This document shows positions 1 to 64,000 of a DNA stretch of 64,000 nucleotides, in pieces (the first letter of the stretch is position 1; every line of letters begins with the position of its first letter). The DNA comes from Ancylobacter gelatini (GTDB lineage: Bacteria; Pseudomonadota; Alphaproteobacteria; Rhizobiales; Xanthobacteraceae). The DNA is taken from contig NZ_JAKVIL010000003.1 in the NCBI RefSeq assembly GCF_022601675.1, forward strand, positions 124,001 to 188,000, given 5' to 3'. A program made the translations under genes and the position numbers. Below the pieces are notes generated by a model. The model saw nothing but the letters and a program-made list of their open reading frames with translations, had not been told where the DNA came from and made no database searches.

Positions 1-1026
1 CGGCGCGGAGCGGGGGCGACCGACGGCCCGTTCACCTATGGCGCCGGCGAAGGCCTCGGCGTGCACCTGCTCACCGGCCCCATCGCCATCGAAGGGGCCG
101 AGCCCGGCGACGTGATCGAGGTGCGCATCCTCGACGCCTGGCCGCGCCCCAGCGCCAACCCGGCCTATGCCGGGCGCTTCTTCGGCTCGAACCCCTCGGC
201 CAATTGGGGCTTCCAGTACCAGGACCTGATCGAGGAGCCCAAGCCGCGCGAGGTGGTGACGATCTATGAGCTCGACATGGTCGAGGCGGCGGTGAAGGCG
301 CTCTATTCCTATCTCTGGACCCCGCAGACCGACCCGGACGGTGTCGTCCATCCGACCATCGACTATCCCGGCGTGCGGGTTGACCACACCACGATCAGCA
401 AGAAGGAAGGCATACTGTCGGGCATCAAGGTGCCGGCCCGGCTGCATTTCGGCACGATGGGACTTGCCCCGGCGGAGGCCGATTTCGTGTCCACGATTCC
501 GCCGAACTATACGGGCGGCAACATGGATGACTGGCGCATCGCCAAGGGCTCCCGCATGTACTACCCGGTCGCGGTTCCCGGCGGGCTGTTCTCCTGCGGC
601 GACGCGCATGCCTCGCAGGGCGACAGCGAGCTTTCCGGGACCGCCATCGAGATTTCGCTCACCGGCGAGTTCGAATTCATCCTGCACAAGAAAGCGGACC
701 TCGAAGGAACGATCCGCGAAGGGCTGAACCATCCCCTGCTTGAGAATGACGAGGTCTGGTCGGTCTACGGCTTCAGCGTGACCAATTATCTCGCCGAGCT
801 TGGGCCGGACCATCAGCTTGAAATCCTCAAGCGCTCCAGCCTCGACAACGCGATGCGCGATGCCTTCCGCAAGCTGCGCCGCTTCCTGATGACGGTGCAC
901 AAGCTCTCCGAGGACGAGGCGATCTCGCTGATGTCGGTCGCCGCCGATTTCGCCGTCACCCAGGTGGTCGACGCCAATTGGGGCGTCACCGGCTCGATCC
1001 GCAAGAGTCTCTTCGCCGGCCGTTGA
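1..1026 (+). CDS. Acetamidase/formamidase family protein, 5' end outside window
   Basis: The frame is open from base 1, so the gene begins upstream; about 341 C-terminal residues are visible, ending at TGA. The family (FmdA/AmdA) hydrolyses formamide, acetamide or short amides to the acid and ammonia in the cytoplasm. Visible family features are the PGDVIEV segment near base 108 and the strongly conserved GDAHASQGDSELSGTAIE block near 598-650. The protein aligns residue for residue with the C-terminal half of the next gene (both end in a VVD-NWGV segment followed by a short basic tail), so the two are tandem paralogues. A GTG at 61 is internal to the alignment and is not the start. The natural substrate cannot be read from the sequence. 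Confidence 0.88.
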   Translation, partial: RRGAGATDGPFTYGAGEGLGVHLLTGPIAIEGAEPGDVIEVRILDAWPRPSANPAYAGRFFGSNPSANWGFQYQDLIEEPKPREVVTIYELDMVEAAVKALYSYLWTPQTDPDGVVHPTIDYPGVRVDHTTISKKEGILSGIKVPARLHFGTMGLAPAEADFVSTIPPNYTGGNMDDWRIAKGSRMYYPVAVPGGLFSCGDAHASQGDSELSGTAIEISLTGEFEFILHKKADLEGTIREGLNHPLLENDEVWSVYGFSVTNYLAELGPDHQLEILKRSSLDNAMRDAFRKLRRFLMTVHKLSEDEAISLMSVAADFAVTQVVDANWGVTGSIRKSLFAGR

Positions 1027-1055
1027 GAGCCTGTCCGGATCGGCCCCTGCGGCTC

Positions 1056-1069
1056 TGGGCATGCCAAAG
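1056..1069. promoter_or_regulatory. Operator-like palindrome upstream of the AraC-amidase fusion
   Basis: CTGGGCATGCCAAA (1056-1069, using the base numbering of the palindrome centred between 1061 and 1062) matches 12 of 14 positions of the perfect palindrome TTTGGCATGCCAAA found at 14995-15008 next to the GntR regulator. It lies in the 87-bp gap between the two amidase genes, 45 bp before the ATG at 1114. I infer that the GntR regulator at 14184-14867 may also bind here; a single short match can arise by chance. Confidence 0.4.
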
Positions 1070-1113
1070 GCATAATCCTTGCTTGAATCGACCTCCATGC
1101 CGAGGTTCGAACC

Positions 1114-3450
1114 ATGACCGCCCAGCCGTTCACCAGCGAGTCCTATTCCGGGGACGCGCGCGAGCGCGCCTGGCAGGACGTGCTCGCCGGCTTCGGATTG
1201 CAGTCGCATGGCGTGCGCACCGGCTCGCCCACGCACGCGACGGCGCTTTCGCGCCTCTCCTCGCTCGGGGTGCGGATCGGCCATCTGACGGCAGATGCCC
1301 AGGTCCTGCGCCCGCAGCTCGCGCGCACAGGCCTGCCGCTCCTGCTGCTGCCGTTGGAAAACAGCGCGGTTCTCATCATGGATGGCGAGCCGGAGATCGT
1401 TCCGGCCGGCCAGGTCATCCTGGCGCCGCGGGCGGCGGAGTGGCAGATGCAGTTCCAGCGCGGGCTGCGCGCCGTCGTGCTCGCGGTGCCGGTCGACGCG
1501 TTTCGAGGGCGCAAGGCGTCTCCGCTCGCCGATTGCCGGCCGCGCGTCTTCGACGCCGACGGGCTGCCGGATATTCTCGCCCGAACCGTGCAGGCCGCCG
1601 CCACTTCGCTCGACCGGCTCTCCGAGCCCGAATGGGAGGCCGTGGCGCAGAGCGCCGCCGATCTTCTCCTCGTGCTGTCGGCGGAACTGACGGCGAACAG
1701 AACCGATTCCTCGTCGAGCCGCGCCGCTCTGCTCCAGCGCATCTACGCAACCATCGAGCGGAGCGTCGGCAGCGAGGACACGTCGATCGCCGAGGTGGCG
1801 CAGGCCGTGGGCATATCCGAGCGCTATCTGCAGAAGCTGTTCGAAAGCACGGGCGAGAGTTTCAGCCATTATGTGCGCGAGCGGCGTCTCCAGCGGGCCT
1901 GGCACGACCTCGCCAATCCTGCCGAGACGGCGGTGCCGATCTCCGAGGTCGCCTATCGCTATGGCTTTGCCGATTCCGCTCATTTCAGCCGCCTGTTCCG
2001 CGAGCGCTTCGGCCTACCCCCGCGCGAGCTGCGCCGGCGCGAGACGGACCGGCAGAGCCAGGGCGCGCTGTCGAACGGCCAGCGCGGCTGGCCGCAGGAG
2101 GCGCTGGTACAGTTGCGCGCGCGCCAGACCAAGGCGGAGCCGGACACGCGCCGCAGCGTGCTGCTCGACAGCGTCGAGCCTGAAGACCCGCCGCAGGCAC
2201 CGGCGCGCCATTACCTGCCGGTGCATGCCCAGCATGTGCACTGGGGTTATTTCAGCCGCTCGCTCAAGCCGTTGCTGGAGATTGCCTCCGGCGACATCGT
2301 CACCATCGAGACACTGACCCAGCACGCCTCCGACGATCCGCAGCGCATGATCGAGGGCGATGCGGGGGCGGAGAGCGTGTTCCATTGGACACCGACGGCG
2401 AAGGCGGTGGATCGGCGCGGTGCGGGCCCGCTCGACGCCTCGGTTTTTGGCCGCGGAGCGGGTGAAGGGTTTGGCGTGCATATCTGCACCGGCCCGATCG
2501 CGGTGCGCGGCGCCCAGCCCGGCGACGTGCTGGAGGTGCATATTCTCGATATCGAGCCCCGTCCCTCGCGCCATCCAGACCATGCCGGGCGGGTCTTCGG
2601 CAGCAGCGTCGCCGCGTGGTGGGGATTCCACTATTCGGAGTTCCTCAGCGAGCCGCACCCGCGCGAGACGGTCACCGTCTATGAGATCGTCACGGACACC
2701 GACCAGCCTTATGCCCAGGCGGTGCATTCCTATCGATGGGAGGCGCAGACCGATCCCTATGGCGTCCGGCATGCGCTCTACGACTATCCCGGCGTCCCGG
2801 TCCTTCCCGGTACGGTCAAGCTGCAGACGGATGTGCTCGACGGCATCCGCATTCCGCTGCGGCCGCATTTCGGCGTCATTGCGGTGGCCCCGCGCGAAGC
2901 CGAACTCGTCGACTCGGTGCCGCCGGCCTATTTCGGCGGCAACCTCGACAACTGGCGGCTCGGCAAGGGCGCGACGGTGTACTTGCCGGTGTCGGTTCCC
3001 GGCGCGCTGCTGTCGGTCGGCGATCCGCATGCGGCGCAGGGCGACGGCGAATTATCGGGCACGGCGATCGAGTGCTCGATGACCGGCACCTTCCGCGTCG
3101 TTCTGCACAAGAAGGCCGACGTTGCCGGGACGCTGCTTGCCGACCTGACCTATCCGCTGATCGAGACGCCGGAGGACTGGATCCTGACCGGCTTCAGCCA
3201 CCCCAATTATCTCGCCGAATTCGGCGCCGACGGTCAGAGCGAGGTCTATGCCAAGTCGTCGCTCGACCTCGCCATGCGCGACGCCTTCAGAAAGGTGCGG
3301 CGATTCCTCATGACGACGAAGGGTTTGAGCGAGGATGAGGCAATCGCGCTGATGTCGGCGGCCGTCGATTTCGGCATCACCCAGGTCGTCGATGGCAATT
3401 GGGGCGTCCATGCCATTCTGAGCAAGCGGCTGTTTTCCGATCGGGGATAA
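1114..3450 (+). CDS. AraC-type regulator fused to acetamidase/formamidase
   Basis: One uninterrupted 778-codon frame encodes two proteins usually separate. Residues about 1-200 resemble the ligand-binding half of AraC/XylS regulators (AraC_binding_2 type). Residues about 223-305 form the double helix-turn-helix: first helix set around SIAEVAQAVGISERYLQKLF, second around ISEVAYRYGFADSAHFSRLF, ending in the usual F-G-P-R-LRR. A charged linker follows, and from about residue 365 (ARHYLPVHAQHVHWGYFSR) to the end there is a full-length acetamidase/formamidase with the GDPHAAQGDGELSGTAIE block. The amidase half is closely similar to the partial gene upstream. I infer either a DNA-bound enzyme that senses and consumes its amide ligand, or an amidase with a dedicated sensor. 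No stop or frameshift is visible at the junction (about 2030-2210). Start ATG at 1114. Confidence 0.9.
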   Translation: MTAQPFTSESYSGDARERAWQDVLAGFGLQSHGVRTGSPTHATALSRLSSLGVRIGHLTADAQVLRPQLARTGLPLLLLPLENSAVLIMDGEPEIVPAGQVILAPRAAEWQMQFQRGLRAVVLAVPVDAFRGRKASPLADCRPRVFDADGLPDILARTVQAAATSLDRLSEPEWEAVAQSAADLLLVLSAELTANRTDSSSSRAALLQRIYATIERSVGSEDTSIAEVAQAVGISERYLQKLFESTGESFSHYVRERRLQRAWHDLANPAETAVPISEVAYRYGFADSAHFSRLFRERFGLPPRELRRRETDRQSQGALSNGQRGWPQEALVQLRARQTKAEPDTRRSVLLDSVEPEDPPQAPARHYLPVHAQHVHWGYFSRSLKPLLEIASGDIVTIETLTQHASDDPQRMIEGDAGAESVFHWTPTAKAVDRRGAGPLDASVFGRGAGEGFGVHICTGPIAVRGAQPGDVLEVHILDIEPRPSRHPDHAGRVFGSSVAAWWGFHYSEFLSEPHPRETVTVYEIVTDTDQPYAQAVHSYRWEAQTDPYGVRHALYDYPGVPVLPGTVKLQTDVLDGIRIPLRPHFGVIAVAPREAELVDSVPPAYFGGNLDNWRLGKGATVYLPVSVPGALLSVGDPHAAQGDGELSGTAIECSMTGTFRVVLHKKADVAGTLLADLTYPLIETPEDWILTGFSHPNYLAEFGADGQSEVYAKSSLDLAMRDAFRKVRRFLMTTKGLSEDEAIALMSAAVDFGITQVVDGNWGVHAILSKRLFSDRG

Positions 3451-3790
3451 GAAGGAAGGACTGGCCCGGCCTCGTGCTCTTTCGGCGCCCCGATGATCCG
3501 CCTTTGCGTGACGTGGAGCCTTCGACGCTATTTCGGAAGTGTCCGATCCATGTTCCAGAGGTTGAAGACGCTCCCGCCATACAACGTGTCGAGGCCCTTC
3601 TCCTGGAACCCCAGAACCGTGATGCACGCCCAGGGGCGCTTTTTCACAGAGAAAGCGCCGGCCAGCTCCGCCATGATGCGCATCGACGGTAACCTGGCCG
3701 GTCGCAGGACTGCTATGGTGTCCGCCCATCTAGAACGGGACGGGCTCCAGCGGGACGCCTGCTGACGTCCCGTGAGGAAGATCGAGTTTC
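3451..3790. other. 340-bp gap between amidase fusion and monooxygenase
   Basis: No recognised gene lies here. The base composition is slightly less GC-rich than the flanks. A 51-codon minus-strand frame (3528-3683, ATG at 3683, stop TAG) reads GFQEKGLDTLYGGSVFNLW in its C-terminal part; it has protein-like composition, but I recognise no family, and it could be a remnant of a longer gene. The promoter of the monooxygenase at 3791 presumably lies near the right end, but I see no convincing -35/-10 pair and no copy of the TTGGCATGCCAA operator. Confidence 0.3.
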
Positions 3791-5380
3791 ATGAGAATCG
3801 ATGCGGACGTCCTGATCGTCGGAGCCGGCCCTACGGGATTGATGCTGGCCGTGGAACTTCAGCGCCGGGGCGTCGGCTGCCTGCTCATCGACGCCCATGA
3901 CAGGCCGCTGACCTGGGACCGGGCCACCGTCGTTCATCCTCGGTCGATCGAGATATTCGATTCGCTGGGGCTCGCGGATCGCCTGCTGAAGGCGGGCGTC
4001 AAGCAGCGGACGGCTCGCATCCATTCCAATGGCAAAGCACTGGGAGAGGTCGACCTTTCCCTCAGCGGCAGCCGCTATCCCTTCAATCTTGGTGTCTCCG
4101 AAGAGGTCACGGAGGCGATCCTCACGGCTTATCTCGTGCAACTCGACGGAGCGGTGACCCGGTCCACCCGATTGATCGGCCTCGACGAGCGGGACGACGG
4201 CGTGCTGGCCACGCTCGCCAGCGACGGCGTGGAACGGCAGGTCTTCGTGCGCTGGGTGGTCGGCTGCGATGGACATCACAGCACGGTCCGCTCGCTCACC
4301 GGCATCGAACAGGACGGGCACGACATCGAGGAGCCATGGGCGGTGTTCGACACCACCATCGACGGCTGGCCTCATTCCCATGAAGCCAATTACGCCTATC
4401 TCGACGAGCCGCCGATCATCCTGACCGCCCTGCCTGACGAGCGCTGGCGGGTGTACCTCCGGCCGAGTTCCGAGCAGGCCGACCTGGTGGCCGATGCGAC
4501 ACGCACCCTGCGCCAATACGTGCCCGATGCGCTCTTTACGGCGGTAGCAAACCCGACGCGCTTCCGGTGTCACACGAAAGTGGCGGCAAAGTACCGCTCC
4601 GGGCGTCTGCTCATTGCGGGCGACGCGGCGCATACCTGTAGCCCGATCCAGGGTCACGGCATGAATAGCGGCCTGCAGGACGCGTTCAATCTCGCCTGGA
4701 AGCTCGCGCTCGTCTGCAAGGGCGTTTGCTCGGAGGCCCTGCTGGACAGCTATGAGGCCGAACGGCGCCCGGTGGCGCAGATGTTCACCGCGTCGGGAGA
4801 TGAGGCCGATCATGCCCAGATGCTGAAAAGCCCGGATGATCGCCGCGCCCGCGATGAATTCATCCGCGGGATTTTTGCCAACCGGGCGACCCGTCACCAG
4901 GAAGCGGTCGCCGAAGCCGAGTTGAATATCGACTATGGCGCGTCACCCATCGTGATGGGCCTGCGGCACGACGCGCTCGCCGCGGGCCAGCTGTGGCCGA
5001 GCGATATCGAAATCCGGCCGGCCGAGGAGGGGGCTGTCGCGTTCAAGGCCGGTGCCGGTCATTGGGGCCATATCGCCATCGTCATCGGTGGCGATATGGC
5101 GGTGCCTGACGAACTCAGCGGTCTCCGCGACATGCTCGACGCCCATCTCGGAAGCGCCATTCTGGAGGCCAGCATGCTGCTCGCCACGCAGACCCAGGCC
5201 AACGGCTTTACCCGCATCGACGAGGCGGTCGCGGAGCGGCTGGGCGTCCGTGGTGTCGCTCTCTTCGTCGTTCGGCCCGACGGATATCTCGGCCTGCGTG
5301 CCGATCAGCACCACGGCGAAGCTCTGGCTGCTTATGCTGAACGGCTCGGCTCGCCAGCGATGCCGGCACGGGAGCGGTGA
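3791..5380 (+). CDS. FAD-dependent aromatic-ring monooxygenase (PheA/TfdB/MhpA family)
   Basis: The 529-residue protein belongs to the group A flavoprotein hydroxylases (FAD_binding_3) that use NAD(P)H and O2 to hydroxylate phenolic or heteroaromatic rings. Visible motifs in order: the dinucleotide fingerprint VLIVGAGPTGLMLA (residues 8-21), the DG motif GCDGHHSTVR (about 157), and the GD motif LLIAGDAAHTCSPIQGHG (about 272-289) followed by NLAWKLALV. The C-terminal thioredoxin-like extension typical of phenol hydroxylases is present (about 400-529). Length is normal for 3-(3-hydroxyphenyl)propionate or pentachlorophenol hydroxylase types. It sits alone after the amidase genes and converges on the amidohydrolase at 5487; substrate unknown, though an amide-substituted ring would fit the neighbourhood. 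Confidence 0.85.
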   Translation: MRIDADVLIVGAGPTGLMLAVELQRRGVGCLLIDAHDRPLTWDRATVVHPRSIEIFDSLGLADRLLKAGVKQRTARIHSNGKALGEVDLSLSGSRYPFNLGVSEEVTEAILTAYLVQLDGAVTRSTRLIGLDERDDGVLATLASDGVERQVFVRWVVGCDGHHSTVRSLTGIEQDGHDIEEPWAVFDTTIDGWPHSHEANYAYLDEPPIILTALPDERWRVYLRPSSEQADLVADATRTLRQYVPDALFTAVANPTRFRCHTKVAAKYRSGRLLIAGDAAHTCSPIQGHGMNSGLQDAFNLAWKLALVCKGVCSEALLDSYEAERRPVAQMFTASGDEADHAQMLKSPDDRRARDEFIRGIFANRATRHQEAVAEAELNIDYGASPIVMGLRHDALAAGQLWPSDIEIRPAEEGAVAFKAGAGHWGHIAIVIGGDMAVPDELSGLRDMLDAHLGSAILEASMLLATQTQANGFTRIDEAVAERLGVRGVALFVVRPDGYLGLRADQHHGEALAAYAERLGSPAMPARER

Positions 5381-5431
5381 GCATCAGGGTGCTCACGGCC
5401 CAGGGATTCTGGCGCGGACAGTGCCAGCTTC

Positions 5432-5446
5432 AAACGGTTCCGTTTT
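5432..5446. terminator. Weak hairpin between convergent genes
   Basis: AAACG-GTTC-CGTTT forms a 5-bp stem with a 4-base loop, with a short A run on one side and a T run on the other, midway between the convergent genes ending at 5380 and 5487. It could act as a weak bidirectional terminator; the stem is short. Confidence 0.25.
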
Positions 5447-5486
5447 CGGGGATCAGATCGAGCGGGACGCATAAAATTTGCCGCCC

Positions 5487-7166
5487 CTAAACCTTGCCGG
5501 CACCATGCACCAGTCTTCCGTTGACCAGCGTCATCTCGCACCGAAGTTGTCGCACCGCGTCAGGGGTGAGGAGCCGGGGATCGTTTGACAGAACGGCGAG
5601 ATCCGCAGCAAAGCCGGGCGCGAGCGGGCCCTTCCATGTCTCGTCGAAGGTGAGCTGGGCGCCGGCGACGGTAAACAAGCGCAGCGCGGTCTCGACGTCC
5701 AGCCTTTGACCAGGGCCGATCGTTCGGCCCGTCTTGCGCTCCTGCCGCGCCATCGTCACCCACAGAGTGAAGAACGGGTCGTAGGGGATGTTGTCGGTTG
5801 CGATCGCGAGAGGCAGCCCGATATCCAGCATATGGCGATGCGGAACGACCAGATCGCCATCGTCCGGCTCGTCGACATAGGCATGGCCGCCCTTCCAGAG
5901 GAAATAGGTCGGGATGGTGGTGACGATCACGCCGAGAGCCCTGAGCGTGTGTAAATCCTCCATTCGGGCGCGTGCCACATGCTGGATCACCCATCGCCGT
6001 CCCGCGAGCGGGTAGCGCTCGTTGATGGCCAGGAGCACCGGCACGATTTCATGCAGCTGATCGGAAACGATGGTGTTGAGGCGCAGGTCGTGCTCCGCCG
6101 CGAGGAAGCACACCTCGCGGAATTCCTCGCGGGTGTAAGCCTGCTCGACGAAGCCGGACCAGCCGGTATTCGGCAGATCGGCGCGCGCCAGCTCGGCCAC
6201 CACGGGATCGCCGCCATAAGCGATGTGCACACCGGAAATATTGAGCCATGGATCGCCCAATCCCTTCCCGCGGGCATAGGCCAGCCAGTCGCGCATCACG
6301 CGCTGGGCCTCGGCGACGCCGGACCAGCTGGGGCTGATGCAAAGACCGGTACGCATCGTCAGTTCGCCGCGCTCCCACAGTGCGCGATAGACGGAAATGG
6401 TTTCGGGTGCGGAGCCGTGGCCTTCATAGACGCTGGTCGTGCCGCAGGCATGGTAGAGGGCGATCGAGCGCCGCAGACCTTCCAGCCGCGCGTCGAAACC
6501 GAAGCGCGGGACGGCGGGGAGCATGTCGAATTCGACCGTGGGGCGGCCATTGTGCTCGATGATCGCGCCGGTCGGGTCTCCGGTGACCTCATTGCAGACG
6601 AAATCCACCCCCCGGCAACGCGGGCAGCTGTGGCGGTTCAGCCCGTTGAGGGCCAACGCCCGCGAATTGAGCGCCGTGTGGCCAGGCGGCACGCCCCAAT
6701 TTCCGAAATGACCGGGGATATAGACAGGATTGTCCGGGGCCACGCGATCGAGTTCGTCGCGGGTCGGCATGCGACGCTCGGTCAGGCCGGCGACAGCATC
6801 GAAATAGTGGGGAGGCTCGCCCACCGGCATGGTGACGATCCACTCGCCGGGTGCCGTCGCCCGGGCGGCAGCGGCGATCCGCGCCAGGATTTCGGCGACC
6901 GACCCGGCGCCGGCGAGCGAGAGGCGCTGAAGCTTCAACCCTTCCCGCTCCATATGGGCATGGGTGTCGTTGAAGCCCGGCATGACGAAGCGGCCGTCGA
7001 GGTCGATCCGCCGCGTCTGGGCGCCCGCCCAGCCTTCGAGGATGTCGTCGCCCCCGCTCGCCACGATCCTGCCGCCCCGGATCGCCAGCGCGCGGGCTGA
7101 CGGGCGGGCGGGATCGAAGGTCAGGATATTGCCATTGTGCAGGATCAGATCGGCGGGGTCGCTCAT
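5487..7166 (-). CDS. Amidohydrolase family protein (Amidohydro_3, YtcJ-like)
   Basis: 559 residues starting at ATG 7166. This is a metal-dependent amidohydrolase of the YtcJ/AepA type. The N-terminal composite domain LILHNGNILTFD leads to GRFVMPGFNDTHAHME, where His69 and His71 form the HxH metal pair; later candidate ligands are in QHVARARM and the ATDNIPYDP segment near the C-terminus. The family hydrolyses amide, imide or cyclic amide bonds (cytosine, hydantoin and N-acyl amino acid relatives), but YtcJ-like members are mostly uncharacterised. It is the last gene of the leftward operon, 10 bp after the permease gene, which suggests that it acts on the imported compound or a product of it in the cytoplasm. 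Confidence 0.85.
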   Translation of the reverse strand: MSDPADLILHNGNILTFDPARPSARALAIRGGRIVASGGDDILEGWAGAQTRRIDLDGRFVMPGFNDTHAHMEREGLKLQRLSLAGAGSVAEILARIAAAARATAPGEWIVTMPVGEPPHYFDAVAGLTERRMPTRDELDRVAPDNPVYIPGHFGNWGVPPGHTALNSRALALNGLNRHSCPRCRGVDFVCNEVTGDPTGAIIEHNGRPTVEFDMLPAVPRFGFDARLEGLRRSIALYHACGTTSVYEGHGSAPETISVYRALWERGELTMRTGLCISPSWSGVAEAQRVMRDWLAYARGKGLGDPWLNISGVHIAYGGDPVVAELARADLPNTGWSGFVEQAYTREEFREVCFLAAEHDLRLNTIVSDQLHEIVPVLLAINERYPLAGRRWVIQHVARARMEDLHTLRALGVIVTTIPTYFLWKGGHAYVDEPDDGDLVVPHRHMLDIGLPLAIATDNIPYDPFFTLWVTMARQERKTGRTIGPGQRLDVETALRLFTVAGAQLTFDETWKGPLAPGFAADLAVLSNDPRLLTPDAVRQLRCEMTLVNGRLVHGAGKV

Positions 7167-7176
7167 CGGGCGTGGC

Positions 7177-8025
7177 TCAATTGACGTACCAGGGGAAGAG
7201 GCGGCGGGTCAGCCAGACGAACAGCCGGTCGAAGGCGAAGCCGAGCGTGCCCAGAAGCAACAGGCCGATGAACATGATGTCGACCCGAAACAATTGATGG
7301 CCCATCGACATCATGTAGGCGACGCCCGAGGTGGCGCCGGAAAGTTCGGCGGCCACGAGCACAATCAGCGAAATCGCCATTGATTGACGCAAGCCGGCGA
7401 GGATGAGCGGCAGGGCGGCCGGCAGCACCACGAGAAACATGGTCGCCAGGGGACCCGCTCCGAGGCACGCCGCCGAGCGGAGATAGACGAGGTTGACGTC
7501 GCGCACGCCGATGAAGGTGGCGATCCAGATCGGAAAGAACGCACCGGTGGCCACGAGCGCCACCTTGGCGCCCTCGCCGATGCCGAACCACAGCACCGAG
7601 AGCGGTACCAGAGCGATCACCGGCACGGATCGGAAACCATGCAGCAGCGGCTCGGTGAGATATTCCGTCAGGCGCGAGCGCGCGGTGAAGACGCCCGCCG
7701 CGATGCCCAGCACGGTCGCCAGCAGAAAGCCGGTCGCGGCGCGACGCACGCTGACGGCGATATTCACCGGGATCTCGCCGGAGGTCAGCATTGGCCAGAA
7801 GGTCGCGAACACCAGGGAAGGCGTCGGGAACAGCACAGGGTTGATGCTGGGGAACAGCCAGGGAACGCTTTCCCACGCCAGCAGGAACAGCGCGACGCCG
7901 CACAGGTTGAGGCCGGCACGGAGCAGAAACAGCCGCCGCCGGGCGCGGTGGCGGCCGTCGAGGAACGCGGTTTCCAGTTCAACGCGGTGCGTGGTTTCCG
8001 CAGCGGAAGTATCGACGGCCATCAT
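7177..8025 (-). CDS. ABC importer permease, SsuC/TauC type
   Basis: 282-residue inner-membrane protein with about six hydrophobic segments and the BPD_transp_1 fold. The cytoplasmic EAA-like loop is visible in the region around AACLGAGPLATMFLVVLPAA (about 185-205). It ends ...RLFPWYVN, much like the paralogous permease at 11249, which ends RLFPWYRAERS. Its ATG at 8025 overlaps the stop of the ATPase gene by one base, so the two are translationally coupled. It belongs with 8025-8774 (ATPase) and 8777-9808 (binding protein). Relatives take up sulfonates, taurine, nitrate or heterocyclic amines; the substrate here is unknown. Confidence 0.9.
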   Translation of the reverse strand: MMAVDTSAAETTHRVELETAFLDGRHRARRRLFLLRAGLNLCGVALFLLAWESVPWLFPSINPVLFPTPSLVFATFWPMLTSGEIPVNIAVSVRRAATGFLLATVLGIAAGVFTARSRLTEYLTEPLLHGFRSVPVIALVPLSVLWFGIGEGAKVALVATGAFFPIWIATFIGVRDVNLVYLRSAACLGAGPLATMFLVVLPAALPLILAGLRQSMAISLIVLVAAELSGATSGVAYMMSMGHQLFRVDIMFIGLLLLGTLGFAFDRLFVWLTRRLFPWYVN

Positions 8026-8774
8026 TATTCCCCCAGGGCCTCGCCGAGATGGGCGTAGAGCTGCGCGAATTCGGCAGAGGAGCGCTGCCGTGGGTAGGGC
8101 AGATCGATATTCATCGAGCGTTTGATGCTGCCGGGATGGGGGCGCATCACCACGACGCGCTGCGCCAGGAAGGCGGCCTCGTCGACATTGTGGGTCACAA
8201 AGACGACGGACACCCCGGTCTGCTGCCAGAGGCGGACCAGATCGTCCTGCAGCGTGGTGCGGGTGATGGCGTCGACCGCCGCGAAAGGCTCGTCCATGAG
8301 CAGCACGCGCGGCTCGTTGACCAGCGCCCGCGCCACGGCCACGCGCTGGCGCATGCCACCGGAAAGCTCATGCGGGTACCGCTCCAGCGCGCGCTCGAGA
8401 CCGACCCGCGCCAGCGCCTCGCGGGCCTTCTCGCGCCGTTCCGCCCGGCCCATGCCGCGCATACGCAGGCCAAATTCGACATTCTGCCGCGCCGTCATCC
8501 AGCCGAAGAGCGCGTATTCCTGAAACACCACGCCGCGATCGGGGCTCGGCTCGCCGACCGGGGCGCCGGCGAAGCGTACGCTGCCCTCGGACGGCTTCAT
8601 GAAGCCGGCGATGAGATGCAGGAGCGTGGTCTTGCCGCAACCGGAGGGCCCGATGAGGCAGACGAACTCGCCCGCCTCGATCTCAAGCGATACCTGCCAG
8701 AGCGCCCAGTTCGCCTTGCCCTCGCGCGTCTCGAAAATCTGCGAGACGCCTTCCACCTCGATAAGGCTTGCCAC
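8025..8774 (-). CDS. ABC importer ATP-binding protein, SsuB/TauB type
   Basis: 249 residues with GTG start at 8774. Walker A GPSGCGKTTLLHL, Q-loop VVFQEYALFGW, signature LSGGMRQRVAVARAL, Walker B RVLLMDEPFAAVD and switch-region VTHNVDEA are all intact, so it should hydrolyse ATP. The sequence matches the nitrate/sulfonate/taurine subfamily. It couples to the permease at 7177 and the binding protein at 8777; only two bases separate it from the latter. The region before Walker A (IFETREGKANWALWQVSLEI) carries the WAL-x-x-VSL element also seen in the paralogous ATPase at 12133. Confidence 0.93.
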   Translation of the reverse strand: MASLIEVEGVSQIFETREGKANWALWQVSLEIEAGEFVCLIGPSGCGKTTLLHLIAGFMKPSEGSVRFAGAPVGEPSPDRGVVFQEYALFGWMTARQNVEFGLRMRGMGRAERREKAREALARVGLERALERYPHELSGGMRQRVAVARALVNEPRVLLMDEPFAAVDAITRTTLQDDLVRLWQQTGVSVVFVTHNVDEAAFLAQRVVVMRPHPGSIKRSMNIDLPYPRQRSSAEFAQLYAHLGEALGE

Positions 8775-8776
8775 GG

Positions 8777-9808
8777 TCAGATCGTCACCCGCTCGGGCTT
8801 CACGGCCTTGACCGGCCCCTCATAGATCAGGCCGCGCAGCAGCGCGCGAAGATCGCCCTCCGGGCGCTGGGCGAGGCCCGTGGCAATGGCCCATTCCGCC
8901 TGCGCCACCAGATCGTCAAGGAAGCGTTCGTCGAAGCCGATCTTGAACTCGAAGACGCTGGTCGCCTCGGTGATCTCCTGCGCGGGCGCACGCACCCGCT
9001 CGGCGATCAGCGAGGTCCAGGTGGGATCCGCCGCGATGCGCTCTTCCGCGCCGAGCAGCGACTTGACGGCGGCGTCGAGCAGAGCCGGCTTTTCCTTGAT
9101 GACCTTTTCCGAGGTGAGCAGGAGCTGATGGCTCTGGAAATACTTGTCGAGCCCCTCCTGGGTCATCACCGCCACGGCGCCATTGGACTGCTTCTCGGCC
9201 ACCACGGCGGCCTGGCCGGTCCAGGCGAAGCCATCGACATCGCCGCGCAGGGTCGCCACCGTCATGTCGTTGGGCGAGAGGTCGACGACAGTGACATCCT
9301 TGAGGCCGAGGCCCGCCATTTCGAGATATTTGGCCAGCATATACTGGCCGCTGGTGCCGACGCGCGTGGCGATCTTCTTGCCCTTGAGGCTCGCCGGACT
9401 GGCCGGATCGATGCCGCTCGCCTTGCTGACCACGATCTTCATGTCGCGGGAATAGCGGCTGTAGTTCACCAGCACGATCGGCTTCAGGCCGCGCAAGGCG
9501 GCGAAGATGAAGGGGGTGTCGGTGGAGGTCGAGAAGTCGGCCGAGCCGGCGAGCAGCGCCTGCATGGATTCGCGGCCGGTGGGGAAATCCACGACGTTCA
9601 GATTGACGCCGTTCTGCTTCCAGGTGCCGAGCGCCTCCGCCACGAAGGTCAGCGCCCAGGTATAGCCCGTGCTGCCATAGGCCAGCGTGGCCTCGGTTTC
9701 CGTCGCCTTGGCCGCGCCGAACGGGAAGGTCGAGGCCAGTGCACCCGCCGCGCCGAGCTGGAGCAGAGAACGGCGGCTCAACGCGTGCGAGACAATGTCT
9801 GCGGTCAT
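8777..9808 (-). CDS. ABC substrate-binding protein, NMT1/TauA type, Tat-like leader
   Basis: I place the start at ATG 9808 because GGAGAG lies six to eight bases upstream; an in-frame TTG at 9820 lies before that site. The 343-residue product begins with SRRSLLQLGAAGALAS, a twin-arginine-like leader, so it is probably exported to the periplasm folded. The mature part is an NMT1/THI5-like periplasmic binding fold (LAYGSTGYTWALTFVAEALG..., then the ligand-contact region SADFSTSTDTPF). Its best relative in the window is the binding protein at 12981 (shared GMT/DVTVVDLSPNDM-like segment and the IA-TRVGTSGQYMLAK motif). It starts the second ABC unit of the leftward operon. Confidence 0.88.
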   Translation of the reverse strand: MTADIVSHALSRRSLLQLGAAGALASTFPFGAAKATETEATLAYGSTGYTWALTFVAEALGTWKQNGVNLNVVDFPTGRESMQALLAGSADFSTSTDTPFIFAALRGLKPIVLVNYSRYSRDMKIVVSKASGIDPASPASLKGKKIATRVGTSGQYMLAKYLEMAGLGLKDVTVVDLSPNDMTVATLRGDVDGFAWTGQAAVVAEKQSNGAVAVMTQEGLDKYFQSHQLLLTSEKVIKEKPALLDAAVKSLLGAEERIAADPTWTSLIAERVRAPAQEITEATSVFEFKIGFDERFLDDLVAQAEWAIATGLAQRPEGDLRALLRGLIYEGPVKAVKPERVTI

Positions 9809-9826
9809 GAGACTCTCCAATTTTAT

Positions 9827-9855
9827 ATTTAATCTATGTAGTTAATAGACATCAA
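9827..9855 (-). promoter_or_regulatory. Possible internal promoter before second ABC unit
   Basis: The 43-bp gap 9809-9851 is strikingly AT-rich in a GC-rich operon. Read on the minus strand, TTGATG (9850-9855) and TTAAAT (9827-9832) are separated by 17 bp, each matching 4 of 6 sigma70 consensus bases, and transcription would start just before the GGAGAG ribosome site. This may give the second ABC unit separate expression. Inference only. Confidence 0.3.
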
Positions 9856-11249
9856 CGGGGCGGCGCCGCAAGGGCTTTCAGCAGGTCGTCGAGATTGTGC
9901 CGGACGGCAATGCATTGGTCGCGCCCGGACGGCGCGGAAGTGACCTCCCAGAACCGTCCCCGGCTCGGTGGGCCGACGAGATAGAGACCGCTCTGCGCCT
10001 TGCCATCCTGGTTCAGCAGGCGATGCTGGAGGTCGCAGTCGAGCCCGAGGCCGAACGGGCCGGGGCGCGCCATCCCGTTCTTGAGCAGCGAGGCGACCAG
10101 AGGATCGCGGCTGCGGGCATAATTCTCGTCAGGTCCGGTGCAATTGAGCGCCCAGTCCACCTCCAGCATTTCCGCGGTGCCACTTGGGGCACCGGAACGA
10201 TGGAGCCGTACGGCGTAACCTTCCGGCGTCGGTTCGCCCCCGAGCACCCGCGCCGCGACGATCTCAAGCCGGCCGGTCTCCTGCAGCCGGCGAAGCCGCG
10301 CGGCGACGTCCGGCGCAAGTCGATGGCGATGCACCATCCAGATCGAGCGCAGATGCCGCAGGAAACGGCGCCGTTCGGCATCCGGCAGCCCCAGCCAGAT
10401 CTCGACCGCGTTCAACCGGAATTCGTCGACAACGGCCTGCCAGCCGATCCCACGCGCCGTGTGCGCGGCGACGGCAGCGCGGAGCCCGCGCATCATGCCG
10501 AGCGCCGTATCCACCGGTACGCCCGTCACAGCCTCGCATTTCGCCGAGGGTTCATCGATGAGAGGCAGCCGGCCGTGGCGCGATACCATACGGATGGGCC
10601 GATTGGTGCCGCGGTCGGCGAGTTCGAGAACCGCATCGACCGCCGTAGCGCCGGTCCCGATCACGAGCACGTCGTCTTCGGGCAGGATGGCCTCCAGCGC
10701 AGCCGGCCGCCAGATATCGGGAACGAGGCGCGGGCCGGGCACCATGCTCGCCATCTGTCCCGGAGGCGGATTGCCGAGGCACAGCACCACCACGTCGGCC
10801 TCGATCTCTTCGCCGGTGTCGAGGAGGACGGCATGGCCGGTGGCTCGGCACTCGATGGCCTGCACCATCGCCTGCCGCAAGCGGACATTGCCCTGCGCGA
10901 TCACAGCGTCGAGCTGGGCGCACAGATAGTCGCCATAGAGCCGGCGCGGCACGAAACTCTCGGCAAAATCCGCCGGCTCGGCATGCCCGGCCCGGCGCAG
11001 CCATTGCGCGAAGCCAAGGGAATCGTCCGGGCTGCTGCCGCCCATGCGCTCGGCCGGCACGTTGATGCGATGATGATCAGCGGTCGAGCAATAGGCGACA
11101 CCGCGGCCGAACCGGCCGTCGCGATCGATGACGATGATCTCGCCGATCGACGGCAACTGTGCCAACTGAACGCTCATCCATGTGCCGTTCGCGCCGCCGC
11201 CGACAATGACGGCGCGCCGCATGGGAGCCTTGTTGCGACCTGAAGGCAT
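9852..11249 (-). CDS. FAD/NAD(P)-binding protein (NAD_binding_9 type)
   Basis: The start is ATG 11249, overlapping the stop of the permease gene by one base (TAATG); the frame stays open far upstream, but that extension is the shadow of the permease. The 465-residue product starts RRAVIVGGGANGTWMSVQLA, a dinucleotide-binding fold, followed by IIVIDRDGRFGRGVAY, and has a second nucleotide site DDVLVIGTGATAVDAVLEL near the middle. Proteins of this kind (FAD-NAD(P)-binding, PF13454-like) are distant relatives of flavin N-monooxygenases and remain mostly uncharacterised. It lies between two complete ABC importers in one operon, which suggests that it oxidises the imported substrate. The true reaction is unknown. 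Confidence 0.8.
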   Translation of the reverse strand: MPSGRNKAPMRRAVIVGGGANGTWMSVQLAQLPSIGEIIVIDRDGRFGRGVAYCSTADHHRINVPAERMGGSSPDDSLGFAQWLRRAGHAEPADFAESFVPRRLYGDYLCAQLDAVIAQGNVRLRQAMVQAIECRATGHAVLLDTGEEIEADVVVLCLGNPPPGQMASMVPGPRLVPDIWRPAALEAILPEDDVLVIGTGATAVDAVLELADRGTNRPIRMVSRHGRLPLIDEPSAKCEAVTGVPVDTALGMMRGLRAAVAAHTARGIGWQAVVDEFRLNAVEIWLGLPDAERRRFLRHLRSIWMVHRHRLAPDVAARLRRLQETGRLEIVAARVLGGEPTPEGYAVRLHRSGAPSGTAEMLEVDWALNCTGPDENYARSRDPLVASLLKNGMARPGPFGLGLDCDLQHRLLNQDGKAQSGLYLVGPPSRGRFWEVTSAPSGRDQCIAVRHNLDDLLKALAAPPR

Positions 11250-12136
11250 TAGGAACGCTCCGCCCGGTACCAGGGAAACAGGCGCTGCAGCAACGCGGCG
11301 AAAGCCGCATCTGCAAGGAAGCCGAGGACGCCCAGCGCAAGCAGGCCGACGAACATCATGTCGATGCGAAATACCAGATGGGAGAAGGAGATGAGGTAGC
11401 CGAGCCCGCTGCTCGCGCCGACCAGCTCGGCCGCCACGACGATGACGAAGGCCACGGCGGTGGCATGGCGTAGCCCCGCGAAAACGAAGGGCATCGCGGC
11501 GGGCAGCACGACGCGGAACATCACGTTCAGAGGGCCGGCACCGAGACTCAGCGCCGACTGGACATAAAGCTTGGGCACATCGCGCACGCCGATGAAGGTG
11601 CTGATCCAGACCGGAAAGAATGTGCCCCAGGAAATGAGGGCGATCTTTGGCGTTTCCCCGAGGCCGAACCACACGATGGCGAGCGGGACGAAGGCGATGG
11701 CCGGAATGGAGCGCAGGCCGTGCAGGACCGGATCCGACATGCTCTGCAGCAAGGCGAGGCGCCCGGTGAAGAGCCCGACGAGGATGCCGGCGGATGAGCC
11801 GATGACGAAGCCGGCGGCCACGCGCTTGAGGCTGGACCAGGCGTGCGCGGCAAGCTGGCCGTCCGCAAGCATGCCGTAGAGCGTCGCGATCACGCCCGAG
11901 GGCGGCGGGAACATCTGGATGTTCACCCCCGGTACGATGCGCGGCAGCACCTCCCAGACCGCGAGGAAGATCAGCACGCCGATCAGGTTGAACATCAGCC
12001 CGCGCCTCAGGCGCCGGTGCCGCGTGGCCACGATCTCGTTGCGGAAGCTCGACTCGATCTCCAGCTTCTCGCGTTCGGTAAGGTTGGCATTGACCGCCGC
12101 CGGCGGCACGTCGTGCTTTTCGGCCGCCATGATCAC
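11249..12136 (-). CDS. ABC importer permease, SsuC/TauC type
   Basis: 295 residues with GTG start at 12136 sharing GTGA with the stop of the ATPase gene; an ATG two codons further in (12130) is an alternative. It contains about six membrane segments (first: LMFNLIGVLIFLAVWEVL), the FGLGETPKIALISWGTFFPVW region and the cytoplasmic coupling loop around SALSLGAGPLNVMFRVVLPAA. It is paralogous to the permease at 7177 and belongs with the ATPase at 12133 and binding protein at 12981. Confidence 0.9.
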   Translation of the reverse strand: MIMAAEKHDVPPAAVNANLTEREKLEIESSFRNEIVATRHRRLRRGLMFNLIGVLIFLAVWEVLPRIVPGVNIQMFPPPSGVIATLYGMLADGQLAAHAWSSLKRVAAGFVIGSSAGILVGLFTGRLALLQSMSDPVLHGLRSIPAIAFVPLAIVWFGLGETPKIALISWGTFFPVWISTFIGVRDVPKLYVQSALSLGAGPLNVMFRVVLPAAMPFVFAGLRHATAVAFVIVVAAELVGASSGLGYLISFSHLVFRIDMMFVGLLALGVLGFLADAAFAALLQRLFPWYRAERS

Positions 12137-12978
12137 GCCCCCTGCCGGTGAAACGCATCGTTGACGCGGGCGTACAGCGCCCCGAAAGCGGCCTCGCCGC
12201 GATTGCGGGGCCGCGGCAGCGGGTTGTCGATGATCGCCTCGATCCGGCCGGGGCGCGACGCCATCACGACGATGCGGTCGCCGAGGAACACCGACTCTTC
12301 GATATTGTGGGTGATGAAGAACACGGTGAAGCCGATCTCCTGCCAGATGCGCAGCAATTCGGTTTGCAGCGTCACCCGCGTGAGGGCATCCACGGCGGCA
12401 AACGGCTCGTCCATCAGCAGGATACGCGGCTCGTTCACCAGCGCCCGCGCAACCGCCACACGCTGGCGCATGCCGCCCGAAAGTTCAAACGGGTAGCGGT
12501 CCGCCGCCGCAAGCAGGCCGACCATGTCGAGGCTCTTTCGCGCGCGGTCCCGTCGCTCCGCCTTGCCGACGCCGCGCATCTGCAGCCCAAACTCGACGTT
12601 GCGTTGCGCCGTCAGCCAGGGGAACAGCGCATAGTCCTGAAATACCACTCCCTGGCCAGGCCCCGGTCCGGCGATCGGCGCGCCGTTGAACAGAAGCGCG
12701 CCACGGGTGGGCTGGATGAAGCCTGCCATCATGTTGAGCAGCGTGGTCTTGCCGCAGCCGCTGGGGCCGATGGCGCAGAGGAACTCGCCGGGCCGCACGT
12801 CGAGGGAGACGTTGAGCAGCGCCCAGCTCGGCTCGCCATCGGCAGAGGCGTAGAGCTTCGACACGCCGTTCACCGTCACGCCTCCGCCCCCACCGTGCCC
12901 GTGCCCTTGCGAAGACAGCGGTGGGAAGGCGGCAGTGCCGCCTCCGGCGGCCGACGTGACTGCGGTCGACGGCGCCAT
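12133..12978 (-). CDS. ABC importer ATP-binding protein, His/Gly-rich N-terminus
   Basis: I choose ATG 12978, three bases after the stop of the binding-protein gene; the frame upstream of that is shadow. The 281-residue ATPase has intact Walker A IGPSGCGKTTLLNM, Q-loop VVFQDYALFPW, signature LSGGMRQRVAVARAL and Walker B RILLMDEPFAAVDAL. Unlike its paralogue at 8025 it carries about 30 extra N-terminal residues, poor in structure and ending in QGHGHGGGGGV just before the ATPase domain. That stretch could be a simple linker or a weak metal-binding tail. Confidence 0.9.
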   Translation of the reverse strand: MAPSTAVTSAAGGGTAAFPPLSSQGHGHGGGGGVTVNGVSKLYASADGEPSWALLNVSLDVRPGEFLCAIGPSGCGKTTLLNMMAGFIQPTRGALLFNGAPIAGPGPGQGVVFQDYALFPWLTAQRNVEFGLQMRGVGKAERRDRARKSLDMVGLLAAADRYPFELSGGMRQRVAVARALVNEPRILLMDEPFAAVDALTRVTLQTELLRIWQEIGFTVFFITHNIEESVFLGDRIVVMASRPGRIEAIIDNPLPRPRNRGEAAFGALYARVNDAFHRQGA

Positions 12979-12980
12979 GT

Positions 12981-13988
12981 TCAGAGCTTCACCCGGTCCG
13001 GCCGCAGCTTGAGCATGGCGTCGGGATAGATGAGGCTGGCGAACAGCTGGCGCAGATCGCCGCTGTAAGGCTGGGCGATGTTCTGCGCGATGGCCCATTC
13101 GGCCTCGGCGACCATCACATCGATCAGGCGGGAATCGAGCCGGACGTCGATATCGATAAGGTCGATGCCCTTCTGTGTGTCCTCCTCCGAGGTCGCCGTG
13201 CGTGCCGCCACGATCCGCCGTGCCTCGGCCGGATCCCTGGCGATGAACGCCTCCGCGTCGAACAGGGTCTTGACCGCGGCTTCCACCAGTTCCGGACTTT
13301 TGGTCACCGTCTCTTCATTGGCCACGAAGATGAGATGCGAGCGCCAGATCGCCTCGATGCCCTCGCGGTCGAGGATGATGATATCGTCGCCGGCCTGGCG
13401 CTGGGCCGCGACCGCTGACAGCCAGTCCCAGGCAAAGGCGGCGACGTCGCCACGCACCACGCTGGTGACCATTTCCGGGCCGGCCATGTTGACCACCTCG
13501 ACATCGGCCAGGGTCATGCCGTGGAGCTTGAGCCATTGGTTGAGAAAGAAGTGGCCGCTCGACCCGATCCGGGTCGCGACCTTCTTGCCCTTCAGATCCG
13601 AGGGCTTGACGACGCCGGCCTTACGGTTGGCCGCGACCAGCATCTCCTTGGCCGAGCGGCTGAAATCCGCGACGATTCGCGGCTTCAGCCCACGCATGGC
13701 GGCAAGCAGCGTCGGGCTCTGCGTCGTGGTGCAGAAATTCGCCGCGCCGGTCAGCGCGGCATCGAGCGCCAGCCGGCCGGCGGTGAATTTCGCGACGGTG
13801 ACGTCGAGCGCGTTGGGGGGCCAGAGCTTCGCGCCGTCGGCCACATAGACCACGGTCCAGCCATGCCCCTCGCTCTCGGCGACGGTGATGGCGGAGCCGG
13901 CGGCTTTCGCCTCGCCGGTGAAGGTCGCGAAGGGCGCCGCGATCGCGAGCCCGGCGGCACCCTGCACGAATACACGTCTGTCCAGCAT
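12981..13988 (-). CDS. ABC substrate-binding protein, NMT1/TauA type
   Basis: The start is ATG 13988, preceded by a strong GGGGAGG site five bases upstream; the in-frame extension to 14171 crosses the promoter and operators and is rejected. The 335-residue product begins LDRRVFVQGAAGLAIAAPFATF, a Tat-like leader with RR, so it is probably periplasmic. The mature protein has the NMT1-like binding fold and is paralogous to the protein at 8777 (both contain a K-x-ATR-x-G-x-SG motif and a GDV-x-x-FAW motif). It is the first gene of the leftward eight-gene operon, immediately downstream of two operator-like sites. Confidence 0.9.
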   Translation of the reverse strand: MLDRRVFVQGAAGLAIAAPFATFTGEAKAAGSAITVAESEGHGWTVVYVADGAKLWPPNALDVTVAKFTAGRLALDAALTGAANFCTTTQSPTLLAAMRGLKPRIVADFSRSAKEMLVAANRKAGVVKPSDLKGKKVATRIGSSGHFFLNQWLKLHGMTLADVEVVNMAGPEMVTSVVRGDVAAFAWDWLSAVAAQRQAGDDIIILDREGIEAIWRSHLIFVANEETVTKSPELVEAAVKTLFDAEAFIARDPAEARRIVAARTATSEEDTQKGIDLIDIDVRLDSRLIDVMVAEAEWAIAQNIAQPYSGDLRQLFASLIYPDAMLKLRPDRVKL

Positions 13989-14055
13989 AAGAGCCTCCCC
14001 GGCCGTCGCCGCAGGCGAAGCCGCAATGAACCTGATTGGCGATAGGGGCGCCGGC

Positions 14056-14089
14056 AGGTATGCCAAAAGAGAACTGTTGTATGCCAAAA
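14056..14089. promoter_or_regulatory. Two operator-like sites, centres 21 bp apart
   Basis: AGGTATGCCAAAA (14056-14068) and TTGTATGCCAAAA (14077-14089) share GTATGCCAAAA, with the dyad centres at 14060.5 and 14081.5. The right half equals that of the perfect palindromes at 14995-15028; the left half is degenerate. They lie 70-100 bp before the ATG of the binding protein at 13988, over the predicted -10 and start point, as expected for repression. I infer binding by the adjacent FCD-GntR regulator. Confidence 0.65.
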
Positions 14090-14117
14090 CCGTAACAGCG
14101 GTGTTCCCAAGCGTCAA
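14089..14117 (-). promoter_or_regulatory. Candidate sigma70 promoter for leftward transport operon
   Basis: On the minus strand TTGACG (14112-14117, 5 of 6 match to TTGACA) is followed after exactly 17 bp by TACGGT (14089-14094, poor -10). The operator at 14077-14089 abuts the -10. The good -35 and the operator placement support it; the weak -10 leaves doubt. Confidence 0.4.
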
Positions 14118-14183
14118 ACACACACACGGCTGATTTTGCGAGTTTTTGAGGCTTGCACGTATTTCATGCAAACTGAGGAAAAA

Positions 14184-14867
14184 TTAGGCGCTCTTGGTCG
14201 CCTGAAGGAAGTGCAGGAAGTCCGTTAAATCCTCGCCGAGCAGGGCGACATGCCCCTGCATGCGCTGGCTCGCGAGCATGGAATCCCCGGCAATGATGGC
14301 GTCGAGAATGCCCTGATGCTCGGGGATGGACGACGGCATCCGTCCCGGCCGATAGGTCACATAATGGCGGTAGGCCGAGGTTTTCAGCGTCGCCGCGCGC
14401 AGCAGTTCCTGCAGCACGCGGTTCTGGCTCGCCTCTGCGATCATGCCGTGGAAATCGTTGTTCGCCTCGAAAAAGGCCTGGACGTCCGAGCGCCGCGCGG
14501 CGTCGACGCAGCGCTCGTGAATGGCTTGCAACTGGCGATGATGCTCGGGAATCGCGCGGCGGGCGGCCTGCGCGGCGGCGAGCGCTTCCAGATTGGCGAC
14601 GACGGTGAAGCCATCGAGCAGTTCCGCTACGGAGAGTTCCGCCACCACCGCTCCGCTGCGCCCGCGTACCGTGACCAGGCCGCTGGCTACAAGGCGTTGA
14701 ATGGCTTCGCGAATAGGCGTGCGGGAGACGTCGAACTCTTCCGCCAGCTGGCGCTCGTCCAGCCGGTCGCCGGGCTTGCGGGCGCCGCGCAGGATATCCC
14801 CCTCAAGGAGATCGGCAATTTCCGCCGCACGGGAAACGAAGGCAAGCGGTGCCGGCGTGCGATCCAT
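14184..14867 (-). CDS. GntR family regulator, FCD (FadR-C-like) subfamily
   Basis: I place the start at ATG 14867; an in-frame TTG nine bases earlier lies inside an operator-like half-site. The 227-residue protein has the winged helix at about 12-75 (LLEGDILRGARKPGDRLDER, then LAEEFDVSRTPIREAIQRL, then GLVTVRGRSGAVV) and an FCD ligand domain at about 85-215 with metal-site residues (NNDFHGMI, and later H in EHQGIL and QGHVALL). Such regulators sense small carboxylates, often the pathway substrate, and usually repress. It stands between the leftward and rightward catabolic operons, and GTATGCCAAA directly precedes its own ATG, which suggests autoregulation. Confidence 0.93.
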   Translation of the reverse strand: MDRTPAPLAFVSRAAEIADLLEGDILRGARKPGDRLDERQLAEEFDVSRTPIREAIQRLVASGLVTVRGRSGAVVAELSVAELLDGFTVVANLEALAAAQAARRAIPEHHRQLQAIHERCVDAARRSDVQAFFEANNDFHGMIAEASQNRVLQELLRAATLKTSAYRHYVTYRPGRMPSSIPEHQGILDAIIAGDSMLASQRMQGHVALLGEDLTDFLHFLQATKSA

Positions 14868-14878
14868 GTATGCCAAAC
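14868..14878. promoter_or_regulatory. Operator half-site at the regulator's start codon
   Basis: GTATGCCAAAC at 14868-14878 lies immediately upstream of the regulator's ATG (14867, minus strand). The right half matches the palindromes at 14995-15047. Repressor bound here would block ribosome or polymerase access, giving autoregulation; inferred. Confidence 0.4.
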
Positions 14879-14983
14879 TCCGGTTTTCTCACACCCTGGC
14901 GCGCCCGCCGCTGCCTGAGTTTTCATCGTTCTAAGCGAAGCGCTGGGGCATGGCCAGCCTGATGCTGATTGACGGACAGAGGA

Positions 14984-14992
14984 TGTTATGAA
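14984..14992 (+). promoter_or_regulatory. Possible extended -10 of rightward operon
   Basis: TGTTATGAA is a TGn-plus-TATGAA extended -10. Transcription from it would begin about 14999, directly on the first operator palindrome. No good -35 is spaced correctly (a TTGACG at 14969-14974 is only 12 bp away), so support is weak. Confidence 0.25.
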
Positions 14993-14994
14993 AG

Positions 14995-15047
14995 TTTGGC
15001 ATGCCAAAATCAATTATTGGCATGCCAAAATAACTAATAGGCATGCC
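14995..15047. promoter_or_regulatory. Three operator palindromes with exact 21-bp spacing
   Basis: TTTGGCATGCCAAA (14995-15008) and TTGGCATGCCAA (15017-15028) are perfect palindromes, and GGCATGCC (15040-15047) is the core of a third. Their dyad centres are at 15001.5, 15022.5 and 15043.5, two intervals of exactly 21 bp, or two helical turns, so bound dimers would line up on one DNA face. They lie between the GntR gene and the rightward operon, 15-67 bp before its first ATG. Binding by that regulator is inferred from position. Confidence 0.75.
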
Positions 15048-15061
15048 AGACGCAGCCGAGA

Positions 15062-15859
15062 ATGGCGGGGTTGGATATGAAGCTGGGACTGGAGGGGAAG
15101 GTCGTCCTCATCACCGGGGCGTCCAAGGGCATCGGGCGCGCCACGGCGCTGTCCTTTGCGGCCGAGGGCTGCTCGCTGCACCTCGCCGCGCGCTCTGCCG
15201 CCGAGCTGGAGGCGAACCGGGACCGCATCGTGCGCGAGTTCGGCGTAGAGGTGGCCATCCATCCCGGCGACCTCTCCGACACCGCTGTTCTGGATGAACT
15301 CGGCCGCCGCTGCGGCGATGTCGACATCCTCGTCAACAATGCCGGCGACATCCCCCCGGGCGATCTAATGACCGTCACCGACGAGCTCTGGCGCCGCAGT
15401 TGGGACCTCAAGGTTCATGGCTATATCTACCTCACCCGGTTGCTCTATCCGCGCATGCAGGAACGCGGCCACGGCGTGATCGTGAACGATATCGGCAATT
15501 CCGGAGAGAACTGGGATGCCAACTACATCGCCGGCGCCTCGGCCAATGCGAGCCTGATGGCCTTTACCCGCGCGCTGGGTGGCGTGAGCCTCGACCATGG
15601 CGTGCGGGTGGTGGGGGTCAATCCCGGCCCGGTCGCGACCGACCGCATGATCAAGCTGATGAAGCGCCGCGCGGTCGATTGGTATGACGACGAAAGCCGT
15701 TGGGAAGAGCTGTTTGCCAAATATCCCGGCAAGCGGCCCGCCTCTGCCGAGGAGGTCGCGGATCTGATGGTATTCCTGGCATCACCCCGCGCCGGCTACA
15801 TTACCGGCACCATCGTCACCATCGACGGCGGCATCGCGTCCCGCCGGTCCATCATCTGA
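15062..15859 (+). CDS. Short-chain dehydrogenase/reductase lacking the YxxxK lysine
   Basis: 265 residues; ATG 15062 is used, with ATG 15077 (MKLGLEGKVV) as an equally plausible start. The NAD(P)-binding motif VVLITGASKGIGRATAL, the NNAG motif (DILVNNAGD) and the C-terminal GTIVTIDGG are intact. At the active site Tyr155 is present, but the segment is YIAGASANAS, so the lysine four residues later is alanine and the usual serine about 13 residues before is not where expected. A known SDR subgroup carries a similar YxxGxxxNA pattern, so this is a variant rather than damage. It is the first gene of the twelve-gene rightward operon, 17 bp before the aminotransferase. Confidence 0.88.
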   Translation: MAGLDMKLGLEGKVVLITGASKGIGRATALSFAAEGCSLHLAARSAAELEANRDRIVREFGVEVAIHPGDLSDTAVLDELGRRCGDVDILVNNAGDIPPGDLMTVTDELWRRSWDLKVHGYIYLTRLLYPRMQERGHGVIVNDIGNSGENWDANYIAGASANASLMAFTRALGGVSLDHGVRVVGVNPGPVATDRMIKLMKRRAVDWYDDESRWEELFAKYPGKRPASAEEVADLMVFLASPRAGYITGTIVTIDGGIASRRSII

Positions 15860-15876
15860 GCGTCGAGGGGCACGCC

Positions 15877-17010
15877 ATGCACCGGTTCGAGCGGCGCAAC
15901 CAGCATTTCGACCGGCTCGTCGCCAATGCCGCGCTGCGGTGGATGGGGCAGAACACCAATCACTATCCCGCCCACCCCACGGTGCGCGCGGCGATGGTAG
16001 ACTGCATCGACGGCGACCATTTCCATGCCTACGCTCCCCCGTTGGGGCTGGAGGAGCTGCGCCAGGGCGTGATCCAGGATCTTGGCCTGCCCGGCCAGGC
16101 CGCGCTCGTCACCGATGGCGCCGTCTCCGGGCTGTATCATGTCTGCCGCACCCTGCTCGGACCCGGCGACACCCTCGTGACCACCGATCCAACTTGGGCA
16201 TGGCCGATGGCGTTCGCCCGGGAGGCGGGCGCGGCCGTCGTGCAGATTCCGATCTATGGCGCCGAGCACGGCTATCGTCTGGCGCCGGAACGGCTTCGCG
16301 CGGCGATCGACGACAGCACCCGCGCGATCTACATCGTCGATCCCAACAACCCGCTCGGCACATGCTGCACGGCCGGGGAAATCGCCGAGATTGCGGAGAT
16401 CGCCCGTTCCGCAGGGGCCTGGCTCATTCACGACTGCACTTATCGCGACTTCGCCCATGGCCATCATCTGGCCGCCCACCACTATCCCGAACGCACCATC
16501 ACCGTGTGGAGCTTTTCGAAATGGCTGGGCTTCGCGGGTCTGCGGGTAGGAGCGCTGGTCGCCCATCCCGACGTGATGGAACGGCTCGCCGTCGCGCCGC
16601 CGAACAATCTCGGCTCCAGCATACTCGCCCAGCGCGGTGCCATTGCCGGGCTGAAGGTGAAAGGCGAGTGGTTCGGCGAGGTGCTCTCCAAGCAGCGGCA
16701 CAATCAGCAGCGCGTGCGCGAGGCGGCCGAGGCCGTTCCCGGGCTGCACGTGCCGGTCTATCCGTCGAACGGCAACTTCCTGATCATCGAATGTGAAGGC
16801 GCCGGCATCCGGCCTGAGGCGCTGGTCGCGGCTTTGGACCGGCGCAACATTCAGATCCGGCAGGGCAGCTACCACACCAAGGCCTTCGGCGACCGCTTCG
16901 TGAAGGTCAGCGTCACCGTGCCCGACCTCTGGGTCGACGAATTCTGCGCCGCCCTGCCATGGGCCGTCGAGACGGCCAGGGGCATGAATGCGCCGGCCGA
17001 GCTGTTCTGA
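15877..17010 (+). CDS. PLP-dependent aminotransferase class I/II
   Basis: Start ATG 15877 with CGAGGGG upstream; the longer in-frame extension is a shadow of the SDR gene. The 377-residue protein is a fold-type I PLP enzyme: the cofactor segment DGAVSGLYHVCRTL, the P-N-NPLGT motif (IVDPNNPLGTCC), the D-C-T-Y-R-D region, and the Schiff-base lysine Lys215 in WSFSKWLGFAGLRVG are present, and a C-terminal arginine lies in the usual small-domain region. It resembles histidinol-phosphate/aspartate-type aminotransferases. In this operon it probably moves the amino group of a pathway amine or amino acid onto a keto acid; the substrate is unknown. Confidence 0.88.
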   Translation: MHRFERRNQHFDRLVANAALRWMGQNTNHYPAHPTVRAAMVDCIDGDHFHAYAPPLGLEELRQGVIQDLGLPGQAALVTDGAVSGLYHVCRTLLGPGDTLVTTDPTWAWPMAFAREAGAAVVQIPIYGAEHGYRLAPERLRAAIDDSTRAIYIVDPNNPLGTCCTAGEIAEIAEIARSAGAWLIHDCTYRDFAHGHHLAAHHYPERTITVWSFSKWLGFAGLRVGALVAHPDVMERLAVAPPNNLGSSILAQRGAIAGLKVKGEWFGEVLSKQRHNQQRVREAAEAVPGLHVPVYPSNGNFLIIECEGAGIRPEALVAALDRRNIQIRQGSYHTKAFGDRFVKVSVTVPDLWVDEFCAALPWAVETARGMNAPAELF

Positions 17011-17025
17011 GAGGGAGGGCGAACG

Positions 17026-17907
17026 ATGACCATCATCACTACCGGCGACAATGTGAGGCTGCATGTCGAGGAGGCCGGGAGCGGTCTGCCGGTCATCTTC
17101 GTTCATGAGTTCGGCGGCGATCACCGCAGCTGGGAGCCGCAGATGCGGTTCTTCTCCCGGCGCTATCGCTGCATCACCTTCGGCGCGCGCGGCTATCCGC
17201 CCTCCGACGTGCCGGAGGATGTGGCGGCCTATTCCCAGTCCCGCGCGGCGCACGACATTGCCGATGTGCTGAGCGGCCTCGGCATCGACAAGGCCCATGT
17301 CGTCGGGCTGTCGATGGGCGGCTTCGCTGCCCTGCATTTCGGCCTCGATTTTCCCGACCGGGCGTTGTCGCTGGTGGCGGCCGGCACGGGTTATGGCGCC
17401 GAGATCGAGCACGAGGCCTATTTCAGGGGCGTCTCGGAAGCCGTGGCGGCCAATTTCCTGGAACAGGGCAGTGAGCTGTTCTCGCTGACCTATGCCGAGG
17501 GCGCCTCGCGCGTGCAGTTCCAGAGCAAGGACCCGCGCGGCTGGGCGGAATTCCAGCGCCAGCTTGGCGAGCACTCGGCGCTCGGAGCCGCCAACACCAT
17601 GCGCGGCGTGCAGGCGCGCCGGCCCTCGCTCTATGCACTGGAGGACCGTTTCCGCGCGATGCAGGTGCCCACGCTCGTGATCGCCGGGGACGAGGATGAC
17701 CACTGCCTTCAGCCCGGCATCTTCCTGAAGCGCGTCATTCCCGCCTGTGGGCTGATGGTGATGCCGAAAACCGGGCATACCCTCAACCTTGAAGAGCCGG
17801 CCGCGTTCAACGCCGCACTGGCGGAGTTCTTCGCCATGGTGGAAGCCGGCGCATGGAGGCCGCGCGACCCCCGCGCCAATCCCGCCCAGATCATGCGCAC
17901 GAGGTAG
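17026..17907 (+). CDS. Alpha/beta hydrolase
   Basis: 293 residues, ATG 17026 with a GGAGGG site, 15 bp after the aminotransferase. The alpha/beta hydrolase fold is shown by PVIFVHEFGGDHRSW (oxyanion-hole HEFGG), nucleophile Ser96 in VVGLSMGGFAALH, acid in VIAGDEDDH and His251 in KTGHTLNLE. Such enzymes cleave esters, lactones, amides or C-C bonds of ring-fission products. Related enzymes in pyridine and vitamin B6 breakdown act on enamide or lactone intermediates, but nothing here fixes the substrate. The C-terminal 25 residues (RPRDPRANPAQIMRTR) extend past the fold. Confidence 0.88.
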   Translation: MTIITTGDNVRLHVEEAGSGLPVIFVHEFGGDHRSWEPQMRFFSRRYRCITFGARGYPPSDVPEDVAAYSQSRAAHDIADVLSGLGIDKAHVVGLSMGGFAALHFGLDFPDRALSLVAAGTGYGAEIEHEAYFRGVSEAVAANFLEQGSELFSLTYAEGASRVQFQSKDPRGWAEFQRQLGEHSALGAANTMRGVQARRPSLYALEDRFRAMQVPTLVIAGDEDDHCLQPGIFLKRVIPACGLMVMPKTGHTLNLEEPAAFNAALAEFFAMVEAGAWRPRDPRANPAQIMRTR

Positions 17908-17914
17908 CCCGTTA

Positions 17915-19198
17915 ATGCTGAAGACGGCCGGTCGTCTCGCTGCCTTTGTCGATCAGGACCGCCTGTGGTCGCGCCACATGGCGCTCGCTCGCATCGGCGC
18001 TTTCGGCCAGACCGGCGTCAACCGGCCGGCGCTTTCGGCGCACGACGGGAAGGCCCGCCGCCAGCTCGTCGACTGGGGCCGCGCGATCGGTCTCGCCGCC
18101 AGCGTCGATCCTATCGCGAACCTGTTCCTTGAGCTGCGCGGCGACCAGCCCGATCTCGCGCCGATCCTCATCGGCTCCCATCTCGACAGCCAGCCGACCG
18201 GTGGACGCTTCGACGGGGTGTTCGGCGTTCTGGCGGCGTTGGAGGTTATGGAAGCCTTGGTCGCCGCCGGTGTGCCACCGCGCCGCACGGTGATTCTGGT
18301 GGCGTGGACCAATGAGGAAGGCTCGCGCTTCGCGCCGGGCATGATGGGCTCGGCCGCTTTTGCCGGTGCGCGGGCTCTGGAGCCGATCCTCGAACTGCGC
18401 GACGCCGAGGGCATCTGTGTGAAGGAGGCGCTCGCCGCCCTCGCAGCGGCAGAGGACGACCTGCCCTGCCGGCCCCTCGGCTTTCGCCCTGCCGCCTATA
18501 TCGAGCCGCATATCGAACAGGGGCCGGTGCTGGAAGCCGCGGGAAACACGATCGGCATCGTGTCCGGTATCCAGGGCAAACGCACCTTTCGCGTAACGAT
18601 CGACGGCGCCGAGGCCCATGCCGGCACCGAGCCCCATGCCAGCCGGCGGGACGCGCTGCTGGCGGCGGTTGAGGTGGTCAGCGCCCTTTCCCGTCATTTC
18701 CACGATCCCGAGGATATCACCCGTTTCACCGTCGGGCGCTTCACGGTCACGCCCAATGCGCCTTCGGTGGTGCCGAGCCGGGTCGTGTTCTCGATCGATC
18801 TGCGTCACCCCGACGCCGGCACGCTGCAGGCTCTGGGCGACGCCATTGCCGACATCGGCCGCGCGAACGCCGGCCGCTGCGACATGGTGGTCGAGCCGCT
18901 ACTCCATGACCCCCCGCTGACATTCGCGCCGCGGCTCCGGGACAAGATGGCGGGTTTCGCCGAGAAGCTCGGCCTGCCCTTTCAGCACATGGCCTCCGGC
19001 GCCGGGCACGACGCGCGCCATCTCGCGCGGCTCGGCCCCACGGCGATGATCTTCGTGCCCTGCAAGGACGGGATCAGCCACAACGAAGCCGAAAGTGCCC
19101 TGCCGGGCGATCTCCACGCCGGCGCGCAACTGCTCGCCGATACCGTGGAATGGCTGGCGCATGCCAGCAACGTCGATATCGAGGAACTTGCGACATGA
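17915..19198 (+). CDS. M20 amidohydrolase (N-carbamoyl-L-amino acid hydrolase / allantoate type)
   Basis: Start ATG 17915, seven bases after the previous stop. The 427-residue protein is a binuclear zinc amidase of the HyuC/AllC/PydC group: ligands are visible in GSHLDSQPTGGRFDGVFG (His, Asp), TNEEGSRF (Glu-Glu), AYIEPHIEQGPVLE and the C-terminal SHNEAE, with the dimer-domain signature GKRTFRVTIDGAEAHAG. These enzymes release ammonia and CO2 from N-carbamoyl groups or allantoate. With the aminotransferase and aldehyde dehydrogenase around it, the step could resemble the last part of reductive pyrimidine or hydantoin degradation, but no hydantoinase is present. Confidence 0.88.
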   Translation: MLKTAGRLAAFVDQDRLWSRHMALARIGAFGQTGVNRPALSAHDGKARRQLVDWGRAIGLAASVDPIANLFLELRGDQPDLAPILIGSHLDSQPTGGRFDGVFGVLAALEVMEALVAAGVPPRRTVILVAWTNEEGSRFAPGMMGSAAFAGARALEPILELRDAEGICVKEALAALAAAEDDLPCRPLGFRPAAYIEPHIEQGPVLEAAGNTIGIVSGIQGKRTFRVTIDGAEAHAGTEPHASRRDALLAAVEVVSALSRHFHDPEDITRFTVGRFTVTPNAPSVVPSRVVFSIDLRHPDAGTLQALGDAIADIGRANAGRCDMVVEPLLHDPPLTFAPRLRDKMAGFAEKLGLPFQHMASGAGHDARHLARLGPTAMIFVPCKDGISHNEAESALPGDLHAGAQLLADTVEWLAHASNVDIEELAT

Positions 19199-20700
19199 CC
19201 CCTGCCGGCACGACGGATGTCCCGGTCTATGGCCTGCACTATGGCGGGGCGTGGCGCGCGGCTCATAGCAGGAAGACGTTGGAGATACGCAGCCCCGCGA
19301 GCCGTGCCCTGCTTTCCGTGGTGCCCGATGCCGATGCCGAGGATGTCGCCGCCGCGGCGCAGGCGGCTCAGGAGGGCTTCGAGCGGTGGAGCCGGCTCGA
19401 TGTCTTCGAGCGCGCCCGCCACCTGCACGCTCTCGCCGCGCTGATCCGCCAGCGGGTGCCCGATCTCGCGGAGCTGGAATCGGCGATAACCGGCCGCCCG
19501 ATCCGGGAGATGCGCGCGCAGATGGGACGCATCCCCGAATGGATCGAGTATTTCGCCTCGATTGCGCTCGGCCTCGAAGGCGAATCCAACCGGGTGAAGG
19601 GTGACATCGTCACGCTTACCCATCGCGAGCCGTTCGGCGTGTGCGCCCTGCTGACGCCGTGGAACCACCCGATCCTGATCCTCGTCAAGAAGTTCGCGGC
19701 GGCGCTTGCGGCGGGAAACACCTGCCTTGTGAAGCCCTCGGAACTCGCGCCGGTCTCGACGCTGATCTTCGCGCAATGGTGCCATGAGGCCGGCCTGCCG
19801 GACGGCGTCATCAGCGTGGTGACCGGCGGGGCCGAGGCCGGGGCATTGGTCTGCGCCCATCCCGCCGTGCAGCGCATCGATCTCACCGGCGGCACGACCA
19901 CCGGCCGCCGTGTCGCCGCTGCGGCGGCGGAGCGCCTGGTGCCCTGCACGCTGGAACTCGGCGGCAAAGCGCCGGTGATCGTGTTCGAGGACGCCGACAT
20001 TCAGGAGGCGGCGGCGGGCGCTGTTTTTTCGGCCTTCATCGCGGCGGGCCAGACCTGCGTGTCGGCAACGCGGTTTCTCATCGCCGCGCCGATCTATGAG
20101 CGCTTTCTGGACGCTTTCGGCCGCCGCATCGCGCAGCTGAAGCTCGGCGACCCGTCCGATGTGACGACCGATGTCGGCCCGGTGATCTCGCAGAGTTCCT
20201 GCGTGCGTGCGTATGAGCATATCGAGACCGCCAAGGCCGAGGGGGCTCGCCTCGTGGTCGGCGGCGAGCGGCCGGTCTTGCCGCCCCCCTTCGACGAGGG
20301 CTTTTTCGTGCCGCCCACTTTGTTCGCGGATGTCACGCCGGGCATGCGGCTGTTCCGCGAGGAGGTGTTCGGCCCGGTGGTCTGCGTCTCCCGTTTCGAG
20401 AGCGAGGCGGAGGCGCTCGCCCTTGCCAATGACAGTCCTTATGCCCTCGGCGCCGCGGTGTGGACCCGCGATGTGGCGCGCGCTCATCGCGTGTCGCTTC
20501 AGGTGCGGGCCGGCGTGGTCTGGGTGAACGACCATCACAAGAACGACCCGCGCTCGATCTGGGGCGGCTATGGCGAGAGTGGATACGGCAAGGAGAACGG
20601 CTGGGATGCCCTGGAAAGCTATATGCGCAAGCGCAGCGTGGTGATCCGGACCGCCCCCTCGTTTGACGACTGGTTCGCCGGCGGGAAGCGCTACGGATGA
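19195..20700 (+). CDS. NAD(P)-dependent aldehyde dehydrogenase
   Basis: Start ATG 19195 shares ATGA with the M20 gene's stop. 501 residues, normal for the family. The NAD-binding segment PWNHPILILVKKFAAAL, catalytic Glu254 in LELGGKAPV and catalytic Cys288 in AGQTCVSATR are intact, followed by EEVFGPVVCVSRF. It resembles betaine-aldehyde / semialdehyde / aminobutyraldehyde dehydrogenases. In this operon it would oxidise an aldehyde made by the amine dehydrogenase or the aminotransferase. Cytoplasmic. Confidence 0.92.
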   Translation: MTPAGTTDVPVYGLHYGGAWRAAHSRKTLEIRSPASRALLSVVPDADAEDVAAAAQAAQEGFERWSRLDVFERARHLHALAALIRQRVPDLAELESAITGRPIREMRAQMGRIPEWIEYFASIALGLEGESNRVKGDIVTLTHREPFGVCALLTPWNHPILILVKKFAAALAAGNTCLVKPSELAPVSTLIFAQWCHEAGLPDGVISVVTGGAEAGALVCAHPAVQRIDLTGGTTTGRRVAAAAAERLVPCTLELGGKAPVIVFEDADIQEAAAGAVFSAFIAAGQTCVSATRFLIAAPIYERFLDAFGRRIAQLKLGDPSDVTTDVGPVISQSSCVRAYEHIETAKAEGARLVVGGERPVLPPPFDEGFFVPPTLFADVTPGMRLFREEVFGPVVCVSRFESEAEALALANDSPYALGAAVWTRDVARAHRVSLQVRAGVVWVNDHHKNDPRSIWGGYGESGYGKENGWDALESYMRKRSVVIRTAPSFDDWFAGGKRYG

Positions 20701-21500
20701 CGGACACGACCAGCTCACCGCTCGTCTCCTTCCGCGGGCTCGACGTGGTCTTCGCCGGCGAGCACGGCACGTCGCCCGTGACCGCGTTGGAGAATGTCAG
20801 CCTCGATATCGAGGCCGGGCAGTTCGTTTCACTGATCGGCCCGTCGGGCTGCGGCAAGAGCACTCTGCTCCGCGTCGCTGCCGATCTCATCTGCCCCTCC
20901 GCCGGTCACGTCCAGGTTGCGGGGCGTCCGCCCGCCGAGGCCCGGCTGAGGCGCGAGATCGGCTTCGTGTTCCAGGATTCCGCCCTGCTCGAATGGCGGC
21001 GGATTCTTGCCAATGTCGCGCTTCCGCTTGAGCTGCAGGGCGTCGCACAAGCCGAACGTCTCGCCAAGGCGCGTGCGCTGCTGGAGATGGTCGGCATTGC
21101 CGGGTTCGAGAATTCGTGGCCCCGCCAGCTTTCGGGCGGCATGCGCCAGCGCGCGTCTATCGCCCGCGCCATGTCGACCTCGCCCCGGGTCATGCTGATG
21201 GACGAGCCCTTCGGTGCGCTCGACCAGATTACCCGCGACCGCCTCAATCTCGAACTCTCGCAGATCGCCGAACGCGAGGCCATGACGGTGGTGTTTGTCA
21301 CCCACTCGATCCAGGAGGCGATCTTTCTCTCGGACAAGGTGGTGGTGATGACGCCGCGGCCCGGCCGCATCACCCACGTCATCGACGTCGACCTGCCGCA
21401 TCCGCGCGGGCTGGAGGTTCGCGAAACCGATCGCTTCATCGAACTGTGCCGCCTTGGCGAGCGCCTGCTGTCGGAGGGGTTCCATGACAATCGCCGGTAA
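20697..21500 (+). CDS. ABC importer ATP-binding protein (third system)
   Basis: 267 residues; ATG 20697 shares ATGA with the aldehyde dehydrogenase stop. Walker A IGPSGCGKSTLLRV, Q-loop FVFQDSALLEW, signature LSGGMRQRASIARAM, Walker B RVMLMDEPFGALDQI and switch VTHSIQEA are intact. It belongs to the nitrate/taurine/pyrimidine-precursor subfamily. It works with the permease at 21484 and binding protein at 22316. Coupled translation with a catabolic enzyme argues that this transporter brings in the substrate of the rightward operon. Confidence 0.93.
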   Translation: MTDTTSSPLVSFRGLDVVFAGEHGTSPVTALENVSLDIEAGQFVSLIGPSGCGKSTLLRVAADLICPSAGHVQVAGRPPAEARLRREIGFVFQDSALLEWRRILANVALPLELQGVAQAERLAKARALLEMVGIAGFENSWPRQLSGGMRQRASIARAMSTSPRVMLMDEPFGALDQITRDRLNLELSQIAEREAMTVVFVTHSIQEAIFLSDKVVVMTPRPGRITHVIDVDLPHPRGLEVRETDRFIELCRLGERLLSEGFHDNRR

Positions 21501-22293
21501 GCGCGCCCGCTTCGATCGCTCGCGCCTCGGCGAGCTTCTTGCCGCCGGTCTGCCCTGCGCCATCACGACCCTCATTCTGCTGGTGGTCTGGGAGGTCGCG
21601 GTCGAAATCACGGGGGTGCCCGCCTATTTCATCCCGGCGCCGAGCCGGATCTGGACGGCGTTCATCTCCGGCAATGCCTCGCTCGGCTATCACACCGCCA
21701 TCACGGCCTTCGAGGCGGTGGCGGGTTTTGTGATCGGCTCCGCGTTCGGGGCGCTGCTCGGCATCATCTTCGCCTATTCGCGCCTCGTGGCGCGCAGCCT
21801 GATGCCCTATGTCATCGCCTCCAACACCATTCCGGTGGTCGCCATCGCGCCGATCATCATGCTGTGGTTCGGTTCGGGCATCACCGCCAAGGTGGCGGTT
21901 ACCGCTTTCCTGTCATTCTTCCCGCTGGCCCTCAACATGATGAAGGGGCTGCAATCCTACGACCGGACGGTGATGGAGGTGTTCCACGTCGCCGCCGCCA
22001 CGCCGGCCCAGCGCTTTTTCAAGATGCGCCTGCCGAGCGCCCTGCCTTATGTCTTCGTCGGCCTCAAGCTCAACGTCACCTTCAGCGTGATCGGCGCCAT
22101 CGTCGCGGAGTTCATCCAGTCCGATCGCGGGCTGGGCTTCGTCATCATGACCGCCTACCGCACTCTCAACATGCCCCGATTGTGGGCGGCCATGCTGGCC
22201 TCCGCCCTGCTGGGCATCTTCCTCTTCGTGCTGGTCGCGGCCATCGAGAGATGGCTCATCCCGTGGCACAGCTCGATGCGAGAAACCCCATAA
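21484..22293 (+). CDS. ABC importer permease (third system)
   Basis: Start ATG 21484 with GGAGGGG upstream, overlapping the ATPase gene by 17 bp. The 269-residue inner-membrane protein has about six membrane spans, beginning LPCAITTLILLVVWEVAVEI, and the coupling-loop region FHVAAATPAQRFFKMRLPSA. It is more distant from the two leftward permeases than those are from each other. Its partners are the ATPase at 20697 and the binding protein at 22316. Confidence 0.92.
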   Translation: MTIAGKRARFDRSRLGELLAAGLPCAITTLILLVVWEVAVEITGVPAYFIPAPSRIWTAFISGNASLGYHTAITAFEAVAGFVIGSAFGALLGIIFAYSRLVARSLMPYVIASNTIPVVAIAPIIMLWFGSGITAKVAVTAFLSFFPLALNMMKGLQSYDRTVMEVFHVAAATPAQRFFKMRLPSALPYVFVGLKLNVTFSVIGAIVAEFIQSDRGLGFVIMTAYRTLNMPRLWAAMLASALLGIFLFVLVAAIERWLIPWHSSMRETP

Positions 22294-22315
22294 AGCCGGA
22301 CAGAGGTATTGCAAC

Positions 22316-23323
22316 ATGACGAATTGGAAGCGTGCCGTCGCTGTCGCGACAGCCTTGTTCATGACCCCCGCCATTGCGGTGGCCGAAGACACGATGCGTC
22401 TGGAATGGGTGATGCAGGGCCAGTTCGCCGGCCCGATCGTCGCTTATGAGAAGGGCTATTACAAAGAGGCCGGAATCGATCTCAAGCTGCTTCCGGCCGG
22501 CCCCGATCTCAAGCCCGCCATCACCGTGGCGCAGGGCACCGATACGTTCGGCATCGGGCACCCCAACCAGGTGATCACCGCTCGCGCCAATGACGTGCCG
22601 CTGGTCACCGTGCTCCAGCTCGGCCAGAAGAGCGCGACCACCTACATCGCGCGCAAGGACAGCGGCATCAAGAAGGTCGAAGACATGCCCGGCCATTCGG
22701 TGGGCCTGTGGTTCGGCGGCGACGAGCAGGAATTCATGGCGATGCTGCGCGCCGCCAATGTCGACCCGTCCAAGGTCAACATCATCTCGCAGGGCTTCGA
22801 CATCGTCGGGTGGCTCAACAAGCAGTACGAGGTGATGCAGGTCACGCGCTACAATGAGCTTCAGCTGGTCTATGCCGAGGGCTACAAGCCGGAGGACCTC
22901 GTCTTCCTCAACCCCGAGGATTATGGCGTCGCTTTCGTCAATACCGGCGTGTTCGCCACCGAGGCGATGATCAAGAAGGAACCGGCGAAGGTCCAGGCCA
23001 TGGTCGATGCGACCTTGCGCGGCTGGCAGGACGCGCTGTCGGACCCGGAAGCCGCCGCCAAGATCGTGGTCAAGTACAATGGCGAGCTGACCGAGCCCTC
23101 GCAGGTGGCCCAGATCAAGGCCATGGGCGATCTCATCTGCGCCGGCCCCACGCTCAAGGGGGAATTCGGCAAGACCGACCCCGCCTCGTGGGAGCGGGTG
23201 CAGAAGGTGCTGCTGGACGCCAAGATCATCGAGGCGCCGATCGCACTGGTCGAAGGCTACACCAACACGTTCTGGGACAAGGCGCCGGAAGCCTACAAGA
23301 AGATCAACTGCCCGGTGAAGTGA
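22316..23323 (+). CDS. ABC substrate-binding protein, NMT1/THI5-like, Sec leader
   Basis: 335 residues, ATG 22316. A standard signal peptide (about residues 1-23, ...MTPAIAVA then ED) exports it to the periplasm. The mature protein follows the NMT1/THI5-like pattern: LEWVMQGQFAGPIVAYEKGYYKEAGID, then FGIGHPNQVITARANDVPLV, then YNELQLVY. Thiamin-precursor (ThiY) and other heterocycle-binding proteins share this fold, so an N-heterocycle or small amine is possible. It has a closely similar unexported neighbour at 23334 (shared WH/VM-PQAQF-G type opening and E-F-x-W/AML pattern). Confidence 0.9.
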   Translation: MTNWKRAVAVATALFMTPAIAVAEDTMRLEWVMQGQFAGPIVAYEKGYYKEAGIDLKLLPAGPDLKPAITVAQGTDTFGIGHPNQVITARANDVPLVTVLQLGQKSATTYIARKDSGIKKVEDMPGHSVGLWFGGDEQEFMAMLRAANVDPSKVNIISQGFDIVGWLNKQYEVMQVTRYNELQLVYAEGYKPEDLVFLNPEDYGVAFVNTGVFATEAMIKKEPAKVQAMVDATLRGWQDALSDPEAAAKIVVKYNGELTEPSQVAQIKAMGDLICAGPTLKGEFGKTDPASWERVQKVLLDAKIIEAPIALVEGYTNTFWDKAPEAYKKINCPVK

Positions 23324-23333
23324 GGAGGCGTCC

Positions 23334-24272
23334 ATGTCGCGCGAGGTCCGCCTGAGGCTGCTCTGGCATCCGCAGGCCCAGTTCGTCGGCTATCTGCTGG
23401 CCCAGCACAGCGGCCTCGCGCGCAAACGCGGCATCGCGCTTACCTGCGAGCCGATCGACTTCTCGCAGGGCGGCATGGCCGCCCTGCAGGAAGGCGCCTG
23501 CGATCTCGCGATCGCCAGCCCCGCGCATCTCGTCGAAAGCGCGGCGCCCGAGCGGCTGGTCTTCCTCATGGCGGTGCAGCAGTCGAGCCCGCTGGTCTAT
23601 CCGGTGCGCAGGAGCGCCGGCATCGCCTCGCCCGCCGACCTTGCCGGACGCACAGCGGCGGTGTGGCCGGGCGGCGAGGATCTCGAATTCCGCTGGATGC
23701 TGCGCAAGGCCGGGCTCGACCCCGCGCGCGTCACCCGGCTGCCGACCGCCGACACGGTGGCGGCACTCATCGACGGCAAGGCCGACTGCGCCCAGATGAC
23801 CGTCTATCATGAGCTTCACGAGATGGAGCATCGCGGCCTGCCGCTGAGCGAGGTCACGCTGTTCCAGCCGCCCGACTACGGCGCCGCGCTGCTCAAGGAC
23901 GGGCTGATCGCGCGGCGCGACTGGATCGGGCCGGAAGACGCGTTGCTCCAGGATCTGGTCGAATTGTTCCTCGAGGGCTGGCAGCTCGCCTTCCACGATC
24001 CCGAACAGGCCGTCGCTCTGTGCCGCAAGCTGCGGCCGGATATGAGCGACGCGCATCACCGCACGCAGCTCGGCCATATGCGTGACCTCGCGGCGAGCGG
24101 CCCTGCGCTTGAGCAGGGCTTCGCCGTGCCGGACCCCGATCATGTCCGTCGCGCGCTCGCGGCCATGGACGAGGTGGACGGGCACGCGCCGGCGCTCGAC
24201 CCCGCACAGGTCGCCGTGGCCCGCTACTGGGCCGCCGCGCCGGCCGCACTCAAGGCCATGACATGGGCCTAG
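23334..24272 (+). CDS. NMT1/THI5-like protein without signal peptide
   Basis: 312 residues, ATG 23334 with a GAGGAGG-like site, 10 bp after the exported binding protein. It has the same fold as that protein (LLWHPQAQFVGYLLAQHSGLARKRGI; the AVWPGGEDLEFRWMLRKAGLDP segment; AQMTVYHELHEMEHRGL) but starts directly with the first beta strand and no hydrophobic leader, so it should remain in the cytoplasm. Possible roles are an intracellular carrier or sensor of the substrate, or an enzyme in the manner of eukaryotic THI5. It overlaps the next gene by 10 bp. Confidence 0.8.
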   Translation: MSREVRLRLLWHPQAQFVGYLLAQHSGLARKRGIALTCEPIDFSQGGMAALQEGACDLAIASPAHLVESAAPERLVFLMAVQQSSPLVYPVRRSAGIASPADLAGRTAAVWPGGEDLEFRWMLRKAGLDPARVTRLPTADTVAALIDGKADCAQMTVYHELHEMEHRGLPLSEVTLFQPPDYGAALLKDGLIARRDWIGPEDALLQDLVELFLEGWQLAFHDPEQAVALCRKLRPDMSDAHHRTQLGHMRDLAASGPALEQGFAVPDPDHVRRALAAMDEVDGHAPALDPAQVAVARYWAAAPAALKAMTWA

Positions 24273-25426
24273 AGGCCCGCCATATCGTCGTGGTCGGCGC
24301 CGGTATCGTCGGCGCCGCGACGGCGCTTGCACTCGTGGAACGGGGCGCGCGCGTCACCGTTCTGGAGCGGGCGTCACCCGGCTCGGCGGTCTCCGGCGCC
24401 AGCCTTGCCTGTCTCGGCACTCACATGAATTCCGAGATCGAACTGCCGCAGCTTATCTGGGCGACCCAGCGCTGGGCGCTGTGGGATCAACGTTTCAACG
24501 GAGCGTTTCACTATCGGCGCTGCGGCCAGATCCGCTTCATCGACCACGAGGCGGACATCCCGACCACCGAACGCTGGATCGCGCTGGAGCGTGCCGCCGG
24601 TCTCTCTGCCTCCTTCCTCACCGCGGAACAGGTGCGCGAGATCGAGCCGGCTCTCACCGGGCCTATCCTCGCGGCGAGCTGGTCGCCCGACGACGCGCTG
24701 GTGAACCCGTTCCTTTCCGTACGCACGCTGCTCCGGGCGGCGATGGACGCCGGTGCGCAGTTGCGCCACCACCAGAGCGTGCTCGCCATCGACACACGGG
24801 GCGAGAGCGTGTGCGGCGTCCGCACCGCCGACGCCACCATCCCTGCCGATGCGGTGGTGGTCGCCGGGGGACCCTGGGCCGCTGATCTCGTGGCACCGCT
24901 CGGTGTGTCGCTGCCCATCGTCCCACGCAAGGCGCAATGCCTTGCCACCGTCGCCCAGCCGCCGACCATTCGCGGCGTGGTCGGCGCCTGCAAGTCGGAA
25001 CAGGGCGGCGTCCATGGCGGCTATACCCAGATCCAGCAATCGGAAGCCGGCCAGATCCTGTTCAACACGGTGCTAGAAGGTGGCAAATCCGCGCCCGGTG
25101 CGCAGAACACCATTCCCCAGGTCGATCTGCGCTTCGTCAGCGATTCCATCGCGACCCTGTTGCGACTGTTCCCCGGCCTGCGCGGCACCGATGTGCTGCG
25201 CTCCTGGGTGCGTTTTGAGGCGGTGACGCCCGACGACCGCTTCATCGCCGGGCCGGTCGGCCCGACCGGCCTCTATATGGCGGCGGGCGACAACGGCACC
25301 GGCTTCCTTCGCGCGCCCGTCATCGCCGAGATCATCGCGGCCGCATTGGAAGCGCGGAGCGGCGAGGTCGACCCCTCACCCTATGATCCGCGGCGCTTCT
25401 CGGCCGGGCGGGAGACCCACGCATGA
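24263..25426 (+). CDS. FAD-dependent oxidoreductase, DAO family (dehydrogenase catalytic subunit)
   Basis: 387 residues, ATG 24263. The N-terminus HIVVVGAGIVGAATALALVE with VTVLERA is the FAD-binding fold of the D-amino acid oxidase / sarcosine oxidase family, and the C-terminal MAAGDNGTGFLRAP closes the site. Together with the next two genes it forms the three-part set known from D-hydroxyproline dehydrogenase, L-proline dehydrogenase complexes, nopaline/octopine oxidases and hydrogen cyanide synthase (HcnC-like). This subunit would oxidise a C-N bond of the imported amine. Order here is DAO, ferredoxin-like, FAD/NAD(P). Substrate unknown. Confidence 0.87.
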   Translation: MGLEARHIVVVGAGIVGAATALALVERGARVTVLERASPGSAVSGASLACLGTHMNSEIELPQLIWATQRWALWDQRFNGAFHYRRCGQIRFIDHEADIPTTERWIALERAAGLSASFLTAEQVREIEPALTGPILAASWSPDDALVNPFLSVRTLLRAAMDAGAQLRHHQSVLAIDTRGESVCGVRTADATIPADAVVVAGGPWAADLVAPLGVSLPIVPRKAQCLATVAQPPTIRGVVGACKSEQGGVHGGYTQIQQSEAGQILFNTVLEGGKSAPGAQNTIPQVDLRFVSDSIATLLRLFPGLRGTDVLRSWVRFEAVTPDDRFIAGPVGPTGLYMAAGDNGTGFLRAPVIAEIIAAALEARSGEVDPSPYDPRRFSAGRETHA

Positions 25427-25689
25427 CCGCCCCAGATGATGCGATCGACATCGAAATCGACGGGCAGCGCGTGCGCGTTGCCGCGGGCGCCAATCTGGGC
25501 GCGATGCTGCACCAGCGCTTTGTCGGTCATCTGCGGGATACCGCAGGCGGCGCGCCGCGCGGCCTGTTCTGTGGCATGGGCGTGTGCTTCGACTGCGTGG
25601 CGCTGGTCGACGGCGTCCCGACCCGGACCTGCCTCACCACCGTGGCGCCCGGCATGGTCGTTACACGGCAGCTAAGGGCGACCTCATGA
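25423..25689 (+). CDS. [2Fe-2S] ferredoxin-like small subunit (Fer2_4, HcnA-like)
   Basis: 88 residues; ATG 25423 shares ATGA with the preceding stop. Cys50, Cys55, Cys58 and Cys70 give the plant-type C-x4-C-x2-C-x11-C cluster pattern (GLFCGMGVCFDCVA...TRTC). It corresponds to the small iron-sulfur subunit of HcnABC / opine oxidase / hydroxyproline dehydrogenase complexes and should relay electrons between the two flavin subunits. It is followed by another ATGA overlap, so the three subunits are made in step. Confidence 0.93.
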   Translation: MTAPDDAIDIEIDGQRVRVAAGANLGAMLHQRFVGHLRDTAGGAPRGLFCGMGVCFDCVALVDGVPTRTCLTTVAPGMVVTRQLRATS

Positions 25690-27149
25690 CCGGGCGCAGC
25701 GCCGAGATCGTCGACAGCGAGATCTGCGTCGTCGGCGGCGGGCCGGCGGGACTTTCGGCCGCTCTGGCGGCGCGCCGGGCCGGGGCCCAGGTCGTGCTAC
25801 TGGATCTGTTCGACCGGCCGGGCGGTCAATATTTCATGCAGCCGCCACATCCGGTGTCAGGGCTGGCCGCCGCCCAGGTGGGGCAGGGCCGTGCGCTGAT
25901 CGGGAAGGTGCGCGACAGCGGCGTCGTGATCCGTTCCGGCGTCGAGGTATTCGGCGCGGACGGGGCCGGGACGCTGCTCGCCCGGCAGGGCGAGCGGGCG
26001 CTGGTGGTGCGTGCAAAGGCCCTGGTGCTGGCCACAGGCGCGCATGAGCGCACCTCGCCTTTCCCGGGCTGGACCCTGCCGGGGGTGATGAATCCCGGCG
26101 CCGCGCAGCGTCTCGTCAAGATGCACGGCATCACGCCGGGAAAGCGCGTGGTTCTCGCCGGCTGCGGGCCCTTCCTTCTGGTGGTGGCCGCCCAGCTGCA
26201 CCACGCCGGCTGCGAGGTGGTCCGCGTGGTGGAGGCGAGCCCCTCGCCGCTGCGCCTCGCCGCCACATTGCTGCGCTTTCCCTCCCGCTGGGCCGAGGCG
26301 GCCGGCCTGCTCCGCGCTGTGGCCCCGCTGTGGTCGCGGTTTCGCTTCGGCCGCGTCGTCGCCGAGGCGATGGGCGAGGGCCATGTAAACCGCGTCCGCT
26401 TCGCCTTTCTTGACGGGGAGGGGCGGCTCGGCGCCGACGATCCGGAGACGATCGATGATATCGACGCCTTGCTGGTGGGGTACGGCTTTCGGCCTTCCGT
26501 CGAAATCGCCACCCTGCTCGGTTGTTCGTTGCGCCATGACTGGAACGCCGGCGGGCACCATGTCGCCATTGACGAGGCGAGCGGCGCGACCAGTGTTCCC
26601 GGCGTGTTTGCCGCCGGCGAGATCACGGGTGTCGCCGGAGCATATCCCGCCCTCGCGGGCGGCGCACGCGCGGGTGCGGCGGCGGCGCGTTTCGTCGGTC
26701 GACCCGCAGGGCATTCGCCACCGTCATATGCGGGCCGTGCCGACCGCTTCGCCAAAGCGCTGCGCCGTGCCTTCCGCGTGCCTTACGCCGCACTGGGCCA
26801 GCTCCCGGACGCGGAAACGCTGCTGTGTCGCTGCGAGGAGGTCCGTGCCACCGATGTCGCCGCGGCCCTGCAAGACGGCGGGTGCGACGCCCATGGCGTG
26901 AAAATGTGGACGCGGGCCGGAATGGGGCTGTGCCAGGGGCGAATTTGCGGTTTCGGACTGTCGGTCTATGCCGCGCAGCGGGCGGGTCTGGATCCCGCGT
27001 CCTTTGGCGCCAACGCCGCTCGATTCCCGGCGCGGCCGGCGCCGCTCGACATCCTCGCCGAGGCAACAGCCGCGGCCATCGCCGCACCGCAGGGCAACCT
27101 TGCCGATGAATCGCGCGGGGGCCTTTCCGGCAGCGCATCGCGGGACTGA
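25686..27149 (+). CDS. FAD/NAD(P)-binding oxidoreductase with C-terminal [2Fe-2S] domain (HcnB/OoxA-like)
   Basis: Start ATG 25686 (ATGA overlap); 487 residues. The first nucleotide fold is EICVVGGGPAGLSAALAARR, the second GKRVVLAGCGPFLLVVAAQL. The C-terminal BFD-like domain has Cys381-x-Cys383 (LLCRCEEV) and Cys416-x4-Cys421 (GLCQGRICG), the ligand set for a second iron-sulfur centre. It is the large subunit of the heterotrimeric dehydrogenase. It is the last gene of the rightward operon and converges on the autotransporter gene, with only 28 bp between stops and no clear terminator. Confidence 0.88.
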   Translation: MTGRSAEIVDSEICVVGGGPAGLSAALAARRAGAQVVLLDLFDRPGGQYFMQPPHPVSGLAAAQVGQGRALIGKVRDSGVVIRSGVEVFGADGAGTLLARQGERALVVRAKALVLATGAHERTSPFPGWTLPGVMNPGAAQRLVKMHGITPGKRVVLAGCGPFLLVVAAQLHHAGCEVVRVVEASPSPLRLAATLLRFPSRWAEAAGLLRAVAPLWSRFRFGRVVAEAMGEGHVNRVRFAFLDGEGRLGADDPETIDDIDALLVGYGFRPSVEIATLLGCSLRHDWNAGGHHVAIDEASGATSVPGVFAAGEITGVAGAYPALAGGARAGAAAARFVGRPAGHSPPSYAGRADRFAKALRRAFRVPYAALGQLPDAETLLCRCEEVRATDVAAALQDGGCDAHGVKMWTRAGMGLCQGRICGFGLSVYAAQRAGLDPASFGANAARFPARPAPLDILAEATAAAIAAPQGNLADESRGGLSGSASRD

Positions 27150-27177
27150 AACGCCGGGGCTTGTTGAGGCTGCGTGG

Positions 27178-30100
27178 TTACCAGGTGAGCTTCAAGCCGC
27201 CCCAGATCTGGTGGTTGTCGTTGCCGGAGCCGATTTCGCCATCATAGCTGACGAACAGCGAGCTGCTGTCGCTGAGCGTCACGGCGGCTGACACGCCGAC
27301 CAGCGCACTGTCCGGCTGGCGCATTGCGCCATAGACGGTGAAGTCCGCACCGGGAGCCGACGCGAACGACGCGGTCATCGCCGATGTGGTGTCGGCGAAC
27401 TCGTGCACCCAGCCAAGCCTCAGGCCCAGATCGAGCGGGATACCATTGCCGAGATCGACACTCGCGGTGAAATCGGCGCCGATTGTGCTGCGCACCGATG
27501 TGGTGGACTGCGAGGCGACGGTGAGATTGTACGGGCGCACGCCGGTCTCGGTGAAGCCGTCCTGATCGATCGCCACCACCTGTAGCCGAGCGAAAGGCGT
27601 GATCGCGGACGTGAACGCCGTGGCGAGGCCGAACGTGTAACCGGTCTCGATCTGGCCGAGAAACTGCCCGGCATCGGTGTCGCCCTCGGCCATTCCGAAC
27701 GGCAGGCCGGCGCTTCCGACGAAGCGCTCCAGGGAGTTGCCGGCATTGGCATAGCCCGCCAGCGCGTCGACATAGAGCGGGCCCTGCGTGAACGAGCCAT
27801 AGGCGACGGCGCTGACCGTGTCGGCATCGGTGTCGCCGGCAAAGCCATTGACCGATTGCGAGCCGGCGACATAGCCGCCAGCCGCGCCGAGGAGGAAGTT
27901 CGGATTGACGCGGTAGTCGATACCGAAGGCGGTGCCGCCCAGCGAATAGTCGAGGCCGGAAGCATTGGCGTTGCCGCTCAGGCTGCCGGTGCTGCCGATG
28001 CCGCTGATCCACGCTGAAAAGCCGGCCAGCGTGTCCGAGCCGGGAGCCAGCGACGCGCGATCGGCCGCCGCGCCACCATTGCGGGCGACCGACATCTGCC
28101 GTCCCACTGCGTTCATGAACAGCTGGCTGGCGCGCAGGTTCACCGTAGCAAGGTCGGCGTAAGGCTGTCCGCTCAGCGTCTGGAACGCCGCCGCTCCGTC
28201 CGCGACCGGCAGATTAGCGACGGTCGTGATGAGGCCGCCGACATCGCCGCTGGCCGCAATCGCATCGAGCGCGCCACCGACCGCCCGCTGGTTCGTGCTC
28301 AGCGCCGCCGAGGCGAAAGCATCGGGCGCCAGCGCCAGCGTCACATAGATATGTTCGGGATCGAGCGAAACCTGCGGCGTCAGGAAGCCGACACCGCCCG
28401 TCACCTCGCCAAAGGCGACATTGCCGCCGGCTTCTGTAGTGATGATGGTGTAGGTCGTGCCTGGCGTGTAAATCCCCGGCTCCGCCAAGATGTCGAGCGT
28501 GCCGGCATTGATCATGACCCTGTGGTCGGCGCCGATGACGCTGATCCGGTCGCTGTCGCCGGCGGCGTTGACCTCCATCTCCACCGTGCCGCTGTTGACG
28601 GTGAAGTTGCCGTCGACGATCAGATGCCCGATCGAATTGCCCGGCTTGACGGTGCCGCCATGATTGGTGATGTGGCCGGTGACGTTGCCGCTGCCACTTA
28701 GCGTGCCGCCCTTGTTGACGAGGACATCGCTGCTCAGGTGGCCGTTCACGGCGACGCCGCCGGCATTGATCGTGGTGCCGCCGCCGACGGTGCTGGTGCC
28801 GGTGAGATTGAGCTTGCCGGTGCCGTTCTTGGTCAGCGTGCCGCTGCCGCTCATGCTGCCGGCATAGGTGCCGTCGAAGCTCTGATCGAAGATCAGCGCG
28901 GCATTGTTGGCGATGTTGCCGAGCAGGCTGGAACTCGTCCCTTGCAGGGTGCCATCGAGAACCGTGAACTCCGCCAGCCCCGGGACCTGCGACGTGAACT
29001 TGCTGGTGCCGGAGAGGACCAGCTTGCCGGCGCCGGTCTTGGTGATGGTGCCGAGACCCAGCGTATTGCCCATGCCGGTGATGTCGCCGGCAAAGGTGCC
29101 GTCGGTGGTCTGATCGAATACGATCGATCGCGCATTGGTGTTGCCGGCATTGTTGTCGAAATTGATGTTGCCGCGCAGATTGCTGGTGTTGCCCTGGATG
29201 GTGCCGCCGTAATTGTTAACCCCGCCATATTCGTAGGACGCGGCGGCGAGGACGAGTGTGCCGGTGCCAACGAGGCTGAGAGTCCGGGCGCCCGTTCCGC
29301 CCGACCCGACGGCGCCGTTCAGTGTAAGCGTCGTGCCGGCATCAAGCTGGAAGCCGCCGCCGGCATCGACCAGGGCGATTGAACGGGACGTCGTGAAGCT
29401 GCTGCTCGCCCAGAGGTGACCGTTATTGACCATGATGATGTTGGTCCCGGCCCCGAGCTTGTCGTCGGAAGCGACCTGCAGCGTACCCTCGTCGATGACC
29501 GTATCGCCGGTATAGGTGTTCGTTCCCGTGAGCTGCAGAACGCCGCCACCGTCCTTATTGAAACTGCCGGTGCCGCTGATGTTGCCGCTCCAGATCAGCG
29601 GATTGTTCTGCACGTAGACAGAACCGAAATCGGTCAGGGTGAGATCACGGCTGATGTCGAGTGCCGCCGCCGCATTCGCGGTCGTGCCGACGGTACCCTT
29701 GGTCAAGGCGATACCCGTGCCGGCAGCTCCCAGATTTGCGTCGGTCGTAAACCTGATATCGCCGCCCACCACCCGCGTGCCGCCGGCGTAGGTGTTGTTC
29801 CCGGTCAGTTCGACAATGCCGTCGCCCGCGACGATGAGCGCGCCGGAGCCGGTAATCGCCCCGTTCCAGGTCACCTGGGCATCTGGATCACTGCTGTTCG
29901 GCCCGACATAGATGCCGCCGGTTCCGGTCAACGCCAGGGCGCGATCCATGACCTGGCCGTTTGCGGTACCGATCCCGATCGCCCCACCGCTGAGGTCGAT
30001 TCCCATTCCGGTCGGGCCGAGGCTGGCGTCATTGCGGAAGAACAGCACGCCGTTCTCGACGCGGGTGCCGCCCGCCTGCGTGTTGACGCCGTCGAGCGTG

Positions 30101-31434
30101 AGGTTGCCGGTGCCGGTCTTGATGAGGGTGCCCGTGCCCGACATGTTGCCGGCATAGGTGCCGCCGGTGCTCTGGTCGAACACGACCTCGGCATGGTTCA
30201 CGACGTTGCCCTGGATCCCGAGGGTGTTGCCCTGTAGCACGCCGCTATTGACGGTCGTGCCGCCGGTATAGGCGTTCGCACCGGTGAGGATCAGCGTGCC
30301 GGCGCCGTTCTTCACGAGCGACCAGCTGCCGGCAGTGGCGCCGGTGCCACCGAGACCCGTCTGGTCGGCGATGGCGTCGGATATGTTGGTGGTCTCGCCG
30401 CCGCCGGGCGCGATGGCCAGCGAACCGTTTCCGGCGAGGAACATTCCCGCCCCGCCAGATCCGCCAGCTCCGCCCGTGCCAAAACCGCTGCCGCCGGCGC
30501 CGCCGGAGACGTCGTTGCCAGAAATATTGAGGGGTCCGTTCACGGCGAGAGATCCGCCATCCTGAACGAAGATCGCGCCGCCCATGCCGCCGCCACCGCC
30601 GCCGCCGCCGCCCCTGGTCGGTCCGCCGGGGCCTCCCTTGCCCGCCAGGAAGCCGCCGTCGATCATGGTGGAGCCAGAGCCCCCGCCGCCGCCGCCGCCG
30701 AAGCCGCCCACGCCGCCATAGCCTGATCCCGAGCCGCCGCCGCCGCCGCCGAACCCGCCCGCACCGCCATTGCCGGTATCAGCACCGTCACCGCCACCGC
30801 CCGTTCCACCGCCGCCGCTGGAAAGACCACCGGCATTGCCGCCATTGGCGCCGGTCGGCCAGTAGCCCCCACCGCCGCCGCTGGTCGACACAATGCCGTT
30901 GCCCGTGGCCTCGCCGCCCGCGCCACCGCGCGCTGCGCTGCTCTGCAGATTGACATTGTCGACCGCCACATGCGCGCCACTGGCGATGAACAGCGCCCCG
31001 CCAAGTCCGGCGCCGCCGCCGCCGCCGGCACCCCGCAGGCCGTTTCCGCCCGTGCCGCCCTGTGCGAGAGAATTGGTGATGGTGAGGTCGCTGATCGTGA
31101 CGGTGCCGGATTGCACGAACAGGCCGCGATACTCGTTATTGCCCGAGAGGGTGTGGTTGTCGCCGATGAAGCTGACATTCGTCGTGACGTTCGGCAGATT
31201 GCTCGTCAGCGTGATGTCGGCCGTGAAGGTGATGGTGTCGCCATTGCCGGCGCTGCTGATGGCGCTGCGCAAATCCCCATCGTTGCCGACATTGAAGTTC
31301 GCGGCACGGACGGGGCTGGAGAGGATCATCATGCCCATGCCGAGAACGGTCGACAGCGCCGTCGCTCTCAGCAGTCGCACGGTCAATCGCGGCGTTGTCA
31401 TCGGGGGCGTCGCAACAGGCGGCATCGTCTGCAT
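27178..31434 (-). CDS. Autotransporter with glycine-rich passenger and PATR repeats
   Basis: 1418 residues. ATG 31434 abuts its own GGAGG site, so ATG 31425 (residue 4) is the better-spaced start. Residues to about 44 form a signal peptide (MILSSPVRA then ANFNV). After a short beta-helix-like opening comes a glycine-rich block (about 126-335) with runs of six to nine glycines. Residues about 374-1000 hold repeated motifs of the autotransporter-associated beta-strand type (KNGAGTLILTGANAYTGGTT and variants), and the last 280 or so residues (from GFSAWISG, about 1138) form an outer-membrane beta barrel ending in KLTW. It is a type V secreted surface or adhesin-like protein. The AraC regulator upstream is on the same strand. 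Confidence 0.92.
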   Translation of the reverse strand: MQTMPPVATPPMTTPRLTVRLLRATALSTVLGMGMMILSSPVRAANFNVGNDGDLRSAISSAGNGDTITFTADITLTSNLPNVTTNVSFIGDNHTLSGNNEYRGLFVQSGTVTISDLTITNSLAQGGTGGNGLRGAGGGGGAGLGGALFIASGAHVAVDNVNLQSSAARGGAGGEATGNGIVSTSGGGGGYWPTGANGGNAGGLSSGGGGTGGGGDGADTGNGGAGGFGGGGGGSGSGYGGVGGFGGGGGGGSGSTMIDGGFLAGKGGPGGPTRGGGGGGGGGMGGAIFVQDGGSLAVNGPLNISGNDVSGGAGGSGFGTGGAGGSGGAGMFLAGNGSLAIAPGGGETTNISDAIADQTGLGGTGATAGSWSLVKNGAGTLILTGANAYTGGTTVNSGVLQGNTLGIQGNVVNHAEVVFDQSTGGTYAGNMSGTGTLIKTGTGNLTLDGVNTQAGGTRVENGVLFFRNDASLGPTGMGIDLSGGAIGIGTANGQVMDRALALTGTGGIYVGPNSSDPDAQVTWNGAITGSGALIVAGDGIVELTGNNTYAGGTRVVGGDIRFTTDANLGAAGTGIALTKGTVGTTANAAAALDISRDLTLTDFGSVYVQNNPLIWSGNISGTGSFNKDGGGVLQLTGTNTYTGDTVIDEGTLQVASDDKLGAGTNIIMVNNGHLWASSSFTTSRSIALVDAGGGFQLDAGTTLTLNGAVGSGGTGARTLSLVGTGTLVLAAASYEYGGVNNYGGTIQGNTSNLRGNINFDNNAGNTNARSIVFDQTTDGTFAGDITGMGNTLGLGTITKTGAGKLVLSGTSKFTSQVPGLAEFTVLDGTLQGTSSSLLGNIANNAALIFDQSFDGTYAGSMSGSGTLTKNGTGKLNLTGTSTVGGGTTINAGGVAVNGHLSSDVLVNKGGTLSGSGNVTGHITNHGGTVKPGNSIGHLIVDGNFTVNSGTVEMEVNAAGDSDRISVIGADHRVMINAGTLDILAEPGIYTPGTTYTIITTEAGGNVAFGEVTGGVGFLTPQVSLDPEHIYVTLALAPDAFASAALSTNQRAVGGALDAIAASGDVGGLITTVANLPVADGAAAFQTLSGQPYADLATVNLRASQLFMNAVGRQMSVARNGGAAADRASLAPGSDTLAGFSAWISGIGSTGSLSGNANASGLDYSLGGTAFGIDYRVNPNFLLGAAGGYVAGSQSVNGFAGDTDADTVSAVAYGSFTQGPLYVDALAGYANAGNSLERFVGSAGLPFGMAEGDTDAGQFLGQIETGYTFGLATAFTSAITPFARLQVVAIDQDGFTETGVRPYNLTVASQSTTSVRSTIGADFTASVDLGNGIPLDLGLRLGWVHEFADTTSAMTASFASAPGADFTVYGAMRQPDSALVGVSAAVTLSDSSSLFVSYDGEIGSGNDNHQIWGGLKLTW

Positions 31435-31634
31435 CCTCCGGCGTGCCCGGGCGGCCTAAGCCCTGAGCGTCGCACCTATCCGATAACCATCGGTCATTGG
31501 AGAAGCATGAGGGTCGCGCGACCCGCAACAGCTTTCTCGCCGTGCGCGGTTCGCTGATACATCATGACCAATGTTGAGACGCCTGAACCACGCGGCCCCC
31601 AAGCCGGCCCGCCACACCGCCGGCGGCGCGGGGC

Positions 31635-32639
31635 TTAGCCGAACTGCTCGCGCCAGGTGCTGGGTGAGACGCCAAATCGGCTACGAAACAGCTTTCCGAA
31701 CGATGAGGCGTCCCTGAACCCGCAATCATAGGCGATAACGGATATGCTGCGTCCGGTGCCGGCCTCTATCAGCCTGCGCGACATGGCGAGCCGGACGTCG
31801 CGAACCGTGTCCATTATGGTCGCGTCGTTATGCATGAAGGCCCTGTACAAGGTCGCTCGCGAGCAGCCGACCGCACGGGCGATCGCTTCCGGCGACAGGT
31901 CGAACACGTTGTAATTTGCGTGAATATAGCGCTTGGCGGCAAGGAAAAGCGCGTTCGGATCCGGCTCGTCCCGGTCGCTGAGGCCGCGCCCGATGCGCTG
32001 GAGCAGAAGCAGCGCCAGTGTGTGCAGCGCGTCGAGCGCAATGGCCATTTCCTTGCGGTCGAGATGCTCGGCCTGCAGGTCCAGCGCGGCCATATGGTCG
32101 CGCACCATCACCCCGAGCGGGATGGTATCGAGCGGCAGCACGAGGCCGGGCAATTCGCCGCCAAAGGCTTCCAGCGCCTTGGCCCGGGGGAGCACCACGT
32201 AGATCTCCTTGCCGACGCTCCAGTGGTAGCGCATGGCCTTGGTCGCGTCATAGGCGACGAGACGGCCGGTCGGCGTGATCGGCTGCTCGCCGCCGGGGCT
32301 TTCGAGCCCAACGCTGCCTTCCGCCATCAGCGAAATGATAATGGCATCGAGGGCGCCACTGAGCCGTGTCGCTGGAGTGATGACGGTGCGGTGCTCCGAC
32401 CCGGCATGGCTGGCAAAATTGCCTATCGCACCGTGCACGGCATATTTGGTACCGAACAGTTCGGCCTCGCCGGAACGGGGCACCTCGAGATCGGCGATGG
32501 TGTAAGCGGTCTCGCGCCACGCATCGAAGCGGTCGCCCGGATCGAAATCGGTCGTCGACACGCGCCGCAGCCGATAGAGCCCGGCATTCATCTTGAGGCC
32601 TGCATCGTCTTCACCGTCGGGAACAGGACGATTGGTCAT
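31635..32639 (-). CDS. AraC family transcriptional regulator
   Basis: I choose ATG 32639 (MTNRPVPDG); the frame is open further upstream but overlaps the divergent promoter region. The 334-residue protein has an AraC_binding_2-type sensor half (about 20-200) and a double helix-turn-helix at about 230-330: LSPEAIARAVGCSRATLYRAF and SVIAYDCGFRDASSFGKLF, ending FGVSPSTWREQFG. It could control the autotransporter gene 200 bp downstream, the divergent serine hydrolase, or itself. Not closely similar to the AraC half of the fusion at 1114. Confidence 0.9.
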   Translation of the reverse strand: MTNRPVPDGEDDAGLKMNAGLYRLRRVSTTDFDPGDRFDAWRETAYTIADLEVPRSGEAELFGTKYAVHGAIGNFASHAGSEHRTVITPATRLSGALDAIIISLMAEGSVGLESPGGEQPITPTGRLVAYDATKAMRYHWSVGKEIYVVLPRAKALEAFGGELPGLVLPLDTIPLGVMVRDHMAALDLQAEHLDRKEMAIALDALHTLALLLLQRIGRGLSDRDEPDPNALFLAAKRYIHANYNVFDLSPEAIARAVGCSRATLYRAFMHNDATIMDTVRDVRLAMSRRLIEAGTGRSISVIAYDCGFRDASSFGKLFRSRFGVSPSTWREQFG

Positions 32640-32818
32640 GTTGTCGGCACTCTGCGCCTGGCTGTGAGACGGGTGGACGATTGCGATGGTCAAGAGCGGC
32701 GCGATAGCCTGCCGACGAGAGCACCGGTCTGGAGGGTATATCGATCCGCCGGAAGCGACCACAGTTTTGCCGATCCTTGCGCGGCGCTTCGGCACGCCGC
32801 TTTATGGAGACCAGCGCA

Positions 32819-34414
32819 ATGACGCGATCAGCTGCACGATCAAGATTTAGCTGGCTATCGATCTCCGCCGCGCTGCTTCTCGGCTCATCCATTGCCGTAC
32901 CGGCGCAGACGCAGACCGTGCCGCTGACGCTGGGCGCCATTCCGCCCGAAGACGTCGTGCCGCTGGCCGTGGGTGGGCTCGAAAGGGCATTGGCGGATCT
33001 GCCCGACGAGATCGAAAGCGTGCTGAAACGCAGTGGCGTTCCCGGTGCGGCCGTTGCCGTTGTTCACGATGGAAAGACGGTATTTGCGCGCGGGTTCGGC
33101 GTGCGCGAGCTGGGCAAGGATGCGAAGGTCGACACCGCGACTGTGTTCCAGATCGCCTCGATGTCCAAACCTATCGCCGCCACCATTGCCGCCACGCAGG
33201 TGACCGCCGGCAAGGTGACGTGGGACGACAGGATCATCCAGCACCTGCCGACCTTCGCCGTTGGGGATGCCTATGTGACCGCAAACGGCACGGTGGGCGA
33301 TTTCTATTCTCATCGCTCCGGTCTGCCGCACGCGGCGGGAGACACGCTGGAAGACATCGGCTTCGACCGGAAGACCATTCTCGAACGGCTGAGGATGCTG
33401 CCGCTCCATCCGTTCCGCATCAGCTACAACTACGCCAATTTTGGCTTCACCACGGGTGCCGAGGCTGTCGCGGCGGCGGCCGGCAAGCCATGGGCCGACC
33501 TCGCGCAGGAGGCGCTTTACGGCCCGCTCGCAATGACCTCCACCAGCTCGCGCTATGCCGACTTCCTGGCGCGCGAGAACCGGGCGACACTGCACACGCT
33601 GGAGAATGGCCGCTTCGTGGCAGGCCTCAAGCGCGATCCGGACCAGCAGTCTCCCGCGGGTGGCGTAACCTCCAACGTGACCGACCTCGCCGAATGGGCG
33701 AAGCTGATACTGGCGAACGGTCAGCGCGATGGCCGCGACATGATCTCGCCCGCCGCTCTGCTGCCGGCCCTGCGCGCTCAGGCCTTCAGCGCACCTGCGG
33801 GCACAATAGGCTCGCGCTCGGGATTTTACGGCTTCGGCTTCAATGTGTCGGTCAATGCCAATGGTCGGCCCGACATGAGCCACTCCGGGGCCTTCGTGAC
33901 CGGCGCCGCCACCAATGTGCAGTTCCTGCCTTCCGCCGACCTCGCCATCATCGTCCTGACCAATGCCGGACCGGTGGGCGCGGCGGAGGCCATCACCGGC
34001 CATTTCCTCGACATCGTCCAGTACGGCGCACCGACCCGCGACTGGTACGCGCTCATGCACCCGCTGCTGATGCAGAACTATGCTCCGGTGGGCGATCTCG
34101 TCGGCGAGACCGCCCCGGCGCGCCCGGCACCGGCACGCCCGCTGGCGGATTATGTCGGCAGCTATGACAGCCCGTATTTCGGCCCGGCGCGTATCACCCA
34201 AGGCGAGAACGGCCTTGTCCTAACCCTGGGTCCCGCGGCAATCACCATGCCGATGACCCATTGGAACGGCGACGTTTTCTCGATCGCGCCCCGCAGCGAG
34301 AATGCACCGGACGGTTCGCTCTCCTCGGTCCGCTTTGAAGGGCCTGGCGGCGCGCTCAAATCGATGCGCATCGACTATCTGAACGATGAGGGACTGGCCA
34401 CCTGGACGCGGTGA
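32819..34414 (+). CDS. Exported serine hydrolase, class C beta-lactamase-like
   Basis: Start ATG 32819 with GGAGA ten bases upstream (ATG 32804 is also possible). 531 residues with a signal peptide (about 1-28, SISAALLLGSSIAVPAQ). Ser114-x-x-Lys117 in ASMSKPIAA and Tyr205-Ala-Asn207 in YNYANFGF are the catalytic pairs of the PBP4*/AmpC/esterase superfamily, with HSG (MSHSGA) as the third motif. The C-terminal region about 430-531 resembles DUF3471 extensions. This combination is commoner in periplasmic esterases or D-aminopeptidases than in true cephalosporinases, so resistance should not be assumed. Divergent from the AraC gene. Confidence 0.85.
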   Translation: MTRSAARSRFSWLSISAALLLGSSIAVPAQTQTVPLTLGAIPPEDVVPLAVGGLERALADLPDEIESVLKRSGVPGAAVAVVHDGKTVFARGFGVRELGKDAKVDTATVFQIASMSKPIAATIAATQVTAGKVTWDDRIIQHLPTFAVGDAYVTANGTVGDFYSHRSGLPHAAGDTLEDIGFDRKTILERLRMLPLHPFRISYNYANFGFTTGAEAVAAAAGKPWADLAQEALYGPLAMTSTSSRYADFLARENRATLHTLENGRFVAGLKRDPDQQSPAGGVTSNVTDLAEWAKLILANGQRDGRDMISPAALLPALRAQAFSAPAGTIGSRSGFYGFGFNVSVNANGRPDMSHSGAFVTGAATNVQFLPSADLAIIVLTNAGPVGAAEAITGHFLDIVQYGAPTRDWYALMHPLLMQNYAPVGDLVGETAPARPAPARPLADYVGSYDSPYFGPARITQGENGLVLTLGPAAITMPMTHWNGDVFSIAPRSENAPDGSLSSVRFEGPGGALKSMRIDYLNDEGLATWTR

Positions 34415-34840
34415 GTAGGCCTGCAGCGCCGGGGATCGACAGCCGGGCGGACGTGGCGCCGCAATGGCCGCCTTACTCGCGCTGCCGCTTCGACACGAAG
34501 TGCCGGACCCGCGCGTGGCCGCCTTCCCTCGCCCCGCCGGTCGCGGAGACCGACTTCAGCCGTCGCGTAGAACTCTCTCGTCGAATGTCCATGTGCGGCG
34601 TGTTGTCGACCGTGAGAGGGGCCGGAAACACACCATGATCAAGCAGGTGCAGGGAACGGCGCTGCCTGTCGTCGCCAATTCTGCCCGAGACGACGATGAT
34701 TGATAAACGCGATCGAAGTCAGCGATCCTCACCATGAGAGCGGCGGGCACAGGCTTGCCGCCCGTTCTGTTCGGGAGCGTTCGCGCCCATGCGCTGTGAT
34801 GCAGGTCGGCGGGTGAGGTGCAGGAAGTAAGCCGCGAAAA
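34415..34840. other. Intergenic region before tRNA-Ser
   Basis: About 425 bp with no recognised gene. Short open frames here (for example 34464-34703) have arginine-rich shadow-like composition and no family resemblance. It marks the transition from the accessory region to tRNA-Ser; no integrase, insertion sequence or terminal repeat is seen. Confidence 0.4.
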
Positions 34841-34860
34841 ATATTGATTTATATCAATAT
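34841..34860 (-). terminator. AT-rich hairpin terminator of tRNA-Ser
   Basis: ATATTGAT-TTAT-ATCAATAT is a perfect 8-bp inverted repeat with a 4-base loop. On the minus strand it lies 16 bases after the tRNA's CCA end and runs into TTTTT, giving an intrinsic terminator. The all-AT stem is unusual in this GC-rich genome. Confidence 0.6.
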
Positions 34861-34875
34861 ATTAGCTGAAAAACT

Positions 34876-34965
34876 TGGCGGAGGGAGCGGGATTCGAACC
34901 CGCGATACGGTTTCCCGTATACACACTTTCCAGGCGTGCGCCTTCAACCACTCGGCCACCCCTCC
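34876..34965 (-). tRNA. tRNA-Ser (anticodon GGA)
   Basis: Reading the minus strand, the acceptor 5' arm GGAGGGG (34959-34965) pairs with the 3' arm before discriminator G and an encoded CCA (34876-34878). The D-arm begins TGGCCGAGTGG, the anticodon loop reads CTGGAAA with GGA at 34929-34931, a long variable arm with paired ATACGG/CCGTAT follows, and the T-arm GCGGG-TTCGAAT-CCCGC is perfect. Ninety bases including CCA, a class II tRNA decoding UCC/UCU. Its 3' end faces the accessory region. Confidence 0.97.
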
Positions 34966-35138
34966 TGCGGCGCCGGCCCTCAGGCCCGCGCGATCTTCTG
35001 CGTCCCACCATATCCGCGTCCCCGAAGGAACAGCGCAGCGCCGGACGAAGAGGCGCGGAATATAGCGAAGCGCGACCGCGTGGCAAGACGCCCATCGGCA
35101 TTTTCAACCGTCTCGATGCGCCGCGCTTGCGTGGCGCG

Positions 35139-35489
35139 TCAGTTCGACGGCATCGGCGTTCCGGCAGGCACATCGGCCAGCGTGCAACGGGCGCTGTGCG
35201 CGCTCGCGCCCATTAGCTGGATTCGCCCGTCGCCGGTGCCGCCCGGCGTGATGTTGTAGATGATGGTGCTCACCGTGCCGGCCGGCTTGCCGCCCTCGGC
35301 GAAGGTGCAGGTGATCTGAACCGCGGCCACCGTGTTGGCGCCGGCATTGGCGACCGAGACATCCATCACCGTTCCCACCGGGTCGGCGAAGATATCGCCC
35401 TGGGTCAGGGTCAGCCCCGAGACGTCCGCCAGAGCGCTGCTTGCGGCGAGGGGGGCGAGGAGGAGCACGGCAAATCCGATCGGCTTCAT
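35139..35489 (-). CDS. Small secreted protein of unknown function
   Basis: 116 residues, ATG 35489. A signal peptide ends near residue 21 (APLAASSALA then DVSG). The mature 95 residues look like a single beta sandwich (VMDVSVANAGANTVAAVQITC) with two cysteines that could form a disulfide, ending in TLADVPAGTPMPSN. This resembles short FxLYD-like or related periplasmic domains, but I cannot name a family. It stands alone between tRNA-Ser and the efflux operon. Confidence 0.75.
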   Translation of the reverse strand: MKPIGFAVLLLAPLAASSALADVSGLTLTQGDIFADPVGTVMDVSVANAGANTVAAVQITCTFAEGGKPAGTVSTIIYNITPGGTGDGRIQLMGASAHSARCTLADVPAGTPMPSN

Positions 35490-35844
35490 GGCGGCTCTCG
35501 CATCTAAGGATAGGGCAGGGCGGTCCGGGACGATGAGGCCTATTCAGTAGAATGGACGCGCCCGTCCGCCTAGGGCGAATCCGTCGAAAGCCTCCGCATT
35601 TCTGCGCTGCACCATCGGGCTTGCTGCCGCCGTCCCGCTGCCGTCGGGTGCGCGGCGGGCGGGGGGCGATTTATACTTGTGTCATTCGCGTGATTTCGCG
35701 TGTAGAGGTGAAGTATCGACCCGTTATACATGAAAATATCATGGATCATTTCTGAGTCGTGGGCATTGCCGCTGCTAGACAATCAGGTCTGCGCCGGTAT
35801 ATTTCGCGCAGGAGAATGGTTCCGAGTCAGAGTGGTTCCTGGTC
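35490..35844. other. Upstream region of RND efflux operon with 10-bp-phased repeat
   Basis: 355 bp without a recognised gene. The stretch 35665-35770 is AT-richer than its flanks. TTCGCGTG occurs twice, at 35685-35692 and 35695-35702, one helical turn apart, and could be a regulator site upstream of the efflux genes. TGGTTCC is repeated just before the ATG (around 35817-35840). No linked TetR/MarR regulator gene is present in the window. Confidence 0.35.
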
Positions 35845-37098
35845 ATGGGGTGTGAGATGGGTCCGGATGCGCGTCAGACGGTGTTGCGACGCGGTTGGAT
35901 GGGCGTTGCGGCCGTTGCCGGCCTTTCCCTCGTGCTGGCCGCCTGCGGCGACAAGAACGAGTATGTCGCGCCCCCGCCGCCCAAGGTCTCCGTTACGTCG
36001 CCGGTGAAGCAGGACGTCACGCGCTATCTCGACCTCACCGGCAATACCGCCTCGGTGGGCGAGATCGATCTCGTGGCGCGGGTCGAGGGCTTCCTCGACG
36101 CCATCAACTACACCGATGGCGCGCAGGTGAAGAAGGGCACGCAGCTGTTCCTGATCCAGCAGGACACCTACAAGGCCAATCTCGACCAGGCCAAAGCACA
36201 GCTCGCCTCGGCGCAGGCGCAGTACACCAACGCCCAGACCGAATATGGCCGCCAGTCGACGCTCGGCCAGCAGGACTTCTCCTCGCAGGCGGTGGTCGAT
36301 CGCTCGCGGGCGACGATGGAGCAGGCCAAGGCCGCCGTCGACGAAGCGGCGGCAAATGTCGAGATCGCCACCATCAACCTGGGCTACACTCAGGTGACCG
36401 CGCCGTTCGACGGCATCGTCACCCGGCATCTGGCCGATGTCGGTCAGCTGGTCGGCCATGCCGAGCCCACCAAGCTCGCCACGCTGATCCAGATGAACCC
36501 GATCTATGCCTATTTCAACCTGAGCGAAAATCAGGTGCTGCGCATCAAGCAGGCGCTGGCGGCGACCGGGCGCACGATCGAGCAGATACACGAGATCGAG
36601 ATCGACATCGGCCTGCAGAACGAGGGCGACGAATACCCCCACAAGGGCAAGCTCGACTACGCTGCCCCGCAGATCGACCCGTCCACCGGCACGCTGCTGG
36701 CGCGCGCGGTGTTCGACAATGACAAGACGGAGCTGCTGCCGGGCCTGTTCGTCCGGGTGCGCGTCCCGGTCCAGCATCTGCCGGGTGCGTTGCTGGTCGA
36801 TGCCACGGCGATCGGCTCGGGCCAGCAGGGCAGCTATGTGCTGGTGCTCGGCAAGGACAATGTGGTCGAGCAGAAGATCGTGACCCTCGGCCAGCTTCAC
36901 GGTCGGCTGCGGGTGATCGAATCCGGCCTGTCCGCCGACGACAAGGTGATCGTCGGCGGTATCCAGCGCGCGGTGCCGGGCGCGAAGGTGGATCCCGAAG
37001 AGGTGGCGCCGCCACCCGCGCCTCCCGCCGAGGCCGCTCCGACGGTCACGACGCCTTCTGCCGCGACGCCTCCCGCAGCGACCCCGGCCAAACCCTAA
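35845..37098 (+). CDS. RND efflux membrane fusion lipoprotein (AcrA/MexA family)
   Basis: 417 residues from ATG 35845; ATG 35857 (MGPDARQ) is an alternative. The lipobox LVLAACG places lipidated Cys34 at the inner membrane's periplasmic face. The family order is visible: barrel-sandwich half (ARVEGFLDAINYTDGAQVKKGTQLF), alpha-helical hairpin (about 100-170, Ala/Gln-rich heptads), second lipoyl half (YTQVTAPFDGIVTRHLADVG), beta barrel and membrane-proximal domain. The C-terminus is a proline/alanine-rich tail. It links the RND pump at 37164 to an outer-membrane channel encoded elsewhere. Cargo unknown. Confidence 0.93.
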   Translation: MGCEMGPDARQTVLRRGWMGVAAVAGLSLVLAACGDKNEYVAPPPPKVSVTSPVKQDVTRYLDLTGNTASVGEIDLVARVEGFLDAINYTDGAQVKKGTQLFLIQQDTYKANLDQAKAQLASAQAQYTNAQTEYGRQSTLGQQDFSSQAVVDRSRATMEQAKAAVDEAAANVEIATINLGYTQVTAPFDGIVTRHLADVGQLVGHAEPTKLATLIQMNPIYAYFNLSENQVLRIKQALAATGRTIEQIHEIEIDIGLQNEGDEYPHKGKLDYAAPQIDPSTGTLLARAVFDNDKTELLPGLFVRVRVPVQHLPGALLVDATAIGSGQQGSYVLVLGKDNVVEQKIVTLGQLHGRLRVIESGLSADDKVIVGGIQRAVPGAKVDPEEVAPPPAPPAEAAPTVTTPSAATPPAATPAKP

Positions 37099-37163
37099 GA
37101 ACCAACCCGGCCGCGCGCCGGTTCTCCTGAGCCAACGGTCAGCCCGAACCGAAAGTCCGATTC

Positions 37164-40100
37164 ATGATCTCCCGCTTCTTCATCGAACGGCCGGTTCTGT
37201 CCAACGTCCTCGCGCTGGTGTTCGTGCTCATCGGCACGGTGGCGCTGCTCAATCTTCCGGTGGCGCAATATCCTAATGTCGTGCCGCCGACGGTGCAGGT
37301 GACCACGCTCTATCCCGGCGCGAGCGCCCGCACGCTGGTCGATACCGTCGCCCTGCCCATCGAGCAGCAGGTGAACGGCGTCGAGGGCATGCTCTACATG
37401 CAGTCCACCAGCGCCAGCGACGGCACCTACACGCTTACCATCACCTTCGCCATCGGCACGGATCCCGATTTCGCGCAGGTTCTGGTGCAGAACCGGGTCG
37501 CCATCGCCATGTCGTCGCTGCCGCAGGCGGTGCAGGTGCAGGGCGTGACCACGCAGAAGAAATCGACCTCGATCCTGCAATTCGTCACGCTCTATTCCCC
37601 GGACGGGCGCTATGACAGCCTGTTCCTCGCCAATTACGGCGTCATCAACCTGCAGGACGAGATCGCCCGTCTCAACGGCGTCGGTAATGTCAGCGTGTTC
37701 GGCGCCGGCCAGTACGCCATGCGCGTCTGGCTCAATCCCGACCAGCTCCAGGCGCGCGGGCTGACGCCCCAGCAGGTGATCGATTCCATCCAGCAGGAGA
37801 GCCAGGAAGTCGCCTCCGGCATGATCGGCATGCCGCCCATGCCCAAGGGCCAGGACTTCCAGTTCACGCTGAACATCGCAGGCCGGCTCGACGAGGCGGC
37901 GGATTTCGAGAACATCATCGTCAAGGTCGACAACGCCAATGGCGGCCAGATCACGCGGGTGCGCGACGTCGGCCGGGTCGAGCTCGGCGCCCAGACCTAC
38001 AGCCAGAAGTTCACCTTCAACGGCCAGCCGGCCGCCGCGCTCGGCATCTACCAGCTTCCCGAGGCCAATTCGCTGCAGGTCGCGCAGGAAGTGCGCAACA
38101 AGATGGCCCAACTCGCCAAGAACTTCCCGCCGGGTCTCGCCTACCAGGTTCCGTTCGACACGACCGTCTTCGTCAACGCATCGGTGACGGAGGTCTACAA
38201 GACGCTGTTCGAGGCCGGCATACTGGTGCTGGTGGTCATCCTCGTCTTCCTGCAGGACTGGCGGGCGACGCTGGTGCCGGCGACCACGGTTCCGGTCACC
38301 ATCATAGGCTCCTTCGCCGCCATGTCGGCGATGGGCTTCACGGTGAACCTGTCCACCCTGTTCGCCATCGTGCTCGCCATCGGCATCGTGGTCGACGACG
38401 CCATCGTGATCGTGGAAGGCGTGGCACGTCATATCGAGCGCGGCCTGCCGGGTCGCGCGGCGGCCGAGAAGGCGATGGACGAACTGCTCGGGCCGATCAT
38501 CGGCATCACGCTGGTGCTGATGTCGGTGTTCATCCCGGCGGCCTTCATGCCGGGCCTGACCGGCCAGCTTTACCAGCAGTTCGCCCTCGTCATCGCCGCC
38601 ACCGCCTTCATCTCGGCGATCAACGCGATGACGCTCAAGCCGACGCAGTGCGCGCTGTGGCTGCGCAAGCCGGTGCCGCCGGAGGAGCGTAACTTCTTCT
38701 ACCGCGGCTTCAACGCGGTCTATGACCGGGCCGAGCACTGGTATGCCGGCCTCATCCGGCGCATGGTTCATGTCAGCTACCTGACCGTGACCGTGGCCCT
38801 CGTGCTGATCGGCGTCGCGATGTGGGGCCTCACCCGGGTGCCGACGGCGTTCCTGCCGACCGAGGATCAAGGCTATGTGCTGATCGGCGCGCAACTGCCC
38901 GACGCCGCCTCGCTGGAGCGCACCAACGAGGTGATGGCGCGCATCTCCAAGATCGCGTCCGACACGCCGGGCGTCGAGAACGTGATCGCCATTTCCGGCA
39001 TCTCGGTGCTGGACAACAACGCCACCCTGCCCAATGCCGGCGTCGCCTATGTCATCCTCAAGGGCTGGGACGAGCGCGACAAGGCCGGGCAGGGCCTGCT
39101 GGAGATCTACACCTCGCTCAACAAGGCGCTGGAAGCGGAGCAGGACGCGATCACCTTCGTGCTGGTTCCCCCGCCGATTCAGGGCATCGGCAATGCCAGC
39201 GGATTCACCATGATGGTGGAATCCAAGAATGGCAGCTTCGATTTCTCCGAACTGCAGGCGGCGACCCAGCAGGTGGTGACCAATGCCGGCGCGCAATCGG
39301 CGCTGCAGCGGCTGAACACCTCGTTCCGCGCCGACGTGCCGCAATATTTCCTGTCGATCGACCGCATCAAGGCGGAAACGCTCGGCGTGACCGTCGGGCA
39401 GGTCTTCTCCACCATCCAGGGTTATATCGGGTCGAGCTACGTCACCCAGTTCAACCAGTTCGGCCAGACCTTCCAGGCCTATATCCAGGCTGAATCCGAG
39501 TTCCGCCGCACGCCCGAGCAGGTGCTGAACCTCAAGATCCGCACCCCGGCCGGCGAGATGGTGCCGATCGGCACGCTGGCGGAAGTGAAGCCGGTCTTCG
39601 GCCCCTCGCTGATCACGCTCTACAACCTCTATCCGGCGGCCACCATCGTCGGCGGCGCTGCCCAGGGCTTCTCCTCGGGGCAGGCCCTCGACATCATGGG
39701 CCAGGTCGCCACCAAGACCCTGCCGCCGGGCATGGACTATGAGTGGAGCGCGATGTCCTATCAGGAAGAGGTCGTCGGCAACGAGATCTACTACGTGTTC
39801 GGCCTCGCCATCCTGCTGGTCTATTTCGTGCTCGCCGGCCAGTATGAGAGCTGGATCCAGCCGCTCTCGGTGCTGCTGGCGGTGCCGCTCGCCCTGCTCG
39901 GCACGGTGGGCGCGCTGACCGGGCTCGGCATCGCCAACAACCTCTACACCCAGATCGGCCTGATCCTCTTGATCGCGCTCTCGGCCAAGAACGCGATTCT
40001 TATCGTCGAGTTCGCGCGCGAGAAGCGGGCGGAGGGCATGGAGATCATGGATGCGGCGGTGGAGGCGGCACGGCTGCGTTTCCGCCCGATCCTGATGACC

Positions 40101-40346
40101 TCCTTTGCCTTCATTCTGGGCGTGCTGCCGCTGGTGCTGGCGACCGGCGCCGGCGCCAATTCGCGCAAGTCGATCGGCATCGCGGTGTTCTCGGGCATGC
40201 TGGCCTCGACCTGCCTGGCCGTGCTGTTCGTGCCGTCCTTCTACACGGTGCTGCAGCGTTTCGAGGAATGGCGCGGCCGCAAGAAGACCCCCGCGGACCA
40301 TGGCGCTCCCCTGCCGCCGGCGGGCGAGCCGACCCCGGCGCCGTGA
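37164..40346 (+). CDS. RND efflux pump, HAE1 family (AcrB/MexB-like)
   Basis: 1060 residues, normal for AcrB relatives. The N-terminus MISRFFIERPVLSNVLALVF is the typical cytoplasmic helix plus TM1. TM4 has the proton-relay pair in AIGIVVDDAIVIVEG, and TM10 has the essential lysine in LIALSAKNAILIVEFAREKR. Two large periplasmic loops (about 40-330 and 560-870) are present. It should form an inner-membrane trimer driving drug or solute export with the fusion lipoprotein upstream (65 bp apart). No outer-membrane factor gene follows. HAE1 pumps handle hydrophobic and amphiphilic compounds; specificity cannot be read. Confidence 0.95.
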   Translation: MISRFFIERPVLSNVLALVFVLIGTVALLNLPVAQYPNVVPPTVQVTTLYPGASARTLVDTVALPIEQQVNGVEGMLYMQSTSASDGTYTLTITFAIGTDPDFAQVLVQNRVAIAMSSLPQAVQVQGVTTQKKSTSILQFVTLYSPDGRYDSLFLANYGVINLQDEIARLNGVGNVSVFGAGQYAMRVWLNPDQLQARGLTPQQVIDSIQQESQEVASGMIGMPPMPKGQDFQFTLNIAGRLDEAADFENIIVKVDNANGGQITRVRDVGRVELGAQTYSQKFTFNGQPAAALGIYQLPEANSLQVAQEVRNKMAQLAKNFPPGLAYQVPFDTTVFVNASVTEVYKTLFEAGILVLVVILVFLQDWRATLVPATTVPVTIIGSFAAMSAMGFTVNLSTLFAIVLAIGIVVDDAIVIVEGVARHIERGLPGRAAAEKAMDELLGPIIGITLVLMSVFIPAAFMPGLTGQLYQQFALVIAATAFISAINAMTLKPTQCALWLRKPVPPEERNFFYRGFNAVYDRAEHWYAGLIRRMVHVSYLTVTVALVLIGVAMWGLTRVPTAFLPTEDQGYVLIGAQLPDAASLERTNEVMARISKIASDTPGVENVIAISGISVLDNNATLPNAGVAYVILKGWDERDKAGQGLLEIYTSLNKALEAEQDAITFVLVPPPIQGIGNASGFTMMVESKNGSFDFSELQAATQQVVTNAGAQSALQRLNTSFRADVPQYFLSIDRIKAETLGVTVGQVFSTIQGYIGSSYVTQFNQFGQTFQAYIQAESEFRRTPEQVLNLKIRTPAGEMVPIGTLAEVKPVFGPSLITLYNLYPAATIVGGAAQGFSSGQALDIMGQVATKTLPPGMDYEWSAMSYQEEVVGNEIYYVFGLAILLVYFVLAGQYESWIQPLSVLLAVPLALLGTVGALTGLGIANNLYTQIGLILLIALSAKNAILIVEFAREKRAEGMEIMDAAVEAARLRFRPILMTSFAFILGVLPLVLATGAGANSRKSIGIAVFSGMLASTCLAVLFVPSFYTVLQRFEEWRGRKKTPADHGAPLPPAGEPTPAP

Positions 40347-40352
40347 GCCTCC

Positions 40353-40409
40353 GCCTGAATAAGCAGCAGAATTCCGCGACAATGGCAGCGGCATGGTGCT
40401 TAATCAGGC
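40353..40409. repeat. Long imperfect inverted repeat after the RND pump gene
   Basis: GCCTGAATAAGCA (40353-40365) and TGCTTAATCAGGC (40397-40409) are complementary at 12 of 13 positions and enclose 31 bases. The structure begins seven bases after the pump's stop codon. It could stabilise or end the efflux transcript; there is no T-run, so a classical terminator is unlikely. It might also be a small mobile-repeat relic. Confidence 0.5.
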
Positions 40410-40577
40410 GGCCACGCGACGCCGGTGGCAAGGCCGCGCCGCGACGTAACGGTAAACCATGCGGCATGAATCCTGCGTCCATTCGACAGCGCGCCGGGAA
40501 ACTTCTTCCGTTCCCCCGGTCCGCCCGCCTAAGCTGTTTGCCTCGCGCGGTGGTTCCGTTCTTTCCAGTTGGTGCCT

Positions 40578-43889
<3,312 letters not shown>

Positions 43890-43953
43890 GGCCGTACGCG
43901 TGAGGCTGGACGGCCCGGGGCGGTAAGCCCGGCATGTGCCTGACGATGATTTT

Positions 43954-43998
43954 GCCAGGACGGCGGGGGCAGCGCGCGCCGGCCGTCCTGGCTTTCTG
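43954..43998 (+). terminator. Strong intrinsic terminator within the transglutaminase cluster
   Basis: GCCAGGACGGC (43954-43964) pairs perfectly with GCCGTCCTGGC (43982-43992) around a 17-base GC-rich loop, followed by TTTCTGTTT. An 11-bp GC stem plus T-rich tail is a convincing rho-independent terminator. It separates the DUF2126 gene from the ATP-grasp gene, so the latter probably has its own promoter or depends on read-through. Confidence 0.75.
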
Positions 43999-44094
43999 TT
44001 TCGCCGCGCCGGGGCGCCGGGCAGCGGAAACTCTCGTGGATTTTCGGGCGACCCTGCTTGCGCCGGACCCTTTCGGGCGCGCATAGAGGACGGT

Positions 44095-46608
44095 ATGGCT
44101 GGACGCATTGACCCTCAGGCGCTGACGCGCCGCTTCGAGGCGGAGGCGGTGGACGCGCTGCTGGCGGGTTATCAGCCGCTCCCGGGCGTTCACGACGAAC
44201 TGGTCGCTGCCGACGGCACCCCGCGCGCGCACTGGACGTCGATGCTGGCGGCTCTGGCCGAGATGGGCGTGGACGAGGTCAACCGGCGCTTCGCCGCCGC
44301 CGACCGCCACCTCTACCGTTCCGGCGTGTTCTACCGCGTCTATGACGATCCCGGCGGCGGGGAGCGGCCGTGGCCGCTCTCGCATCTGCCGCTGCTGATC
44401 GATGAGGTGGAGTGGCGCGCGCTGGAGCGCGGGCTTATCCAGCGCGCCCAGCTGCTGGAGGGCGTGCTTTCAGACCTTTACGGCGAGGGCCAGCTGGTGC
44501 GGTCCGGTGCCCTGCCGGCCGCTGCCGTCACCGGCTCCCCGGACTTCCTGCGGCCCATGGTCGGTGTCGATCCCCATGGCGGCAGCTTCCTGAAAATGTA
44601 TGCGGCGGATATCGGCCGAGGCCCCGACGGCAATTGGTGGGTGCTCTCCGACCGCACGCAATCGCCCTCCGGCGCGGGCTATGCGCTCGAGAACCGGATC
44701 GCCATCGCCCGTGCGCTGCCGGACCTTGCCCGCGCGCTGAATGTCGAAAGGCTCGCCAGCTATTTCCAGGCGCTGCGCGCCAATCTCACCCGGCTTGACC
44801 GTTCCGGCGAGGGCCGGGTCGGGCTGCTCACCCCGGGCCCGCTCAACGAGACCTATTTCGAGCACGCCTATCTCGCGCGCTATCTCGGCTTCGTGCTGCT
44901 GGAGGGCGAGGACCTCACGGTGCGCGACAATGTGGTCTATGTGCGCACCGTCGCCGGTCTGAAGCGCGTCGACGTGCTGCTGCGCCGCCTCGACGCCGAT
45001 TTCGCCGACCCGCTGGAGCTGAACCCGCGCTCGCATCTCGGCATTCCCGGGGTGGTGCAGGCGATCCGCGCCGGCGGCGTCGCCATGGTCAATGCGCTCG
45101 GCTCGGGCCTGATCGAATCCCCGGCGATGATGGGGTTCCTGCCCAAGCTCGGGCAGCGCGTGCTCGGCGAGGATCTGATCCTGCCCAATGTCGCCACCTG
45201 GTGGTGCGGGCAGGAGGCCGAGCGCGAGCGCGTGCTGGACACGCTTGAAGACCTCATCCTCGCCCCTGCTTTCCAGCGCCCGCTGCCGGGGCTGATGGAG
45301 GACGGCCCGGTCATCGGCGCCGACCTCTCCCCGGCGCGCCGCGCCGCGATCCAGAACGCCATCCGCACCCGGGGCATCGACATTGTCGGGCAGGAAGCGG
45401 TGCGCATGTCGACCATGCCGGTCTGGGTGAACGGCCGGCTGGAGCCGCGCCCCTTCATCCTGCGTATTTTCGTTACCGCGACGGATAATGGCTGGAAGGT
45501 GATGCCCGGCGGTTTCTGCCGCGTCTCGGATAGGCTCGACGCCCGCGCCGTGACCATGCAGCGCGGCGGGCGCTCGGCCGATGTGTGGGTGCTGGACGAG
45601 AATCCGGTCGAGCAGATCACGCTGCTGCCGCCCGCCGACCGCGTGGAAATCCGCCGCCAGACCGGCCCGCTGCCGAGCCGGGCGGCCGACAATTTCTTCT
45701 GGCTCGGGCGCTATGTCGAGCGCGCGGAGACCACGCTGCGGCTGCTGCGCACGCTGGTCGGGCGGCTGTCCTCCTCCACCGAAGGCGGCGGGCAGTCCGT
45801 CGAAAAGCTGCTCGGCCTGCTTCAGGCCTGGGGCGCGGTGCCGGCGGACCTCGCGCGCGGCAAGCCGGCGCGCCACGCGCTGGCGGCGCTGTCGCGGCGC
45901 GATTTGCCCGGCGCCTTGCCCAACCTCATCGAGAATGCCCGCCACACAGCTTCCGTGATCCGCGACCGGCTGTCCCCCGACGCCTGGCGCACGCTGGCCG
46001 ATCTCGCGGTGCTCGTCGCCGAGCCGGTGCCGCCCGGCAGCGCGGAAACCGACGCCTATGAGCGCTCCGACCGCGCACTGCGCGGGCTCGCGGCGTTCTC
46101 CGGCCTCGCCTCCGAGAACATGAACCGGCTTGCCGGCTGGCGTTTTCTCGACCTCGGCCGGCGCATCGAACGCGCCATCGCCACCTGCCGCTTCGCCCGC
46201 GCGCTGGTCGGCGAGGCGCCGACCGCGAGCACGCTCGACGTGCTGCTGGAGCTGTGCGACAGCCAGATCACCTATCGCTCGCGCTATGTGATGACCGAAA
46301 GTCGCGCCCCGGTGCTCGACCTCGTGCTGCTGGATCCGGTCAATCCGCGCTCGCTGGCGTTCCAGATCGACTGCCTGCTGGAGCATCTCGACACGCTGCC
46401 CGGTCACCATGCCGAAGAGCCGCCCCCGCCGGAGGAGCGGGTGGCGGCGCGGCTGTCGGCGGCGATGAAGGCGTTCAGCGCCAACGAATTCGACGATGCG
46501 CGGCTGCGCGAGATCGAGGCCGGGCTTATGGAGTTGTCGAACGACGTCGCCGAGCGCTATTTCATCCACCGCCAGCCGGTGGAGACGCCCTGGGACTTCC
46601 TGGCATGA
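44095..46608 (+). CDS. Circularly permuted ATP-grasp protein fused to alpha-E domain
   Basis: Start ATG 44095 with AGAGGA upstream; longer upstream extension crosses the terminator and is rejected. 837 residues. Residues about 1-500 match circularly permuted type 2 ATP-grasp proteins (LLEGVLSDLYGEG, PDFLRPMVGVDPHGGSFLKM, then WVLSDRTQSPSGAGYALENR, and LPNVATWWCGQ). Residues about 525-830 form the helical alpha-E domain beginning ADNFFWLGRYVERAETTLRL. The two are separate genes in many genomes, so this is a fusion. ATP-grasp enzymes form amide bonds through acyl phosphates; the product here is unknown. Overlaps the next gene by ATGA. Confidence 0.9.
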   Translation: MAGRIDPQALTRRFEAEAVDALLAGYQPLPGVHDELVAADGTPRAHWTSMLAALAEMGVDEVNRRFAAADRHLYRSGVFYRVYDDPGGGERPWPLSHLPLLIDEVEWRALERGLIQRAQLLEGVLSDLYGEGQLVRSGALPAAAVTGSPDFLRPMVGVDPHGGSFLKMYAADIGRGPDGNWWVLSDRTQSPSGAGYALENRIAIARALPDLARALNVERLASYFQALRANLTRLDRSGEGRVGLLTPGPLNETYFEHAYLARYLGFVLLEGEDLTVRDNVVYVRTVAGLKRVDVLLRRLDADFADPLELNPRSHLGIPGVVQAIRAGGVAMVNALGSGLIESPAMMGFLPKLGQRVLGEDLILPNVATWWCGQEAERERVLDTLEDLILAPAFQRPLPGLMEDGPVIGADLSPARRAAIQNAIRTRGIDIVGQEAVRMSTMPVWVNGRLEPRPFILRIFVTATDNGWKVMPGGFCRVSDRLDARAVTMQRGGRSADVWVLDENPVEQITLLPPADRVEIRRQTGPLPSRAADNFFWLGRYVERAETTLRLLRTLVGRLSSSTEGGGQSVEKLLGLLQAWGAVPADLARGKPARHALAALSRRDLPGALPNLIENARHTASVIRDRLSPDAWRTLADLAVLVAEPVPPGSAETDAYERSDRALRGLAAFSGLASENMNRLAGWRFLDLGRRIERAIATCRFARALVGEAPTASTLDVLLELCDSQITYRSRYVMTESRAPVLDLVLLDPVNPRSLAFQIDCLLEHLDTLPGHHAEEPPPPEERVAARLSAAMKAFSANEFDDARLREIEAGLMELSNDVAERYFIHRQPVETPWDFLA

Positions 46609-47567
46609 TGTACGACATTCTTCAGACGACGTCCTATCGCTACGCCTATCCGGTGCCGGTGGCCCGCCATGTCGTGCGCATGGTTCCGGTCGACCAGAGC
46701 GGCCAGCGTGTCATCGTCAGCCATTTCGCGGTGGAGCCCGAGCCGGTGGAATGGCGGGAAGAGCGGGACTTCTTCGGCAACAAGGTGGTGCATATCCGCA
46801 TCGAGACCGCCCATACCAGCTTCGTCGTGCGTACCAGCGCCCGGGTGGTGGTGGAAGCCGGGCCGTTGCACGATCCGCTGTCCAGCCCGGCCTGGGAGGC
46901 GGTGCGCGAGGCGGCCTTCACCTGCGCCGATATCGGCCCGAGCTCGCCGGCCCATCACCTGTTCGCGAGCCCGGCCGTGCCACTCAGCGCGCCGATCACC
47001 AAATGGGCGGCCAGGAGCTTTCCGCCGGGGCGCCCGATGCTGGAGGGTGCGATCGACCTGATGAACCGGCTGCACGAGGAATTCACCTATGATTCCCGCG
47101 CCACCGACGTCTCGACCCCCCCGCTGGAAGCTTTCGAGATGCGGGCCGGGGTTTGCCAGGATTTCGCGCATATCATGATCGCGGGCCTGCGCGGCCTCGG
47201 CCTGCCGGCGGCCTATGTCAGCGGCTTCCTGCGTACGGAGCCCCCGCCCGGCAAGGAGCGGCTGCAGGGCGCGGATGCCACCCATGCCTGGGTTTCGGTG
47301 TGGTGCGGGGAGGATATCGGCTGGCAGGGGCTCGACCCGACCAATGCGCTGGTGGTCGCGACCGATCATGTCGTGCTGGCCCATGGCCGCGACTATTCCG
47401 ATGTCGCCCCGATCGGCGGCGTGCTGTTCGGCTCGGGCCGGCAGAAGCTGTCGGTGGCGGTGGACGTGATCCCGGTGGTGGAGAAGCCCGTGCTGGGGGA
47501 GGCCGCGCGCGCGGCGCGTTCCGGCCCGGTCACGCCGGCCTCCGGTGGCGCGCCGGCGAAGAGCTGA
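46605..47567 (+). CDS. Transglutaminase-like cysteine protease family protein
   Basis: Start ATG 46605 (an adjacent ATG follows) shares ATGA with the ATP-grasp stop. 320 residues: N-terminal transglutaminase-associated beta domain (TTSYRYAYPVPVARHVVRM) and core with catalytic Cys184 (RAGVCQDFAHIM), His227 (ATHAWVSVW) and Asp244 (LDPTN). No signal peptide, so cytoplasmic. In this gene set the enzyme probably hydrolyses or transfers an amide or isopeptide bond on the product of the ATP-grasp ligase; this is inferred from conserved clustering. Confidence 0.92.
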   Translation: MMYDILQTTSYRYAYPVPVARHVVRMVPVDQSGQRVIVSHFAVEPEPVEWREERDFFGNKVVHIRIETAHTSFVVRTSARVVVEAGPLHDPLSSPAWEAVREAAFTCADIGPSSPAHHLFASPAVPLSAPITKWAARSFPPGRPMLEGAIDLMNRLHEEFTYDSRATDVSTPPLEAFEMRAGVCQDFAHIMIAGLRGLGLPAAYVSGFLRTEPPPGKERLQGADATHAWVSVWCGEDIGWQGLDPTNALVVATDHVVLAHGRDYSDVAPIGGVLFGSGRQKLSVAVDVIPVVEKPVLGEAARAARSGPVTPASGGAPAKS

Positions 47568-47663
47568 GGCCGCCATCTCCCGCGCCGCTCGCGACAGGGC
47601 TGGCGTTGCGGGCTACAGATGGGCGATCCTCCTGGCGAATCGCTCCCGGATGAACCTGTTGCC

Positions 47664-49010
47664 ATGACCGACGCCACCCGACGCGCCGATGCCGAAGCTG
47701 ACGGCCTGCTGGCGAGCCTTGCGGTCTATCTGCGCCCGCGCGTGCTCATCGTCATCCTGCTCGGCTTTTCCTCCGGCCTGCCGCTGGCGCTCTCGGGCGC
47801 CACGCTCACCATCTGGATGGCCGAGGCCAAGGTGAACCTCGCCACCATCGGCCTGTTCGCGCTGGTCGGCGTTCCCTACAATTTCAAGTTCGTCTGGGCA
47901 CCGCTGGTCGATGCGCTCGACGTGCCGCTGCTCGGGCGCTGGCTGGGGCGGCGGCGCGGCTGGCTGGTGTTCACCCAGCTCCTGCTTGCGCTCGCCGTGG
48001 TCTGGCTCGGATTCCAGGATCCGGTGAACGCGCCCTGGCACGTCGCGCTCGGCGCGCTGCTGGTCGCCACCGCTTCCGCCACGCAGGACATCGTGGTCGA
48101 CGCCTTCCGCGTCGAGAGCCTGGAGGTGCGCGAGCAGGCCGCCGGCATGGCGGGCTATGTCGCGGCCTATCGCGTCGGCATGCTGGCCTCGGGCGCCGGC
48201 GTGGTGCTGCTGGTGGCGTGGTTCGAGGTGCTGGGCGTGCCGCGGGCCGATGTCTGGGGCTGGGGTTATGTCTGCGCGGCGCTGATGGTCGGGGTCGGGC
48301 TCATCGCGTCGCTGCTGGCGAAGGAACCGGCGGGCGCGGACCCGGTGAAGCACGACGTGCCGGTGCTCAAGCGCATCGCGCAGACGGCGGTCGGGGCCTT
48401 TGGCGAGTTCCTCTCGCGGCGCAGCGCGATCGCGATCCTGCTGTTCGTGGTGCTGTACAAGTTTTGCGATGCCTTTGCCGGCGTGCTGACCGGCGCCTTC
48501 GTCATCGATATCGGCTTCGACAAGGCGGCCTATGCCGGCATCGTCAAGGGTGTGGGCTTCGCCAGCGCGCTGATCGGCGGCTTTGCCGGCGGGCTGATCG
48601 CCCGGGCGCTGCCGCTGTCCACCAGCCTGTGGGTCGGCGGCCTGCTGCAGATGGCCTCGAACCTTGCCTTCTCCTGGCAGGCCTGGATGGGGGTGAGCCT
48701 GCCCGCGCTCACCGCGACCATCATCGTCGAGAATTTCACCGGCGCCATCGGCACGGTGATCTTCGTCGCCTATATTTCGGCGCTGTGCGGCGACCGCGCC
48801 CACACCGCGACCCAATATGCGCTGCTGACCGCGCTGGCGGCGGTGGGGCGCACCTTCCTCGCCTCGGGCGCCGGATTCATCGCGCAATCGACCGGCTGGA
48901 TGACGTTCTTCGCCATCACCGCCGTCGCCGCGCTGCCGGGCCTCGCACTGCTGGCCTATCTCCAGGCCCGCGGCCATTTCCGCGAGCTGGCGGGCGGGGC
49001 GAAGGGTTAG
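47664..49010 (+). CDS. MFS permease, AmpG (muropeptide) family
   Basis: I use ATG 47664 (MTDATRRADAEADGL); ATG 47619 in frame is also possible, and neither has a strong ribosome site. About 448 residues with some 12 membrane spans. The first spans read LIVILLGFSSGLPLALSGATLTIWM followed by VPYNFKFVWAPLVD, a signature of AmpG permeases, and ATASATQDIVVDAFRVE is the conserved loop in the middle. AmpG imports anhydro-muropeptides from the periplasm for cell-wall recycling. Located after the transglutaminase cluster, though a functional link is not shown. Confidence 0.87.
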   Translation: MTDATRRADAEADGLLASLAVYLRPRVLIVILLGFSSGLPLALSGATLTIWMAEAKVNLATIGLFALVGVPYNFKFVWAPLVDALDVPLLGRWLGRRRGWLVFTQLLLALAVVWLGFQDPVNAPWHVALGALLVATASATQDIVVDAFRVESLEVREQAAGMAGYVAAYRVGMLASGAGVVLLVAWFEVLGVPRADVWGWGYVCAALMVGVGLIASLLAKEPAGADPVKHDVPVLKRIAQTAVGAFGEFLSRRSAIAILLFVVLYKFCDAFAGVLTGAFVIDIGFDKAAYAGIVKGVGFASALIGGFAGGLIARALPLSTSLWVGGLLQMASNLAFSWQAWMGVSLPALTATIIVENFTGAIGTVIFVAYISALCGDRAHTATQYALLTALAAVGRTFLASGAGFIAQSTGWMTFFAITAVAALPGLALLAYLQARGHFRELAGGAKG

Positions 49011-49033
49011 GCGCGCCGGCCCTCTCCTGCGGC

Positions 49034-49639
49034 CTAGAGGCTCGTTCGCGCCCGGATCGCCGCCGCCAGCGTGCCCTCGTCGAGATAGTCGAGTTCGCCA
49101 CCGACCGGCACGCCATGGGCGAGGCGGGTGACCTTCACGCCGGTTTCGCGCAGCAATTCGGTGATGTAGTGGGCGGTCGTCTGGCCATCCACCGTGGCGC
49201 CGAGCGCCAGCAGCACCTCGCCGGTGCCCTCCCGGTTCACCCGCGCGAGGAGGCTGGCGACGTTGAGGTCGTCCGGGCCGATGCCATCGAGCGGCGAGAG
49301 CGTGCCGCCGAGCACGTGATAGCGCGCGCTCACCGCGCCGGAGCGCTCCAGCGCCCAGAGGTCGGCGACGTCGGCCACCACCACCAATATGCCGGCCTCG
49401 CGCGTCTCGTCCGCGCAGACCGAGCAGGGCGAGCGCACGTCGAGATTGCCGCAGACCTGGCAGGTGGTGATCTTGGCCAGCACCTCATCCATGGCGCCGG
49501 CGAGCGGCGCCATCAGCGATTCGCGCTTCTTGATGAGATGCAGCGCCGCCCGCCGGGCCGAGCGGGGCCCGAGCCCCGGCACGCGGGCCAGAAGCTGGAT
49601 CAGGCGTTCGATTTCGGGTCCGGCGACGGCGCGGCGCAT
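49034..49639 (-). CDS. recR: Recombination protein RecR
   Basis: Start ATG 49639 with GAGGAAA just upstream gives 201 residues, the same size as well-known RecR; an in-frame TTG at 49669 is less likely. In order: the helix-hairpin-helix region ([23 protein letters not shown]), the four-cysteine zinc finger ([16 protein letters not shown]), the Toprim domain ([15 protein letters not shown]... [14 protein letters not shown]) and the C-terminal [18 protein letters not shown] Walker-B-like motif. RecR with RecO/RecF loads RecA at gaps. It is not followed or preceded by dnaX/ybaB, which often adjoin it. Confidence 0.97.
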
Positions 49640-49786
49640 CTTTTCCTCGGATAAAGGGGCCAAGTCCAAGCTCTAGCCCAGAGGCTCGGCGAGCGCCATG
49701 GCTTCGCATCGGCATCAGCGCGGACGGGTTTTGCTCGACAGGAGAGAGGGGGGTTGCTACCCGGAAACGGCACATGAAGGGGGAAC

Positions 49787-51214
49787 ATGTCGATGAGGAA
49801 AGTCCTGCCGTTGACGGCCGCCATTGTCCTTGCCGGGCTGATGCCGGCGCAGGCCGCCGAAGGAGCCGGACTGGACGGCACCACCCTGTCGCTGCTGTGG
49901 GGCATTCCCTTCGCCGGCATGCTGTTGTCGATCGCGCTGTTCCCGCTGCTGCTCCCGCATTTCTGGCATCACCATTACGGCAAGGTGGCCCTGGTCTGGG
50001 GTCTGGCGGTCCTCGTGCCCTTCGTGGCGTTCCAGGGCGCGGACGTCGCGATCTATGAGGTGGTGCACGCCGCGCTGCTGGAATACATCCCGTTCATCAT
50101 CCTGCTGTTCGCGCTGTTCACCATTTCCGGCGGGATCCTGCTGAGCGGCAATCTCCATGGCAGCCCGGCGGTGAACACGCTGCTGCTCGCCATCGGGACG
50201 GTGCTCGCCAGCATCATCGGCACCACCGGCGCCTCGATGGTGCTGATCCGCCCGCTGCTGCGCGCCAATGACAACCGGCGCCACAACGTCCACACCGTGG
50301 TGTTCTTCATCTTCCTGGTGTCGAACATCGGCGGCTCGCTGACCCCGCTCGGTGATCCGCCGCTGTTCCTGGGCTTCCTGAAGGGTGTCGACTTCTTCTG
50401 GACCACGCAGCATTTGTTTCACGACACCGCGCTGATCGCCGCGATCCTGCTCGCGGTGTTCTATTTGCTGGACCGCTATTTCTACGGCAAGGAAGAGGGG
50501 ATGCCGAGCAAGGCCGACCCGACCCCGGACACCGAATCGCTGCGTCTGCTCGGCCTGCGCAACATTCCGCTGCTCGGCGGTGTCATCGCGGCCATTCTGA
50601 TGAGCGCGCTGTGGAAGCCCGGTATCGAGTTCAACATCGCCGGCACCCATCTGCCGCTGCCCTCGCTGGCGCGGGACGTGACGCTGCTGGTGCTCGCCGG
50701 CATTTCGGTCTGGGTTACCCCGGCCTTCATCCGCGAACGCAACGGCTTCGACTGGGAGCCGATCCGCGAGGTCGCCAAGCTGTTCGCGGCGATCTTCCTC
50801 ACCATCATCCCGGTGATCGCCATCCTCAAGGCCGGGCCGGACGGCGTGCTCGCACCGCTGGTGGCGCTGGTGACGGACGAAAATGGCGGGCCGGTCAATG
50901 CCGGCTATTTCTGGATGACCGGCCTGCTCTCCGGCTTCCTCGACAACGCGCCGACCTATCTGGTGTTCTTCAACCTCGCCGGCGGCGACGCGCAGGAACT
51001 GATGAGCCGCTATGCGGTGACGCTGGAGGCGATCTCGGCGGGCGCGGTGTTCATGGGCGCGCTGACCTATATCGGCAACGCGCCGAACTTCATGGTGCTG
51101 GCCATCGCCAAGAGTCGCGGCGTCAATATGCCGAGCTTCTTCGGCTACATGGCGTGGTCCGGCGTGTTCCTGCTGCCGTGTTTCGCCCTGCTCACCTGCC
51201 TGTACTTCCTGTGA
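49787..51214 (+). CDS. Sodium:proton antiporter, NhaD / CitMHS_2 type
   Basis: 475 residues, ATG 49787 with AGGGGG-like site. A signal-like first segment (VLPLTAAIVLAGLMPAQA) is followed by about 11-12 membrane spans. SNIGGSLTPLGDPPLFLGFL and the later GLLSGFLDNAPTYLVFFNLAGG are the two inverted re-entrant motifs of the ion transporter superfamily, with the conserved D-N-APT element typical of NhaD-like antiporters. It should exchange Na+ (or Li+) for H+ at the inner membrane. Converges on the DUF3016 gene, with 16 bp between stops. Confidence 0.85.
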   Translation: MSMRKVLPLTAAIVLAGLMPAQAAEGAGLDGTTLSLLWGIPFAGMLLSIALFPLLLPHFWHHHYGKVALVWGLAVLVPFVAFQGADVAIYEVVHAALLEYIPFIILLFALFTISGGILLSGNLHGSPAVNTLLLAIGTVLASIIGTTGASMVLIRPLLRANDNRRHNVHTVVFFIFLVSNIGGSLTPLGDPPLFLGFLKGVDFFWTTQHLFHDTALIAAILLAVFYLLDRYFYGKEEGMPSKADPTPDTESLRLLGLRNIPLLGGVIAAILMSALWKPGIEFNIAGTHLPLPSLARDVTLLVLAGISVWVTPAFIRERNGFDWEPIREVAKLFAAIFLTIIPVIAILKAGPDGVLAPLVALVTDENGGPVNAGYFWMTGLLSGFLDNAPTYLVFFNLAGGDAQELMSRYAVTLEAISAGAVFMGALTYIGNAPNFMVLAIAKSRGVNMPSFFGYMAWSGVFLLPCFALLTCLYFL

Positions 51215-51230
51215 GCGCAGGCGTTGCCGT

Positions 51231-51752
51231 TCAGCCCGCGGGCTGGGCGGCGACGCGTTTGGAGAAGCGCCTGGCGAACCAGTCGGCGAGCATCGCCTTC
51301 TCGAAGCGCAGCCGGTCGTCGGAGCGGATGGCGATCGGGTCCATCAGGTAATTGACCTTGAGGACCCGCTCCTCGCCCTGCGCGACGATCCGCCCGTTGC
51401 GGCGCAGCGTGGTGCGCAGGCGCATCTGCGGCCAGGTGTCCTGCCGCATCACCCGCAGCGTGCCGGTGCGCGAGCGCAGCGGGTCGATCTTGCCGGCGAG
51501 GTCGATGTCGAGCACCTCGATATCGAGGTCAGTGCCGGCCGGGACATGGCGGTCGGCGAGGCGAAGCATGATGCGCTCCAGCCCTTCCAGCGTGAGGCGC
51601 TGGTCCACCGGCCCCCAGGTGAGGTTGCCGTCGGTATAGGTCTGCGGGGCGATGAAGCTGACGCGCGTCGCGGCGTGCGCGGTGGCGAGTCCGAAGGCGG
51701 GAAGCAGCAGGGCGGCGAGCGTGGCCGCCCCGCACAGGCGTCGACCGGTCAT
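51231..51752 (-). CDS. DUF3016 exported protein
   Basis: Start ATG 51752 with AGGAGG seven bases upstream. 173 residues; a signal peptide ends about residue 28 (LLPAFGLATAHAA). The mature part matches the DUF3016 pattern: VSFIAPQTYTDGNLTW, LADRHVPAGTDLDIEVLDIDLAG, then DTWPQMRLR. Periplasmic or surface protein of unknown function. It lies 35 bp downstream of pckA on the same strand, so the two may be co-transcribed. Confidence 0.85.
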   Translation of the reverse strand: MTGRRLCGAATLAALLLPAFGLATAHAATRVSFIAPQTYTDGNLTWGPVDQRLTLEGLERIMLRLADRHVPAGTDLDIEVLDIDLAGKIDPLRSRTGTLRVMRQDTWPQMRLRTTLRRNGRIVAQGEERVLKVNYLMDPIAIRSDDRLRFEKAMLADWFARRFSKRVAAQPAG

Positions 51753-51787
51753 GAGGGCCTCCTGTGGTGCAGGAGGCCAGCCTTGCA

Positions 51788-53407
51788 TCATTCCGCCGCG
51801 ATAGCCATGCGCGGCTGCGCATGGCGGACATCCTCGTCCACCGCGGGCTCGAAGCGCGCGAAATTATCGCTGAACAGCGTGACGAGGCGGCGGGCGGTCA
51901 TCGCGTAGTCCATGCGGCTGGCCCAGGCCCGCGCGGGGTCGAGCAGGCGCGGCTCCACGCCCTCCACCGCGGTCGGCACCGCAATGCCGAAATGCGGGTC
52001 GGTGCGGTATTCGGCATCGATCAGGGAGCCGTCGAGCGCGGCGCCGACCAGCCGGCGCGTGGTCTCGATCGGCATACGGCGGGCGCTGGCATCGCCGGCC
52101 TTGCCGCCGGTCCAGCCGGTATTCACCAGCCAGCATTCCACGCCGTGCTCGGCCACGAGGTCGCGCAGCAGGTTGCCGTAGACCGAGGGGTGACGCGGCA
52201 TGAACGGGGCGCCGAAACAGGCGGAGAAGGTGGCCTGAGGCTCCTTCACGCCGGCTTCCGTGCCCGCCACCTTGGCGGTGTAGCCGGAGAGGAAATGATA
52301 CATGGCCTGCGCCGGGGTGAGCCGTGCGATCGGCGGCATGACGCCGAAGGCGTCGCAGGTCAGCATCACGATGTGGCGCGGAATGCCGCCGAGCCCGTCG
52401 GTACGGGCATTGGCGATGAAGTCCAGCGGATAGGCGGCGCGGGCGTTCTCGGCCAGCGCGGCACTGTCGAAGTCCGGCACGCGGCTCTCGCCGTCGAGCA
52501 CGACATTCTCCAGGACGGTGCCGAAATGCCGGGTCGCGGCGAAAATCTGCGGCTCGCTGTCGGCGGAGAGGCGGATGGTCTTGGCGTAGCAGCCGCCCTC
52601 GATATTGAAGACGCCCTCCCGGCTCCAGCCATGCTCGTCATCGCCGATCAGCGCGCGGGCGGGGTCGGCGGAGAGCGTGGTCTTGCCGGTGCCGGACAGG
52701 CCGAAGAACAGGGCGACATCGCCCTGCTCGCCCATATTGGCCGCGCAGTGCATCGGCAGCACGCCGCGCTCGGGCAGTACGTAGTTGAGATAGCCGAACA
52801 CCGATTTCTTCATCTCGCCGGCATAGGCGGTGCCGCCGATCAGGATCAGGCCGTTGGCATAGTCGCAGGCGATGACGGTCGATGAGCGCGTGCCGTGCTT
52901 TTCCGGCTCGGCCCGGAAGGCTGGAGCGCACATGATGGTGAGCTGCGGGGCAAAGCCCGGCAGGTCGGCGCCGGCGGGGCGGCGGAGCAGGGTGCGGATG
53001 AACAGCGAATGCCAGGCATGCTCGGTGAACACCCGCACATTCAGCCGCTGCGCCGGGTCGGCGCCGGCATGAAGGTCCTGCGCGAACAGGGTGCGGCCGC
53101 CGGCATGGGCGAGGAAATCCGCCTTCAGCGCCTCGAAGTTCTCGCGGGACATGGCATTGGAGTTGTCCCACCAGACCGTCTCTTCCGTCGTCTCGTCGCG
53201 GACGATGAAGCGGTCGGCCGGGCTGCGGCCGGTATGAGCGCCGGTCTCGGCGGAGAGTGCGCCGGAATCGGAGAGCCGGGCTTCTCCGCGCGCGATGGCG
53301 CGCTCATAGAGGGCGGGCTCGGTGAGATTCCAGAACACCTTGCCGCTGCCGGAAAGGCCGGAAGCCTCGGCGCCGTGGTTCGGGTTGCGTGTGCCGGTTT
53401 CCTGCAC
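51788..53407 (-). CDS. pckA: Phosphoenolpyruvate carboxykinase (ATP)
   Basis: I choose GTG 53407 because AAGGAG lies six bases upstream; it gives 539 residues, the usual length. The enzyme converts oxaloacetate + ATP to PEP + CO2, the first step of gluconeogenesis. Visible motifs: [12 protein letters not shown] substrate loop, [14 protein letters not shown]-loop [11 protein letters not shown], the [21 protein letters not shown] metal region and the R-x-[12 protein letters not shown] segment. In Rhizobiales pckA next to chvI-chvG is conserved and its transcription responds to that system; here a HugZ-like gene lies between. Confidence 0.96.
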
Positions 53408-53630
53408 GGGCAGCTCCTTCAGGTTACGCGATACTGTTGCGCGCCACCCTGGAGGAGGTATCGGGCGATTTGGCTGAGATTCCGGGTCGGAACTGTGGCC
53501 AAAGCACGCCATGCGCGTGGCCGCATTAACCTCCCGCGAAAGTTAAGGAACCGGTAAGGATTGCCTGGCGTGACCGGGCCGGGCCGGATTCAGGCGGTCA
53601 TCCCCGCCTTCCACATGCGCCGGCCGCGCC

Positions 53631-54383
53631 TTACGCCGCCTTATGCCGCGCCTTCGCGGCGAGCTCGACCAGAACCGCGCGCAATTCGCCGCTGCTTTCG
53701 ATCCGGCGCCCGAAGTCGATCCGGCGCGCCAGTTCCCCGGACATGAGGTCGCAGCCTTCCGGGTCGAGCCCTGTTAGCCGCCACCCGCCGGCGGGGGCGC
53801 CCAGCAGGGCGGTCGCGTAGAGCGCGACGGCGTCGGCGTGGTCGGCGTTCATATGAGCGATGGCGCTCTCTTCGGCGCCAACCAGTTCGTCCGCCCCGTC
53901 GAGCGGGGTCAGGAACGCACCTGCGTCCAGGTCGAGGATGCGCCCGAATCCGGCGACCAGATGCGCGCTTTCCAGCGTGATCGCGTAGAAGGCGAAGTCG
54001 CGAAAGCCGGCAAAGCCGGTGGCGTCGGGATGGCGGGCGAGGAAACGCCGGCGCGCGAGCTCCTGGTCGGGCGCGGCCGCGATCCGCCCTTTCAGGCTCA
54101 CGCGCGAGCCCTGCAATTCGTCGCCGAGCCGTCGCTCGTCGAGCATGAGGGAGACGCGCGGATCGCCCTTGAGATTGCGGGTGTGGCGGGCAAGTCCGGA
54201 GAGCAGCAGTACCGGCGATCCGTCCGGCAGGGTCGCGACCTGCACCAGCGAGGCGTAGGGATGGCCATCGGCCTCCAGCGTCGCAAGCGCTCCGGTGCGC
54301 GCCTCGCGCAGCAGCCGCTTCACCGCGCCTGCCGCGTAAAATTCGCCCGCCGCATCGAATTCGCCTGCCTCCGCGCCACTCAT
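53631..54383 (-). CDS. HugZ-like pyridoxamine 5'-phosphate oxidase-fold protein with DUF2470
   Basis: Start ATG 54383 (MSGAEAGEF) with GGGAG upstream; the longer frame to 54476 is less likely. 250 residues: N-terminal split-barrel flavin/heme domain (about 18-155; [25 protein letters not shown], then [11 protein letters not shown]) and a C-terminal DUF2470 domain ([14 protein letters not shown], about 190-250). Relatives include heme oxygenase-like HugZ, which releases iron from heme, but many members do not conserve activity. Placed between pckA and the divergent chvI gene. Confidence 0.85.
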
Positions 54384-54606
54384 CGCCCGTGCTCCCGCCG
54401 CTGCGATCCTTGCTCCGACCCTGTTCAGGTGGGGCCGGTGGCGGTCCGGCGTCAAGGCCGCTGGGGACGGCGGCACGCCCGCGTTGGCTATGTGCCTAAA
54501 AACGCGCTATTTTCGCTCGACTCGTCTTGCGTGTCACATTATGGCCACGCCGGCACGGTTCACCGCACTGTGCGCCACGACCGCCGCCGAACCAGAAAGT
54601 GTTGAG

Positions 54607-55305
54607 ATGCCGACCATCGCTCTCGTCGACGACGACCGCAATATCCTCACCTCCGTCTCGATCGCCCTCGAATCCGAAGGCTACCGGATCCAGACCTATA
54701 CGGATGGCGCTACCGCCCTCGACGGTTTCAAGACCAATCCGCCCGACCTCGCCATCTTCGACATCAAGATGCCGCGCATGGACGGGATGGAACTGCTGCG
54801 CCGCCTGCGCCAGAAGAGCGACATGCCGGTGATCTTCCTCACTTCCAAGGACGACGAGATCGACGAATTGTTCGGCCTCAAGATGGGCGCGGACGACTTC
54901 ATCAAGAAGCCGTTCTCCCAGCGCCTGCTGGTCGAGCGCGTCAAGGCGGTGCTGCGCCGCTTCGCACCCAAGGACGGCACCGCCCCGCGCGAGACCGACA
55001 GCGCCAAGGTGCTGGAGCGCGGCCTGCTGCGCATGGACCCCGAGCGCCATACCTGCACCTGGAAGGGCGAGAACGTCACGCTCACCGTGACCGAGTTCCT
55101 GATCCTGCAGGCGCTCGCCACCCGCCCGGGGGTGGTGAAAAGCCGCAACGCGCTGATGGATGCGGCCTATGACGATCAGGTCTATGTCGACGATCGCACC
55201 ATCGACAGCCACATCAAGCGGCTGCGCAAGAAGTTCAAGGTAACGGATGACAGCTTCGAGATGATCGAAACGCTGTATGGTGTCGGCTACCGCTTCAAGG
55301 AGTGA
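54607..55305 (+). CDS. chvI: Response regulator ChvI
   Basis: Start ATG 54607; the frame extends upstream to 54484, but [17 protein letters not shown] is the receiver start. 232 residues: receiver with phospho-acceptor Asp52 ([13 protein letters not shown]), Thr/Lys switch residues ([15 protein letters not shown]), then an OmpR-type winged helix (about 135-230; [17 protein letters not shown] and [17 protein letters not shown]). With the kinase immediately downstream this is the ChvI/ExoS-type system controlling acid response, envelope, exopolysaccharide and pckA in Rhizobiales. Confidence 0.95.
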
Positions 55306-55312
55306 GCGCTCG

Positions 55313-57202
55313 TTGCTCGATCCCGATTCCACCCGCGGCGTGACCGACGAGGAAATGCCGCCGGAACAGGGCGGCACAGCCGCGCAGGCGCCCCGCAAGG
55401 CCGGACGGCTCGCCGGGATGCTCGGCGCGCTCCGGCGCGCGCGCAATTTCGTCGCGTTCAAGAGCTTTTCCAGCCTGCGGCGGCGCATCGTCCTGCTCAA
55501 CCTCGCGGGCATGGTGGCGCTGGTTTCCGGCATTCTCTACCTCTCCGAATTCCGCGCCGGCCTGATCGATGCCCGGGTTCAGAGCCTTCTGGTGCAGGGC
55601 GAGATCATCGCCGCCGCCATTGCCGGCTCGGCGCAGGTCGAGACCAATGCCATCACCATCGACCCCGAGCGGCTGCTGGAGCTTCAGGCCGGCGAGAGCT
55701 ACGGGCCGGGCGAGGATGGCTTCGCGCCGCTGGAATTCCCGATCAATCCCGAACGCGTCGCCCAGGTGCTCAAGCGCCTCGTCGAGCCGACCGGCACCAA
55801 TGCCCGCATCTATGACCGCGACGGCGGGCTGCTGCTGGATTCGCGCTCGCTCTATTCCAAGGGCGAGATCCTCCGCTTCGAGATGGCCCCGCCGACCGAG
55901 CGACGGCCGAACTGGTTCGAGAAGACCTGGAACCGGCTGAAGCTCTGGTTCGAGCGCGGCGACCTGCCGCTCTACAAGGATCTCGGCCCCAATAACGGCA
56001 AGGGCTATGCCGAGGTCGCGGACGCCCTAAAGGGACGCAACGCCTATTCGGTGCAGGTGAACGAGCGGGGGCAGGTCATCGTCTCGGTGGCGGTGCCGGT
56101 GCAGCGCTTCCGCGCCATTCTCGGCGCGCTGCTGCTCTCCACCCATAGCGGGGAAATCGAGGAGGCGGTGACGGCGGAGCGCCTCGTCATCGTGCGCGTG
56201 TTCCTTGTCGCCATGGCGGTGATGGTGGTGCTGTCGCTGCTGCTCGCCGGCACCATTGCTGGTCCGGTCCGCAAGCTGGCGGATGCCGCCGAGCGGGTGC
56301 GGCGCCGGACGCGCTCGCGGGTCGAGATTCCCGATTTCACCCGCCGCTCCGACGAGATCGGCCACCTGTCCGGCGCGCTGCGCGACATGACCGATGCGCT
56401 GTATTCGCGCATCGAGGCGATCGAGCGGTTCGCCGCCGACGTCTCGCACGAATTAAAGAATCCGCTGACCTCGCTGCGCTCGGCGGTGGAGACGCTGCCG
56501 CTGGCGAAGTCCGACAACTCACGCGGGCGGCTGCTGGAGGTCATCCAGCACGATGTGAAGCGGCTCGACCGGTTGATCACCGACATCTCCGACGCCAGCC
56601 GCCTCGATGCGGAACTGCAGCGCCAGGAGGCCGAGCCGGTCGACCTGATGCGGCTGCTGACCGCGGTGGCGGGCGTGCATAATGATGTGGTGCGCGGCGA
56701 TGGCTGCGTGGTGAAGCTGACCTTCGATCCGCCCGGCGGTGGGGTGGCCTTCGTGGTGCCGGGTCATGATTCACGGCTCGGCCAAGTGTTCAACAATTTG
56801 ATCGACAATGCCCGCTCCTTCTCGCCCAAGGGCGGGCAGGTGCACGTTACCTGCCGCCGCCTCAAGGATGAGGTCGAGGTGACGGTGGAGGATGACGGGC
56901 CGGGCATTCCGGACCACGCGCTGAACCGCATCTTCGAGCGCTTCTACACCGACCGGCCGGAGGAACAGGGCTTCGGCCAGAATTCCGGCCTCGGTCTTTC
57001 CATCTCGCGGCAGATCATCGAGGCCCATGGCGGGCGCATCTGGGCCGAAAACCGCCCGGTCGAGGCCGCGCCGCCCAAGCCGGTGCGCAAGCGCGCCAGC
57101 CGGGCCAAGGCCGCCGAGGCCGAACCCAGGCCGCAGGCGCGTGAGCCGGAGCCCCGCCTCTCCGGCGGCGCGCGGTTCATCGTCCGGCTGCCGGCGGCGT
57201 GA
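55313..57202 (+). CDS. chvG: Sensor histidine kinase ChvG (ExoS-like)
   Basis: Start is uncertain: TTG 55313 has AAGGAG ten bases upstream; ATG 55355 is the alternative. About 629 residues: TM1 (IVLLNLAGMVALVSGILYL), periplasmic sensor with SLLVQGEIIAAAIAGSAQVE, TM2 (VFLVAMAVMVVLSLLLAGTIA), HAMP, and His379 in FAADVSHELKNPLTSLR; N-box VFNNLIDNARSF and G-box VEDDGPGIPDH follow. Near the end an alanine/proline/lysine-rich insert (KPVRKRASRAKAAEAEPRP) interrupts the ATPase domain before the final strand FIVRLPA. It phosphorylates ChvI. Confidence 0.93.
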   Translation: MLDPDSTRGVTDEEMPPEQGGTAAQAPRKAGRLAGMLGALRRARNFVAFKSFSSLRRRIVLLNLAGMVALVSGILYLSEFRAGLIDARVQSLLVQGEIIAAAIAGSAQVETNAITIDPERLLELQAGESYGPGEDGFAPLEFPINPERVAQVLKRLVEPTGTNARIYDRDGGLLLDSRSLYSKGEILRFEMAPPTERRPNWFEKTWNRLKLWFERGDLPLYKDLGPNNGKGYAEVADALKGRNAYSVQVNERGQVIVSVAVPVQRFRAILGALLLSTHSGEIEEAVTAERLVIVRVFLVAMAVMVVLSLLLAGTIAGPVRKLADAAERVRRRTRSRVEIPDFTRRSDEIGHLSGALRDMTDALYSRIEAIERFAADVSHELKNPLTSLRSAVETLPLAKSDNSRGRLLEVIQHDVKRLDRLITDISDASRLDAELQRQEAEPVDLMRLLTAVAGVHNDVVRGDGCVVKLTFDPPGGGVAFVVPGHDSRLGQVFNNLIDNARSFSPKGGQVHVTCRRLKDEVEVTVEDDGPGIPDHALNRIFERFYTDRPEEQGFGQNSGLGLSISRQIIEAHGGRIWAENRPVEAAPPKPVRKRASRAKAAEAEPRPQAREPEPRLSGGARFIVRLPAA

Positions 57203-57690
57203 GGCTCGCCATGCCGTCAGCCGCCCCCAGCATTCACGCGTCCTGCGTGCGGGTAGGGGAGGCGGGCGTGCTCATTCGCGGCGCGCCGGGCGCGGGCAAG
57301 TCGCGCCTTGCCTTCGCGCTGGTGCTGGCGGGAGGCGCGGGCATGGTGCCGCCGGTGCGCCTCGTCGCCGACGACCGGGTGCTGCTGGCGCGGCGCGGCG
57401 ACCGGCTGTTCGCGAGCGCGCCGCAAAATCTCGCCGGCCTGATCGAGGTACGGGGCGCCGGTATCCGCCGCCTGCCCTTCCTGCCGGAGGCGGCGGTCGA
57501 CCTCGTGGTCGACCTCGATGCCGGGGACGCCGCGCGCCTTCCTGCGGCTTCCGCCCGTTCCGTCGAGCTGGAAGGCATTGATATAAAAAGACTTTCAGCG
57601 CTCGGCTCGGGAGACGTTCTCCAGCAGGTGCTGGCGCTGCTGCTGACCTCGCCGAGCGATGAGGACAGGGTTTTCCCCCCTGCGGAGTGA
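57199..57690 (+). CDS. hprK: HPr kinase/phosphorylase, short alphaproteobacterial form
   Basis: GTG 57199 shares GTGA with the chvG stop (ATG 57211 also possible). 163 residues, about half of the Gram-positive enzyme: only the C-terminal kinase domain is present. P-loop GAPGAGKSR (28-36), the DDRV motif (VADDRVLLARR) and the capping-like IEVRGAGIRRLPF stretch match HprK. It phosphorylates or dephosphorylates HPr at a serine, linking the PTS-Ntr chain to carbon state. In Rhizobiales it regularly follows chvG. Confidence 0.93.
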   Translation: MRLAMPSAAPSIHASCVRVGEAGVLIRGAPGAGKSRLAFALVLAGGAGMVPPVRLVADDRVLLARRGDRLFASAPQNLAGLIEVRGAGIRRLPFLPEAAVDLVVDLDAGDAARLPAASARSVELEGIDIKRLSALGSGDVLQQVLALLLTSPSDEDRVFPPAE

Positions 57691-57836
57691 GCTGTGGCTT
57701 TTTTCCGGCGGGACTTGCCATTCGTGTGCAGTGCAACGATGATGTCGGCCCTGCGCGCGGCGGTAGCGGGTACCGTTTCCCCGGCTGCGCCTCAAGCCAA
57801 GTTGGAGCCGTGCCCGCGGGTGCACGGCGGAGCAGA

Positions 57837-58238
57837 ATGATCGGTCTCGTACTCGTCACCCACGGACACCTGGCCAGCGAGTTCCGCGCGGCGCTGGAAC
57901 ACGTCATGGGTCCCCAAACCCAGATCGAGGCCATCACCATCGGCCCCGACGACGATATCGAGCAGCGGCGGCAGGACATCGTCGATGCGGTGGCCGCGGT
58001 GAACACCTCCGATGGCGTCGTAATTCTCACGGACATGTTCGGCGGCACGCCCTCGAACCTCGCCATTTCGGTGATGAACGCCCCCGATATCGAGGTGCTC
58101 GCCGGCATTAATCTGCCGATGCTGGTCAAGTTGGCGACCGTGCGCGGAGAGGTCTCGCTGGCCGAGGCGGTGGCGCAGGCCCAGGAGGCCGGGCGCAAAT
58201 ACATCAACATCGCCAGCCGCGTTCTTGCGGGTAAGTAA
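57837..58238 (+). CDS. PTS EIIA component, mannose-family type (PTS-Ntr output)
   Basis: Start ATG 57837 with CGGAG upstream; 133 residues. MIGLVLVTHGHLASEF places the phospho-histidine at His9, and VVILTDMFGGTPSNLAISV is the conserved EIIA(Man) loop. No EIIB/EIIC sugar transporter genes follow, so it is probably a regulatory phospho-acceptor receiving phosphate from the HPr encoded two bases downstream. Rhizobial homologues are called ManX or PtsA. Confidence 0.92.
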   Translation: MIGLVLVTHGHLASEFRAALEHVMGPQTQIEAITIGPDDDIEQRRQDIVDAVAAVNTSDGVVILTDMFGGTPSNLAISVMNAPDIEVLAGINLPMLVKLATVRGEVSLAEAVAQAQEAGRKYINIASRVLAGK

Positions 58239-58240
58239 TC

Positions 58241-58528
58241 TTGGCGAGTGATCCGGTGCCGGCCCAGCGCGACCTCGTCATCTCCAACAAGCGCGGCCTC
58301 CACGCCCGCGCCTCCGCGAAATTCGTCCAGACCGTCGAGCGCTTCGACGCCGATGTGCGGGTTTCGCGCTGCGGGGAGACGGTGAGCGGCGCCTCGATCA
58401 TGGGGCTGATGATGCTGGCCGCCGCGCTCGGCACCTCCATCCGCATCGAAGCCACCGGCCCGCAGGCGCAGGAAGCGGTCGACGCGCTCGACGCGCTGGT
58501 TTCCGACCGCTTCGGCGAAGGCGAGTAG
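58241..58528 (+). CDS. Phosphocarrier protein HPr (NPr-like)
   Basis: TTG start at 58241, two bases after the EIIA gene; no ATG fits. 95 residues. His21 in NKRGLHARASAKFV is the phosphorelay histidine, and Ser52 in SGASIMGLMML is the regulatory serine for HprK. It passes phosphate from EI-Ntr to the EIIA proteins. The gene ends convergent with the DUF1353 gene, 11 bp apart. Confidence 0.94.
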   Translation: MASDPVPAQRDLVISNKRGLHARASAKFVQTVERFDADVRVSRCGETVSGASIMGLMMLAAALGTSIRIEATGPQAQEAVDALDALVSDRFGEGE

Positions 58529-58539
58529 CGGCGCTCTCC

Positions 58540-59316
58540 TCAGTAATTGGGGATGACGAAATCGGTGATGATCTTGCCTTTCGGCGGCGGCGCGGTTTTC
58601 TCCCGATCCGGTTCCAGCCGGCGCACCTGAACGGGCTCGGCGGACAACAGGAAGTCCCTCAGCGCCGGCGGCATCCCTTGCGCCGGCATATCCTTGAGCT
58701 GTCGTGTCGTCTTGTCGAGCACGGAGCCCTCGCCGGGGAGGTCGCACTCCGTTCCGGGCTTGCGGTTCCAGATCTTCCGCGCGGTCCAGCCGCGCACCGC
58801 CCGTGAAATGGCGGGGATGAACCGTTCGCTGTTCGGTGCGAGTCCGGCCTTGCGCAGCTCGACGGCGACTTCTTCCAGGATATCGGCCGTCTCGAGGAAG
58901 GTGTACGCGTCGCGCTGCTCGGGCGTGCCGCAGCGGTGCAGGTAGAAAAGCCAGTCATGGATGACGTAGGCCGGGCCCAGTCCCCAGGGGGAGAGCCCCG
59001 GCACTCCCTGAAGGACCTGCGGAATTGACCCGCCATCCGTATAGATGAGACCCGGTTTGATGGTCTTGTTTCCTGAGCTGCGGAAGGTGAGGGAATCGGT
59101 CCCCGGCCGGAAGATGAAACGGTTGTCCTTCGCCCATTCCACCGTGACGCGCCCCGACAGGCGCGGCGTGACCTTGACCGTCGGGTCGGGGGCGGGGGTC
59201 ATGCGCCGCGCGGCGCTGCATGAAGCCGCCGTCACCGCGAGTGCCGCCGCGAGGGCGAGGCGTGAGACGATCTGCCGACACCTGCCGCGCCGGCCCGCTG
59301 CAATCCCCGCGCCCAT
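58540..59316 (-). CDS. DUF1353 putative lipoprotein
   Basis: 258 residues, ATG 59316. The leader SRLALAAALAVTAASC looks like a lipoprotein signal, with Cys33 lipidated (lipobox AASC is imperfect). The DUF1353 domain is about 50-160: IYTDGGSIPQVLQGVPGLSPWG then AYVIHDWLFYLHRCGT, with a conserved HDWLY-like motif also seen in phage-associated DUF1353 proteins. The function is unknown. The tail (200-258) is proline/lysine-rich and ends KGKIITDFVIPNY. Confidence 0.8.
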   Translation of the reverse strand: MGAGIAAGRRGRCRQIVSRLALAAALAVTAASCSAARRMTPAPDPTVKVTPRLSGRVTVEWAKDNRFIFRPGTDSLTFRSSGNKTIKPGLIYTDGGSIPQVLQGVPGLSPWGLGPAYVIHDWLFYLHRCGTPEQRDAYTFLETADILEEVAVELRKAGLAPNSERFIPAISRAVRGWTARKIWNRKPGTECDLPGEGSVLDKTTRQLKDMPAQGMPPALRDFLLSAEPVQVRRLEPDREKTAPPPKGKIITDFVIPNY

Positions 59317-59394
59317 CCCCGTCTCCCGTTCCCCTCGAAAAGGTGCGGTGAGTCGTCACTGCACGCAATGGGAGTGGCGGGTGCGGAGTGTCAC

Positions 59395-59410
59395 ATAAAG
59401 ACATCTTTAT
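59395..59410. promoter_or_regulatory. Palindromic operator upstream of ahcY (SahR-like)
   Basis: ATAAAGAC-ATCTTTAT is an inverted repeat matching at 7 of 8 positions, about 86 bp before the ahcY ATG and in an AT-rich pocket. From memory, ArsR-type SahR regulators, which sense S-adenosylhomocysteine, bind near-identical ATAAAGATATCTTTAT-like sites before ahcY and methionine-cycle genes in Proteobacteria. No sahR gene is in the window. Confidence 0.55.
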
Positions 59411-59495
59411 ATCGTTATTGTATTCCCGAGCGGGGGCTGCTATCACCCCGGCAGAAAAACTCGTCCGGGCAGAACAGGCAGCAAGGGAATCCATC

Positions 59496-60902
59496 ATGGC
59501 CGTCGCCAGCGAATCCATCGTCAAAGACCTCAGCCTCGCCGCTTTCGGCCGCAAGGAGATCGATCTCGCCGAGACCGAAATGCCGGGCCTGATGGCGATC
59601 CGCGCCGAGTACGGCCCCTCGCAGCCGCTGAAGGGCGCGCGCATTGCCGGCTCGCTGCACATGACCATCCAGACCGCCGTGCTGATCGAGACGCTGAAGG
59701 CTCTCGGCGCGGATGTGCGCTGGGTGTCGTGCAACATCTTCTCGACCCAGGACCACGCCGCCGCCGCGATCGCCGCTGCCGGCATCCCGGTCTTCGCCTT
59801 CAAGGGCGAGACGCTGAAGGAGTACTGGGACTTCACCGCCAAGCTGTTCGACTGGCATGGCGGCGGCGTTCCCAACATGATCCTGGACGATGGCGGTGAC
59901 GCCACCATGCTGGTGCATCACGGCCTGCGCGCCGAGAAAGGCGACACCGCCTTCCTCGACAAGCCGGAATCCGAGGAAGAGGAAATCTTCTTCGCGCTGA
60001 TCAAGAAGCTGTTGGCCGAGAAGCCGAAGGGCTGGTTCGCCGAAGTCGCCGCCGCCATCAAGGGCGTCTCGGAAGAGACCACCACGGGCGTGCACCGTCT
60101 CTACAAGCTGGCCGAGCAGGACAAGCTGCTGTTCCCGGCGATCAACGTGAACGATTCGGTCACCAAGTCGAAGTTCGACAACCTCTATGGCTGCCGTGAA
60201 TCGCTGGTCGACGCCATCCGTCGGGGCACCGACGTGATGCTGGCCGGCAAGGTCGCCTTCGTCGCCGGCTTCGGCGATGTAGGCAAGGGCTCGGCCGCCT
60301 CGCTGCGCCAGGCCGGCGCGCGCGTCATCGTCTCGGAAGTCGATCCGATCTGCGCGCTGCAGGCGTCGATGGAAGGCTATGAGGTCGCGACCATCGAGGA
60401 CGCGTTCTCCCGCGCGGATATCTATGTGACCTGCACCGGCAACCGCGACATCATCACCGTCGAGCACATGCGGCAGATGAAGGACCGGGCGATCGTCTGC
60501 AACATCGGCCATTTCGACAATGAGATTCAGGTCGCGGGCCTGAAGAACTTCAAGTGGACCAACATCAAGCCGCAGGTCGACGAGATCGAGTTCCCGGGCG
60601 GCAGCCGCATCATCCTGCTGTCGGAAGGCCGCCTCGTGAACCTCGGCAACGCGATGGGCCATCCGTCCTTCGTGATGTCGTCCTCGTTCTCCAACCAGAC
60701 GCTGGCGCAGATCGAGCTGTGGGCCAACCCCGGCAAGTATGACCGCAAGGTCTACACCCTGCCGAAGGTGCTGGACGAGAAGGTCGCCGCGCTGCACCTC
60801 GAAAAGCTGGGCGTGAAGCTCACCAAGCTGCGCCCCGAGCAGGCCGATTATATCGGCGTGCCGGTCGCCGGCCCGTTCAAGCCGGATCACTACCGCTACT
60901 GA
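59496..60902 (+). CDS. ahcY: Adenosylhomocysteinase
   Basis: Start ATG 59496 ([20 protein letters not shown]), 468 residues, typical for Proteobacteria; the frame is open upstream to 59388, but that part crosses the operator. The enzyme hydrolyses S-adenosylhomocysteine to adenosine and homocysteine, clearing the product of methyl transfers. Visible: [43 protein letters not shown] site [13 protein letters not shown], and the C-terminal KPDHYRY that closes the neighbouring active site in the tetramer. Confidence 0.97.
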
Positions 60903-60925
60903 GAGCGGCAGCCGGAACATCATGC

Positions 60926-60950
60926 AAAGGCCGGGCTCGTCCCGGCCTTT
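60926..60950 (+). terminator. Strong terminator after ahcY
   Basis: AAAGGCCGGG-CTCGT-CCCGGCCTTT is a perfect 10-bp stem with a 5-base loop, 23 bases after the ahcY stop. The flanking A and T runs let it serve both ahcY and the convergent acetyltransferase gene ending at 60973. Confidence 0.9.
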
Positions 60951-60972
60951 GTCGTTCTGGCGGGCGGCGCGC

Positions 60973-61461
60973 TCACAACTCCTTCTGCATCAGCACCAGA
61001 TCGAGCCGCTGGCCGAATTTGGTGCCGATGCCGGGCATGTAGCCGGTCTCGACGAAGCCGAGCCGCTCATGCAGCCTCACCGATACCTGATTGCCGCCGG
61101 TGATGGCGCCGATCATCACCTTCTTGTCCAGCGCGCGGGCCGGCGCGAACAGTGCCTCCACCAGCCGGGCGCCGACGCCCTTGCCGCGCGCGGCCTGTGC
61201 GACATAGACCGAATGCTCGACGCTGACCCGGTAGCCGTCGAAGGGCCGGAAATCGCCGAAGCTGGCATAGCCCAGCACCTCGCCATCCCGCGCCGCCACC
61301 AGGACGGGATAGCGTTTCGTGCGGCGGTCGGCGAGCCAGGCCTGCCGGTTGGCGAGATTGACCAGCGTGTCGTTCCAGATCGCGGTCGAGTTGACCACCG
61401 CGTCATTGTAGATGGCGAGGATGGCGGGCAGATCGGCCTCGGTCGCGTCGCGTAGGATCAT
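60973..61461 (-). CDS. GNAT acetyltransferase, phosphinothricin N-acetyltransferase-like
   Basis: Start ATG 61461 (MILRDATEADLPAILAIYND); 162 residues. The acetyl-CoA loop AQAARGKGVGARLVEAL and the final strand HERLGFVETGYMPGIGTKFG match the PAT/Bar/YncA-like group, which acetylates phosphinothricin, methionine sulfoximine or related amino acid analogues. The specific substrate cannot be told. The frame upstream of 61461 is open but compositionally a shadow. Convergent with ahcY across the terminator. Confidence 0.88.
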   Translation of the reverse strand: MILRDATEADLPAILAIYNDAVVNSTAIWNDTLVNLANRQAWLADRRTKRYPVLVAARDGEVLGYASFGDFRPFDGYRVSVEHSVYVAQAARGKGVGARLVEALFAPARALDKKVMIGAITGGNQVSVRLHERLGFVETGYMPGIGTKFGQRLDLVLMQKEL

Positions 61462-61672
61462 GTCGGCACCTTGCAGGGAATCGGATCGGCAGTCGTCCAG
61501 CATAGCCGGCGGCGCGTGATCCGGCCCGCCTTGCGTAGCGCTGTCGGCATCGTGAAGGGCGGGCGGCGGTCGAATTTCGTGGCGTTGCGCTGGAATCGCC
61601 GCAATCGGCCTCCATATTTCAACGAAAGCAAACACCCGGCCGGACATCCGGCATGGGAGAAAAGGGAGAGGT

Positions 61673-61984
61673 ATGACTGCCAACGATCCGTTCGGTGGAA
61701 TGCGCTTCACAGTGCGGCGTGTCAGTTTCTGGCAGGTCGCGATTGTGGTGGCCGTGGCGCTCGCGGTGGGCACCGCCCTTGCCGTGGTCGCGGCCAGCGT
61801 GTTCCTGATCCTGCTCCCGGTCGTGGCGATCGCGGGGCTGGCCTACAAGCTGTTCGGCGGCCGCAAGGCGACGACCCGCGCCCCGTCGGGGGCCACGGTG
61901 ATCGACGCGGAATACCGCGTGCTGTCCAGCGAGGAAGCCGCGCGCGAGAGCACGAAATGGGATGACGGGCGCCGCATCCGCTGA
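61673..61984 (+). CDS. Small membrane protein of unknown function
   Basis: 103 residues, ATG 61673 with GGGAGAGG upstream. A long hydrophobic region (about 18-58, VAIVVAVALAVGTALAVVAA then VFLILLPVVAIAGLAYKLF) makes two adjacent membrane helices; the C-terminal 40 residues are polar and charged (ATVIDAEYRVLSSEEAARE). I recognise no family. Stands alone between the acetyltransferase and fpr genes. Confidence 0.75.
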   Translation: MTANDPFGGMRFTVRRVSFWQVAIVVAVALAVGTALAVVAASVFLILLPVVAIAGLAYKLFGGRKATTRAPSGATVIDAEYRVLSSEEAARESTKWDDGRRIR

Positions 61985-62007
61985 GCGGGCGGCGCCTCGC
62001 CGCGTCC

Positions 62008-62781
62008 TCACTTCTCGACGAATGCCTTCTCGATCACGAAGTCGCCCGGCTCGGTGGTCGAGCCTTCCTCGAAGCCGCGATCCTTGAGGATCACGCGCAT
62101 GTCGTCGAGCAGTTGCGGGCTTCCGCACAGCATCACGCGGTCGTCTTCCTTGGCCAGGGGCGGCAGGCCGAGATCGGCGAACAGCTTGCCCGAGGTGATC
62201 AGGTCGGTGATGCGGCCCTGATTGTGAAATTCCTCGCGGGTCACGGTCGGGTAATAGATCAGCTTTTCCAGCACCAGCTCGCCGAAGAACTCGTTGCTCG
62301 GCAGCTCTTCCTCGATCAGTTCGCGATAGGCGAGTTCGCCCACCGTCCGCACGCCGTGGACCAGGATGACCTTCTCGTAATTCTCGTAGGTCTCGGGGTC
62401 CTTGATCAGGCTGAGGAAGGGCGCCAGCCCGGTTCCCGTGGCGAGCAGGTAGAGGCGGCGGCCGGGGACGAGATAGTCCACCAGCAGCGTACCCGTCGGC
62501 TTGCGCCCGACGATCACCTCGTCGCCGACCTTGAGGTGCTGAAGCTTGGATGTCAGCGGGCCGTTCGCCACCTTGATCGAGAAGAACTCCAGCGTTTCCT
62601 CGTAATTGGCGCTGGCGATGGAATAGGCGCGCAGCAGCGGCTTGCCCTCCACCTCCAGCCCGATCATCACGAACTGGCCGTTCTTGAACCGCAGCGCGGG
62701 GTCGCGCGTGGTGGTGAAGGTGAAGAGATTGTCCGTCCAGTGATGGACGGAAAGAACCCGTTCGCGATGCAGATTGCTCAT
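62008..62781 (-). CDS. fpr: Ferredoxin--NADP+ reductase
   Basis: 257 residues, ATG 62781. The FAD-binding RAYSIASANYEETLEFF (R-x-Y-S pattern) and phosphate-contact KPTGTLLVDYL are followed by the NADP fold ATGTGLAPFLSLIKDP, VHGVRTVGELAY and MLCGSPQLLDDMR, ending IEKAFVEK, as in bacterial Fpr. It moves electrons between NADPH and ferredoxin or flavodoxin, aiding oxidative-stress defence and iron-sulfur metabolism. Divergent from the glyoxalase-like gene. Confidence 0.95.
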   Translation of the reverse strand: MSNLHRERVLSVHHWTDNLFTFTTTRDPALRFKNGQFVMIGLEVEGKPLLRAYSIASANYEETLEFFSIKVANGPLTSKLQHLKVGDEVIVGRKPTGTLLVDYLVPGRRLYLLATGTGLAPFLSLIKDPETYENYEKVILVHGVRTVGELAYRELIEEELPSNEFFGELVLEKLIYYPTVTREEFHNQGRITDLITSGKLFADLGLPPLAKEDDRVMLCGSPQLLDDMRVILKDRGFEEGSTTEPGDFVIEKAFVEK

Positions 62782-62945
62782 TTACAAACCGTCTAAGTGG
62801 AAACCCAGCGAAGAACTGAGGGTGCATGTAAATCGTGGCTCGGGTTTAATCCGCAAATGGGCGGTTGTCGACCCTTGTCGACGCCGGGCAGCCATGGTCT
62901 TTCGCGTGCGGGACGGCATCGGGCCGGCGGCGCGGGGAGGGTGTC

Positions 62946-63368
62946 ATGTTCAGCCATATCATCGTCGGGGCCCGCGATCTGGAGCGGATGACGGCGTTCT
63001 ACGCGGCGGTGCTGGCGCCGCTCGGGCTGGTGCGCGACTTCACCTATGAGGATACCGGGGCGGCCGGCGCGACCTGGATCGTGCCCGGCAAGCCGTGGCA
63101 GCAGTTCTTCGTGCAACTGCCGTTCAACGGTCTGCCCGCGACCTGGGGCAATGGCACGCAGGTGAGCTTTGCCGCGCCCACGCCGGCGGCGGCAGCAGCG
63201 GCCTGGCAGGCGGCGATCGATCAGGGCGGCCGCGACGAAGGCGCGCCCGGCCTGCGCCCGCATTATGGGCCGGATTATTACGCCGCCTATTGCCGGGATC
63301 CCGAAGGCAACAAGCTGTGCTTCGTGCACACGGCGGAACTGGCGCGCTGGGGAATCACGGCCGACTGA
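62946..63368 (+). CDS. VOC family protein (glyoxalase/bleomycin-resistance fold)
   Basis: Start ATG 62946 with GGGGAGGG upstream; 140 residues. HIIVGARDLERMTAFYAAVLAPLGL is the first beta-alpha-beta module, and YYAAYCRDPEGNKLCFVH the final strand with a conserved glutamate-type metal position. The family includes glyoxalases, fosfomycin and bleomycin resistance proteins and dioxygenases, so the name gives fold, not function. Confidence 0.88.
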   Translation: MFSHIIVGARDLERMTAFYAAVLAPLGLVRDFTYEDTGAAGATWIVPGKPWQQFFVQLPFNGLPATWGNGTQVSFAAPTPAAAAAAWQAAIDQGGRDEGAPGLRPHYGPDYYAAYCRDPEGNKLCFVHTAELARWGITAD

Positions 63369-63388
63369 CGCCCTTGCCGTCCCGCGCC

Positions 63389-64000
63389 CTAGCTGCGGGC
63401 AAGCGAGGCGGCCGGCTGGGTGCGCTTGTCCCGGTACATCTCGAAATCCGCCCGCTTGACCACCATCTCCAGCCGCTCGCCGGGCACGCTGGTCGCCATG
63501 CCGGCCGACACGGAGAGGGTCGAGGCGGAGTAGAACTGGTTGTTCAGCGCGATCAGCTTCTCGATATTCTCCATCACCGCGAGACCGCCCTCGGCATCGA
63601 CGCCCGGCAGCAGCAGCGCGAACTCGTCGCCGCCGATGCGCGCAGCGCAATTCGGCTTGTCCACGGCCTTGGCCAGCACCTCGCCGGTACGCCGCAGCAG
63701 CGCGTCGCCGGCGGCGTGGCCGAGTTGGTCGTTGACCTGCTTCAGGTCGTCGAGATCCAGCATGATGATGGTGACCGGGAACGGTCCCTTACGCTCCAGT
63801 CGGTTCAACTCGTCGACATAGAAGGATCGGTTGTATAGCTTGGTCAGCACGTCGTGCTTGCCGAGATATTCGAGATAGGCCTCAGCCTTCTTGCGCGCGG
63901 TAATGTCGGTCAGGGCGATCTGCACCAGCGACCAGTCGTGTTCATGGCCCGGCAGCACCGAAAACTGAAGATGGACGTGCAACTCGTCGCCGTTCAGCGA
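63389..64000 (-). CDS. GGDEF diguanylate cyclase, N-terminus outside window
   Basis: The minus-strand frame is still open at base 64000, so the gene's start lies beyond; about 203 C-terminal residues are visible. The C-terminal end of a PAS domain (LVQIALTDITARKKAEAYLE) leads to a GGDEF domain (HDVLTKLYNRSFYVDELNRL; LDLDDLKQVND; ARIGGDEFALLLPG). The catalytic GGDEF is intact, and the RxxD inhibitory site normally just before it is absent. It should make cyclic di-GMP in response to a PAS-sensed signal. Confidence 0.92.
   Translation of the reverse strand, partial: SLNGDELHVHLQFSVLPGHEHDWSLVQIALTDITARKKAEAYLEYLGKHDVLTKLYNRSFYVDELNRLERKGPFPVTIIMLDLDDLKQVNDQLGHAAGDALLRRTGEVLAKAVDKPNCAARIGGDEFALLLPGVDAEGGLAVMENIEKLIALNNQFYSASTLSVSAGMATSVPGERLEMVVKRADFEMYRDKRTQPAASLARS

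Follow-up and report, generated by a model that had tools for sequence, protein, structure and literature searches.

What is to be made of a single open frame which reads first as a transcriptional regulator and then as an enzyme? That is the question which this locus raises, and it can be divided into whether such a gene is genuine, from where its enzyme-like half derives, and how its product might act. The frame is found at positions 1114..3450 (+) of what is described here as the window, i.e., the whole of the analysed 64,000-nucleotide stretch, which by sequence match to its own genome is G000:C14:124001-188000. As seen upon checking the open frames of the window, it starts with an ATG and continues for 778 codons, with no internal stops. 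An AraC-acetamidase/formamidase fusion gene of 778 amino acids is indicated not only by that open frame but also by Pfam domains and by whole-length homologues.

The amino-terminal part consists of an AraC_binding_2 sensor domain (residues 52-185; 1267..1668, +), with a Pfam score of 33.9 bits vs. a curated cut-off of 27, followed by an AraC-type double helix-turn-helix, HTH_18 (residues 229-309; 1798..2040, +), with 84.3 bits vs. 33.6. The features of the AraC/XylS family, that is, an N-terminal AraC_binding_2 together with a double HTH, are thus present above cut-off. Next comes a linker of about 50 residues (311-362; 2044..2199, +), which lacks any in-frame ATG and within which alignments of fusions reveal an RGxP motif (R324, G325, P327; 2083..2094, +). 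The remainder is an FmdA/AmdA amidase domain (residues 363-778; 2200..3447, +), to which the PDB structure 3b9t aligns over residues 365-777, and which Pfam detects as FmdA_AmdA (PF03069) at 108 bits vs. a curated cut-off of 27, with residues 601-760 as the best stretch. NCBIfam gave nothing above cut-offs among the 25 matches listed for the fusion query. A predicted model of the fusion, based on a 38-sequence alignment from which plasmid-derived rows and one frame with an internal stop (L024) were excluded, has a mean pLDDT of 77 and a pTM of 0.59, with pLDDT below 50 over linker residues 316-360. This model matches 3b9t, itself the crystal structure of a predicted acetamidase/formamidase, with a TM of 0.90 by target length and 58-59% identity, and matches AraC-type proteins such as CuxR more weakly. 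What an earlier note had described, i.e., an AraC sensor and double HTH joined to a complete amidase within one 778-codon frame, is therefore borne out by open frame, Pfam, and structure match alike. A very long antisense frame (window 1-1983, -) lies opposite the genes for amidase and AraC; such frames are common where coding DNA is rich in GC.

The same architecture occurs well beyond this one locus. The genome to which the window belongs carries a second full-length fusion (G000:C13:337619-339970, i.e., L112:8619-10970), which matches that of the window over C13:337637-339964 with 48% identity. The earlier note had proposed looking for the joint architecture in other genomes, and it is indeed found in family, order, phylum, and plasmid sets. 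Counted as match rows which span both parts, with the best few candidates per genome scored and with genomes shared between searches, fusions are present in at least 34 of 198 genomes (family search), at least 15 of 347 (order search), and at least 8 of 398 (phylum search), while a class search using the AraC part (385 genomes) supplied two additional fusion genomes, G918 and G1174. From plasmid records, 16 of 1858 matches cover at least 80% of the fusion query, and the hosts of these plasmid fusions include Rhizobium, Neorhizobium, Sinorhizobium, Novosphingobium, Variovorax, Caballeronia, and Paraburkholderia.

A stop or frameshift concealed between about 2030 and 2210, which the earlier note had named as what would undo the fusion, finds no support in these copies. 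Distinct fused frames number 62, and 61 of them are open throughout. The other, L024 (genome G114), has one internal stop, within the amidase part, at a position which in other fusions is Glu. As these 62 frames were picked for having an AraC part between the same two stops as the amidase, that count favours open frames, and for this reason the junction count was repeated on loci chosen without that criterion: among 64 neighbourhood loci an AraC match is followed by an amidase match in 49, and in 49 of 49 one open frame extends up to the amidase. Nine further fusions of the F2 type, as defined below, from Ancylobacter genomes are all open too, and of the stops flagged in 4 of 43 spanning rows of the family search, those of G010, G062, and G195 are terminal, with the fourth that of G114. 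That an assembly or sequencing artefact hides a stop or frameshift at the junction can accordingly be dismissed as having next to no probability, since the one stopped frame in 62 is stopped elsewhere than at the junction and independent copies, i.e., the open junctions, the second fusion in the genome itself, and representatives from plasmid as well as genome collections, refute it. The fusion frame at 1114-3450 is real, a single coding frame which is kept by selection.

One frame might still give rise to two products, with separate regulator and amidase proteins made either from an internal start within the linker or by proteolysis. The low model confidence of the linker would be consistent with this, as would its fast evolution, with a dN/dS of 0.437 (here and below the median of pairwise Nei-Gojobori values within Ancylobacter, with 55 pairs of 11 sequences for the fusion and 45 pairs of 10 for the plain amidase). 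Only 22 of the 62 fusions, however, have an in-frame ATG within the linker or close to it, and its position shifts among them; the window has none, possessing instead GTG and TTG codons there. A conserved internal start is rejected on this basis. The linker's RGxP motif, moreover, shows no variation in either of two overlapping alignments, with 38 of 38 fusions having it in each. Production as two separate proteins thus seems quite improbable.

From where, then, does the amidase half come? Directly upstream of the fusion is a plain FmdA amidase (1..1026, +), recognized by Pfam, genome match, and tree, the 5' part of which precedes the window (full extent G000:C14:123791-125023). The earlier note had taken that neighbour as evidence of a local duplicate from which the fusion partner arose, an idea which did not withstand a tree of 141 amidase domains (maximum likelihood by a quick method, with SH-aLRT support and midpoint root). 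Amidase frames which were cut by a locus end or which scored below 150 bits were left out of the tree, and L024 was kept, both there and in residue counts, with its stop treated as a gap. The 62 fused amidase domains and one fragment (L054) constitute one side of a branch (SH-aLRT 98), and the first partner of this fused clade (91) is a set of 28 standalone amidases (97), with an RRxF twin-arginine-like signal at every N-terminus. The plain amidases which adjoin window-type fusions are instead a group of their own, of 39 (SH-aLRT 99), and the separation of these groups is independent of the midpoint root. As fused domains and adjacent plain amidases fall into separate groups, the amidase half does not derive from the local plain amidase, and an origin by local duplication is rejected. 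On the evidence here, the fusion appears to have arisen once and to have been kept across Alpha- and Betaproteobacteria.

Three observations touch upon this history. In Thiomonas delicata, at about 3000-5897 of L054, the fusion's amidase half is found with what looks, in a reader's judgement of the sequence, to be transposase-like sequence in place of the AraC half. Among six unfused AraC homologues from the class search, no amidase was detected in the stretches examined. In G841 (L109:7641-9699), a short FmdA amidase is followed by an unfused AraC homologue, the C-terminus of which lacks RGxP, and this arrangement could represent a pre-fusion state.

Two types of fusion are distinguished here, with F1 the fusions of a binding-protein operon and F2 a clade of 11 fused tree rows (support 95). 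Of the 64 loci compared, 49 have a fusion and 15 do not. The order binding protein (SBP_bac_3), fused permease/ATPase, plain amidase, and then fusion, all on one strand, is seen in 26 of the 49, and the plain amidase of the window is the third gene of such a unit. The ABC binding protein of this F1 operon is of an amino-acid type, and a RidA-type gene is found 3' of the fusion in 12 loci. Two loci have the same operon genes rearranged around the fusion. In the first, a plasmid of Caballeronia zhejiangensis (L132, 263-10343), the fusion is read divergently from the genes for binding protein, permease/ATPase, and amidase, beyond which are genes for a GTP-binding protein and for nitrile hydratase, neighbours which hint at a nitrile-amide-acid route. 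In the second, Paraburkholderia FT54, the fusion is convergent with the operon genes. A Tat-type amidase is read divergently from the F2 fusion in L091, L092, L093, L095, L096, L129, and L134, and in L094, L112, L128, and L130 the F2 fusion has no amidase neighbour in the stretch. In the window's own genome, the F2 fusion and a DctP-type TRAP transporter gene are read divergently, with a gamma-glutamyltranspeptidase gene beyond the latter. In still other loci the fusion comes after a short FmdA gene (L051-L053, L118, L123, L125, L136). An FAD-binding monooxygenase (PF01494) and an opposite-strand amidohydrolase (PF07969) are found downstream of the fusion at window 3791-7166. These were considered as members of the unit and then dropped, since among the 64 loci they are seen only at the window's own. 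Taken together, the neighbours (amino-acid-type ABC transporter, RidA, and, once, nitrile hydratase) fit with an amide of amino-acid-like size, and with no more than that.

If the fusion is a regulator, then DNA for it to act upon would be expected, and candidates exist. A conserved block upstream of the binding-protein gene was seen upon aligning 14 Ancylobacter loci and was seen again in other genera. As CAA-N6-GTRCG-N6-GACAA, with at most one mismatch, it is present upstream of the binding-protein gene at 27 of the 28 loci with this operon (L132 has a weaker site), and it is positioned about 110 bp before the F1 operon. An earlier pattern with a different spacing gave one chance match and was abandoned in favour of the N6 spacing. 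No second site is found, at up to one mismatch, between plain amidase and fusion in F1 loci. The conserved GACAA may be part of a promoter -35 rather than contact bases.

A weight matrix built from these 27 sites was run on 20 other fusion loci, taking the best site within 600 bp upstream. In 11 of the 20 that site beat all random segments (256-288 each), although L132, one of the 11, had been part of the cross-genus alignment. L093 is marginal, with 12 of 275 random segments as good. The other 8 of 20 lack a site in the 600 bp next to the fusion; in 7 of these 8 the fusion is preceded by a short amidase gene, such that the site could sit further off, as partial matches suggest. In three F2 loci (L092, L096, L129) two sites are found back to back, 26-27 bp apart, with one facing each divergent gene. 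As a control, plain-amidase loci without a fusion were scanned over 1000 bp, and 24 of 25 score -4.4 or less, having set aside 8 of 33 control rows as derived from fusion-bearing loci (L039, L092, L093, L119, L121, L122, L125, L126). L064, L065, L067, and L083 have low scores which nevertheless are above all random segments of their short loci. In L110 (G017) a candidate site with a score of 7.1, higher than 183 of 183 random segments, is found upstream of a short amidase, with no fusion found in the stretch. A similar-scoring site is found at L158:4511 (-), about 1.2 kb upstream of an AraC homologue which is not fused, so that the element may be common to a broader AraC subfamily and may be older than the fusion.

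Genome-wide, the exact form CAAN6GTRCGN6GACAA has 20 matches in 32 genomes, 19 of which lie 4.03-4.25 kb before an F1 fusion and on the same strand. Put differently, the exact pattern precedes the F1 fusion in 19 of 22 F1 genomes, with the remaining match on another contig of G187, and it has zero matches in the 10 genomes without an F1 match in the genome searches described above. A reversed control pattern yielded 5 matches in the 32 genomes. For F2 fusions the corresponding pattern is CAANTTTTTGTGCGC, with 16 matches in 22 genomes, 16 of 16 at a distance of 65-405 bp from an F2 fusion as measured to its first matched residue, and with zero matches in the six genomes without an F2 match and 0 for the reversed control. 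This F2 element is found directly before the fusion gene or between the fusion and a divergent amidase or transporter. Not all of these genomes contributed to the choice of patterns: nine of the matched F2 fusions, all from Ancylobacter and each with its site 70-87 bp upstream of where the N-terminal match begins, and six matched F1 genomes (G151, G195, G187, G086, G026, G066) had not been inspected beforehand. As the matched genomes are related, however, the matches are not independent.

The genome of the window illustrates both types. Its one exact F1-pattern match, at C14:120998, is about 3.0 kb before the window and upstream of this operon, and a one-mismatch match at C13:337548 precedes the second fusion, with the operator-like site 71 bp before that fusion's start. 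Allowing one mismatch gives 5 matches in this genome, four of them unrelated, vs. 7 in all for the reversed control, so that the F1 pattern is specific only when exact. A conserved DNA element near presumed target genes, as is looked for in AraC/XylS regulators, is in sum found here with exceptions, namely the F2 fusions of G010 and G234, which lack an exact CAANTTTTTGTGCGC match, the F1 fusions of G169, G181, and G254, which lack an exact F1-pattern match, and the 8 of 20 loci noted above. What is newly described are two candidate DNA elements, each of which precedes its own fusion type, i.e., that of the F1 operon and, for F2, CAANTTTTTGTGCGC.

Given the co-occurrence of an element with each fusion type, the fusion is very probably a regulator of amide uptake and hydrolysis which also controls itself. 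The reading which we prefer, and hold to be likely, is that of an amide-responsive one-component regulator, most probably an activator, which bears an amidase-fold domain and which controls its own operon. With F1, the fusion protein would act at the element about 110 bp upstream of the operon of binding protein, permease/ATPase, plain amidase, and fusion, binding to that element and activating; amide would be imported and hydrolysed, with the regulator produced alongside transporter and amidase. With F2, it would act at the element found by the fusion gene or between the fusion and the divergent amidase or transporter.

A different possibility is that the fusion is mainly an enzyme, its HTH serving to tether amidase at the operon or being idle, with some other regulator in control. 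Consistent with this, conservation between genera is higher for the amidase part, at about 58-82%, vs. about 27-52% for the AraC part, and RefSeq gives four of the copies viewed only the name ‘acetamidase/formamidase family protein’, that is, a name for the amidase half. Within Ancylobacter, however, while residues 1-200 evolve fast (dN/dS 0.254), the HTH (residues 201-310) is strongly conserved, with selection as strong (0.085) as that upon the amidase, and each fusion type has its own DNA element, almost exclusively beside that type. A mainly enzymatic role is therefore considered unlikely.

Less readily set aside is the converse, that the amidase domain has been retired from catalysis and functions solely as a ligand-binding sensor, like the aminotransferase fold of MocR/GabR regulators. 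To judge this, the fused domains were compared with 78 standalone relatives, among which 78 positions are at least 98% invariant (L054 was omitted from the residue counts). Position 403 is His in 78 of 78 plain relatives and Gln in 61 of 62 fusions (Gln403 in the window, 2320..2322, +), Tyr624 has become Leu in 62 of 62, Met622 has become Val, Ile, or Leu in 62 of 62, Gly590 is mostly Ala (52 of 62), and Asp526 is relaxed, retained in 12 of 62. Positions 403, 622, and 624 are thus near-invariant in the plain enzymes and changed in the fusions. In addition, most of the fusion loci compared have a plain amidase in the same unit or adjoining. These points favour a sensor. H403Q and Y624L are fusion-specific and could have altered catalysis.

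Against retirement, residues which are common to distant solved relatives are retained: GGNxD (608-612; 2935..2949, +) in 62 of 62 fusions, and GDxH (636-639), GDxE (643-646), and E653 (together 3019..3072, +) each in 61 or 62 of 62. Leu, moreover, is what is found at 624 in 3 of 4 distant solved relatives compared, so that Y624L need not end catalysis, while position 403 falls outside of those alignments. Purifying selection on the fused domain also resembles that on the plain neighbour (dN/dS 0.097 vs. 0.116), i.e., by these values it is as strong as on the plain enzyme. We take a purely sensory amidase domain to be a possible reading, though one which falls clearly short of even chances.

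Returning to the amide-responsive regulator, its amidase domain would be catalytically competent, presumably towards the same kind of amide as the operon's enzyme, and would report on or remove inducer at the promoter, resulting in a substrate-dependent off-switch. Catalysis at the promoter is the least certain component of this reading. Flux itself does not call for catalysis by the regulator, since a plain amidase is already encoded in the operon. In its fullest form, which is advanced only tentatively, these proteins would be autoregulating activators which destroy their own inducer: the promoter-bound AraC-amidase would hydrolyse the amide which is sensed, induction would end itself as substrate runs out, the plain amidase would carry the flux, and two paralogous types with distinct operators would do so within one genome.

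How does this compare with systems already known? Bifunctional enzyme-regulators, or trigger enzymes, such as Ada, which has an AraC-type HTH along with methyltransferase activity, and PutA combine catalysis and promoter binding in one chain. The fusion would resemble these if its one chain, both halves of which are conserved at the sequence level, combines putative catalysis with predicted promoter binding. To our knowledge, neither Ada nor PutA has an amidase of the FmdA/AmdA family. Members of that family (PF03069; PDB 3b9t, 2f4l, 2ii1, 3tkk, 5ubu, 2wkn) share with the fusion the whole domain and, as solved relatives, their common residues, to which the fusion adds a DNA-binding regulator along with its own Gln403 and Leu624. 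MocR/GabR proteins offer a precedent for enzyme folds in regulators, being transcription factors with a C-terminal enzyme fold. They differ in pairing a GntR-type winged HTH with an aminotransferase fold, whereas the fusion pairs an AraC HTH with an amidase and keeps the AraC sensor domain. The fusion is not a MocR, as Pfam gives AraC HTH plus FmdA_AmdA, but may, by analogy, work like one. NitR of Alcaligenes and Rhodococcus is an AraC-type activator of a nitrile operon, with the amide-like epsilon-caprolactam as effector (PMC6265244). It switches on an operon for hydrolysing C-N bonds in answer to an amide-like compound, and so provides a precedent for the present reading of the fusion. Comparing by description, no enzyme domain figures in what that source says of NitR (PMC6265244), while in the fusion a complete amidase follows the HTH. 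Among the matches listed from the open-access literature, no paper concerns an AraC-acetamidase/formamidase fusion.

The AraC-amidase fusion is thus probably an amide-responsive switch rather than a sequencing accident. Within one chain it combines a pathway's sensor with its enzyme, with a predicted operator at hand, and so provides a small system in which to ask whether a promoter-bound enzyme tunes its own induction by catalysis or an enzyme fold is kept only as a sensor. GenBank and RefSeq entries of these fusions carry the name of one half only, and annotations which name the proteins in that manner would be corrected. The fusions are also candidate amide biosensors.
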